From NCBI GenBank assembly GCA_034336665.1, contig JAPFBE010000013.1, positions 16,223,056 through 16,287,055 on the forward strand: a stretch of 64,000 bases of DNA. Direction: 5' to 3'. This DNA comes from Luscinia megarhynchos. Taxonomy: Eukaryota > Chordata > Aves > Passeriformes > Turdidae. Below, in pieces: positions 1 through 64,000 of the stretch (within the stretch, counting starts at the first letter, position 1; each line of letters begins with the position of its first letter). The notes below the pieces were generated by a model, which saw only the letters and a list, made by a program, of their open reading frames with translations, was not told where the DNA came from and did not search any database. The translations under genes were made by a program, and so were the position numbers.

Positions 1-964
1 CTGTTTTAGTTAGAAGACTAATACATGAGTGAGTTGCTTTAAACAAAAACTATAGTGCTCTCATTTTCAAACTCAATTAAAAGTAATTACCATTTTAAAA
101 AAAACTTTTTCAAGGCAGGGAATTGCAGGATTACACTTTTGCATGTTCTCACAAGTTCCTTTCTCTTGGCATGCAAGCAAGTTGCCAGTCATCATAGAAA
201 GTGTTTTGGCAGTACCTTCCTGACACTTCTGTGTGGGAGGTGTAAGAAGAAATAAGGAGTTTGCTCTGTGCTGCAACCATTCTTTCAAGAAGTGATTTTT
301 GAGATGGTAGAAGATTTCCAAAGGAGAGAATAGCAAGAGTTATAAAATGGCCTTTTAAAAAAATATTTAAGAGTTTTTACTATATGAGCAGTAGCCTGTT
401 GTGAACAGGCTTATGTGCTGTATATGATCCCACTTCCACCCAACTCCAGCCTCCTAGAACCCAAATTCTGTGCCTCAGATGCTTTCAGGGAGGCTTTCCT
501 GGCTTGTGCCTGGAGCCCTTTGGGTGGGGAGCAGCCAGGAGCAGAAAGGAGGAGTGATGCCCCAGTCACAGCTGTCTGCTCCTAAATGACACCTGCAAGC
601 CTTGGTAAGTCAGGTTTCCTTGGACTCTGCACAAATTCTGCCAGGTCTAATGAAGAGTGGATGGTGCCCACCTCGTGGAGCCTCCCAGCTGAGTCTGAGC
701 TGCCTCTCCAGAGCTCCATCCTCCCCTGCCCAAGACAGTGCTGACATACCCCAGGTGATCACAAACACCCTGTTTGTGATCCTTGTTTAAAAAACACAAC
801 TCCCAATATGACCCCACCCCAGTCTCCTCTGTCCAAGCTGGTGTGATGCCTGTTTCTGCTCCTGCAAATAAGCAAAACTTCGCAGCCCTTCCCCACGTGC
901 ATGATGGTTCCACCATCAAGTACAGCTTGGGATGATGCCACTTCCCATTTTTGGAGTTTTATGC
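1..964. other. No gene seen
   Basis: AT-rich at the left end, more GC-balanced from 430 to 930. Open frames on both strands overlap each other, with no start context, splice signals or recognisable domains. Confidence 0.6.
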
Positions 965-1031
965 AGGGCCAGAAGCTTGATTGTCCTTGTGGATACCTTC
1001 CAACTCAGGATATCCTGTGATTCTATGATTT
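965..1031 (+). mobile_element. CR1 LINE 3' end fragment
   Basis: The stretch ends with CCTTCCAACTCAGGATAT followed by TGTGATTCTATGATT. This is the hallmark 3' end of avian/reptilian CR1 elements, which finish in repeats of an ATTCTATG-type octamer. The preceding GATTGTCCTTGTGG also resembles the GATGATCCTTGTGG part of the CR1 tail. Only this tail is recognisable, as usual for 5'-truncated CR1 copies. No coding part remains. Confidence 0.7.
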
Positions 1032-4000
1032 CTTCTTGCTTCATCCTGCCAGGAAGGGAGATATTTACACTAATGGCCACAGCCTTGTGTGTAATCCCAG
1101 AGCACAACCTGAGTCCTTTTTTGGATAAAGGCTGGAGTCTTCACTGCTCTTTTCAGCAGTCTTGCCTCTTTACTTTAACCCTACCTAAGGAAGGAAGCAG
1201 CAGAGTGACACATTGTTATCATGGCTTGTGTGATGATAAATACACTGCTGGGTGACTAAAATCACTTCGTCTTCCCCATGATAGCCTTAAGTCCAAATAA
1301 AGTCTCAAGAAGGAGGAGAAAAGATGTCTTTTACAGGAACAGCAAGCATGCAAAGCTTATTTCCTGGAAAGAATGCTCTGTGTGCAAGATCTTTGATGTG
1401 TGAAGGTTTTAAAGGCACATGGGAAAAGGTAGGAGTCCAAAATCCAGACATTTTATTTTTGAAAGAGAAATATTTTTCCAATACTTTCAGTACATTATTT
1501 TTTCCTACTTAGTTTCTTCTGTGTTTTGAGGCCACATGAGTTTCTGATTCCCAGACAACAGGATCAGAATCAAAGTCTTTTCTGTGACCCCCATTCCCCT
1601 CCACCTACACTGTGCTCTTTTCCTCCTTGCTGCCCTCCTCCTCCTTTTGCATGAGCTGTCTGGACACTTGGCTGTTATCTCACAGTCACTTGCCCCACAA
1701 ACCACTGAATGAAAGGGTTCATCTGCAGCACCCAAGAAAGAAACATTGGCACAAACATTCATAAAAGTCAATTCCAAGGAAATGCAAGGAAATTGCTGTA
1801 GTTCTATTGAAACTAAATCTAAAAGCTCACTCTGTGCTTCCACTTCCCTATTTCCAGCTGCCTCATGCAGAACTTCCCCTCCTCACCTGTTTTATCTTTC
1901 TTTGTGCCCCAGCTCCACACAGCTGCCAGACATGAACTCTTCCCAGCCAAACTCACTCACTCTCATGGATGCTCTGCTCTCCTGGAAGGAGGCAGGTTTA
2001 TTTTTCAATTCAGTTTTTACTCTCCCAAGCCATATTTCTTTCCAAAGTGTTCAGGAAGATGTGTTTACATTAAATAAAGACTTGCTCTCCTTTTAGGAGG
2101 AGGAGCTCAAGGAGTATTTCTGTTGCAAATATATGACCCATATTTAGGGTTTAAGTATGTTATTTAACTGTTTCTACAGTTACCAAGGAGTTACACCTTC
2201 ATTTTCCTGTTTTCTTCCCAGACATATCAACATTAACTTTTGAATGTGAAATGTGTTTATCTGCCAAAGTTTCTAGGGGATACCAGCTAAAAAATTGACT
2301 AAAACTCTTGTCCAAACCACTAAATCAGAAAAATGCATGCAGTTCATTACTAACTCTTGTCACCAGGCATGATGGTGATCAACTGATTTAGGCTGATTAT
2401 TGGCTGACTTGAGAGGTGTTTTGGGCTTTACAGAAGGTGTTAATATTGAGACTTGGGCTTTATTCAATGATGTGTTGAATGACTTCCAGGACTGAAGACA
2501 TCTTGCAAGAAGAAATTCTTGAGTCATCCCATGTAGTTTTAAAAATTTGAGGCTCTTTTTGGAAGAATCTCTTTGTCTCACAGTTATGATAGTGCAATGC
2601 AGAGGAAGAAAAAGTCAATGAATTTAATTTAAACAATCTGGAACTTTGTAGGGCAAGATGAAACTCTGTCCAGAGACTGTAGTCTATAGAGTTCACTCGT
2701 GGTAGCTGTATTTTAATAAGACTGTTTCAATAAGCCATTTTGCAGAATTAAATTAATTTCATATCCTTTTGACTGGCCTGATCTCCTTTGAATATGTTAA
2801 AGAAAGTATTTCCTCTGTTATTGTGCCAAGTGTGGCAACAAGATTGAGGGCTAGTGCTGAAAAGCATCTTTACTAGAATATGGAAGGGAATTCAGGTGAT
2901 TCTTGCATAAGTAAGTAAAAATATAAGTAGCCTCTCTTCATTTAACTTTCAACTGGAGTTCAAGTGACATGTATATCCATGCATGAATATCAGTGGGCTG
3001 AAAATTTTAATTTTTCTTCTGCTGGTGAGTAAGATGAGTGTCCAGTAGGACCTGTGCTCATTCCTCCTAAAAGTAAAAACAACACAACAAGATCTGCTGT
3101 AAAAATTCTAGCTTGGCATTCAAGATAAAATATAAATTTTTAATTTCTAAAAAATGTAATGTTAAAAAAAGATAAAAACTGTACATTTGAAATAAATACA
3201 TAAACCCAACTGAAAAAAAAATCATAACTCTGATTTTCTTGAAGTTACTCAAACCTTCTTCAGTGACATTGAGCCCAGGTAAGAGATGAAATTGAAAAAT
3301 TGAGCTACACTCTCAAAGGGCACACTGCTAGCCTGTTATTGTATCTGTCTATTGTAGCAATCATTCTATTCTACCCGTGCAATCTTTGCATGGATTCATC
3401 ACCCTCCAATGTTTCTGCTGATGAAGAAAGTTCCCCTACAACTGCTATTGTTAATTATTTCTGGAGGCACAGTCTTGCCATACCAAATTAGCAGGACATC
3501 CACACATGCTGGAAAAACCTCAGACCTCATTATCACCTTGTAATTCGATGGCACTTTCCAACCTTTTTTGGAAATCCATGTTTTCACCGTGAACTGTTAT
3601 GCCATCTCAACAACCAACTTTTTCTGGGTTTGAAAAAAATCTGTGGTATGTATTTACTTGTATTAATGCAAGCTTGGAGAATTCTAAAGCCCACAGTTTA
3701 GCAACCTCTTATTGGTCCATTCCATCAAGGACACTTGCTTGATCTGCAATCTAGGCAGTGGGTAAAAGAAGAAAATGAATCATACAGATATATATATAAA
3801 TGTGTGTGTGTATGTGTGTATATATATACACAGTAATATATATATTAATCATATATATATATATACACATATATGTATATATGTATGTATATAGCCTGCT
3901 CTTGAGGAGACTTTCTACAACACTATTGTTTAGTCACAAGTTAATAATCCTGTCACAAGATAATGAGACAGAAACACTCACAATCCATTATTTGCATTGG

Positions 4001-7000
4001 ACATAATGATTGGTAGGGCTGTTGCACATTGAGTGATCTTGTACTAGAAAGGTAATGAATTCACATTTATCCTCTTCAATGCTGTGAGGCATCTTTCTGT
4101 GAGCCTGAAACACACACTTTCCAGGATGTCCAATTTTAGGGGGTGGTAAGATCAACTCTCTAAATTGGTTGAGTCCTGACGCTGCAGGACTCGTACAAGA
4201 CATATCACTTGTACCAGGGTCGAATGCAAAGGACAGATCCAGTCTTTGCCAGGCAATTTATTGACACAGATGAGCTACTTTCAATCCTTGCTCAGAACCA
4301 GAACTGACAATTTCAAATCTTTTCTCTGAGAGTTCCCTTTCTGGACTAATATTGACAGCAGTCTCAAGGTAGCAGATTTCAGGGCAGATTAGTTCATTTT
4401 GAAAAATGATTCAGAGAAAATTTGGCTTGCCCAGGCTGTCTAGTGAGCTTCTGGGACAAATAGAATTATCTATTCCTGGTTCTCCTGAGACTCATCTCTT
4501 CTAATCAACTGGCTACAATGCAGGTGATGAAATATTCTTCTGTGTTAATCTCTACTAACTCATTAATAGTTCTTTCAGACACTGATTTTAGGAGGGTGTG
4601 AGGTAATTTTCAGCATATATTGGTAACTGCCCCTCCATTTTACATTTTAGTTAAAACCTGCAAAAGGAAGATTCTGTCAAATAAGCTCCTATCCTCAGTT
4701 GTCACTGCTCCCACAAATAACAGAACTTCAAAGCTTTCACTGTGGGAAAGAGGGATCCAGCTGATGAGCAATTCTCTCAAAATCTTTCAGCTTCCATTTC
4801 TGGTTTCAGAATAGCATGCCTGAACTACAAAATCTATAATTTCAAGAGAAGGTACTTCTTTTATAATTCTCTTATTTTGTAATTGCTGCTGCATATGCTG
4901 CTCCTGATACAGTTGACTTGATAGATCAAGGTAGCCTGGACATTTTAGTGAGGCACAGAGTAATCTTTGATTGCTATAAGCAGTACCAAGTATTGTACTT
5001 GGGCTGGATCTAACCCTCTGGCAATTATTAAGAGAATGAAAATAGACCTTAGCTTGGGGCAGAGAGGTTGAGAAAGGAGTAGAGAACTGTGTAATCCTGA
5101 ATAGCAATTATTCTTATTTGTAGAAAAAATTATTTCTGTTATTCACAAAGTATAATATTGAATTGTTTGTGCACTTAGCAGAAAGTAATTGTTTCAAATT
5201 AATTTATGAGAAAGCATGGGGGTTTTTAATTTTGTTCCTTTTAAGTTCACTACTGAAATGTTTTAAATATGCCCTTCCTCATTACTGCAAGTCTTCTAAA
5301 TTAAAAGCCAAAAGTCAGCACATGTAGCTTTGCTATACTGTAGTTGCTTTATGATGTACCTGGCAAAATTCAGACTACATCCTGCCCACAGTTGAATGTA
5401 GGGATGTATAGGTCCCAGGCCATCAGGAAGTTTGTGGTGGATCTTTCAGCACTGAGTGTCCTGCCTGAACTCCACAGCAAGGGTAGCACCACAAATATTT
5501 CAGCAGAGACACCGAGAGAACTTTATAATTCTCAGTGCTATGTTTAACCAAAGCCAGCTTGAAGTTACAAATAAGATGTTTTTAAGTCATTCTTCTAAAT
5601 AACTACCAAATAATTTATTTTTCAGTGCTAAGCAGCCACCACCACCATCCATGGTTGTCTCTTTAGCCACTTTCTTTCTGTGGTTGTTTTCTTGCCCTTA
5701 GATAGTCCCACCTTCATTTTGAAGGTGCCACAATAACTGCTTTCTCACTGCACCTTGCACAGCTGGATTTATGATAATAGTATTGACAGCAGTTGTAAGG
5801 ATGTTTTTAAGCCTTCCTTGAGTGAGCTCCCTGCTGCACAGCAGCTTTCAATCACAAGCAGGACATAGTTGAATTATTCAGATGGGATTTCACATGCTTA
5901 TTCAGTTCTGCCACAGAAGCAGTGACTAGCACGAAATCACCTTAGCAGTGGCTGCTATGACCAGGAATAAGGAGCTGAATAGGAAGTGTCACTCCAAGCT
6001 GACTATCCTGTAACGCCTCACAGAGAAAGAAGCTTTTAGGGATTGACCCTAGAGGGCTGAAATTCATCAGTCTGTCCCTTCTTCCCTCCCTGTCCCTGTC
6101 TGGATTGACGCTGGTGTGGGGAGAGCTTGCTCCCCTTGGGTGGTGGTGGCTAAATTTGCATGATGACTGTCAATGAGTACTTGTTGTCTCTCTGAGGCAG
6201 TCAGCTGCACTCTCAGCCTGCCTAGTGCTGCAGTGGGATGTGGCTTGGGCTCAAAGGGAACAGATGTTTGCTGTGTTGCCTATGTTGTTCACCTTTACAG
6301 ATAACCATCTTGATACCACTCATCTCTCATAGAAGGAATTGTTCCTCTTTTTTGCAGGTGGTGGAAAGTAGGCTCTGCAGGTTTGATGTAATATTATTTG
6401 AAATACATACCTCTTCAACAGTCTTCGAGGCAGAACAGCAATTATTGATGTTTGTTTACTTAACATAATAGTCACATACAAACACTGCTTATTTCCTGGC
6501 TGAACTTTTTGGGTTTTGGATAACTTTTGATGTTTACATTTTAACTACTGGGCTCATTTTTTCCTATGGATGATGCAAAACACTAACAATTTATTTCACA
6601 CTCTGCACAAAGAGGTTATGGCAATGCACCTGCCTCAGGTGGGTGGTTATACACTTAATCAGCCAACATAAATTGCTTTGAACACAGCTCACTCTTGCTG
6701 GCAGCCAGCAGCAGGTGTAGATTAGATGCATATTTTGGCTCAGCTGTTCTGGTTTAAATTAAGACAACAGAAGATCAAATGTAAGGCAAGGAGCAACAGT
6801 AGTGTGATGCAAGCTTAAAAGGTTTATGCATTCAAATCATCTGGGACCAGATTCAACCACATGAACTGCAGCAGTGATGAAGTGGGTAGAACTTTCATTG
6901 AAAACACCAGTTGCCACTGTTCTGTTTGAAGAAACCCATTTCAGATCATAAAATAAATGGTTCTTTCTCATTACCTCTATATACTCAGTTGCTGAGTGTA

Positions 7001-10000
7001 TAGAAAACTGTATCTTAGTACTTATCCCATACTCAACATTTGTAAAGTAAATTATATATAAGTTACTTGAATTCTACAGCTTTCACTATTTGCTGTGTTC
7101 AGAATAATTTGCTTTTCTCATTAAAAGAAAGCCATGGAGTATTAATTTTTTTCTTCAATTATTATTGAAATGACAGGTTTTCTTACTTCTCCATCATGTC
7201 TGACTACAGTGAATCCTTCCTCTGTTTCCCTAACAAAGCAAGGCTCCTACAACCATACTGTCTCAGTTTATTCCTTTTATCTAGCCACAGTAATTTTGTA
7301 ACTTGTGGGCTGTTTTCAATCCAGCTTGACAGAGTAGGAGAGATTGCAAAGGCAGTTTGATTCTTCTAAGACTGGGAAAATTAGGGATACAAGAAGCTGA
7401 GGGAATAGGCCAGTGCTCTGAGGGAAGGATTTGCAGCATGATTGACTTGCCACTTCCGTGAGAGGGATACTCTGCAAGGGCCTTGCTGGGCAAAAAGCTT
7501 CTACTGGAGCTAGATATCAACCATGAGGTACCTGGGCATCCTGATTTCTGTCATTCTGTTGAATTTAGTCATCCTGTTCACATGAGTCAGGAATGAGTTG
7601 GAAAATCAGGCTGCCTGGTGGATGTTCTGCATCTATCCAGCTAGCATCTATACACAGACAAACCTGACTCTAGCTTCCTGTGACTCCTCTTTCTCTGCCT
7701 GGTCCCCCTTTCTCAGAGGAACTCTGTTCTCTCTAGCCTCAGGGAGCTCTGGTATTTGTGTGGCTTAGGGTTTTTTTCCTCAAAAATCTTGCAGTATTTA
7801 GGAACTAATAATGAATACTGCCGTCCATTGCACCAGAAACAAAGGTCCTATGCCCTGAGACCTGTAATTCCACACCCATGATCAGCACAGATGTACTTGA
7901 AGTTCTCTTTAATTTAACACTATTCTTTGGTTTTGTCATTGCTAAGGTATTGCCTGTGTATCTGTGCTGTGTAGAAAAAGAAAGGAAATAAAATTTGTAA
8001 GTGGCAACATAAAGATGTGTTGTAAAAGTCAGCAGAGAAGGGTCCAGGTTTGGTTGTGTTGAAGTGCTGAAACAATATGTGAAGATAAATAGGGGGAGCA
8101 AATTCACAGGGTAAATATTTTTCCTAGTTATTAATAAATGCAGATGAAGGTGTTTAATATCCAAATGCTGTGAAAGCCACTTGCTCATTGTCATGAGTGG
8201 CATGTATTTGATAACACAAAATAAGCACCTCATCCTCCACTGCTACTCATGCATGCACAACTCTTCCCATCTAATTCAGCAAGACTAATTATCTGAATTA
8301 CTGACATTAGCTTGAAGCTATGGATTTGCAGATTGAGTATTGAGTCTCTGGCTTTCAACAACTTCTTTAAAGGAATTAGTCATGTCTGAGTACAACAGAT
8401 CTGTCAAATTGCATCCCCTGGCATTGTTGCAAAGCCAACCTTGTGCAAGACTGTCCTGGTGGTAATAGACAGTGGTTATCCTAACTTTATGGCTCTGTCA
8501 ATCCTAAAATGGCTCATAAGGGTTGGGCAGTTACCTCACTAGCTGATAGCAGATGGAGGCTGATAGCACTTCACTTTGCCTTCCACCTCACTGATGGACT
8601 TTGCCATCCCCACTGCAGGGATGTCTGCTGTCTATCTGCAAACCAGCTCCTGAACCACCCTCATTTTGGTTTAACTTGCCATGCAGGCATGAAAGCTGCT
8701 GCTAATGCACAGATAGATCACAAAACCCTGCCTTGGCAGCAGTGACATCGACTATAGAGATGGGAAGAAAAGTGCAGTATTGCAGGAACTGGTTTACAAG
8801 TGGTGTGGGCATCACTGGCTGAAGAGTTGAAACCTCTCTGGGACCAGCAAGATGCTCAGCTGGAGCAGGTGCATCCTTGGAGCTTTACTGCATATCCACT
8901 TAAAGGGCAATGCTTACCCTTACAGTCCTGCATTTTGCTATCAAGTGAAGAGTTTCAGTAACTCTGTCATGTCTGTGCTGCTACTGAGGTAAATGCTGGA
9001 ATGTTTAGAGTTTGAAGCACTACTAGCTTATCCAAGGCTAAACAGTGCAGAGAAGGCAGGCAGCAGGGACAGGCCATGGCTGTGTTTAACCAGTGTGGTC
9101 TTTAGTCTATACATCACTTGTCACCCATTATCTTTGAATGAACTGTTCATAATGAAGTAGTGTGACTAAAGATGTGAAATCCTACATGGCAAATACTGAA
9201 CTTGCACCTCATTTATCTCTTTCAGCTGTTTAATGAATTTTCAGCTTCAGCTAATGAATAATGGCAATTTCAGGCCCATTGTCCTACACAGGGAAATTAA
9301 TAATGGCCTAAGGATAGTTTCATGCCTAGGAGCATGGCAGAGATTGCCAAAAAGCCAGGATGTGGGTTGCTGTCTAGAAGACCCAACATTATCTTCAGAT
9401 TTGTTCCAGTTAGTGTACAGTCCATATTCTATAAGAACACCATGCAGAATCTGGTCTTTGGGATAAAAAGCAAGAAACAATTGCCTTCCTTCACCTCCCC
9501 TGCCATTAGGTTACCATTTATTTTGTTTACCTCAACAGGTCATCTTTATTCATGCAGAAATTTTGGCCAAGTTTGAAAAAGCTTTTATTTGTTAGCACTA
9601 CATTAATAGCATACAAAAGAAACATGGAAGCCTGATCCTCTTTTTCAAAGATGTTCTGAAATAAGGTACATTAATGAATAGGAACCAGGAAACTTCCAAG
9701 TTCAGGAACATGGCATAAAGAACATTTGTCACCAACATTTTCTTCTTAGGAAAGGAGCCATGAAGGTTTCCACCATTTCCTATCTCTTTGGAGTAAGGAA
9801 AAACTCACAGTAGTAGCTGTGGGTTCAGTTGGTTTTGGCATTGAAGACCAAGTAGAGAAGATTAAATGAGGAAAGAGAAACTTTGACTTGACTGGATGTG
9901 TGCTACAACACCTACTAGTAGTACTTGAAAAAATAGAAATGCACTTGGACTTGCTCTGCTTCTCACCCATCCAAAGGAACTGGTTTTCAATTCTTATTTT

Positions 10001-11815
10001 CTTCCCAAAACTGTAGCTAAAGGAAAATACTGAGAAATAAAAACGTGGTTTTCAGTCACAGAAGCAGGAATGTACATCTTCAAACAATTGTTTAGTCAAA
10101 AGACTGTTTTATCTGAAAACACTAGGCATTTTTAAATCCAACCTGCTAAAAGTTCTTGGTTGGTTTTCTTCAACTTCTTATTCAATTTACCATGACCTAC
10201 ATCCCAGTTCTACTTATGAATATAAAATATGCAGTATTTATGCAGAGAGCTAGTGTATTACTTTTGGGTTTAGACCCAAGTGGGATGAGATAAAGTCATC
10301 TTATCAAATACATAATGGTAAATACACAACATGCCATATCCTAACATGGCCAGATACAAGATGTGTAGGATTTAATAGCTTTTTTGCTGGAGGTGAGTCC
10401 CAGACTTCTGTAGTAGCTCCATGTAGGATCTGATGTTGTTGCTAGAAAAGATGGAATAAATTACTTTTAGAAAAAAAAATTAAAATCACAGAATTAATTT
10501 AAAGATCCTGTCAACAGCTGCAGTCTTCAGATCTGCCAGCTTTTGCAAATAGTTTTCTTCTGGAAGGGCAGCCTCTGAACCAGATTCCTGCATAGGTTGT
10601 GTAGGCTTTCCATTTCAGAACTATCATTAATCAAGAAAAATAGGTTTGAAAAGAATTGTTCTACTTTATCCATAATGGTTTTTGTAACTTTTAGCTTGAT
10701 GCTTCTTTGCTACTACATGGCTTCTCAAAATCTCTGGATGTCAATTCCTGTCACATTAGCATTGGAAAGTTTATTTCAGTCTGTGAGTTAACTAGCCTTG
10801 CTTTGAAATCATAAACATATTTCAGTGGGAGTGCCTGTAAATGTGTTTATGTAAGTGGCTTTAATCCTGTCATACGACAATCATTAGGATTATCTTTCTG
10901 GAGGCATAACTCATCCTGGAGTCTGCCTGGCAGCTGCTGTGATCACAGCCATCAGGCACATGGATGCACAACCAGTAATTAGACACAGTCAGGGTTTTTC
11001 TCTGTGAGGAATTTTTCTGATGGGAAAGACAGTGGGTTTTTTTCAGAAAACTGGGTAAAGTGTCTTCAGGTAAATTTATGATAAGGGTGAAATGACTGCT
11101 ACTATCTACTCATATCAGTATTAGAAATTGTAAGTGAATAACCTGGTGCTTCCTTCCAGTTGCCCAAGGGCACCAGCTGAAGCCTCAGCAGGAGGGAAGG
11201 TAAATTATGGCTTTTAGCAGCTCTCTCCTACTTGGCTTCTGCTCAGAGTGAGTGAAACCAGCGTCACCTTTCAGGTGGAACAGTCCTGGAAGGCTCACTC
11301 TGAATCTCTCCAAGTCAAATTCCTATCTTATAAAAAATAAAAGGTCTTTTCAAAAGCTGCATTTCAAAATGAAACTCATTTTCAAAAAGAAAGGTACTTT
11401 TATGACAATAAAATTCAAAGCATATTTAATTCAAATTAAATTAGAAGTTTACCCATTTTCCTATTGGTGCTTTCAGTCAGACTGACAGATTGCTATTTTA
11501 GTAACTATTTTAAGCACTGAAACTGTATAAGTTTATTTCTACCCACTCCTGTCCATTTTTAAGGACTGCAGTATCTTCACAGGAAGAGTGTTTCACAGGA
11601 ATAATGTGTGTATTGTGCTTGTCCAACTGAATCACTTAGTAATTGTTCCCTAAATCTGACAAAATTTTGTCCCCAAAATGTCCAGTTTTAGCACAATCCT
11701 TAACAATTTCTCTGAGGCACTTTGCAACACTTCATTTCATGTACTCCTGTGCTGATCTATAAATACTGCTTTTACCAACTGCTATGTCTCATTCTCTGTT
11801 TTGTTCTGCTGAGGT
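1032..11815. other. Gene-poor DNA
   Basis: Unique, CpG-poor sequence with only the microsatellite at 3787-3892. The longest frame, on the minus strand at 8233-7805 (142 codons from an ATG), has a His/Thr/Leu-rich composition that is not protein-like. A weak exon-like pair of minus-strand splice signals lies at 1887-1981. Confidence 0.55.
3787..3892. repeat. Compound AT/GT microsatellite
   Basis: Alternating (TA)n, (TG)n and (ATGT)n blocks over about 105 bp. The stretch is interrupted and imperfect, as in an old expanded dinucleotide repeat. An open frame across it is an artefact of the repeat. Confidence 0.9.
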
Positions 11816-11875
11816 TTTATTCCACACCGAATACAGTTTTGTTACTGAAATAGATGGAGTTTTTTATCTTTTATT
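11816..11875 (-). terminator. Candidate polyadenylation signals
   Basis: AATAAA occurs on the minus strand at 11870-11875 and 11816-11821, roughly 325-385 bp beyond the stop codon of the secreted-protein gene. Both are plausible 3' ends, but AATAAA is common in AT-rich DNA and nothing in the sequence chooses between them. Confidence 0.3.
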
Positions 11876-12198
11876 TTTCTCCTCAGGAATTGCTTTCTGT
11901 CTGCTTTTTAAATCAACTCTATAGGAAGCAGTTTAGCTTCTGTGGACTTTTAAAAGGATATATATACATTCTTTAAGCTCTTAATGAGCTTTCCCAAAAC
12001 ACACTCAAAAAAGAACCCGCCACAACAAAATGACCACATATAAATAACAATTAAACTTGGACAGTAGAAACAAATCTTCTTAAATTTTTCAAGGTATAAA
12101 TTGTGTTTTTACTGAGCTGGGTTATGACACTATAAACCAGTTGTCAGCAGTGCTGTATGGGTCAGTTTTACTTACTGAGGTGCACTCAGGTTCCGAGT

Positions 12199-12318
12199 CT
12201 ACGAAACGCTCTGTTGAGAAACCCCATCGAGCGCGGCTGTCGAGGGATCGAAGGCAAAACGGTCCAAGCCCATGTAGTATTGTGCTGTTTCTCTCAAAGC
12301 TGCCAATGAGTCACTGAT
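12199..12318 (-). CDS. Exon 3: C-terminal half and stop codon
   Basis: The exon carries 39 codons and a TAG stop at 12199-12201. The acceptor is TTTTGATCTGCTTCAG, with a second AG five bases downstream (CAGATCAG). The encoded segment starts ISDSLAALRETAQYYMG and ends GVSQQSVS. About nine CpGs fall within 90 bp, the densest CpG patch in the window. A GTAAGT lies 23 nt after the stop; it may be chance or a donor for a spliced 3' untranslated region. Confidence 0.8.
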   Translation of the reverse strand: MSDSLAALRETAQYYMGLDRFAFDPSTAALDGVSQQSVS

Positions 12319-15300
12319 CTGAAGCAGATCAAAACAGAAAGGAATATTCTGAGCTTTGCTCCTGATTAAATACAGTCTGTGGCTGCCGAGCAGCCTTGCC
12401 CGTGTTGGTAAATCAGAAAAATTTTCCTCCCTTGACCCAAAGGATTTATGCTACACTTGATTCCAGATCTGTGTTTTCTTTTCTCAGGAGGTGGTGCAAG
12501 GGAAGGAAGAGGGTACCTGTTCAGCCACAGTGTATCCCCAGGTGCTCTGGCTGCTGCCTGAGTCCCAGTGGCTCGGATAATACGGTATGTGTCGCTTGAG
12601 CCATACAAACTGATTCGGTGACTCTTCTGTCCGAAAGGGTGCTCCAAGGACACTTGAAACTGAAGCTGATAAATATTTGTGTTATCAGAAAAAATATGCC
12701 ACAATGGGCACTTCAAAAATATGCTTATATCCACAGAAAATGGTTTTGAAGCTGTAGTTTATTTAATAGAAATCAAAGGTGGCCCTACCTTTGATTAGCA
12801 GAAAGAAACTGGTTTTTAGGCCTGGAGTTAATAAAACAAATGCTCTAAATCATTATTTTGCTGTTGAATCTGAAGTAAATAAAGTCACACTCTAATTAAG
12901 GCACTAATTTATTTTAATGCAAAATTTTGTTACAAAAATCCTCTTAGACTGTAATTGCCCTAGTCTCAGGTGTGCTGAAAGCCTAAAGTTTTTTAAAATA
13001 ACACAAACCCTACCTATGAATTAATCTATGGTTCTGAACCTCCTGGCTTATATGTGATATTTATTCTCATTAGTATCAGCATAGAAATTGCATGCTTGGA
13101 AATTACTATCTGAACCGAAGATATTACACTTCCAATCTTGTTATTGCATTGCTTCAGATAGCTTCTGAGGTCACCACAGATGCTGAAGGAGTCTTTGCAG
13201 ATCTTGAAAAACGTATTCTTGACAAGAAAAAGGTCAGAATACCTCTTTAGCTTCATATGAAAAGGCACTCTACAGAAAAACATTCTTTTCTTTTTAGTCT
13301 CGAGTGTTTGAGACATAAATTAATTTTGAGACATAAATTAATGTGGGGCTAAAAGAGTCCAAAACAGCAGGTCAGTCCAAATCACACAATTTTTAATGAA
13401 CCACTGATCAAGGTTGAGCTCAGATTCATCAGCTGAGCTGAGGCCAGTGACTGTAAACATCTGTGCTTCAATTTAGTGAAGTGGGTTTAAATGGACACCT
13501 GAAGGTGACCTGCACATACTTGGAACAGATGGGCCAAGAACTTGAACCCTTTTCTATTATGTCTTAGAGTAGGAGCTCAGCAGGGCAAGCTATCACCTCA
13601 CCCACAGCTCTCTAGTGCCCTGATTCCTGAATTTCTAGGGGGAAAATCTAACTGGGATTAAAAATAAAATGTTTGCTTTCATGAGCAATGTTCAGCTGAA
13701 TCCAGTTCATTTGTAATTATTGCTGTTATTTCCTGATCATCCCCAATATAGTTGTTTTTTAGTATTTTAAATAGAAGAAAATGTTTGCTGAATGCATGTA
13801 GGTAGAAGATACGTGAGCTAGTGTGTTTGCTGCTCCCTTTCACTTTGTTTTTCAGTGACAAAAATGCTTAAAAAGAAAATGAGAAAAGTCTTGGTTATAC
13901 AGTAACAAACAAAAAATAAAGTGAGGGTGGTTGTCATGTTTTGCTCTTAATATAGATGTCAAAGAGTACTTTAGAAAAGTTACTTAGGAAGCAATCACAG
14001 TCCCAGCAGTTCCTCCCTACTTCAGTTTCTTCCTATTCCAAGTTATTATAATCATAAACTGGAGGTAGAAGTTTGAGGGTAGGGAGCTTTCAAGGAATAC
14101 TATCTTCAAAAATGTTACCAGCTCCATGGAAGGAAAGTAAGTTCAGCCATTTGGTGGAAGGCTGGGAAAGAAGAAAATGCATTTCATGCATATGTCTATT
14201 AAGCTGATATACTTGTATTCTAGAGCTGCACAAGAGAAAACAAAGCTTGTGCCAAATTTCAGTATTTCTCTGGCAATTTACTATTTTCCAATAGAAAAAT
14301 ATATAAGCTGTTAATTTCTCTTTAGCAAATTTGGGGTGTTTTTTTAATCAATTAAAATTTTTTTAAGCTCATGAACTGGGATCAGAAATTGACTTATTAA
14401 AAGGCTTCAGTTTTCTTTAAATGTACATATAGTCACTAAGGGCCATTAAACATTATATTTTATCACCAATATGTGCTCTGGAAAAAAAAAAAAAGATCAT
14501 TAAGCAGCTCTTCTTCTTGTGGGTCTTTGGTTAGTTTGTTTTTGTTTGGTTTGGTTTTTTGCTGCCTGCATCTTCAAAAATGAGATTGCCATTCCACTGG
14601 TGGGACAGAGGTTTTGTCTTGGCTACTGCAGTGCAGAGAGCTGCATCTTCAGGATATTATATGTCAATTATTAATATCCAGCCTGCTCTGGCTGCATCTG
14701 TATTCAGTGAGAAATGCCACCCCTAACTATGCTAAGTATTCACTTTGATTGAAGTGCTCTGAGGAGAGCCAGGTATGCCAGCTCTGCTCTTGGCTTTTCT
14801 TGCCACTGTTGACACCCAGCTCTTATTCTTTTCTAGCAGCTATTTCATCTCCTGGGAGCTGTTTTGCAGGACTTGTCCCCAGCTGCTGGGGCACTCCAGA
14901 GCTGCATAAGTACCAAAAGAAAATCAGGTAAGTGCCTTTATACATCACTTAATCCTTCAGACTTATCTTGTTCTCTCTTTGTCTTGCTGTAAAGATCACT
15001 GTAAGTCTCTGAGCATGGCAAATTTCATTCACCTCTGGAAAAACTCCAGAGAGATCATTTCCAGCACAAGCAGAATTAGCCCTGTTGGTCTTTCCCTGTG
15101 GCTGCACAGATAAATATGGAGCACATTTGCTTTTTCTCTGGCACAGCTCAGAGAAAGAAAGGTCTTCACTGAGCTCTAATGTAGACCTAGGGTCAATAGA
15201 CCAGCTGTCTCCATCTGAGTACCCCTCTGAATACAGATTTCATCAAATGAATTATGTCTTGCATCAATCTAAGTTTCTTGCACTGAGTGTAATTGTCCCC

Positions 15301-18300
15301 CTCCTTTTGAACAGCTTAGCAAAATATTGTGGAAGGGTTTGCTTTATAAAGACAGAGTATTCCTGAAGGAGTGCACCTTGCAGAAGATTAGCATACAAAC
15401 CAGGAGACTGGAATTTCAGAGCATCTGATGTGAGACTAGAGGGAGTTAGTAACAGGTGGGTAATGTTAATAAAATGGCTCATAGTGCATAAAGTTGAGCT
15501 GCAAAAAAAAAATGAAGGATTTCAAGTTTTACTGAAACAGTTAACTCACCACGAAGAGCAACCAGGCATATTGTATGGGGATTTTTTTATTCAACACTGT
15601 TTTCCTCCCTTAGATATGTGATTTGAAAAACACTTTTAGATATATATGTCCCAGTGGGAAAATAGGAGGAATGTGTGTGGAGGGTGAACTATTGCTGAGG
15701 TTGTATCAGCTGTTGCCAGTTAATGTTTCCTTCCATCATCTCTTGAAGATTCACTCAGTGTTCTCACGTGAAAAGCAAATTATAGAAAAAATTGGCTGGT
15801 TTTAGGGAAGCAGATGCTTAGCTCATGTGATTTTTGCCTTCAGCAGATAGTTTTGTCTATCCTGTGCACCTAAAGAAATTGTCCAGAGGGAAAACTGTTA
15901 GTAGTCATTATTGCTACCATGCCTTCTAATTTTGGGTTACTATGATCTAAGACAAAACTTGAGGAGAGATGGTGGTACTTGTCAACTTTGTCAAAAAAAA
16001 CAAATGGGCATTTAATCTAGCTTTGAGTATATTAAAAAAACCCAAACCCATGACAAAAGTCTGATTATGAAAAGGCATATCAAATATCTTGGAATGTCAA
16101 AGTAATAGTAAAAAATATCACAGTGTAGCAAGCAAACTGCACTCAAAATAGAAAATCAACCTGGATACATCTTAAGTTACTGTGCTTTAAAATCCCTTCA
16201 TCCTAGACTGGAATGGAAGCATATCTCTCTTTACAAAGATAGATTTCTAGAAAGCAACATATTCAGCTTGGTGCAGCCATAAAATCCTCCCAGGAAGACA
16301 TCTTTTTTCTATCAGCTGAATGTGCAATGATCCACTTCATCACACAGTCAAAAAGGTGAGTATGGGTTTAAGGTTTTACACATTTGCCTGCTAAGGGACC
16401 CATTTAATTGATATACATTTTGTTCTGTAAAAGTTAAGTAGCAAGAGCCATTGTATGCTTAGTGGTCTGGAGAGCTCAGGCAGGCCACCATTTGAACATC
16501 TAATAGAAGAATTTAAAGATAAAAACACAAATCTTCAAACTTGCCTTAGTATAAGAGATGCTTCTTCTTCCCCTCACTACCCCAAAGCCTGTTTTTAGCC
16601 AGATCAGCAGTGTTGTATAAGATAAGAAGAAGCATCTCTAGGCTTTAGGACCAAAATTTTCTCCCTGGTGTATATCTATCACAGGGAAAAGTGGTTTATC
16701 TCTGATTTGTTGTGATATTTACAAAAAAAAAAAACCTGTCAATTATTTAGCAGCACTTCAAACACTCTCTGTGCACACTATTGTTTCTCCCTAGTTCCTG
16801 AAGACTTGTGAGTTTTTGACAACCTGAAAACATATTGCTTAAGTTAATAGCAATGGAATTTCAATGTCAAAAGTTGGCAATTGCTCTAGCTCCTTTCCTT
16901 TAAGTCTAATAACTCCTCTAATTATCAGCTATGGTGACTTTCTGGTCAAAATAGCTCATGGAGGTAAGGCTGCCAGTCTTATCAGCTCTTTAGGACAGAG
17001 CTTGGACAGAGGCTAAACTTGGACAGAGCTAAACTTCAACCTTGCTGAGGTGGCAGCTGCTGACGTGTTGGGAACTTTGAAAAAGTAAATCAAGTCTGCA
17101 GCTCAGGTGTGTTTCCTAAGGCTAGAAATGAGCCAGAATGGGCCACCTCCTGACCATGTTTCAGCTATCTGACTTTCTAAATCTGAATTCACAGAGTCAG
17201 ACCGTAGGATTCAGTTTGATGACTCAGAATACCACAGTGCAATAGCTGAAAGAAACCTGCTTCTCTCCTCACTCAAGTATTTCTCTAGATTATATGGCAT
17301 TCCATGGAAATGAAGTTGTGGTTATCTGTCAGTACACTGCATAAATGGCTGGATTGCAGCAAGGATAGACATGTGGATTCTGCAGGCCACCTCTGGCCCA
17401 GATATCACCATTTTTCTGTTGAAAAGTGCAATTATATTCAAGTCTAACACCTGCATATTTTTTTTCAAATTATTAAAAATTTTTTTTATGCTCATAGGCT
17501 TTGTATTCTGGAGTGTTTGGATGGTAACAAGCCTTGGAATAGAATTAAAGCAGTACAATTTGCTAATTCCTATTGACAGCAAGATTTAAAGTCACCAATT
17601 GTTAAGTGCTTCAACTCTTCCCACATCAATCAGTCTTTGAAATTTTGGCCTCATCTGTTTCTTTTTCAAGCTTGAAGTAAAATAGATTTTATTCTTTGAC
17701 AATTCTTAATTTTATATCACAGGACACAAGAGCTCTCTGGTTCAAGAGATGTCATTAACAATCCTTAGAGCTACAGCATCAGCCTCATTCCCTCACCAGC
17801 AAAGGCAGAGAAGTTACAGATACTTAATGCAGAATTAGCTATTGAACATATTCAATATGTGTGATGATGCCAGGGATCAGGACAGTTTTCAGGTATGGAT
17901 AAACAGCAAGGCAATTTGGAAAAAATCCTAGATAATCCTTGTGAAGGAGCTACTTCTACTGCAGCAAAGTATTAGAAAAAGCCCGAGTCCATTGGTCCAC
18001 TCAGTGGGTCCTGTTGAGATTTCCTTTCTACATCCATATGTGGCAAAACACCCCCATCAGACACCTGAGACACTTCAGCAATTATCTCAGTGCAAAGACA
18101 TCATGCTCCTACCCCATCCCTTGCTGCTGCACTCTCCAGAGGCTACAACAAAATGTCCAGAAAGCCTATTCCCACCTCTGTGACTGTGGTTTACTGTGGG
18201 GAGTGATTTAGAGCAGCTGAATTGAGGGCATGAAGAAGAATAAGGCTCTCATAAGGATCTTATAGTCTGTTTTACTTCACCACCACCTTCATTGTGGCTG

Positions 18301-19691
18301 GAAGGATTCAGAGTTAATGAAAACTGAACTGATTGTGATCAATGAAACTTTTAAGAGCTCATTAAAAACTAGTGATAAGTAGTTCTTCGTGCATTTTGAA
18401 GAATAGAAACCTGGGAAAGAGGATAAACAAGACAAGAAACATAAAGGAGATGAAAGTAAAGTCTTCATAAATGAGGGGTTGGCTGCAAGCTGCTGTGCTC
18501 CCAGCTCAGCCTCAGGTGACACAGTGTTAGAAATTGCCTTCAGTGGAAAGGAGATGAAGTTCAAGAAGATAGGCCCAGGAATTGTCCCAGTTCAACTGCA
18601 GATCAGGAAGGACAAATAAGGGGAAAAGGTTTGTAGGTGAGCTCACACTTGCAGGAGAGACAAAGTCCTTTTCCATCTCCTTATTTTCCTAAAGAGCCTC
18701 ACAGCTGCCAAAACGTGGGTTCATATGGCATGGAAGTGAATTCATGAGAGAGATTATACCTGACTGTGCTCCCAATTGACAAAATCTTTTTCAATAATCC
18801 ACAATTAATCATTGTCTCCCTCATTCTGCCTCAGCTATTCACATCGTATATTTACTGCATGTGTATTGGAGCACTCAAATCTAAGAAATGCTTTTAATGC
18901 ATGCATGTGGATAAACCATCTTGTCAAGATGCAGACAATCATTTGGGAAGTCAGCTGTCACTTACTGCCTGCCTGGTTTGTTTTAATTTTGTGAGAAACA
19001 AATTAATCTTGCAGCATGTGCATCACTGGTCATTCACTGTACGTGTGCTGGTTTGGGAAGAGCATGTGGTAGCCCTGACCCATCCATTTTCCCTCTGGTC
19101 CAAGTTTTATAGGTTGAGTCTTGATTGTAGATGCTGTGATTACACAGTTCTGTGGATGATCAGCATTGAGACAGCCTGAGTGCTTTAAAACAATCAGTCT
19201 CCCTAAGAAATTCAAGTCAGGCATTCAAAAAATCACTTGTGAAATAGATTCTTTAGGGTCCTTATAAATGCATGTGAAATTGTTTCCTACAAACAATAAG
19301 TGTTGAGAGAAGAATAATATTTAGAGAAGATTTCACAGAAACAGCATCAAGCTCTTTCTACAATTTTAACAGTTCAGGAAATCATTCTGTAAGAATGCAT
19401 CCTTCCTTCTTATACATAAGCAGTAAAAGGCTCAAAAAGAGTCACAAGGAGCAGAATTAAACTGTATTTCACAGAATTTGCCATGCAATCTTGTGCTCAC
19501 CCACTCTCCTGTATGTCCCTGCTGCAGTCATTTCCAGTTAATTTTCTGCCATTGGTGCTTTTCTGCTGGTAACACAGCAGTTTTTGCCGGGTGACTATTC
19601 AACAAGCCTGAAGGGACATGAGATAGGATGCCAGGCACTTACCTGTAAGCAGCAGAGCAGACACCAAAATTGGAAACATTTTCAGAGACAT
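12199..19691 (-). CDS. Three-exon gene for a predicted 103-residue secreted protein
   Basis: The CDS joins 19691-19643, 12659-12517 and 12318-12199 on the minus strand. Exon 1 ends one base into a codon, exon 2 supplies the other two, and exon 2 ends on a codon boundary where exon 3 continues to a TAG stop. The product begins MSLKMFPILVSALLLT and reaches a cleavage-like VLG/APF site after residue 22, so it is probably exported through the secretory pathway. The mature part (about 81 residues) has no Cys. It has a Lys-Arg pair at 38-39, an aromatic/Ser-rich stretch at 40-60 and a likely helix at about 61-84 (contains LAALRETAQYYMGLDRF). CpG is strikingly dense in exons 2 and 3 compared with the flanks, as expected for constrained coding DNA. 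I do not recognise the family. Human C3orf85-like small secreted proteins come to mind, but that is an unverified recollection. The gene model is well supported; the function is unknown. Confidence 0.8.
12517..12659 (-). CDS. Exon 2: end of signal peptide and N-terminal mature chain
   Basis: The exon is 143 nt. Its acceptor is ATCAGCTTCAG and its donor is CAG followed by GTACCC, a weaker but usable donor. In the chosen frame it encodes 47 residues from SSVLGAPF to YTVAEQ, completing the leader and opening the mature protein. Five CpGs lie in the exon. A second frame is also open throughout, but it would not continue the leader and its first codon would not complete exon 1. The chosen frame fits the phases on both sides. 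Confidence 0.8.
12660..19642 (-). other. Intron 1 of the secreted-protein gene
   Basis: About 7 kb of AT-rich sequence bounded by GTAAGT and the exon 2 acceptor. No further minus-strand exon is needed, because the phases of exons 1 and 2 already match. On the plus strand it holds three exon-like stretches (13080-13250, 14837-14927, 16294-16355), listed separately. No clear mobile element was seen in it. Confidence 0.6.
14837..14927 (+). other. Candidate exon, plus strand, inside intron 1
   Basis: A 91-bp stretch flanked by a strong acceptor (TTATTCTTTTCTAG) and a near-perfect donor (AATCAG then GTAAGTG). Two of three frames are open through it; neither peptide was recognised. It lies antisense inside intron 1 of the secreted-protein gene. 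It could be an exon of an antisense noncoding RNA, or a pseudo-exon. Confidence 0.3.
19643..19691 (-). CDS. Exon 1: start codon and signal peptide
   Basis: The coding part is 49 nt, 16 codons plus one base. The ATG lies in a favourable GCCATGT context. The 16 residues are Met, Ser, Leu, Lys and then a hydrophobic run, typical of a secretory leader. The exon ends CTTACAG followed by a near-consensus GTAAGT donor at 19642-19637. A TATA box 58 bp upstream of the ATG implies a short 5' untranslated region of roughly 25-30 nt. Its phase matches exon 2, 7 kb away, and the join completes the signal peptide. Confidence 0.78.
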
Positions 19692-19742
19692 GGCAAATTA
19701 TTCAGAAAGGGTTTCCTTTGTAAAGTGAAGAGAGTGATACAG

Positions 19743-19749
19743 TTTTATA
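19743..19749 (-). promoter_or_regulatory. TATA box of the secreted-protein gene
   Basis: The minus strand reads TATAAAA, 58 bp upstream of the ATG in exon 1. A start site 25-30 bp downstream would fall near 19718-19724, giving a short leader before the GCCATGT start context. A second, weaker TTATAAA lies about 25 bp further upstream. A TATA promoter without a CpG island suggests tissue-restricted expression, which is inference. Confidence 0.55.
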
Positions 19750-20394
19750 CTTTGCTATCTTCGGGTTTATAAATCATTTACCAGATACGTGTAAAGGATT
19801 GGTTCAGGCAGAGGGCAGGGTACAATGCTTAGTTCAGATTTGTCCTGTGTGGCTCTGTTGGTACACTTTGGACTTTGCAAGCTGAGCCTCTAATGAGCCA
19901 TCATGGCTCATTATTGTCTGGATGCATTTACTTCTTTATAAGTTCAATGATGCAAAACAGCAAACTGGGCTTGTTCTAGGAGCATTTGACTAGTAAACTT
20001 CAGTCTTTTGCATGACTATTTGCCCCTCATCCTGGTGATAGGCACAAGTAGTTTAGAGTTTGGTGTGAATACCAATGGTGTTTGAATCCACCTGCTCTGA
20101 GAGCAGTGCCAGAGTATCCCATATATTTCAGCTGCATGCTGCTTGAGTTAAGGAAATAAATGTATGAAAAGATTGATTGAAAAAGCACTAAGCAGGGAAG
20201 GAGGGAAGAAATCTGGTTTCTGACCTGAACCAGGGTGACCTGTTGCCTCCTGCTGGTGTTAGGACTCTGTAATGTGGGACACGAGGAGTTCATGCTTCAC
20301 CTTTCCCACCTGCCCAGTTACCTGCTGCCTTTTGACACACAACTCACCTGTTGGCAGCAGCAGTGGTGCTGCAGAGCAGTTTATCTGCTTCAGC

Positions 20395-20530
20395 TCGCCT
20401 CCAGGGGCGATAAGGGAGCGGGGAGAGGCTGAGCTGTGTCCCACGCTGTGTCCGTGGCACAGGCACTCCCAGCTCCCACGTCAGGCATCACACCTGCTGA
20501 CGTTACAGGGCAGGGAGCAGACTCCGTGTG
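20395..20530. promoter_or_regulatory. CpG-enriched block, candidate promoter or enhancer
   Basis: About eight CpGs fall in 135 bp of locally GC-rich sequence, against a background that often has none per 100 bp. It contains two oppositely oriented TGACGT half-sites (about 20477-20483 and 20498-20503), the core of CREB/ATF sites. On the minus strand it is followed at 20348 by a strong splice donor, CAACAG then GTGAGTTG. It sits about 0.7 kb upstream of the TATA promoter at 19749, so it could be an upstream promoter with a noncoding first exon, or an enhancer. No transcript evidence is available. Confidence 0.35.
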
Positions 20531-23500
20531 ATGGGCAGCAGCCCTTCATCCTCACAGACAGACACTGCATGCAGTCTGCTGGGAAGCAAAAGAGCGTCTA
20601 GTTATGTGGTTACAAAGCTTAATAGATTTTTGTTACACACAGGTGGGCTGGAGGGAATGCTGCTGAACAGCAGGTCTAACATTGCAATCCTTAACCTTGC
20701 TGTAGGTCATGTCACAAATTCAGTATTATTTGAGTATTGTTCTAAAAAAAAAAATAAATTAATCCATCCACCCCAGATAGCAAATTAAGTATGGAGGCAG
20801 GTGTTCTGCATTCTGATGCCACATCAGTAACAAATATTAATTATCCAAACTTACGATCAGTTTCCCCACCTCTGAGCTACTACTCTAAATGTTAGATGTC
20901 AGCTTTCTTGTGGACTAGAAAAAATGTATAATGACTGGGATATTTGCTAATAGGTGACACAGAGCTCTCCAGAACAGTAGATCCCCCAGAAATAAGTTCC
21001 AGGAAAGCATACAAGTTATCCTTATACCTCACAAACTTTGTGGGCCATTGCCTCTAACCTTTTCCACACTTTTCTCTTAAATGGGCTGGCCTTTCTATTG
21101 GAGATTTCCTCACAGTTCCTGATACAGTGACTGGAAGAACATGGTGGAGTGTTATTTTACATTTATTGCAGTTATGTCTTCTTTAATGTGCAGCCTGCTC
21201 ACAGAGACCACTGCTAGTGATATGGCACAGGTGGAGAAACAAGAACAGCCAGTAATTGATCACAGGGAGGCATGCTGGACTGGCAACAAAGACCAAGTCA
21301 CCTACTCCTCCTATTTCATCTTAGGAAGCAAGAGGAAGAGATGAGAATGGTTTTTCAGGAACAGGAGTTGAAGAAGTGGTAAAATAGTTAAAGGCCATTG
21401 ATCCCAACTGATCCTGAGTAATCTAAGTCCAGGCTCCCAGAATCTAAAAATAGCCTTGCTCCCTTGATTTCCAAATAAAACCTGGAGAATATGACTTGTC
21501 TATATCCTTTACTGATGAAGCCTTGAGTCTGCTATAGGAAAAATCCTCTCTGAGAGGCACACAATATCTTCTGGTAGGGTCACAAAACATGATGGGAGTG
21601 CTGCAATGCCTGGACTTGGCTCTGAGTCCAGAACACAAGGCTTTCTCTGCTGTAGAGTGGAGCAGTGGTCAGCCAGAGTAGGCTATGATACAAGATCTGG
21701 GAAGCAGCTAAATTACAGATAGCATGTCCCCTAGAACATAGAGATCCATGGCATCTGAACACTCCTCCAGTTCTCCTTTGTTTCATCCTCTATCCTGCCC
21801 TGTTTGTTTCTTTGATTCAGGCCTTGCTCTTGGCTCTGACTTGTGCAGGCTGCCCAGCTCTGCATTCTTCCCCTGACACGTCCTTCCTTCTTGTTGTGCA
21901 CTTTGCAATTTCACATAAAATGACGTTATGCCCATAAAACCCAACATCTTTAGACTGAAGAATTTATAAGTCTGTAATGAGGAGAGTGGTTCTCCCTTTC
22001 CTCCTTCCTTTGGTGTCTTGTTTCCCCTACCCACGAGGGGTGTTCAGCTCTGAGGTTCACTCCCCCGCTGCCTCCTACCCCAGTCCTGCTCTTGCCAAGT
22101 CTCACTTCTGCTCACAATAGCCAGTTTTTCCTGAAGCCCTGCAATGTATATGTAATTTGGGGCTTGCATATGCCCTCCTGGCTCACATGCAAAAATTTCC
22201 AGAAGACATATGAGTTCTTAGCAGCTCTTTGAGGGCATTATATTGGCAATCTGGATATCACTAAAAACCATGAAAAGCATGAATTTATCCATTGAATGCA
22301 AAATTTTAGCTGTTAATCACTAACAGATATGCAGGCTGCAATTTTTTTGAAGATTTGTTACTTGGCCCAGTGGCTGAAATTTTCGTATGGAGAAATGAAT
22401 CATTGTATTATTTTCTTATGATGCCCTCCCTTTCCTGTCAGACTTCTATTCCCTACTTTAAAGCAGGGAAAGCTTAGTCAAAGGAGTTGTCATGAGAATA
22501 TTCAGTGAAAATTCAACTTCCCCCATACATCCTTATCTCATTTACAGAAATTATCAAGATACTGGCTAAAGTGGTTCCAAAAATTTCAGCTTGATGCAGA
22601 TATCTGAAAATAAAAAAACAGAAAAACCAAACAATTCAGACCAAATTATAAAAGTTTAAAAGAGTTATAGATGAGTGAAAGTAGGATTATCTGAAAGGAC
22701 GTTTTATGCAATCTACAATGCTACCAGACTTACCAATAAGGTCTAAGGCAGACTTCAAACATCAGAACTCTGGTAGGGAAAGGTCAGACCTTTTTTCCTT
22801 TCACATTTCATAACCTTAGACAGTACGTCACCATTTCAGGGGAAAGATCTGTGTTCTTCCCATAATAGTATCAATTATTTTTCTTTAAGGAAAAAGAGTA
22901 AAGCCCCACACCTTAGCTGATTATAAATGAAACAGTTTTAGTAAAAGAAAGATAAAAAGAGGTTGGACTCATAAACATCCTGAGGAAGTTGATGGTGACT
23001 GGCTATACAATGTCTTCAGCTGCTTGAATTTTTTATGTATTTTTCACAGGTGGATCAATAGTAAAATATTTGAGAGGGTAGGTAAGTATCCTAAGATTAC
23101 TTGTTGCTCCAAGTTGATTGAAAGCAGGTAACATAGAAAGTTATTGGAAAGGAGAAGGCAGGTAGGAAATCTTAGCTGGTTGGGAACAAAAAGCTGAACA
23201 ACTTGAGCTGGAAAATCCATATTCTTTTTCTTCTTAAGCACCAGCTTCTTGTCTGTCTAGGAACTTAATTCTTTTGGTTCAATATCACCAGCTAAGTATA
23301 ATGCTAATCTATAAGATTTTGTAAACCACTATGTAACTGTTGAAAAATGTAATCTTCTGATGTATTTATTTGAAATTTCTCATTTGTTTTAGCTTGTCTA
23401 ACACTTACCAGTTCTCTTTGTTCATCTCTAATACATCTTTGATTTAAGTAGATATGCCAACACCAGTGTTTAACTTCAGGTTTTGTGTATCTGAAAATGC

Positions 23501-26500
23501 CTATTGTATTCCTCTGGTATCTTTTTGGAGTAGAGATTAAATGCATGCTAGGTAATATTTAAAGGAACGTGGAGCATATGGAAAAACCTCTCTCAAGAAA
23601 AAGGACTAGGGAGAGGGAGAAGAAAATCCTGACCATTGCTGTTGTGATATCATGACCTGTACAACCACCATGTTGTAGCTCAGGACTTGAAATCAGAGGC
23701 AGTAGCTTAGTGTTTAGTGTTTCTTGACTGATCATCAACACCTTAGTTTTGTTACCACTTCTAATATCCGTAGATGAACTAGGTGCACTGCTAAACCCTG
23801 CCCCTGGTCATTATTTGGGCAACATTTCTTCTGTTCTTTTGTCTCATGGGAAGAGCCTGGCACAATTCTACTTCCTATTTCTTGCTTATAGTGGTGGAAA
23901 GGCAGGAAGGCTACAGTTTGACCTTTTTTCAGCGTGGGTGCTGCAGCAGCTCAGTAGAAAAGATGATCCTTTGCAGGAGTTTTGAGAATGTACTCGAATG
24001 TGATTCTCAGCATTTTGGGTCTGATTCCAGTGAATGTTTTCTGTATTCTGTCCCAGAGCTGCTGAGAAGTGCAAGTCTTGAAGGACACCTGCCATCAGCC
24101 TGGCACTGCAGGCATGTATGCACACACGAACTTGGGGCAGCACTCTGGCTCCAGCCATGGCAAGCAGCACAGGAGAGGATCCCTCTGCAGAGTCATCACT
24201 GCTGACTGACCTGCCTCTGGAAAATATTCCCCCCTTACAGAAATATCTCCTGTTTCTCCAAGGTTATGGTGTAAAGGCAGTTTATATAGATCTGTGGGCA
24301 GTGGAATTGAGCTGAGACCCAAAGGGAGGTCTAATGTGAACAAGTCTTTCATTAACAACTACTTCAAATATCTGTCATGTTTTGCAGTAAGCCTGCTGGC
24401 ACATGGTGAGGCATTTAGCACAGTAGGACTGTGCACTTTACACTTTCTGACTTGGAGGTGTGCTTATTTCAGTTTTTTATTCCAACCAGCTACAGCTCCT
24501 TATAAGCATGTCTGCCTGTGCTGAACGGCACCATCAGTCCCATCCTGCTGCTCTTGTGCTTGAGCACTTTTGTTTCTCTCACATTTACAACTCCCAAGGG
24601 CACAAGTAGCTCTCTCTTCATGGTGGGAGAAGGCAAGAATGCTTTATCTCAATTTGTCTTCCCAGAATTATGCTGTGTAAAACTCTTTCAATGGCACACA
24701 CTCCTCAGTTTACCAGTTCCAGGAGCAGATTGTGCCCTGGTATTTGTGCAGCACAGCCATGTCTGAGGCAGAATCCCCACACCAGTCTGCACACCCTCTG
24801 GTTTTCTGGGTGAAGATAATAGTTCTTTCCATGGCCACAGGCATTTCAAGCCCCCTACAGGTATCACCCACAGGCTCAAATCTCATAGACCTTTTCTTAA
24901 CCTGTCTTGAGTAACCAGCAAGCACAACTACTGATTGTGGTTTCTTTCCTCTAACAGGTGCAAAGTTTAAGAAAGGATGCCAACATCCAGATAAGTGGAC
25001 TAGAAAATTAATCACTGCTTTAAATTGTCATCTAGTTCCCAAAGTTATGACCTTCATACCTGACTGTAGTGCCTAAGAAGTATATTTCTTGTTGCTGAGA
25101 TAGCAATGACTGAACTTCTGGCATTCTTTGCAGAACGTTTCCTATGGTACAAACAACGTTTTTCTAGAATTTCAGCAACTTCATTATGCTTTACAGTATG
25201 ACTAATTTAGTACCTTTTGAGTGCCTAATTTTCATGGGATAATGGGTGTCTTCAATGCAGAGGGAAAGGAGAGGAGCAATAAGTATGTGGATTGCCTAGA
25301 TTTTTTTAACCACTGAACTGGAGATCCCAAGGTGTAACCAAGTGACCTGCTTAGTCGCCCTCACTGATAACTGGGACACTGGCCTTGTTCTCAGTTCACC
25401 TGAATACAGTTTTTCCAATGTAACAAGAAAATACAGTGGCATCAGAGTGCCCAAGAAAGTCGAGCACTGTGCAAAATCTCCAAGAGGCTGTCAGCACTTT
25501 ATCATCTGAATGCTTTCTTCCTGTTCTGCAGAAGATTATGCAGTCTGGGTGCCTTTTTCTATTTAAATTTCAGGTTTCTACTTTAAAACCACTCATGGAA
25601 GCATGACCTGCAGTTCTCATGGCAGCAGCCAGAAATTGTCACAGCATTCCAGAGAACCTGCTACTGTCTGATGTTGCTGCAGTGTAGATATTAGCTGACA
25701 GCCCTTGGAGCCATTCTAATCCATCACTCCTCATCCACAGTGGAACAGCTCTGGCTTGCAAAGACAAAACACACACCCCATGATCCTCTTGATGTAGCTT
25801 AAAGCCACATCCACGATTTTCTGTATGTTTTTCTTGCCTTCCTGCCAGCAGTGACGTAGGAGCTGTGGTAGCTGCAACTTGAAACAATTTTAAAGACAGA
25901 ATTTTTTAAGCCCTCCCTCCTCTGGAAATTAATATATATTGCTTCCTTTGAATAGATTTGGGATGGTGTTTATGAAGTCAAGATGATCTAGGCAGGGCAG
26001 GACCTGATGAATTTGCTCCTTCTAGCATGATCTCCTTGGAGGCAGAGCATGTGGATACCATTTCTCATCTAGAACAATAAAGCTGTTGGGAGTGTCTTGT
26101 GCTGTCACCCCCTTCTTACTTACGTAGTACAGCAATTTCTAACAGCTATAAACAAACAAATGTTTTAGCTTGTCATATAGTCAATTTTTATGACTTCTTA
26201 GAAGCTGAATAACATGCAGCCAAAATAACTGACTTTGATGTTTAGGACTGAGCATCAAACTGTAGCCTTCATTCTCATAGTCCTGTCATATAACTGGGAA
26301 AATTAGTGTCCCAATTAGAAATAAGAAAAATTCTGTAGCTAGAGCAATATAAGGAGCCTTTTAGCACTGTCACAAGCTACAGTAGGAATTAACTATTGGT
26401 GTGATTTATGCCACAGGTGTATTTAACACTGACAAGCTAAATCCTTGTTCTGTGAAGTCTGTCTGTTAATCTGGCTTCGATCCTCCTGTCACCTACTGTT

Positions 26501-26524
26501 GCTACTGTGGGATGAACTGATCCT

Positions 26525-26580
26525 TATGTGCACTTGGAAGATAAGACTTGGGTTTAAATCTCATTATGCTGGTAAAACAG
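26525..26580 (+). mobile_element. Possible ancient MIR-like SINE remnant
   Basis: The words ACTTGGAAGATAAGACTTGG and GGTTTAAATCTCATTATGC resemble the tRNA-derived head of MIR elements (TGGGTTCAAATCCCAGCTCTG). The match is diverged and short. Ancient MIRs are known at low density in birds. Confidence 0.25.
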
Positions 26581-27547
26581 AGATAGATGCCCTAAGAATG
26601 GAGCTTCACAGGTATGAAACATGCTTAGATCTCTCTAAGTATAATAGCAGGAGTCTGCATAGATCCAGCTCTCCGTAGATCATTCTGTCACACTGTCACA
26701 AAAGGAAGGGAGTGCTATACTAGATCCAAAAAATATGTATTAGCCTCAAAACTCAGTAGACAACTGCCGTGGTAATTGCAGCACCATTTAAAGGGCTGTA
26801 AATGGATGTACAGAGTGCAATGTTTAAAAACAGGCTGACACAGGGGATTAGAAGCCTTGGTCTGCATTTTGCTGTTTAGAAATCTGTAAGAGAACCCTTT
26901 GAATTATGTGTTTGAATCACCAAAGAAGCAGCTTTTACCTGACTCAGTAGATCTAAAACTGAGGATATTGCTCCTGTTCATTAACATGGCACAGTTATCT
27001 AGTACTGCTAATTACTTCTAATTTTTAAAAGCATTCAAAATTTTTTATTTTAGCTCTACTCATTACTTCCATAGTGACTGCAGAGATGTTCAATAATTAG
27101 CTGTTATTATGTTTTTAAGGGGGATACATTTTTCATATTTGTGGGATCTGGAGTGACCATCAGAGTGAGGAAAATACCAACTGCCAGCTGGTTGGTAAAA
27201 GTTTGACAAAATCAGCCATGCCTTACAAAAATGGTACAGGAAATGGTAATGATCTGAACGAAGTAATGTAACTCAAATGTTTTGGGTTTCAGGTTTGGGG
27301 TATTTTTTCATTGTTTCCTAATGAGAAAAAGTTTTATTGATCATTGGTTTTATTGGTCACAACCTCCATGATTGTGTTTCCTTTGCTATGTCAGCAATGA
27401 CTGTTGTAATCTCAAGAAAATACCAAAGACTTTCTCTGCATTTCTTAGGATATACAACTGTTGCAATTTTATTTTATTATTTATCTGATTGGTTAAAATT
27501 ACAGTAATTATCAACACTAAATCTGGGAAGGTATAATCTGCTTTGGC

Positions 27548-27602
27548 ATGGTGGAGATGCAGGTTGAAGTCTCTGAGCCTCATATCTTAATTTCCTTTAC
27601 AT
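27548..27602 (+). mobile_element. Possible MIR-like remnant
   Basis: GTCTCTGAGCCTCATATCTT and AATTTCCTTTACA resemble the MIR motif CTCTGAGCCTCAGTTTCCTC. Only this part is recognisable, and chance similarity is possible. Confidence 0.2.
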
Positions 27603-29098
27603 ACACAATAAAAAGGAACACAGAAATCAAGGTTTATCTATAACCTCATGCAATTGTTTCACTAAGAAGTGGCCACCAATCATTTCAACTCACATACAGG
27701 AGACACAGTTGTTAATTGCTAGTTATGTTGACTTGCCCTTTTAGCACAGTTCCTCAAAGAAGTTCTGTCTAACATGTTTCCTGTCTCCAATGACCAAACA
27801 GCATACACCTCTAAAATTGCTTTACTGTGCATACCAATTTATTGTTTTCCATTTTGTTATTATGAGAGATGAGTTTTTTAACGTAACTACCAAAAACACA
27901 TGAGCAATTGCACAGTGTGCAAGTCAGTAGCTGAAGTTACTTCATAGCATGAGAGCACAACTCGGTAGCAGTACAGGGGGAAATAGTAATTTTAAAATAA
28001 TATTTAATGTAAATTAAAAAACAACAAAAATAATTCCAAATTTAATTATATTCATTTTCTTTTTAATCAAAAACCAATTCATCTTCTTCAAGAAGTAAAA
28101 CAATGTTTTTTAAGTCATAAGATCTAGAAAATGACTCTTTATATTTCAAGCACTTTGAAAGTGCAAAGTGCCTGGATACAATATCATGAAATATCATGTC
28201 AAGATAAAAGAAAGTAGCGACAATTATTTAACTTTCACAGTAGAGGATCCATATTTAAACAGGAGGTGGGAGAGAAATTTCTTATAACTGAGTATTTCCA
28301 GAAAGTCATTAAGTAAACGTGCCATGAAAACATGGTAAACAGAAACAGTGTTTTGACAAGGTGTTAATTTATCAGTGAGCTCAAAGATAGAAAAAATTGT
28401 CCAAGTTTCTTAATGCCTTCCTGGTATTCTGGAGGCAGGGGAGGGAAACAAGGTTTGTTTTAGATGTACTTGTGAAATAAGGGTCAATATAAATAATGTT
28501 ATACTTAAACACCTCTCTGCTCTGTAAGAAGCTAGCGTTCTTCAAGCTTCACATTGTCACACTGTGTCTTAAAATTCATAAATGAAGCTCTTGAATGAAG
28601 CAATTGGAGAGAGTTTCCCGCTTTGCCTTGCCTCTTGTCACTGACAAGTCTAAGAAAACACCTGGGTTTACCTGAGAAAGGAATGTCATGCCTTATAAAA
28701 CTCTTCTACTGTCCACTTTTACCCCAGACTGCGTGGTCTTGATGGTGGAGAGACATAAGGGAGAAGGACACATCCCTGCACATTCCCTTAGCAAGTGCTG
28801 GATGCCACTGATGCACATTTAGAGAAGCACTCGCCTTGGTATGAAAATCAGATTGAAATATCAAGATCCTAAAAGCTGCATAGCAACATCTAGAAGGCCT
28901 AAGGGCTATTTTATTATTTCTAAAGTGTCCCTGAGATGTTTAAGCTTTCTGACCTTCCCCTTGCATCAGTGGCATTTTCTCCTTTATTTCTCGTGAAATA
29001 TTCAGTAGCTTGCTTGCTAAAGCTTTCCACCTCTTAATCCTCTCATTGTCTCTCTTGATATCACCCTTAGCTGCTGATGTGACAGCTTTTTCTAATAG

Positions 29099-29116
29099 AT
29101 ATATATATATATATGT
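29099..29116. repeat. Short (TA)n run
   Basis: About eight TA dinucleotides followed by TGTGTG. A minor microsatellite. Confidence 0.8.
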
Positions 29117-30833
29117 GTGAACTAAATGGTTTGGATAAAAGCCAAGAAACATCTTGCCTCTTGGAGAATTGTAGTAAACAGATATTGTATTAAGACCTTG
29201 CTACTCTGAGTTTTAAAAAAAAAATCCTAGCTAACTACTGCCTGAATGACAATTTTCTACAAATCTTGTGAAGGACAACACAGACACACAGTAGTCACAG
29301 CTCTTGGTCAGTCCCACTTGCTTAGAAGAGGTCAGCATCCCTGAGCTTCCCACAGATGGGTAGTAATGCCTTTAAAGTTTAAATTACATTTATTTCTTGG
29401 AGTGGCTTTATTCTATTCCTGCAGATGACTTGTTAAAATGAAAGCTAAAGCTTCTTTGCCTTTTTGTTCTGCTTTTTTTACACTTTTTTTTTTTTCTTTT
29501 AACAAGGACTTTTATCCAGGAATCCCTCCCCACCTGGAGGAGCCATCCACAAAGCTCTCTGGCACTGCTGGCATCAGTCAGTGGCCACCAGGTGCTGACA
29601 GTGGCATGCTGCAGAGTGGTTTGATGTGCCAGACATCCGTGTGCATCCCAGCTGCTGCCTCCTGCTATTGCCCCTGGACAAAGCTGGGCCAGTCCCTGCC
29701 TGTGAGTGATGCCATCCCCTTTCTGAGGACAGGCCCAGGATGGTGCACTTGGAAGGAAGCCCAACCTTTCTTCACTGCTGCCACCCTCCTCCTCAAAGGG
29801 GAGCAACCCAGTCATCAGGGGCAGGATTGAGAGGAGGAAATAGCTTCTTTCCCCCGCTGTTTGCATCTCAGGAGGAGGGAATGAAAGAGGAAGGAGTTTG
29901 CTCTGATTACTCCTGTGTGGGAGAGGTCTTCAGCTCCAGCTCCCCTTGCTAACACTCTGTTGGTGTTGACATCTACAGAGCTCCTCAGAGGTGGTGTTTT
30001 TCATAAGTCATAGAGGGATTTCTGAAAAAAAAAAATTAAATAGTTCTGTGGTTTACTGAAAATTTTAAGACCTTAGAAGCCATGTACCAGCCCTGGCTAA
30101 CAGCTCCCCCAGGCAGCCTGGTGTGGGTATCAGGCTTTTTGGGGGCTGCAGTGTGGAATGGGCAATTCCTGACATCCCACTGCCTGGGGCACCTCAGTGT
30201 TGGGTTGGTGCTTTCAGATCCCTCAGGGCATGGTGCCTGCGTGTTTGCAAGAAAGGGAAACCTTCTGCCCCTGTGTCATGGACCCAGCTGTGCAACAAGA
30301 AAGGAGGGGATAGATTAGGCAGCCCAAAAAGTTTCCTTGAGACAGGTTTTTGGTTAAATATGTTCTGGTTCTCTTCTTTGGGGATGTCACAGGGGAGTGC
30401 AAAGAACTTTCTTCCAAAGGAATATTCAATTTAAATTGTTTGGGGTTTTTTTGGGTTTTATTTTTTTGAGAATGTGTAAGTTAGAAGGATTCATTTTTCA
30501 ACCTAAAGGTCCTGTCAGTGCCTTTGTAGTGTTTATTTTCAGAGTGACCAGACTTGACATATTCACTGGTAAGCACAGTGAGCCCCTTCATAGGGGAAGT
30601 GACACTAATTGCCCCAGGGAAACATATGGAGAGTGTACTGGTCTGTGACCAGCTCTTCTATTTAACACTCCTGCCGGCACTCTGTCTCAGGAGTTGAAAG
30701 CTCAGCTTCAGAAATGTCAGGTGATGACATTTTCATTTCCCTTTGAAAACTACCCCACAGTCTTATGGATCTTGCCTGTTAGGAAGCTTTTTCCCTCCCT
30801 TTTTTTCCCTCTAAACTGTTTTACTGCTCCCAG

Positions 30834-30943
30834 TAGAAGGCATGCAAAACTGTATGTTTTGCATTTGTGTGCAAAGCACATAAATTTCTTGTTATTTCTT
30901 GTTATTATGGACATCAATGAGCTTGTGAAAGCACTATTTCCAG
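30834..30943 (+). other. Candidate exon
   Basis: 110 bp between a good acceptor (TTTTACTGCTCCCAG) and a good donor (TTTCCAG then GTGAGCTG). One frame is open for 36 codons, ending VIMDINELVKALFP. The protein was not recognised and no partner exon was identified. It may be a pseudo-exon. Confidence 0.2.
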
Positions 30944-33625
30944 GTGAGCTGTTTTCCACTGACCTTTCTGTCCTTTGTCATTGGTAGAAAGGAATGTCAG
31001 CTCCACAGAGCTGAGCACTCCCAAACGTGTTCTGCCAGTTATCTTGCTAGAAACTGGAGCTAAGCTGATCTGATTGATTCCCCTAGCAGCACCATTTTCT
31101 GACAAAAAAGATCCAGGCATAATTTATTATTATTGTTACTATTGCTACACTTATAGAGAGACTTATAAGACAGCTCTTTTTATAGTTCTGTGATGTCTCA
31201 GAAGCCAGCCTTCCCTCGTGCTCCTCCCTTCTTCCACCACGTGTGTCATTTCCTTTGCATGCTGCCAGGAGCATCAGATGTGGCCTTGAACAGAGGCCAG
31301 AGTTTGTGTAGCTCTCATCTGGTCTGAAAGGGATGTCACGAAAAGTTTCCTTTCTGCACAGCCTGCAACAAAATGAAATATGCCCATATGTAAAACACAA
31401 CTTTAGTAAACAGCAAAAAATGGAACTAGGAGAGCACATCAGAACATTATATCATTCCTCTCCTGTGAATGTAAGGGAAAACTTTTAACCAAACAACTGT
31501 TAATTTCCTGAATTCTTTTTTCCCAATGTGTAGAGGTGAGCTAAAAGCAATAGCTATTATGTGACCTCAAGTAAAGTAGTTACATAAGTCCTGAGCTGCA
31601 TAAGTAAATTTCTCTCTGCTGCTGCGAGGTAAATTTCTTTAAGTTAATAGAATACCATACACATAGAGTAATTTATTATAAAAGGAAAAATATTTCTAGA
31701 TCAATAAATATGTGTACATTATGTTTATTAGAAGAAAAAGATTAATATGAGCCTGGGGGAATTGCTTTTTATTGTTTCTAAGATGACTGTGCATTTTTTT
31801 AAAAGAAATGAAACGTCAGATTGATCTTTAGAGAAGCCTCTCTGACTTGCTTTAAACAGTAGCACCACCACATGTCAGGAAGTGGTCAGAGGTGCAAAAT
31901 ACCATATTAACTCTTAATCCTCTGATTAGGAAATAAAAAAACCCATAAAAGTACGCTATAAGGAAAATACTCAGTAGTTTTTGTTAATTCTATAAAAACA
32001 AGATATTAGTCCCTATTTGCAAATCCAAATAATTTTCCAGCTAAATATCTTTCCTACAATTGCTCTTTGCTCAGTTTTAATTTCTTATATTGTGGCTAAA
32101 TTGTATAAGATGGCAGAGTCCTCCCTGAATGTTGCCTTTCTCTCTCCAGAACCTGTATTTCATTACTTGTTTGATGCAGCCCTTGCTGTGCTGTCCTTTT
32201 AGGTTTATTTCTGCATGTTGGGATCCTCTGGCAGAAGAGGTAAAGCAAAAATCTAGCCAAAACCCCCAGGTGTGTAAGAATTAAATCTGGGACTCTCATG
32301 CTCTCTTAGAGAGGTAGCCACAGTGAGAAATCAAAAGAGAACTAGAGAGGGCTTTTTGCTCTGAATCCTCCAGCTCTCTCCTGCTGTAAAGCTATTGCCA
32401 TGGAAAGCTGCAGTGCAGTTAGAGTATCCAAAAAAATTACAGCATAAATGAATATATATGACTTTTTGCTTTGAAGTTAGTGGGGGAAGAAGCTTGCAAG
32501 AGATTCTCATTTACTTTTGAAGAAAAAGTAGAACTTTAATTTCAAACATGATTTGAGCATTAATTAATGTGCTTAATTGTTATTGAGGTGTGGCTGACAC
32601 CTGAATTCCAGTCCTTGTATTTTGCTTCAACCAGAAAAAGTGTAACCATTGAAGGTCAGTTATCTGGACAAAGCTATATAAGATCTAAATCCAATACTTT
32701 GAAAGAAACTGTCATCAACATCTCTTTGTGAGAAAAGAGTCAACACAAACTTGCATCACTGCATATTAGAATTTTCTAAATGGTCCCACAGAGTTTCCTA
32801 AAGTTCTTTATTACAGATGACTGTGATGGTGGTAACTTTTGGTTTGGAGGCTCTGTTGTAAAAATGTGCATGATTTTGCCATTGTGTTTTGCAAGCTCAC
32901 ATGTGAACACCACTAAAGTTCTGGTATGACAATGCCAGTTATGCAATGTTATTCACAGGCTGTTCCTCTCTGGGGAAAAGCTACACACTGTTGTAGTGAG
33001 GAGTCCTTTAGCTGTCTTAAAAGTGTTTTCTGGCTCTGTCTTGCAGTGTCTTCATTTATATCTCTTTTTAAGACAACATTTGTTCTTTTTCTAATAGCCA
33101 AATAGTGTTGTAATCAAAAAGGTGTCCTTTTTATTTGATATCTCTGTTGTTTTGTACCACTATCAAGTAAATAATGCAGAATCTGTCTGCTGGTTTCTTT
33201 AAATTTGACACAGGCTGCAAATAAGTTGTTCCTAACATGGTGTTGCCAGGTATCCTTGCAAGCCAGGTCTTTGTATTTAAGCCTTTAAAAGACACCAAGT
33301 ATGTGGATTTTCATAAGAAACAGAGCTCTTTGTTAGCTTCAGAGGTACCAGTACCTCCCAGAGCTCCTGAATCTGCATGTTCGTGTTCCCCTTGCCATGG
33401 GACAGCAAATCAAGCTGGTCTCTGTGAGGCCACTCAGCTCTCTGTTCTCAAGTATAAGAAAAAACTTACTGTTAACAGTGTGTTTTTCCTTGTGCTAGAA
33501 ATGGGAATACTGGCCTGAACACAGAAGGTCAATATACTCATGCTCCTGAAGTATCCAGAACATCGTGTCAAATATAATGCAAATATTGGCTAACTTGTAA
33601 TTAAATATTATATATTATACTATGG

Positions 33626-33778
33626 ATAGAATAGAATAGAATAGAATAGAATAGAATAGAATAGAATAGAATAGAATAGAATAGAATAGAATAGAATAGA
33701 ATAGAATAGAATAGAATAGAATAGAATAGAATAGAATAGAATAGAATAGAATAGAATAGAATAGAATAGAATAGAATA
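33626..33778. repeat. (ATAGA)n pentanucleotide microsatellite, about 30 units
   Basis: About 150 bp of uninterrupted ATAGA units with no visible variant until the end. Such ATAGA arrays are common in bird genomes. The perfect periodicity implies recent expansion and likely length polymorphism. Confidence 0.97.
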
Positions 33779-36700
33779 TTTATGGTTTTATATTATTAGA
33801 GAGTGGATCCAGTAACTGGAATTTGGCCTCTTGTCTCTGAAATTCTTCTCCAGTTTCTGTCAGTGACTTGGGGCAGGTGGAACTTGGAACTTGGCTGTAC
33901 TGTGTTTGCTGAGCAGGAGGAAAATGTGTTAGATTCTCACCAGGCTGAACAGGTAATAATATCCACTTGAGTTCTGATAACTGCTTTGTTTTGAAGTATT
34001 GTGAATGATAATAGCACTTAGAAAATTACTTTATGCTTTTGAAATTCTGTATTGCAAATAAAATTTGAGGTATCATCTGATGAATGCCTCATAGGCACAA
34101 CTCAGTAAATGAAAAGCCTGTTTGCATTTCAGACAAAGCAAATTATTTCATTTATCCTGGAAAGCTTTCTAAATGGACCTGAGGCTCCAAGATTATTAGC
34201 TACAATTGTCTCTAATTTTAAAAAGTTGTTCATTTAGTGCCAAATTCTGTAAACCAGGCAGAATAAAGTATATGACTATTAGCTACAACTGTAATCTAAA
34301 CGCTGAGTCAAAAATTAATGAGTTATCTAACTCAGTGTTTAGATTACTGTTGTGGCTAATAATTTTCTGGTTATCTCTAAGGAGTCTTTCAGAAATTTAT
34401 TTTGTCTAATCATCCTGCTTCCCATTGAATTACAGGTGTTCAGAAGAATTATGTCAACTGTTATTCATATCCTTGCTTTGTATGGATAGAGTTTCTAAGT
34501 GATCTAGGTAGGAAAAACAGTACAGAAAAAATTGGTACACAAATTCTGCAGGGCAGCCTGGGATTGAATTGGTTGTTCCCTTCTCCAGAAACTTTGATTA
34601 TGCTTGAGTTATAAGGAACACAACAGCACTAGTACTGAAAATTTAACCTCAACATGTTAGAGTAAGAGCACCAGATGTATTTCCACATTTTTTAAGATAG
34701 AGTAGCATATTGATAACAAGCTTTTGAGATTAATCAGTTCTTTGCTAATTTTATTGTATGTGAATATTATTCTCTGAAAAAGAAGAGACAATGACATAAA
34801 TACTACCCTTAACTGTTTTCCCAGAAAGCAGATATTAATGAGGCAAATTGATTCTCCTTATTTCCCACATAAGCAGTTTGGATAAAGCTTCCAGTTAACT
34901 ATCTTTTCAATCTGACAAAACTCAAAACTCATGAGTATTTGAGTGGTGTTTCTAAATCAATGGTTTATATGGTTTTGAAAAGTCCTCTCACTAATAACCC
35001 TTCTTGCTCAAAGGATGGCTCACTGTCTGCTGTTTGAGGAGGGAAAATCAAATGGATATATTAGGCTGTGTCTGACCTTTGTGCACAAGAAAAGAGAAAG
35101 GTAGCAGAGATACAGTAGTACAAAGTCTTATATTTTCATAATAATTTCTTTGTATTTCTGGCAAAGACAAGAGAGAATGGGTCTGTGTCCCTGTGAAAAC
35201 TCCTGGGGAGCAGAAGTCTGAAAATAATTTAATCTCTCCATAGATGAGACTCAACATCCTTGCAGTTCATACACTTGTGTGTTTAAATGCTTGTGAATAA
35301 GTAGTGTCTGCCAACAACAGCATGCCATTAAAAAAAAATAAGACCCTCAAAAACATTTCAGGTGTGTTAGGGGGAAAAAAATATAAGCCAGAAACCCCAA
35401 AATAAGCATCATACTTCTGTGAAACGGTTCCCAAGGGTAGGAAACTGTGACTGCAGAAGAACAATTTCTTTTCAGATTTTCTTTTTCTGCCCTGCTTCAT
35501 GACACATGTTGCAGTACACCAAAGCATGGATCTGTATTTCAGATGTGCTTTTTAAGTGTTTTGTGTTGCCTTTGGTAACTTTCTCCAAATATTTAACTCA
35601 GTAACAAGGGTGTTGATAAACTTATGAGAAAGGACTGTGGATAGAAGCAAGTGTGATCCATAAAATGTTATTTTATTAATATTTATAATAACAGTTCATG
35701 ATTACAGCACTGAGATCCAAAAAAGATACGGAATGTTGTACAAGTTCCATTTAGGATTGATTTTTTCCTGGAAGCATGCCATAGTCATCTTCCTTGGTTT
35801 TGTTTTGGTTTTGTTTTTAGTTTTTGCTGTTTCAATTTTGGCTTGGTTTGGGATTTTTTTGTGAGAGAAAAAGGTTTCTTTTGTTGGAAAAGTAAATTGT
35901 GCCTCTCAGCTGTTTAGTCATTTCCCCTTGAGGTAATGAAGCAGTGCAGCTGCCTCAAGCATTCCAGATATCCTTATCTTAGTTAATGTTCTACAGGTTT
36001 TGAGAATTTGGCAGTGAAGGCCAAATAGAAGTTAGAGTGAATAAAAAATTTCAGAAGAACCTTCCAAGACAGCACCCCTGTGAGAAGGAAAGTGCTGTCA
36101 GCTGATCTCTAGTCATGCCCTTGATTTCTTATTTGCAGGCATTCAATGAATGTGTGGTAGAGAATGGAGCTGAACCCAGTTCTTTAGGCTGCAAGGTTAC
36201 AACAACAAAGCAGTTCAGGAATTCCTCTCTGGGTTTGTAGCTGATATCCATAGGTTGGTATCTGGGTAACCAGCCAATTTTATTACCTTTTTTCAGGGGT
36301 ATTCCTTGAAAAGATCTCCACAGAAATAGTAGTCAACAACATATATTCTAGAACAATAAATCATATGGCTTGAAAATGAAATTAAAACTATCAGCATATT
36401 TATCTATGGTTTTATTTTCCTGAACAAAAACTCATTACAAATGCCACTCTTCTCATCCTTTCTTTTGTGAGGTTAAATGTCATTATAATAATTCATTTTA
36501 TTTGTGATTTCTCAAAGAAATTAAAAGTTCAAGATTAAGAATGTTTCTTTTCTATTCTTGAAAAGCTAGTGTATGGAGTATGTTTTTAATTATTTTAGAT
36601 AGTTGTCCTGATGCTTTTAGAGTGACCAAGGGCCAAAGAACCAATCACAGATTGTGTTTCTTCATTTGTGGAGATGCCACCCACGTTTAAATAACCTTTT

Positions 36701-37087
36701 AAATACTGAGGTTGAATTGATGCAATGTTTTGGTGCCTTCTGTGGTGTAAGGAGTAAGTACACAAAGCTCCCATTTTAATGGTGATAGCTTTATAATGAT
36801 CCTAAAATACTACTTATGTGCAGGCATTTTAACGTGCATTAACAATGAAGTATCATTTATGATGCCATGTAGTCATTGTTTTTTAATAGGGTTCAGTTCC
36901 TTAATTTTTTTTCTTTGGCCAGATTTACCATTGTTAAAATACTTCCAGCAAAAGCTGTGCTAAGTGACTCAGGCTACTACACCAGAAGTCAGCAAAACCA
37001 ACTATATTTTGAGCAGAATTCATGTAGATTCTATGTAGACATTTAGGGGTTTTTTGGTTTTTTTGTCCTTCACTTGTCTTTGGGGCT

Positions 37088-37108
37088 GTTTTGTTTTGTT
37101 TTGTTTTA
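37088..37108. repeat. Short (TTTTG)n run
   Basis: Four TTTTG units within a T-rich tract. Simple sequence with nothing attached. Confidence 0.7.
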
Positions 37109-37192
37109 ATGTCTTTATATAGGGTGCAAGAACATTTGTTTTTAGCTTGTGCCTTACACAACTGACAGAAATTCTTGGGTTTTTTCCCTCAC

Positions 37193-37305
37193 CTGTCTGA
37201 TTTTAAAAACACTTGAAGTTCTCCATGAATTCTCTCATTTTCTTCTCTCATTGCCTTGGCCTGAATCAGCACAGGGTGTTATCCTCGTTATGGTGTCCCA
37301 GGCAT
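37193..37305 (-). other. Candidate noncoding exon
   Basis: The minus strand has a strong acceptor (TTGCTTCTTTTAG) and a strong donor (CAGACAG then GTGAGGG) 113 bp apart. All three frames contain stops, so if transcribed it would be noncoding or untranslated. No linked exon was found. Confidence 0.22.
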
Positions 37306-37885
37306 CTAAAAGAAGCAAGATTTGGAAAGAGAAATTAGAGTGCATCCTCCTCCCCAACTCAACCTCTGCAGCAGTAAACTTGTACTTACATCACTAGTAA
37401 CTTTCCTAGCAGGACTAGGACCTAAACTATGAGCTGTACTTCCACAGTTCTGTCTGAACTGAAGCAGACCTTAGACCTTTTTTGTGTTTGAAAAATGTTG
37501 GTGGTTTTTTTTTCTCTAGGACCTTTAATTTTTTCTACTTCTTAAACTTTGGGGCATTGGAGAGCCCAGCTATATGCAGAAACACTTTGCTGAGCTGCTG
37601 GGCAGGTGGCATGGCTTCATTGGGATACTGGGATCATTTCTTCAGCAAACACAGCAGGAGCATGGTCTGTTATTACAGCAAGCTAATAACACCTCTGGAG
37701 GTGAAAAATAACATGGAAATGGTGCTACTTTTTTAATGAAAAGGAATATGGAGGCTTGGTTGTGAAAATGAAATTATGCATGGAGGCAGTAACAAGGCTC
37801 TGTTGTGGAAAATAAATGAGACAGCATTGTGGCAATACTCAGGCATTTTTTCAGTGAGGTTGGATGAACACTAGAGAAAATGTGT

Positions 37886-37941
37886 AAAATAAATTAATAG
37901 ATTAATAGGTTAATAAATAAATAAATAGAATAATAAATATA
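37886..37941. repeat. AT-rich AATA/ATTAAT repeat
   Basis: Degenerate tandem words of AATA and ATTAATAG over about 55 bp. It is simple-sequence DNA with no coding potential. Confidence 0.75.
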
Positions 37942-39252
37942 TCTACTGCCTGTGTTAGCTAGGACTTTTTGACAAGAACTACCTAGAGAGATTAAAAAAA
38001 GGCAAGTTCAGCTCTTAAAAAGGAGGAGGACACTCTGGAAATAGGGAATTCTTCATTTATTGATTAATCTTTGCATTTATTTTGGTGGTATTTTGTGTCT
38101 TCCGACCCATAAGTGTAGTTTCAGACAATTTTTTAAAGCAGCATCATCCGCTGATGCTTTTAGAGGAAAGTTCAAAATTGCTGGGATTTTTTTTCTTTAG
38201 AGAGCATGTCAGATATGACAATAAATCCTGACTCTTAGTTCTTAGAAGGAATTTCCTAGAAATCTTGAGCCTAGAGGGAGAATAAAGAGATTAAACAGAA
38301 AGGCTGTACCTGGTGACCAAGGAAAGCTGTGAAAAAAAATAAAAAGAATTGAGGCTGTGAAAGATGAACCTGTGGAGAATCTGAGGCAGCTGCTGGTGCT
38401 CCCTGTGCAGCCTCCATGCTAATCTCCCGTGCTTTGTTGCAGGTTTCAGCACGGATCCACAGTGAGCACAAGGACAGGGAGAGAAGGGAGCTGAACCTTT
38501 CTTTGGCCCTGGAGCAGAGCACCCTGAAAATGTGCTGAGAGCTCCCTGAAGCCACACTCAGTGGGCAGCAAACACAACCCTGTCCTTTGTGGTGAGCCTC
38601 CCAAAGCATTTGGCCGAGAGCTGTGACCAGGAAAGGACTAACAAAGAAACACAAGCAGGGCAGAGGAGCAAGTCTGCCTCTGTCTCTCCCATGCTTGTTT
38701 CCAGCTTGCTTTTCACTGTGACTCTTTTCACACTGACAGCAGTTCCCCCTGATTTAGTAACTCTGCAGGACAGCCGTGCCTTGGACCTGCCCATCTATCA
38801 TTAAATCCCTCCAACTGGTAAATTTTCACACAGCATAGCCCCAGTATTCCATTATAGATCTTGTTTCTAGCCAAGCATAGTGAGTGTTTATTTCTGTTAG
38901 ATTCAGCTCTAGTGAAAATGTTCACCTGAAGCTTCCTTGCAAGGATCTGAGAAACTTACTGCAAGGAAAATTTACAAAATCCTCTAATTTATGCAAAGCT
39001 TGTGGAGGTCATCAAGGACACTTCAGTCTAATAACTCTGTGATGATTGTGTCTTCTTTGCTTATTATGAACTTCATATTCACTATATAATAGAGTTTTCA
39101 CTTTATGACCTGCAAATAAACTTATTTACATGTTAAACATTTCAGCCTTCCAGGATGACAATCACTGGAAGACTGGGTAGCTATTATTGTGTTTTGACCC
39201 TCAGATGAGAACATTTCTTCAAGCTGAGAAGGCAGTTGCAAATCACTTGCCT

Positions 39253-39281
39253 TCTTTTTCTTTTTTTTTTTTTTTTTTTTT
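39253..39281. repeat. Poly-T tract
   Basis: A run of more than 20 T, followed by TCTCTAGACTCAGGTGAG. The juxtaposed acceptor-like and donor-like words leave only six bases between them, so this is not a credible exon. Confidence 0.85.
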
Positions 39282-42200
39282 CTCTAGACTCAGGTGAGCA
39301 GATGTGCATTATTGTTGCACTCTGGGATATTTTAATTTTCAAACCAATGCACTTGAAAGCTTAAATAACCTTTTTTGTCATAGTGGGAATTGACTTAGAT
39401 GGTGGGGTGACTTATAATGTAAGTAAAGTTCAAATCGCATTGGCAGGCAAGTCTGTTTAAGTGTAACCATCTGTGACAAAAAAAAAAAAATACTTGGCAG
39501 TCACTGCAACCCAAGGCAGCAAACAGGGTACAAAATATCACCTTAATATGGCCCCTTTTTTTCCCCCCTTGTCTCCAAAGCATATAAAAGTTGCCACATA
39601 AGATTATAGGTCATTTGTGCAGATCTTTTAAAAGGGACCCTTAATCTTTTAACACATCATTTACACAGAATTGCTGCTGAAGTAAATCTTTCTATACCTA
39701 ATTAGTGGACAGATTCCCACTCCTGCTGGGACCTGATCCAGCTCTCTCAGATATCAGCATAGAGACTCTGACTAAGTGTACAAGCTGAAGCAATCCATTA
39801 TTTAGCAGCTAAGTTGTTAATTCAGGCCCTTAATGGAAAGACTGATCATTGGCCCTATCAGTCTGTACCACAGGTACATATGTAAAATGTTGCTGAGTCT
39901 TGTCAAGGAGGCCTGAGTAAAAGGGCTCTGCTAAAGCTTCTGCTAATACTTCCATTGTGTGAAATGAACTTCAGCCAAAAGGAGATATCGGAATTTCAAA
40001 ACCCAGACAAATGGCACAGTGTGGTTCTGGATTTTCTGGTGTTCAGCCTATGTCAGATATATTCAGGTCTAACACACATAAATGCTGGTGGCACAGCTTC
40101 TGTAAGAGCTTCGAGTAAGTCTTTAGGAAGACTTGCTTCCAGTCCTCTTTGTTTGTGATAAATTACAAGTGTTAGCATGCTGTTTCCTGTGTGATGTATG
40201 AAGATTTTTTTTTTTATCTAGTTGTCAGTTTTTATCAGGACTAAGTTTAATGCTGTTTAGATGCACGTTTTCTTGCATCCTTTATAGCTGTGGAGTCCAG
40301 GAGTAAATTTTTCACAGTTTTACCTTGACCTTATTTCTGTCTTTTCAAGTTAATGGTGTTTGGCCAGTGCTCTTTCCCTGCCCGCTGCTGTAATCTGCCT
40401 GCTTGCTGCGGGGTGATGTGCAGATTGCACCTGTCATATACACAGCTGGATTTCATAAATGATTCACACCTAGTTTCAAACAAGTGCACTTTTCATAAAA
40501 GTCCTTGTAGTAGGTGTTTTATAAACTCAGCAAGCCCAATGAGTCCAACAATATAAATCGGAAAAGACCAAGGTTCTGCAGTTTTTAGTGGATGATGACC
40601 TTGCCTGTCCTTAAACCTAGATTTCAATCACAAAACCTGCCTTTCCAGCTCAAACGTCTCAAAATGGATCACAAACTTGTGGCTTTCCTCTTTCTTGTCT
40701 CGCTTTTTCCCAGTGGATTTGCTGTCACAAGTAATTCTTGCTCTGTGCCTTTATTTGAATAATGACTTTCTATCTGGCAGTGTTAGCATTTTTTCTACTT
40801 CTTTTTCTAGTTGTGACAACTGCTTATTTATAATAACTTCTTAAGAATAATAAAGTAATTGTTCCTGCTAGACAAAGTTTTCTAATCCAAGTTGTAAACT
40901 ACTTGTACAGTTGATACAGTTTTTTTGGGTAAATTCAGATTTTTTTCAAGTATTTGTGTGAATTTTGTAAGCATTTAAGCTGAAAGCAGATATCTAAGGT
41001 CAACTGCTGATCCCAGTAGAAAGCAGCACATGTAAAACTTGAAAGGTACACTTGGTCAGGGGAGTGATATCAAAGTGTGTGTGACATTTTGGAAAATGCT
41101 GAGCACAGGCTTATTGGGATACAGAGGTACATTAAAGACTGCTGGCTTGAAGAAAGTGAATGTTCAAGAGTTATGGTATTACTTAGTGAAATCTTTAGCT
41201 CCTGTCCTGAGGAGCTGCTTTGCATTGCTTGAAATCTCAAGGTGGCTGCCTGTTAAGCAGTGTCAAAAAACGAGTCGCTGCAGGTTCCCTGCTTTGAATT
41301 GGAAAGCACTCTGGATCAGAAAGGATTGCAGGAACCCGAGCCTTTCAGTTTCTTCAGCATAAAGCAAGCTATCTGCTGTCTCCTAGATGGCCTCTGAAAG
41401 TCACTTGTAATTCTTCAGCAGGCTGGAGCCCCTGCTGCAATGCCACGGCAGCTCGTGCCACGTTGTGATCTGGGTCTCCTGCAACAATAGTCATCCAGAG
41501 CCCAAAAAAGTCATTCCTGCTTAAAATGAACTGACTATTCTTCTGTTCTAAATATGTGGAATAGTGACAATATTCACTGTCCCCATCATTTTTGGAGTAA
41601 TATCAGTTTTTAGGGTAGTATTCATTTCATTTGGATGTTCCTTCTTTGTTCAATCATTTTTTAAATATTAAGCCCATTATCTTGGTTCTCAGTCATATTT
41701 AATGGACGTTTCTGTGATTTGTTCTATTTTAAGTAACTATTGCCAGTTCTCTTTTTTATGTAACATATTTGATTTTCCCCATTTTTACTTCATTTTACTA
41801 TGAAGTCAGAATCTCTTCATATCTTATTTTTACATTTGTTACAAATTGAGAAAGGGATATTAGAATGGCATTAGGTCTAATCAGCTCCATGTATTATGTC
41901 CCCTATGCAAGAGTTTAGAGCTTTGTTCAGCTGGTCTTTGCCTGCTCCTTTTTTTTTCTCCAGCAATGTGTGCTACTTCAAAATCTTTTTATTTAGTGGG
42001 GAGAGGCAGCTGTAAGGCAAAAAAATAAAAAAATCAATCCAACAGATCTTTGATTGCCTTTAATTCATAAATTGTTTTTGTAACTTGCTCAATAGAGGAA
42101 ATGTCACAAAGAATCACAAAGAGTTTGGTGCTCATGTCAGCTAAATCCAGCCTGCTCTCCACATTCTTCAGCTCCTGCACAAAACATGTCAATTCAGAAG

Positions 42201-43206
42201 AGTCTGTGCTGAATGCTGTCATTACTGTTCAGCAACCCAAACACTGAGGTTTGAGTTCCTGGCTTTTATATCTCTTTTTCTTCATTTACTGAGTCCATAA
42301 AAATAAAAGATAAAAATATCCAATTTATAAGTCTTCTTTCTCTGTGTCCATAGAAATTTCCATCTTCATCCATTCCTGGCTCTTTCAGGACTGGTTTCCT
42401 TTGAGCTTCGTTCCTCCCACGCCTGATGTTCCTGCTGGCTTGGGATCCAAGTCTGCACTTCAGACTGTGTTTGTTAAGAAAATTCCCTCACACAGACAAG
42501 TGGCAAGCAAAACACTCTCTATGCAGGACCAAGATGCTCACAATTGTGTCTACCTTTCAAAGAGTCTGACTCCACATTCCCTACCCACTGATGTAAATGT
42601 TTTCTTTTAGCATAACTTAAGTTGTTTAATTACACCATGAAAACATTAGGCATATGTTCAATTTCCAGTTATTATCAGTGTCATTTCTTGTTTGGTTTAT
42701 GTGCCACAAAGCTTCTTTTTTTAAAAAATATCATTTTGTTTTGACATTCCAGGTTCTGCATGTTTTGAGCTGTGCTGTTGCCAGTGCTCTGTGGGTGTTG
42801 GGACTCTGGGAACCCTCTGGACTAAATAAATGCCTCATCATTCACGTTTTATATCTGACATGTTCTTAAACACTGCATTGCTTCAGGTCCAATATTTAGA
42901 TCTGCCTGCTTTCAGACTTAAAGAGGGTCATTCTGACTAACCATAAGAATCTTTCAGGTAACCTGAAACATTTATGGTATTCATACTCATGTGCTGTTCT
43001 TCCACACTCCTTTGTGCTTTTCTTAGTAAGTGCTAAACCATATTTATTGATTAAGAACTATTGCTGCAACATCTTTCACTTATTTCTCACCCTGTCAAGG
43101 TGGTCTCAAGGTGTAGGAAATACATGTTTGAACTCCTGTTGTCTTAAAGGTTTCTGCAATAGCCAGAATTTCTGGCAAGTAGTTACTCTATGAACCCACA
43201 AGGCAC

Positions 43207-43243
43207 AGATAGATAGATAGATAGATGAATGGGTGGATGGATG

Positions 43244-43325
<82 letters not shown>
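43207..43325. repeat. (AGAT)n tetranucleotide microsatellite
   Basis: A short AGAT run, then GAATGGGTGGATGGATGG variants, then about 20 pure AGAT units. On the minus strand it reads as a Tyr-Leu-Ser-Ile repeat, a translation artefact. The variant block suggests an older repeat with one expanding flank. Confidence 0.97.
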
Positions 43326-46300
43326 ATTGATATCTAAAACCAGCATTCATTGAAACAGCATATTGACTCATGCCTACTATCCTTAGATTAAAGAGATTAA
43401 TCTTTTGCTAAAAGTGTAGCTACATGATTATATTTCTTTACAAAGTTAATTTTTTTAACATCCCTGGTATTCCTCCAGCTAAAAGTGATCTTCACATTGC
43501 CCAATCTTTTCAAAAACAAGCTGCTGCTTCAAACAGGGTGAGTTGATTGACTTCCATGACTTTAGCATGCTTACTGTATCTGATACTACCTGATCTTGAG
43601 CAGGAGTAAAAGGGCTGATCAGACATCCGTGGCAAATCTGCTCCAGGGTCTACACACACCCTCAGTTGCTCCAGTTCACTACACTGACTAATTATACCCC
43701 TTCCAATCATTTATTCTTGCTTCAGTAGGTGGAGCTGTAACACATTTGCCCTTGCCAAGATGTCCCATTGCTGGTGCACTGGCAAGAACAGCTTCCACTT
43801 CCCAGCACTGCATGTATTTATCCCTCTTACACAAGTTGGCATTTTGCATCACATTGAAATTGCACATATAAAGGAAATTCAAGCTCTTCGCTCATTCTGC
43901 TAGTTGGGAAAAGCAATCAGTCTCTGTTTCTAATATGCAGTCATCAGCTCTCTGATGGCTGTTTTCTACTGTTCAAAAGAACACAAAACATGTCTAGGCT
44001 CAATTTTAATATTTTGTGTTTTGGGGGAAAATAATCTTTAGTATAGTACATTATGCATATTTTGCCAGTTCCTGTTTTGAAACAGACTCTTTGGAAAAAT
44101 TGAGAATTCATAAATAGTTTCATTAATTTTTTTCAATTTTAGAAAGGTATCAAATCCACTGACAATTGTTAGTTTTCATGTTCTCAAGCAGTTTACTCAA
44201 AGACATTGCCAATGAAAACTCTTTAAATAACAGGACACTCTTGTATAAATGGGCATTTTGATAATTTTTACAAAATTGCTCTTAAAAATTAAGTGCCAGT
44301 GAAAAGAAGAAGAGTCTGGTAATGAGACTAATTCACTCTTCAAATGTTACAGCATCATTTGAACATTGTCACATCATCTCAAATCATTCTTAATTCTAAA
44401 AACCCTTTTCCATTTCAATTTTCTCTGGGAAGCTTTCTGCAAAGCAATAAGAGTATCCAAATTAATTTTAAAGATCACAAAATTGCTATTTCCTTTTAGA
44501 GGAAGAGCTGTCTTCTACAGATCTCCTGTATGCAAAATTATCTTAATGGTATCTTCTTTCATCTTAGTATTCTCCCTTGAGCAATTTGAGTGCTTTCTAG
44601 TTCTCTTTGGTTGCAGCTTGGTATTTCAAGCAGGCATCAGAAAAATTAGATTTTGGCTTCTCTGCTGTGAGTTCCAAGAGATTCTCTGATGGGGGCTGGC
44701 TGCTCACATCTTTTCTCAGTGCACCGTATAACCCAGCAGTTGCTAGTGTACATTTTATTATTTATACATCTTTTTCTGTACATTTTGTTTTTCTAGGAGT
44801 TTCTCAGGTCCATGGGTTTTCCTGCCTCTTCACTGCCCTGCCCTTGCAGTCCCCCATCCCTCGATGCATGGCAAGACTGCTGCCCTGTCTTGGGCACTCT
44901 GCACTTCCCAGGGGTGAGAGGAATTTAAGGGAGTGGGTCAGAGGGATGGAGACAGGAGGATTCATTTGCAGGTTTAGTGTCTCTCTTGGCTAGCCTGTGT
45001 TGCCAGCTCCAGGAGTTCATACACCCAGCAGCTTTTACATTGACATCTCTCTTGATTAAGGTGTACATCCCCTAGAAACCTCTATAAACAAGGACTAGAA
45101 AAAGAGCCAGTCTTTCATAAAGTATCTGCTTTCTCTTGTTAGCTCTTGTACAAGTTTTTTCATGATCTCTAACAGCAATAGTACATTCATTTTCAGCTTG
45201 AAATATTGCTGTCCATTTGGAAAATGTAATTACCAACGCTGGTGTTATCCAGGACACTTTATTTGTCTAATCAGCTGAGTTGTCAGGTTGAGTTAGCAAA
45301 CCCATTTGTATGAATCACAGAGAAGCTTGCAGCCCTGGTGTATTTGTCTATGATATTTATTAGGTACATGTTTGGGTAGTTTGGATGCAGAAATCATGAT
45401 TCCTTTGCCACAGTCCTATGCAATTTGTCATATACAAATACTTCTGAAAATCCCTGTGAAAACAGTATGGCAGAGATTTAAAAAAAAACTTGTGATTCTG
45501 CACTGGAGTTGGGTGGCAGACCACCTTTTGAGGAATTTGTTTAACATTATAGCTAGCAGGTGCTGTGCACTGTAGAGCCAGGTGTTATGGCTTTGTCAGA
45601 AGGTAAATTAGTCAAAACTGTGGTAATCCATTGCACAGGCCTTAATGTGTTAAGAAACATTGTGAAAGTGCTTGCAACTGTCTTGAAGGGTGCATTAAAT
45701 CCACCCTTTGAATAAAAGGTTATAGAGATTCGCTGTACTCCTTCATAACATGTATCCCTTCAATCATCAATAGAAAAAGGCTGCAGTGAATGAAGTTAAA
45801 AGGCAGAAACATAGCTGAAGATTGATATGCAGTATCAACCTGCTGGCACTGTTTTGTTCCATTGTGTGCACTCTCACATTGCTGTGTAGTGCCTGCTTAT
45901 GGTTTACAAAGGTGAGCTAAGCTTAACTGACATTAAAAGTCAGTAACATTTTCTTGTGAATCTTCACACTTTGTTCATAGATCTCTATACCTCCAGACTG
46001 TTTAAAAACAGCATCAACAGTGATGAGTGATCATTATTTAGGGAAGAATTATTTTAGAGAAGAATCTTGCTTATCAAGCAAGACTGTAGTGATTGTTCTT
46101 GGGACTGGTAAGTGCAAAAGGAGGGGAGAAAGTGTAATGCATAAACAGGAAGATGAAAATTTACAAAATGTATCAGTTTGTTAATGCATAGAGTTCTTCT
46201 GTAAATTCTCAGTTAAAAAAATAAAAGCAAACTTTTCGCTTTGATCAACTGATTTCCCCACGGCAATGGACCTGAATTTTAATAGCAGCAATGAACCACT

Positions 46301-46362
46301 ACTTTTTCTGTTGAAGCACATTTATTTTCTTTTCTCTTTCCCCATCACTTTCCTTATTCTTT
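43326..46362. other. No gene seen
   Basis: Unique AT-rich DNA. Short frames of 60-128 codons at 44.4-45.0 kb lack ATG context or splice sites and have hydrophobic, low-information composition. Confidence 0.55.
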
Positions 46363-46409
46363 AAAAAAAATAAATAAAATAAAATAAAATAAAATAAAAT
46401 AAAATAAAA
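46363..46409. repeat. (AAAAT)n microsatellite
   Basis: An A-run followed by AAAT and about seven AAAAT pentamers. It could be the degenerate tail of an old retroposed element, but no element body is recognisable next to it. Confidence 0.9.
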
Positions 46410-46442
46410 CCATAACAAAACTCAAAGTACCTTTCTTTGAAA

Positions 46443-46489
46443 TATGTATATTCACATATATATATACATATGTACATGTGTATGTATTA
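46443..46489. repeat. AT/GT-rich dinucleotide stretch
   Basis: Imperfect TA and TG dinucleotides with the word ACATATGTACATGTGTATGT. It lies just beyond the AAAAT array, making a compound low-complexity zone. Confidence 0.75.
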
Positions 46490-46994
46490 CAAATAGCCAA
46501 CATGATATTACTTCATAATTATAGTAAAGAATTGAATTCCAAGTTTCGTAGAAGAAAGAATTGGAAAGCAATAATTCTCAAGGAACCAAAACACATTGTA
46601 GTTAATTCCCCACCATCTGGAAGCCATGAAATCCCATCTCTGGGAGGCAGCCATCTTTTCATCTGTATGTACCCAAGTCTGCCATCCCATTCTCCTGCAC
46701 TTCCCCTCTTGCTTTTATAAAAAATATTCAGCAGTCAGCATGCTCCTAAGAAATACTTCGGGCTTACTGAGCAAGTGTTTTCTGATTGCATTACTTGCTT
46801 CTCCTTCATCCCTAGATCTGCAAGAGAGCTGCACTTTCCCATCAGACTGGGGTTACTGTGAGACATCCTGAAATGGGAGTGGGGGAACACACTGCTCAGA
46901 AACACCTGGGTAATTGTTGTTGGGGTTGTGCATGAGGCTGGGGCTGGGGGCTGGTGGTGCCCTTCTGCCACCTGCAGTGGCTGTAGCCACACAG

Positions 46995-47190
46995 CACCAG
47001 TCAGCTCCATGGAACAGGAGCCTCCAGGCACCTCCAAGGAACAGGAGCTTCCAGTCAGCTCCAGCTCCATGGAACAGGTGCCTCCAGGCAGCTCCATGGA
47101 ACAGGAGCCTCCAGGCAGCTCCAGCTCCAAGGAACAGGTGCCTCCAGGCAGCTCCAGCTCCATGGAACAGGTGCCTCCAGGCAGCTCCTG
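46995..47190. repeat. GC-rich minisatellite with alternating 27- and 33-bp units
   Basis: Units begin GGAACAGG(A/T)GCCTCCAGG and end in one or two AGCTCC words: 47011-47037 (27), 47038-47070 (33), 47071-47097 (27), 47098-47130 (33), 47131-47163 (33), then a partial unit. The 27+33 pair makes a 60-bp higher-order unit. All lengths are multiples of three, so open frames run through on both strands, including a plus-strand frame with the motif SSSMEQVPPG. No start or splice context supports translation, though a CAG/GTGAAA donor-like site follows at 47210. Confidence 0.92.
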
Positions 47191-50100
47191 GTGGCTCTGC
47201 GTGCCCGCAGGTGAAAAAGCACTCAGCATCTCACAGATCCAAAACTAATGACTTTTAAATCTAATATGGCCAAGTTTTCATGCCAATTATCAAATGAATG
47301 TTCCCATTTCCTGTAAAGATGTGCTTTATAGTACTCACAGCTGCACTTTAGCAGACTATGTGGTGCAGGCTGTCTGGGTGAACAGGCTGTAAAAGCAGCT
47401 AAGTGCCAATTAAAGCTTTGGGAAGCAGCTCTTTTGCACGAACCCAGAGAGGCACTGTAGCATGCATAATATCACTTATACAAATCCTGAATTGCTGCCT
47501 TTCATTTCTAATATGCTGCAGTAACACCTGGCTTATAGGACCCAGGACATTCCTGTGGAAAATCCACAATGGCAGGCTTTTGGAAAAACACCCTGTTTAT
47601 TTTTAATCTAATTGTTCCAAACCATATCAAGAGTAAGCTGAAAGAAAGGTTCTTGACATTATCCCTCTGGTAGATTTAAATGATAGAGAAGATCAACAGA
47701 ACAGTTTGCTCTTAATTACATATTTACTGTGACCAAGCTGGAAATATTTAGTAGCTTTGGGATCAAATTCTGTCAATCCTCCAAGACAAGATCTTAAGCA
47801 ATTGGGCTGATTATAATTCCCTTGAGTTTACATGTACTGAATTTTTTATACTTCCTTATGTTTAAATCAATTGTATTTTGGGAGACAACACAAATAAATG
47901 GTTTTTCCCATTTACTTCTTTCCACAGTCTTCTGTCTCTGTATGCACACAGACTAGAATCTCTCTGCAGTTTCTCTAGGGATGATAAGAGCAAGGCTTTT
48001 TTCCTCTACAAATAAGTACAACTTTGCTGAATTAATAGAAACATGGAAAAGGAGGACCAGCAGTAGATGCAAGTAAGTAAAAAATTGCTAACCATTGAAC
48101 TAAATTACTTTCTAAATTATTTTTTCCGCAGTATTCACACTTTCCAGTATTTGGAAGGAGTCTGCCATTTCTACCTGTGTTTTACAGTTTATTTTATATT
48201 TACTTGTCAAAGCCATTGATTTAATTTTTTTTTTTTTTTTTCTCATCTTCTCAGCTCACAGGACTGGTTTTGCTCTTTCTTTGTTTTCCTTGTGGAGAGA
48301 AAACTCCTTCAAGAGGCCAATGTCAATGTATCCTGCTGTTGCTTTCAGCTCCATCATCTCTACTGAAAGGTGGAGCAAAGGCTTGGCAGCCTTTTAAACT
48401 TATTTTGGTTCAGTTTTCAGCATATAAACATTAAGAAGAAGCACCAAGTTAGCTTTCAGAATAAAACCAGCATGAGATCCAGACTGTATTCTCTTTTACA
48501 GGAGGATGTAACTTTCTCTGTTTTATTTGATGCAAAATTAGATTTATTTTCCTTCTTCTTCCCCTGAAAAAAATAGCCTGCTCAGCTGTACTAGTGTCTG
48601 CACAGGAAAATGTAGAAAGAATGTGTCAGGAACTTGAAGAGAAACAAGGACAGGATGCAAAACATTAAAAGATTGGTTCCTCCATCCAAGGGACAGAGAA
48701 AAAAATGCTCTGAGATAATTGTAATGTATAAAGAAAGCAATGTCTAACATTCTGGTTCCCTTTTTTAGAAGTGTGGGGGAAAATTTTCCTCTGTGCCTGG
48801 GAGAATAATTTTTTTAAAAGTGGGTTCTGGAGTGCAACTAAGCCACTCAGACAGCAAGTATGCAATAGGCAAGGCTGCTGTCACTTTATAAAACTGGGGC
48901 TTTTGAGAGGGAGATTCTGCTGTTAGATTCCAGCTGGTATATTTCTGTACTGACTTCTGAGTACAGCCTGTATTTGCTTCCTCTGTAACTTCTTTGTCCT
49001 GTTAAAAAAATTATTTTTGTGATTATGAGCTTGGGTCATAATTCCTAGTGTTAGGAATACTTTTATTAATTTAGTGTATTCTTTTGGAAGGCATAAAGGA
49101 AATAGAGAACCTGGATTGTCTTCCTTGGCCAGGTAATCTTCAGAGTAGATCTTGGCTATCCTTGGTAATACCACATGAGGACACCAGGATTCTGTAGGTA
49201 CACTGAGCCCTTTTATCTCCTCCTAAGCAGAGCTGGGACTTTGTGTTCTCTGAAAGAACAACAGAAATCCAAATCTATCTCAGTGATCTGTTAAAAACTC
49301 TACTTATCTTCCCTTTCAGCCAAGTGCTCTGATTTTTCATCAAGATTGCAGCAGGAATTCTTTGGTGGTTCATATTCTCTGTATCAGTTACCAATATTCA
49401 GAAGCCTCTGACTTTTCTTGGTATCAGAAAGGGTAAATTAGTATTTTTTTGGTTTTGTTTTTGCTATTATTTTCTCTCACACATTGACAGCTATTCAATG
49501 TCAATGAACAAATTCTTTCCAAACACGACTTGGCAATTGCCATTAAACAGGAAGTATGTAAAGCAATTTAAAAAATTAAAAAGTAACAGCCTGTTCATTT
49601 TTCACTATCTAGAAAATTATGTAAGTCAAAGAAGTGCAATCAAATATTTGCAATAAATGTAGAAAATAGAATTTGGGGCGGATATTTAAACTGTAACAAC
49701 ATCTGTGGTATCAAAATTCATGAAAAATTACAACCCAAAAATAAACCACAATCTTAGCAAGGTTTATATTTGGGAGTTTTTAATCATAAGACCTTGCTTA
49801 AAAACCTACATGTGCTTTCCCAGGAAACAGCAATTTTCAGTTGGTGAAAAGACATTTACCAACATTTGTAATATCCGAAATTTGGGATATCTAAAATTAT
49901 ACCAGGATAAAATCTATTGTAGGAGAGCTAAAAGGGAACTAACTGGTTCTTGCTTTCTTCCAAGTCATCCTGCCTACAAAGCTGTTACTCCAGATTATGC
50001 TGTTTCAAGTTGGGGTTTTTGCTGGGGCAAGATAAAAGCAGAGGCAATGCCTTTGTTACTCCCCCAGCCTCCAAAGGCTCTTCCTTTCTCTCATCTGCTA

Positions 50101-52039
50101 CACATTTTCATGCTTTTGCATTATCCACTGCTCCAAGTGCTTTGGGTTCCAGCTGGTTTTCTTTGGGTTTGGAGCTCCTGTAATAGTTATGGTGGGTGTG
50201 CCTCTGGATGTGCTGTGAGCTACTCCTGATACACAGATTTTACTGGGAATGAACCCCTCAGAGTCATCCTGACAATGTGTGTATGTATGTAACACTGGGA
50301 GGGCACAGCCACAAACAAGTGTGACCACTTGTCCCAGATGGGCAGGGTTTTTTAGGTTCTTGTTTTTCATGTTGTTAGGGTTTTTTTTCCCCTCTGGATG
50401 CCATTGCTAATTCATTAAAAATACTTGGTAAAGTATAAGGGAAGCCCATGGAGAGGGCAAAAATCAAAAATGGTACCCGAGGCAATTTCTGAATAATTTT
50501 TGCATGCTGAGCATAAATGGAAAACAGGTAAGTGATGTACTTGCTGTGCAGCTGTCACCCTTTCTGGAAATATGTGTAGGAACAAAGACCAGTAAATGCC
50601 CTGACACCTGGTAAGAGGCATGTTCCTTGTAGAAGGATATTAGCAATTCAAAAGCTAAACTGGGATCTAAGAAAGGTCGTTGTCTGGTCAGCCAGTTTAT
50701 TTTTGACCTAAGCAGTGTTTAATTTAAGAAGCAGAAGGGCTGGGATAAGCAAGTACAAACCATAATGGGCAGCTGGCTGCTGGGTGATGTTGAAGCTGAG
50801 TCACCCTAAAGGGCAGCACATTAGCACCCTCAATCAAGAGAGGAGAAAGGTGAAGACAAGAATCAGAGAAAGAACTCCCTCCCTGCCCATATGATGCCTT
50901 GGTGGCAGTGAAATCAAGCCATTTCTGTTCCAATAGCAAGGAAAGAGAAAAGGAAAGGCAAATAGAGAGAGATGTAAATTTTAAATAAAATCTGCCTGTG
51001 TATGCATGCAAATTAGCTGAAAGCCCCTTGGTGTGTCCAAGTAAAAGCAATGTTTTAAAGATGGTAATCCGGTTTTTGTAGTATTTCTTAATTCCAGTGT
51101 GTATTACAAATTTATGCAGTATGAATAAAACCTAAGCTTTCTCATAACAACTCAGGAGTGAAAATAATGAACAATCTTAGTCTGGCTTTCCTATAAATAA
51201 AACATGCTACTATGTTTTGTTTAGAATCTTAAGTCCTCAGCTCTATGCTGGTGACTGGAATAATCAGGTTCTGTTTTTAATCTTATGATTCTTTTTTTTT
51301 CAAGATAAGCATGAATTTTTCTCCTTTAAAAAGGAACTTTCTTCTGTTTCAGATAATATTTTTTCACAGTTTGGGCCTCTTGCATCATCCAGCTCTGTTT
51401 CTTGCTTCATCCTTCACTACCATGGAGAGTGCTTTTTGGGGAGGAGCTTTTGGCTGCCTCAGAAGTGATGCTGTCTTTTCTATTTCATCTTAGGTTTCCC
51501 TTATACACCACCCTCTTCCACCTTGGGCACACAGGTGCTGTTGCAATACTTAAAAGCAGTATCTAATAGATCAAGTGTGACAGAACTCCCCCAAAAACTC
51601 TGTAAAAAGCTTCTCACCCAGTTCCTTCCTGAAATATCACTGAAGTGGTTGTTTCACAGATTTGTGTAGCTATAAAAGCTTTCAATTGCTGGTATTACAC
51701 AAGTCTCTAAAAATATATTGATAGGATTAAGACTCCCTATTTCTGATTCTGCCCACTAAACACAGTTCCAGTCTGTTTCTCTGGCCGAACACCTTTTTCC
51801 TCTTGTCCACTTTCATCTCTTAATTTGACTCTGGGAAAAAGAAAATATCATTGCCATGGCCCCAAGAGTAGCTGGGGAAAAAGGAGTGAAGGAAGGAAAT
51901 ACTTCCAGTGCTCCAGAGTATAAATCATAAAAGCAGAAGTGGGGTACCTGCTTACTTCATCCCAGTGCACCAGAACCTGTAAGGGGTTTGTTGCACTACT
52001 TAATTAGTGGATTGTTTTTGGTTGTTTTTTGCTTTCACT
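47191..52039. other. Gene-poor DNA with one long open frame
   Basis: Contains a plus-strand frame at 49705-50229 that is open for 174 codons, with an in-frame ATG at 49720. It is not recognised, and its length is within reach of chance for 64 kb read in six frames. Nothing else is supported. Confidence 0.5.
48225..48241. repeat. Poly-T tract
   Basis: Seventeen consecutive T. No adjoining retroposed sequence was recognised. Confidence 0.85.
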
Positions 52040-52690
52040 TAGAGTCATGATAGAATGCACAAGAGACAATTTTTTCATGTTTGGGCTTAGTTGTTTATTA
52101 AATCTTATTTATAGTACAGAGATTTTTTGCAGCACTTCTGACTACAGCTATAAGTGAGCAAAATGGAGGCGAGTCTAGCTAGTTACAAGGTCTTTTAAAG
52201 CCTAACTATCCAATTAAGAGCTGACTTCGATATTATTTATACTTTTGACCTAATAACTAAACACTTGTGACCTGCACAAGTTAGTTAGCAGTTAGTGCCC
52301 TGCTGCAGTGCAGCACTAACTATCTAACTAAAAACTACTACTTGAAACTAGGAAAAAGATGAAACAAAAAGGAAGAGACAATGCTCAAGAACCTTCATTT
52401 TGTCCCATACTTACTATTATATTTTATAACTCCAAACTCAAAACTCTTCACCATGTGAAATTGCACACTTCCATTCCAACTACACCCATGATTTTAACTC
52501 CATCACTCAAATCTGGAAGCCTTCTCCAAGGCCTCAAGTCAAAAAGCAGTGTTTCCTTGGGGGTCAGTGTCAGAAAGCACAGAAAGTTCAGAACTCCCAG
52601 GCTTCTGAGTTCCAACAAGAACCCACTTCTGGTGACTTCTCTGTGGCTCTGAGAGCCCAGACACCTGTGCCAAGCACACACTGGGATTCC
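52040..52690 (-). mobile_element. Probable solo LTR of an avian endogenous retrovirus
   Basis: Read on the minus strand, this segment has LTR architecture: a U3-like region of about 450 bp, a TATAAATA motif, a second TATAAATAAG with a TTTAATAAAC polyadenylation signal, and a possible R/U5 tail near 52050-52120. From memory it resembles LTRs common in passerine genomes. No retroviral gene or polypurine tract is visible on its 5' side, so it is most likely a solo LTR. The exact ends and target-site duplication could not be fixed. Confidence 0.5.
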
Positions 52691-55600
52691 AGGGACAGTA
52701 ATGTGGAGTGGAGGAGAAGGTGCTACTCATCTTTTCAGCTGCCAATACCTCTGGGTGCAGCATTATGGCTTGTTTGCTTGTTTATGAGATTTAGAAAACT
52801 AGTCATAGTTGCTGAGTCGTACAGATCACCTCAAAAGCAATTCAGCATTGGTAAAACATGAAATTAAGCAGAAGTCTCTGCTTCAAAAGATGCACAGAGT
52901 AAAGAGAGAGTAAACCTGGTCAGATGTGCAGCACCCAAGGATGTTCCAAGAGGAGAGGGGCTGGGGTAATGAGTTACCAGTTCTGCTGAGAGCAGGGGTG
53001 GTAATTGCAGGGAAACAGGCACAAAGGGTGTGCTGCCATTAACTTTTCCTGCCTGTCTTCACCCCATTATACTGCACAGCAATGCTGTGGACTTTTGTGC
53101 AGAACACAAACAGATAGAACTGTCTGGACACTCAGATAACTGGGCAGTCAAGTCCATTCACCTGGCACCAGGGCAGAATTTTCAGCAGTTCTCAATGAGC
53201 TTCAAGCCTAGAGTAAGAAAACAAATTGTACCCATGTATGCCATGCACACTTATAAACACTTCCTGTACTGTGTGCTCCACATGCCTCACCAAAACAAAA
53301 TTGCCTTGTTCTGAGACATTCTGTTGGACACAAGTAAAACTTCCATTGTTTCCTGTGATCTTGAGATTCTCAGCAATTTATTTTCCAAACCTAAATGCCC
53401 ATGGGTAGATTTATTAATTTTTTTGAGTTAAAATATGTAGAATTTAAGCCCTAAAATTAAATAAACGAAGTATTTACATAATTTAAGACTCCATTATTAT
53501 TAATTGCTTTGTTACAGACATGCCTAGTAAATTGGTGGGAACTCCTCAAAATTTTATTTTTAATGCCTCTGTAAAGTTTTCCAGAATTTAAATGCATCTG
53601 CATTCAAAAACCTTGCTTGGTCTGTCACTGTTTTTCATCATAGGAGACTGGAATATATTTGTCTTCAAGAAAAATGATTTAGTTAAAATGTAGTTTGAAA
53701 GCCCTAGAGATTTTTTTAGGGAATGTATTTTACAAATTAATTCTAAAGTATCTTTTCCTTACATTTGTGTCTTGGGGTTTGGGAATGGCTTTCATTCTGA
53801 AAAGAAATAACAACACATCTCTGGGGAGTGCTCTACTATCCATACATCTCCACTTCTATTTGGCACTAGGCACTTAAAGCATGTCTTCAAATTATAGGTA
53901 TGGAGAGTTCACAACTTTCCTGGTGGAGTTTAATGATGAAGAGATGTTTCCTGTGCATGTAAGGATTTTAAGAGGACTTAGCAGAAATTAAATAATCAAT
54001 CTTGCTGCAGCCCTTATGTCAGGGAGGTAGTTAACTGAAAAAAAGACAATCTTGATGCTTCTGTGGCCTCTGGAAGAAAGCCCTTGGAGGGCAGCATAAT
54101 GTCACCCAGGTCTGTGTCCCAGCAGCTACTGGCTTCAGATAGCTTCTTGTCCAGGTGTGCCTCTTGATATGGAAAAAAATTTCTTCTCATGCACATTCCT
54201 CAACCACAAACTCTGAAAACTACTCAAACATGTTACTCATGGACAGGGTAACTGGCTGGTTTGGGGGTTTGGTTTGTTTGAGGCTTTTTTTAAACCCAAA
54301 GAGGATAGTTTCATTCTGGAACGTGTTTAGTTTGTAGGTGACAAATGCTCTGTAAAAGCCTCGGGGGCATTTTAATATTAATGAGGGCAGGCAGAAATTC
54401 CCATTGTCACTCAGTGTGGTAAGCCAGTGTAATTGGAGCTATATAAAGTGAAAAACAGTTAGGATTTAGCAAGGTAGTACCCCTAAATAGTCAGAGTAAT
54501 AAAGCATCTTGCTTCTGCTCTTTCCAAAACCTCAAGAATACACTGCAGCTCTCTCAACTGATTCTTTCCATGTTTTATTTCTTAATACCCTCTTTCTTGG
54601 ATTTTCATCTCTGCCTAAAAATTGTGTCAACACTTTTTAAAGGCTGATTTGCTGATTTCATTTTTGTCAGTTTTTGTTGGGTCACTTCTGAAGACACACG
54701 AGACTGCAGCAGTTCAGAGCATCAGTATACCAGGACTCATTACTTCAAGAAAAGAAGAATGGAGGCAACGTTTTTAATCTAACTCTAAGCATCTAAATTT
54801 AACATTAATCATCATTCTAAACTCTTCTTGCAAGTATTATCCTACAGAAGTGTGCTCCCTTTAAAGCTGTCTCACTCTTCCTTGCATACCAGAGGCTTGA
54901 CTCATGTCAGCAGCACACTGTGAGCAGAGGCCTGGCCAGTTTAGTTTAATTTTCAGCCTTTTTTTCTCACAGCTTTCAGCCATCCCCTGGAAATTTTTAT
55001 TTTACACATGGTCAGCTTGACCTACTGACTTTATAATAGGAAGCTATTCCTATGTCTCAGTTTATCATTACATTATTAAACAAGTGCAGCACAAGTCATT
55101 CTGAAGAACTGAGGAGACAGAAGTTCCAAATCAAAGTTTGGTAAGAGGTGTCTTCAAGGAAAACCTACTGTAGCAGGGTGGGTATTCTTTCCCCTCAATG
55201 TCTCTGAAATACAGTGTTTTCTTGTTTAGGTTGTCTGTTTTCATGAAGGAGACTACTGTAATAACAGTAAGAGTGAAGAACATGACATTTAAATTGCCTT
55301 TACAGTTAAAAAGGAAAAAGGCACAGATGGTGTACAAAATTTTAAATGTCTCTATCTTATATATGTTCCTCAGCTTCAGTGTGGAGTCAAAAATATAAAA
55401 TTATTTTCTTTGTCCATTAGACACATATATTTTCATACACCAAAGAATGAAAAATTGGTGCAGAAGAACCAACTATTTGACTTGTACTTGCACTTAATGC
55501 TCAGCCTATATACTGTATACTGTAAAGTCTCTGCTGTGACACAGAAAAACTAGTGATAAACATAAAATGAACAGGACTCACCAAAATTTGTCTTAGATCA

Positions 55601-58600
55601 TCAGAACCTCGTACTGCTCAACTCAAAGCAGCATGCAAGGTACTCATTTTCAGATTCAGAAAGACACGGTGACTTGAATAATAAATTACACGTCCTAAAA
55701 TTTAATATCTGTCTGATTTCTCCCAGGGCACTTGAATGCAAATGTATGGATCACCTTCTGGAGCAAAACCAGTAGAACAGTAAGTTAGCCAGAGCTGAAG
55801 CTGCTGAGCTGCTGCTTCCACAGCAGCAGCACAATCCTTTGTGCATTTCTGTGACTTCTGGGACACTCAGAGTGCTGGAATTCAGTGGAGTGGAAATGAA
55901 AGCCAGCAGTGTGAATTGCAACATGAAATACTGACAGCAGAATTGGTTATTGGTTAGTCATTTCTCAAAAATCTTTAAGATGTTGAAATGATAATTAGAA
56001 AAATATTGATTTCTCTCCATAGGAAGCAAAATTTAGAAAATATTCTGCTCCCTTAATTACTGATTAAGTCGCACAAAAAAAACTGTGTACAACAGATTAA
56101 CTCAGTTTGGACCAAGTAGAACCAAAAGAGTATAAGCATTTAAACTACTGCTAGATATCAATAAAGTTACAAAAATTCTACCAGGAAAAGCAAATCACAT
56201 GGTTGAGCAGTTTTGTTTTTAAATTTGGATGTGTGAAGGAAGGAAATTATTATTATTTTGAATAAAACATATTAATTATGCAAAATCCTGTTGTGGAAAG
56301 GCTTCTGTAAGCAAAATCATACCTACATATCATTATCCTCACGTTTTTATTAAGGACAAAAGAAGAAGCACATAATGTGTAATGCCAAGAAATTATTTTA
56401 AGTCCAAATGGATAATTAACTGTCTAATTGAATAATGTTTATTATCCTACTGAAGTCATCATGGAAAAAAAATAAGTACTTTGAAAGAAAAAGTATAATA
56501 TTATAAAGCTGTCATATTCATACTTCCTAGTATCTGCTACTTCTCCTGATATTATGCTCAGCCTTCCAGTGCCCCTTGGGCATTGAAGCTTTCAGAAATA
56601 AAAGGGGACCATGCAGCTCAAATCTTTAGCCATGAAGAATATGATCTTTTTGATTTCTCCTGTCTCATCTTGGGAGCCTCTAGAATAATATTTCTGTGTT
56701 TGCTAATGTGTCATGCACCTTGCTTGCTCTTTTCTGAGTAGTTCATGGTGCAGCTGAATTTCCTATCCATGCTCTATTTCATTCAAGCTGCATGTTTGTG
56801 CTCCATTCTCCTTGTAGCTCTGTTGAGGTGCTGCAAAGCTCTCAGTCTGCATTTCTCCAGATGGCCATTGGTGAGTGGATAGTTCTGGGGTTCCTGTGTG
56901 AGACTGACCCATCTCTTATCATCCCAAGCCTGCTCCTCCAGACCATCTCCTGTGTCCCCACTTTCCAAGTTGCTACAGTGTCTTTTACAGAGAATATCTG
57001 GATAAAGCTATTGTACCATACAAAGATCAGCAAAAATAAAGCAAATTATGATCATTAGAAAAAATTCTATTGTAGTTAAGCTGGGAAATTGCAGGCAGGT
57101 CAAGAAAAGCTTAGACAAAGTAAGCTTGAGAAACTGCTGTCCTGAGGCCTTGAAAACTCAATACTGCTGCCAGCTTGGCAATACACTCTGTACTGGGCAC
57201 CAGCTATGAAATGATAGATGTTGTCTTCATTAGTAATGTGACTCCTGTTAGGGACATCACTCTTGGAAACGTTTTGGAACTATTTCAGCTAGTTTTTTAA
57301 TATGTCATGTCATTTCTATGGCACCATATTTTCTCTCCTTGAAGGATTTATGGTCCCAATTCCTGACTTTTTAATGAGAAGGCTGACAGCAGATTTCAGT
57401 CATTCCTACTCCTGGATGGGCCATCATCTCTCACACTTCAAGCCATGGCACTTCATCTACCCTGAGTGTTACCCATTCTGGGATGTGGCAGTAGGTCAGG
57501 GAATATGAAAAGCAGGCACCTCTGTGACAGGCTGCTCTGGAGGTTTTTAACAACAACTGTTTGCTTACATTCATCTTGACACCTTAAATTAATCAAAGAA
57601 ATGATTGGTAATGAAGGATGCAGTTAAGCATATTATTCAGAAGAAATTAAAAAATGGGTCACAGGGTTAGACATTAAGTCCCACCTTTACAATAATTTGG
57701 TAACTGCTTTGGTTTGCTCTCTCTGGTTGTCCCCTCAATTTGTGTCTCACATGAAGAGATGAAATATACTCCTCTAGTGTAGAAGGTAGAGGTTCTAAGG
57801 ATTTGTACAAAAATCCCCAGGGCTTTGGAGGAAACTACTTTCAATTCATCACTTGAGTCCTTTTGGTGGTGGTGTTCCTCCATTAGCTACCTTCAGTGTT
57901 GCTACAGTAATAAATCCCACCCAGTAAAAGTACGTGTAGAAACTAAATTTTGAATGACTTTTTGTGTTTATGATATGCTCTGTTATTGCATAAATGTCTA
58001 AATGTAGTTATAGGAATAAAATACACAGCCTCTTTTGACAAGGCACAGCTGACAACAAATTCCCTCTGATAAGTTCATTCTCATGACCTAATAATAGGCT
58101 GTGGTTTTGTTCCATCTCTGCAAAAAATGCACCAAATATTGATGGCACCTGTTGGACCCAGCCTAACAGTGAGCTTAAAATATTTGAGTCACTCAACTCT
58201 TTCTCTCATGCTCATGGTTTCCCTTTCCAGGACCTCATCCTGGTGAGGGTAAATGAATGTGTGACTGAAAACCAGGCAGCTTCATGGGATCTTACCAGAA
58301 AACTGTTCTGTGTGGGAAGTGGAGGAGACACATCCCATGGAGAGAGCTGGGGACCCTTTTCTTTGATGTTGGAAACCTGCATGCATGGTGTAGTTCTAGT
58401 CTGAAAATTAACTTTGCAAACAAAATTTCAAATGAAACCCTGCTTCTGGTTGCTTTGCTAAAAGAAGCTAAGGGACAAGGAAAAGCTGTTGTCCCTGCAA
58501 TGCTCAGCCAGTCTCTTCACATCAGTGCTCTATTCTGGCTGTATAATTTTAGCACCAGCTTTACAGAAAAGTGGGTTTTACCTGCCTTCTGTGCAATTAA

Positions 58601-61600
58601 CAGCTAGCCTTTCTTGCAGATGTAGTATGCAGTGCCTGTGTCTGAGAGGTGTATGCTTCCTAGAGCTGACAGCTAAAATTAAAAATGCCTATTTTAACAG
58701 GATGTTAGCAGGAATGATGTGGAATGCATTCAGAGAAGGATCTATTGTATAAAACAAAGCCTTTCTTCCAGTCACTCTGGAGAACAAAACTGTGTGAGAA
58801 CAGTGCTGTGGCCTAAATCATTAAAGATAACTTCTTGCCAGGTAATGTGAGATAATGTTAGCACATAATATTCTGCTCTTGCTGCTTCTTTCTCATGTAT
58901 TGACTGGCTCTGTCCTGTAGTTTGATAGACCAGAGTGCTTACCCTCTATTCCTCTGAGCACTTTGAAAAACCTACTACATTTGTCAAATGACAAAAAAAA
59001 TCATCCTAGGAGAGTCCATTGAAAGACATCAAAAACAACTGGAAAATCTGTAGTCCCAGGTGAGCTGTTACTTGAAGATTATCCAGCTTTTGACTCATTT
59101 ATGGTTTGTCTTTGAAGAGTTCTGCTGAACTCAGTCTGGATTTGAGAACTGAGAAGTTGATATTTTTTGTTTGTTTTCTGGGCTCCCTTCCCTTCTCTAG
59201 CCCCTGGAAAGGAAAGAAAAAAATGTGGCTAAAGGGATTGTGAGCCACAGGTATTTGTTCCATGGCAGCTATGGGTTACCATTGTCTACTTAAAGATTAT
59301 TTGGTTTATACTTTTTGTAAAAAAAAGTTGCAAAAAAATCTCTAAATCCATTTTCCACAAAAAAATATTCTGACTGTGCAAACGTTAAAGCAGTGATACT
59401 ACATTTAATCTATGAATGTTTTTTTAAGTTTGCCTTAACTCAGGGGTTTTCATATGAGCATTAGGAATCTGAAGTCAGCTGCCATGACCTCTTATCCAAA
59501 TGCAGTGCATTTGATAATAATTTGATACTAATAATATCTGAAATAATTATACATTATTGCCAAAGTTTGCTGACAATGAAACAGATGTTGACAAGTTTGA
59601 AGGATGTAAACCTTCTTCTTAAACCTGAAATACAGAAATCAGCATTTGCCTTAAAGCAGTAACATGTTTAGGGAATTTAAAGTTTTAAGGAAGAGGATAT
59701 AGTAATAGTTTACAGCCGAATTGTTTCCTAAATGCTGTTAAAGAATTGTTTCCTTAGTCCATGGAAGAAGTGGCCAGGAGTAGTTCAAATTCAAGTATGT
59801 CTTTCAGGATCTTGAGCCTAAGCCCAGCATTTGGTTTCCAAGGAGAAATCTTGCATTAAAGCACTGTTAAACTAGATCAAGGGGCAAACATTTGCTGTTC
59901 ACAGGAATTTGCATCTCAAAACTATATAGTTTAGTGCTTCTTCAAATGACAAAGTTCTTGTTCTCAGAATCAAACTTCTATTAGTGTGAACTAGGACATC
60001 TGCTTGTTTCTGCCACATTTAAGGAACAGAAAATTACTGTTTGGGCAAATTATCATTTTGTGATGCATCGTACCATTCTTTAAATCCTGATTTCTGAATC
60101 TGTCTTTTCTTGAGAAAAAAGAGATCATAAGATTTTCCTTAAATATATTTAATTTCTAATTGCTCTCTTAGCAGTTGAAATTTTCCTTATCAACTAGATA
60201 TGCAGTGGTTGCATAGTTCTAAAAATTACTTGGTATGTTCATTTTTAGACTACCTCATTCCATCTTTCTGTCACATTATGCTCTTTTTCAAACTATTCCA
60301 CTATTTTCCAAGAAGAAGACTGACAGAGCTGTTATTACTAATCAGAGATGAAGGCACAGCACCTCAGGTAATTTCTGCCCTTTGCTAGGTAGTGATAAAA
60401 GGACAGGAAATTGCTTCATATTTTATTTTTCTTTATAGCCCCACAAGTGAATACTAAGCTGATTTTGTTAATTCACATGAAATCAGTTCTCCTGTGTCCG
60501 TTGTGCTGGCTGCTCACAGTCTGTGCAGTGTCACACAAAGCCTCTGGAGCTGCAGTGTTTGTGCCATGGCACCACCTGCTCTTCAGCTGCACAGGGAGCC
60601 TCCAGAGCCAGAGTCACAGCACCACAGCCTGCCCTGTGACAGAGGGACAGCTGCTGGAGCTTCCTGCAGAAAGTGGGACTTCTCCACCCTAGGCTTTCCA
60701 GAGTGGCAAGAGCTCTCTTTTCAGAGCCCTATTCCATTGCTGGGACTCCTTGGTGCTGTCTCTTGGAACGTGTGTGGGAGTTGAAGAAGGTGGATTTTGC
60801 ACAACGTTTCTTAAATGTCTGCTTTCTTTGGTAGAGTGGGAATTAAAGAATGCACCATTCTGCCATTCATCAATACTTGCAGGTGTTCTGCAGGGTGTGG
60901 TTTGATGTCTTCTCACACTCATTTTCTTCCCCATCTCCATGCACTCTATTATGTATCACTTCAGAAGATCAGGCTTTCCTTCTGCAGCATGGAGCCCTTC
61001 TCTCTGCCTCACTGTTAACCACATCTTTGGCTAACCCGATTTTTCAAGTTATCCCTTTTTTCCTGTCCTCAGTCTCATAGCCCATGTGGTTTTTATCTCC
61101 ATAGTGACATCATTGTGACATAGTGACATCATAGTGACATCAGATTGTTTCATCAGATTTTCCATTCAAGTCACTTCATGCTGGGGAAGTTAGTTCTGCT
61201 GAGGGTTTCACCACTGCGCTCTGGGCAATGTCTTGGTTTGGTTGATTCAGGATTTCTGACCACAGCTTTATATAAGAATCAGATGCTTGGACACATCTCA
61301 AGTCTTGCAAAAGTTGCCAGCCAGAAACATGATCACATAAGGATGGTCAGTAGTGTGGATTATCTTTTAATCTGTTTTTAACAGAAAAACTGAAATCACT
61401 CCAGATATAGGAAAGCACATTGACTCCACTTCTCATGATGTTCTTTGCAGGGCTGGAAATACTCTTCTCTTTTATCCCTTCAGCTCGTCTGCATATTTGA
61501 TCATTTTTCTGCTCTTCATATGGGATTTACAAACAAATTCTTCATTATCAAACATCAAAGTTCCTATTTATATTTATTTCTTCTCTAGAGCAAATTACAT

Positions 61601-64000
61601 CTCCCTATATAATTTACACATTGATCAGAAATTCCCAATAGATTAAGTTACAAGCCAAATTCTTTGTATTTCAGAATTTCTCTTTCTGTTTGCCAAATGC
61701 ACGCATCTTCTTATGACTGTTTCCTTAAAATTTCTTTCAGGAATGTTGTTCTACCAAGCTCACTGATTGGATTACTCTTGTCTTCATCTAGTTTTCTTTT
61801 TTTTTCCTGAAGCTTGTCTATTCCAGCATTGTTTATCTTTGTTTTTGTTGCTCTTATCTTCTATATCTTGGTATTTAATTGCCTGGTAGCATAATCTCTA
61901 TGTTCTATTTAGCCCAATGTTTTCAGTTCTTACTTAATCCTGTTTTATTTATGCCAAATTGATAGCTCTCCCAAAAGAATTATGAGACAAGGATTTAGTA
62001 AAGAGTTTTAGAGCATGTAGAATATAGGAATGCACTGATGGTCCATAAATGAGGCAAATAAAGGTTTCATGAGTCACCATGCACCAGCTATCATAGAAAT
62101 GTTGAAACTTTACTTTAAAATTGAATTCGATACACTTGTGTTACTGCCATACTGGCTTATTTTTTTCCTTAGAACCTCTCACATTTAACTAAAATGATAA
62201 AATAAGCTATTGGCTTTTCAGTCTGAGGGCAGTCTCTAGCTCCTAGAAGTGCCTCTCCAGATGGTACAAAGGGTTCAGGCATTGGAGCCATCTCTGCTGA
62301 ACTGAAAGCTTCCTGCTATGAAGGTTTTCTTTTTTCTTTTTGGACAGCTTTTTTATTCCACATTTTATTGTAACTACTTTGATTGAAATCCTTTGCCAAT
62401 TTGTCTTGAAAAATCTAAATATAACTCCATCCTCCAAATTTACCTTTATCTTAGTGGTAATACCTTCAAAGCACTCTTGCAGTTAAGATAAATGGTTTTT
62501 TTCCACTGTACAAATGAATAAGGAATTACACTTCAGTTGTGCATGTATCCAAAGGAATTTTGACAAACATGTGCATTTTATCATGGTGGCTTTATACTAC
62601 CTCTTTATGCCACAGCCCTTTCAAGTAAAGCACCATTGCTTTCACTAGAGTCCCTTTTTTCTAAATTCTCTAACTACAAAATCTTTAGCGATTTTCCAAG
62701 TAAAGAGGGGTTAAGCTCTTTATTGCATGCTTCTTGAAATTAAGTCACTTATCAAAGAATAATAGATTTCCTAAAATGTGGTGATAGCACAATGCAGAAA
62801 AGTGATGCATAATATATACTTTTCAAAATGCAATGCAAACCTTTATTCTTACGAAAGAAAAAGAAAAAAGAAGATAAAATAGACATTGCTACACATGGTT
62901 TAAGTGGTACTAATTTTTTTCCCAGAAAGGAAGTATAAATGTATTCATATTTTTGAGAATTTGTGTTTGTTTTCAGTATAAAAATACTTTATCTATTTTC
63001 TAGAAAAAGAACAGAAATTTCATGTAAAAATTTCAGCTGAAAGTAGCTGAAAGCTGTTGCAGCAGTATTGCATATGACTTGTCCTGCTCCTGATCTCCCT
63101 TTAGAATTTTCTTTATAGCATTTCTGGGAATAGACTAGGTGGTGAGGAGGGCCCTTGGGCTGAACCAGATAACAAATTTTTATTTTGGCCTCACACTTAT
63201 GAAATTTATATATGCATTTATTCCATCAAGAAACTTCAATTTTATGCTGAGTGGCCACTCTGACAAAGCCAGTATTCTTCGTGCAAAGAATATTATGGAC
63301 AAAAATTTCTGCAGATAATGTGTTTTCTTTGTGTTGAAAATGTATGTAAAATAGCTCTTAAGGAATCCCAAAGTGAGGTATAATTTATTGTTGAACTAGT
63401 GTGATCTATGAAAATTTACCATGCAAACTGCTCATATTAAAACATATTCCTATTTCAGTTTTTGATAAGTAGTTTTATTTGATAACTTTGCATCCTGCTC
63501 ATCCTCCAGTCTTCTGGAGAGACTACTTAACACCCAACCTCAAGACCTTTGAGAAGAAAAAATGATGGAACTTTTCATATTCTCATTTCCAAAGTTTCCT
63601 AAAAACAGAAAATACAGAACTCAGGTGGTAATGCCCAGGAAATTGTAGGCCTGCAGTTTGTGAGTTTGCCCTGCCTGGGAGTAGGGAGAGGTGGTTTGAT
63701 ATCACCAGAACATGCCCAGGCTGAATAATCTCTGAGAAAGGAGGTGTCCACAGCTGAAATGACCTTTTTCCCCCACCTGCTTTTAAAGGTAGTTGCACAT
63801 TTGGAAAGGGGGGCTGCAGCTTATTTCTGTAGCTGTTTCTTTGTGCTGCTACATCAGGGGGCATGCTGAATCTGAGCATTAACTTAAAATGTCAGTGGCT
63901 AACCTTTTGAATAGACATTCAGTGAGTCTTTACCATTTAATGACAGGCATAAATAACTAAGTGCCAAAATTTCATGCACCTTTTTCCTAGAGGGCTTTTC
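52691..64000. other. Gene-poor DNA
   Basis: Unique AT-rich sequence. A plus-strand frame at 53030-53314 has a reasonably protein-like composition but no ATG at its start and no splice support. The short tandem duplication at 61101-61142 is the only clear repeat. Confidence 0.5.
61101..61142. repeat. Short tandem duplication of ATAGTGACATC
   Basis: Three to four imperfect copies of (AT)AGTGACATCAT lie in 42 bp, with one TTGTGACA variant. This looks like local slippage. The word TGACATCA partly resembles AP-1/CRE sites, but no function can be claimed. Confidence 0.7.

Follow-up and report, generated by a model that had tools for sequence, protein, structure and literature searches.

This locus raises the question of whether three short minus-strand exons, found in a 64-kb stretch of songbird DNA (the window, by which the whole stretch analysed is meant), form a real gene for a small secreted protein and, if they do, which gene it is, whether they are the whole of it, and what its product may do. 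A preliminary description, made from the letters alone, had left two options for the family, namely an undescribed gene or an ortholog of an uncharacterised vertebrate ORF.

Identity of the gene

The three-exon gene is almost certainly the songbird copy of C3orf85, an annotated but uncharacterised vertebrate gene, to judge from protein comparison. When the translated join was searched against 5.8 billion proteins, 45 relatives were recovered at E up to 1, of which 37 carry the name C3orf85, the top match being the 'uncharacterized protein C3orf85 homolog' of Oenanthe melanoleuca (E 3.2e-57, 93% identity, 99% covered). A profile search found 110 proteins at E up to 0.01, and a wider one 192 at E up to 10 (taxa from the best 120 of 192), with relatives in marsupials, reptiles, a caecilian, lungfish, coelacanth, gar, bowfin, sturgeon and many teleosts. 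These vertebrate-wide relatives, together with the matches named C3orf85, point to an annotated uncharacterised gene and not to a new family, so that of the two earlier options the second is borne out and the first falls away, the gene being already annotated in many birds. No row among the matches listed from the product search and the two profile searches was named as human, and the assignment to human C3orf85 therefore follows the names given by the sources. The Pfam scan of the window product gave no match.

The window product shares with vertebrate C3orf85 the signal peptide, the APF start, the dibasic site and the WD, WG and YYM motifs, and the splice phases of the gene are also the same. 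It differs from the family in having Trp for the P4 Arg and Leu for Trp71, in using an upstream exon-2 acceptor, and in ending with a read-through tail in place of the exon-4 helix. What was already known is C3orf85 as an annotated gene; the additions made here concern a songbird clade, namely its overlooked fourth exon, shifted acceptor, decayed donor and altered convertase site. C3orf85 is a vertebrate gene without known function, mentioned in the excerpts of the literature that were available as an item of expression data or gene lists, and the family alignment provides it with a testable anatomy consisting of a signal peptide, a convertase site and a two-helix chain.

Exon structure, splice signals and promoter

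The join of exon 1 (ATG at 19691, to 19643), exon 2 (12659-12517) and exon 3 (12318-12199, ending in TAG) was reproduced in phase and encodes 103 aa. Chance is excluded as an explanation, since the homology spans 99% of the product (E 3.2e-57). The leader is indeed completed across the 7-kb intron, with the signal peptide coming from exon 1 and the start of exon 2. The features of the gene are collected in Table 1.

Table 1. Features of the C3orf85 gene and its surroundings (window coordinates; the slash marks a splice or cleavage point)
Feature	Position	Strand	Basis
TATA-like box, starts 58 nt 5' of ATG	19744..19749	-	consensus match only
Coding exon 1: ATG and most of signal peptide, donor CAG/GTAAGT	19643..19691	-	join, relatives
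Intron 1, about 7 kb	12666..19642	-	join, tblastn
Coding exon 2: signal peptide end, propeptide, dibasic WLKR/H	12517..12665	-	join, tblastn, relatives
Intron 2	12319..12516	-	join
Coding exon 3, read-through form ending in TAG	12199..12318	-	join, relatives, donor scores
Part of exon 3 common to relatives	12318-12233	-	relatives
Exon-3 part removable as intron in other birds	12232-12199	-	relatives
Apparently decayed exon-3 donor, CGC/GCTCGA	12227..12235	-	donor score -8.0 bits
Donor-like TCA/GTAAGT past TAG, intron start 12175	12170..12178	-	5.2 bits, rank 177/2900
Ancestral coding exon 4, C-terminal helix NNIRSYMELLQKSGTHLQQKSY, TAA; acceptor TTTTCTAG	10372..10441	-	tblastn, sequence

The TATA box reported earlier turned out to be one of two TATA-like boxes, 58 and 80 nt 5' of the ATG (the second from 19771; both by consensus match only), and the start codon stands in the context GCCATGT. 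With a simple donor matrix, whose base frequencies were taken from general knowledge, the exon-1 donor ranks first among the 2900 GT sites on the minus strand, and the exon-2 donor (CAG/GTACCC) only 167th.

The CpG enrichment noticed in exons 2 and 3 was also recovered: they hold 5 and 8 CpG respectively, against 194 in the whole 64-kb window, where observed/expected is 0.08, and exon 1 holds none. Four neighbourhoods of the window reach at least 4 CpG per 150 bases, two of them being exons 2 and 3. In exon 3 (12199-12318) observed/expected is 1.0, compared with 0.08 for the window, several of these CpGs being close to the decayed donor. Another of the four CpG-dense stretches, at 20270-20628 (up to 8 per 150 bases), is located 580-940 bases 5' of the start codon and might be regulatory, repetitive or exonic in nature.

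Evidence for splicing comes from relatives. Four proteins, P0002, P0003, P0004 and P0006, are each encoded on 'lgn' contigs of 1180 to 1942 nt by one uninterrupted frame (101 to 105 aa) that spans exons 1-3 and includes the read-through tail; because intron 1 is about 7 kb long in the window, contigs of this length are most simply read as spliced transcripts. The frame of P0045, on a contig of 14,003 nt, instead continues from exon 2, there read in a different frame, across intron 2 into exon 3, as expected of unspliced DNA.

Exon-2 acceptor

Exon 2 as first described is real, but its start needs correction. The acceptor region reads TATCAG/CTTCAG/TTTCAA/GTG, in which the first AG puts the start of the exon at 12665 (105 aa) and the next, 6 nt downstream, at 12659 (103 aa), the position chosen in the preliminary description. 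The former is probably the one used, since Oenanthe P0001 as well as P0002, P0003, P0004 and P0006 read TASVSSVLG, which requires the first AG. Furthermore, the residues of this region are missing from the proteins of fish and turtles, of most lizards and of some birds, which look as though they were spliced at a third acceptor directly ahead of GTG; the window has CAA at that place.

Signal peptide and probable convertase site

Read from its start, the encoded protein has a signal peptide, then a short propeptide whose last residues form a conserved dibasic site, and after that a chain free of cysteine. Both the signal peptide and the absence of Cys, claimed from the outset, are seen in the sequence, and the signal peptide is shared with the C3orf85 family. 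The mature chain of 81 residues fares differently: cleavage at the conserved dibasic site within it would shorten it to 64 residues.

The dibasic site is mostly RLKR/Q or RLKR/H in the family and WLKR/H in the window. A motif fixing Arg at P1 was matched by 133 of the 164 collected proteins (the other 31 are outside the counts); among these, K or R occupies P2 in 133/133 and Arg P4 in 118/133, and the residue after the site is Gln in 97 and His in 34, 131 together. Arg at P4 combined with a dibasic pair constitutes the furin-type pattern, and a Gln left at the N-terminus could become pyroglutamate. The window retains LKR, with Trp for the P4 Arg, and WLKR/H is common to the window, Oenanthe, Cinclus, P0002 and P0003. 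The P4 Arg is also missing in some sea turtles, geckos, other lizards and an owlet-nightjar, so its loss is not unique to this group. It is likely that the C3orf85 product is secreted and cut at LKR.

The fourth exon and the read-through tail

The gene does contain the three exons described, but they do not make up the whole of it, given that most relatives have four coding exons, the fourth encoding a C-terminal helix (in most full-length relatives a sequence such as DNIRSYMDMLQQSGTHLQQQ). By tblastn of the relatives' tails against the window, exon 4 was located with E values of 3e-9, 3e-9, 8e-9 and 4e-5 (four tails among the matches listed); it sits beyond the coordinates of the preliminary description, with its acceptor and open frame kept. 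Judging from the donor position of exon 3, it is probably no longer joined in frame. This position holds GC at 12232-12231 in the window, and the corresponding donors of other birds, derived from protein isoforms and not from DNA, would be AAG/GTATGA in many non-passerines and AGT/GTATGA in many passerines. The simple matrix gives 7.7 bits for the first, 2.1 for the second and -8.0 for the CGC/GCTCGA of the window. With the donor position at this GC, the TAG falls within an intron that other birds can splice out: it is indeed an in-frame stop, as was described, but one reached by reading past the exon-3 donor of other birds. There are thus good grounds to believe that this donor was lost in this species, and the C-terminal helix cut off with it.

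A similar read-through tail is annotated in Aquila (P0018), parrots (P0021 and P0026) and a whydah (P0009), so that reading through looks like an older alternative end. The tail is not universal: it is absent in P0109, whose preceding residues match pigeon P0040, and quail P0027 ends differently. Splicing from the donor-like site past the TAG (Table 1) might attach exon 4 to the transcript as part of the 3' UTR. Exon 4 is identical to that of Cinclus in 20/20 residues before an indel, compared with 68/78 for exons 2-3; being closer to Cinclus than the latter, it is unlike an exon long out of use, which counts against its complete loss.

Conservation in the songbird clade

In a tree of 28 rows, among which P0008 and P0012 include their exon-4 tails, the window pairs with Oenanthe (support 94/93; 97% identity over 94 columns of the tree alignment), within a five-row clade that includes the dipper Cinclus (support 99/97). 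The source of the window is accordingly most likely a bird close to the chats. To gauge conservation, 52 non-passerine rows were used to define 39 columns with conservation of 85% or more, both rows and columns being our own choice. The window deviates in 13 of these columns, three within the replaced tail, Oenanthe, P0002 and P0003 in 10, and Cinclus in 9; the other 17 passerine rows deviate in 5 to 10 and the 16 listed non-passerine birds in 0 to 7. By number of deviations, the clade therefore does not go beyond other passerines.

In the sequences compared, the clade is set apart by the place of its changes: Trp71, R38W and A33P. Column 71, in the first long helix, is Trp in 52/52 of the chosen non-passerine rows and Leu in all five clade rows (window, P0001, P0002, P0003, P0056), a difference inside the C3orf85 family given the homology; R38W and A33P are likewise common to all five. 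The clade can be viewed as a natural experiment, one that apparently removed both the second helix and the complete convertase motif.

Structure and candidate protein relatives

The structure model led by gar P0074, with 83 rows (mean pLDDT 78.7, pTM 0.54), places long helices at 60-85 and at 88-114, and its block pLDDT is 92-95 over residues 71-110; the gar protein is thus confidently predicted to be a two-helix hairpin. The second helix comes mostly from exon 4, so the three-exon form would be without most of it. The bird-led model was poor, and the structure searches returned only generic two-helix hairpins among the matches listed. Amphipathicity was mixed, 7% of shuffles scoring as high for the window helix and 32% for the gar second helix.

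As regards possible relatives, DUF4543 (PF15076), which we take to be the C17orf67 family, weakly but repeatedly matched the segment of C3orf85 that covers the propeptide and the dibasic site, in 7/10 and 24/83 relatives, with a best E of 0.00086. The C3orf85 relatives stayed below its cut-off of 27 bits (at most 18.8 among the scores listed), and the window product itself had no match to it in the Pfam scan; the family is possibly a paralogue and is treated here as a lead. The small exchangeable apolipoproteins and serum amyloid A resemble C3orf85 in being small, apparently secreted and helical, with gut-linked expression. The sturgeon relative P0082 bears the UniRef name 'Serum amyloid A protein', its sole Pfam match being a weak one to DUF4543. 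No Pfam apolipoprotein or serum amyloid A family was matched by the product, nor was one present among the 25 families from 50 relatives or in the scan of ten relatives; of the 30 families from the scan of 83 relatives, 25 were listed.

Expression and proposed function

In the excerpts available from published data, C3orf85 counts among the ten leading marker genes for a cluster of human proximal enterocytes (PMC11633960), and belongs to 152 genes raised in a comparison of Barrett's oesophagus, a list that also contains APOB, MTTP, FABP1, FABP2, APOA1, APOA4, APOC3 and CDX2 (PMC11675858). Moreover, in small-bowel carcinoids its expression is lower in metastases than in primary tumours (adjusted p 0.066; PMC10632590, which gives the human band as 3q13.13), and in pigs its level in the caecum is higher on diets with less protein (PMC12754465). 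A comparison of catfish names it as a candidate gene (PMC7859520), and it is part of a kidney-cancer feature list (PMC9103317). Our own reading is that absorptive enterocytes would secrete C3orf85 as a helical polypeptide processed by a convertase.

The following explanation can be proposed. The product would enter the secretory route of absorptive gut cells, lose its leader to signal peptidase near VLG, then be cut after LKR by a proprotein convertase, and leave these cells as a small helical polypeptide. By analogy with a small apolipoprotein it might then act at a lipid surface, which is the least certain step and a tentative one. In the clade, the exon-3 donor would have decayed and a short read-through tail replaced the C-terminal helix. 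Taken as a whole (C3orf85 of a songbird near wheatears, secreted, processed, gut-derived, acting at a lipid surface, its C-terminal helix replaced), this explanation is somewhat probable. Among chats and allied birds, a secreted gut protein that is otherwise conserved from fish to birds may have been rebuilt stepwise, by loss of the P4 Arg, change of the invariant Trp and decay of the donor, into a one-helix product of changed role, the read-through tail, an alternative isoform elsewhere, becoming the sole C-terminus; this further reading is speculative.

Against the lipid-surface step stand the lack of a match to the Pfam apolipoprotein and serum amyloid A families within the scope given above, the mixed amphipathicity, and the fact that the gene lists containing C3orf85, in the excerpts available, mark enterocytes generally and not lipid export. 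It is weighed against a peptide-hormone precursor, in which a convertase cut at LKR would free a ligand for a receptor rather than for lipid. Such a precursor would agree with the conserved dibasic site followed by Gln (97/133) or His (34/133), the Gln being able to turn into pyroglutamate once N-terminal, but a gut peptide would be expected to be shorter than the conserved chain past the site (about 64-80 residues), the excerpts point to the absorptive enterocyte and not to an endocrine cell, and no receptor is known. The hormone reading is accordingly judged doubtful, and lipid action is narrowly favoured over it.

Two other alternatives concern the gene itself. The four-exon protein might still be made, through the GC donor at 12232 or a cryptic donor, the three-exon form being one isoform; exon 4 with its acceptor, its open frame and its 20/20 residues shared with Cinclus would fit, as would the annotation of both forms in other birds. 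The -8.0 bits of CGC/GCTCGA tell against it, as does the finding that both Oenanthe (by annotation) and P0002 (on a short contig) finish with the read-through tail ALDG..., and we regard it as unlikely. A still less probable alternative, indeed an improbable one, is that the gene is decaying in the songbird clade and its protein has little function. The loss of R38, of W71 (present in 52/52 chosen non-passerine rows) and of the exon-3 donor would be expected of decay, but each of the three exons retains an open frame and functional splice signals, the identity to Oenanthe reaches 97% over 94 columns, and outside the tail the deviations of the clade are not above those of every other passerine, Empidonax P0038 being equal.

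Repeats elsewhere in the window

Three tandem repeats were observed apart from the gene. A minisatellite at 46997-47188 is built of units of about 27-33 and 60 bases, the 60-base unit occurring three times with 88% matches, and leaves several frames open on both strands. An ATAGA repeat at 33626-33778 is perfect over 30.6 copies, and an AGAT repeat at 43207-43325 has 29.8 copies with 94% matches.
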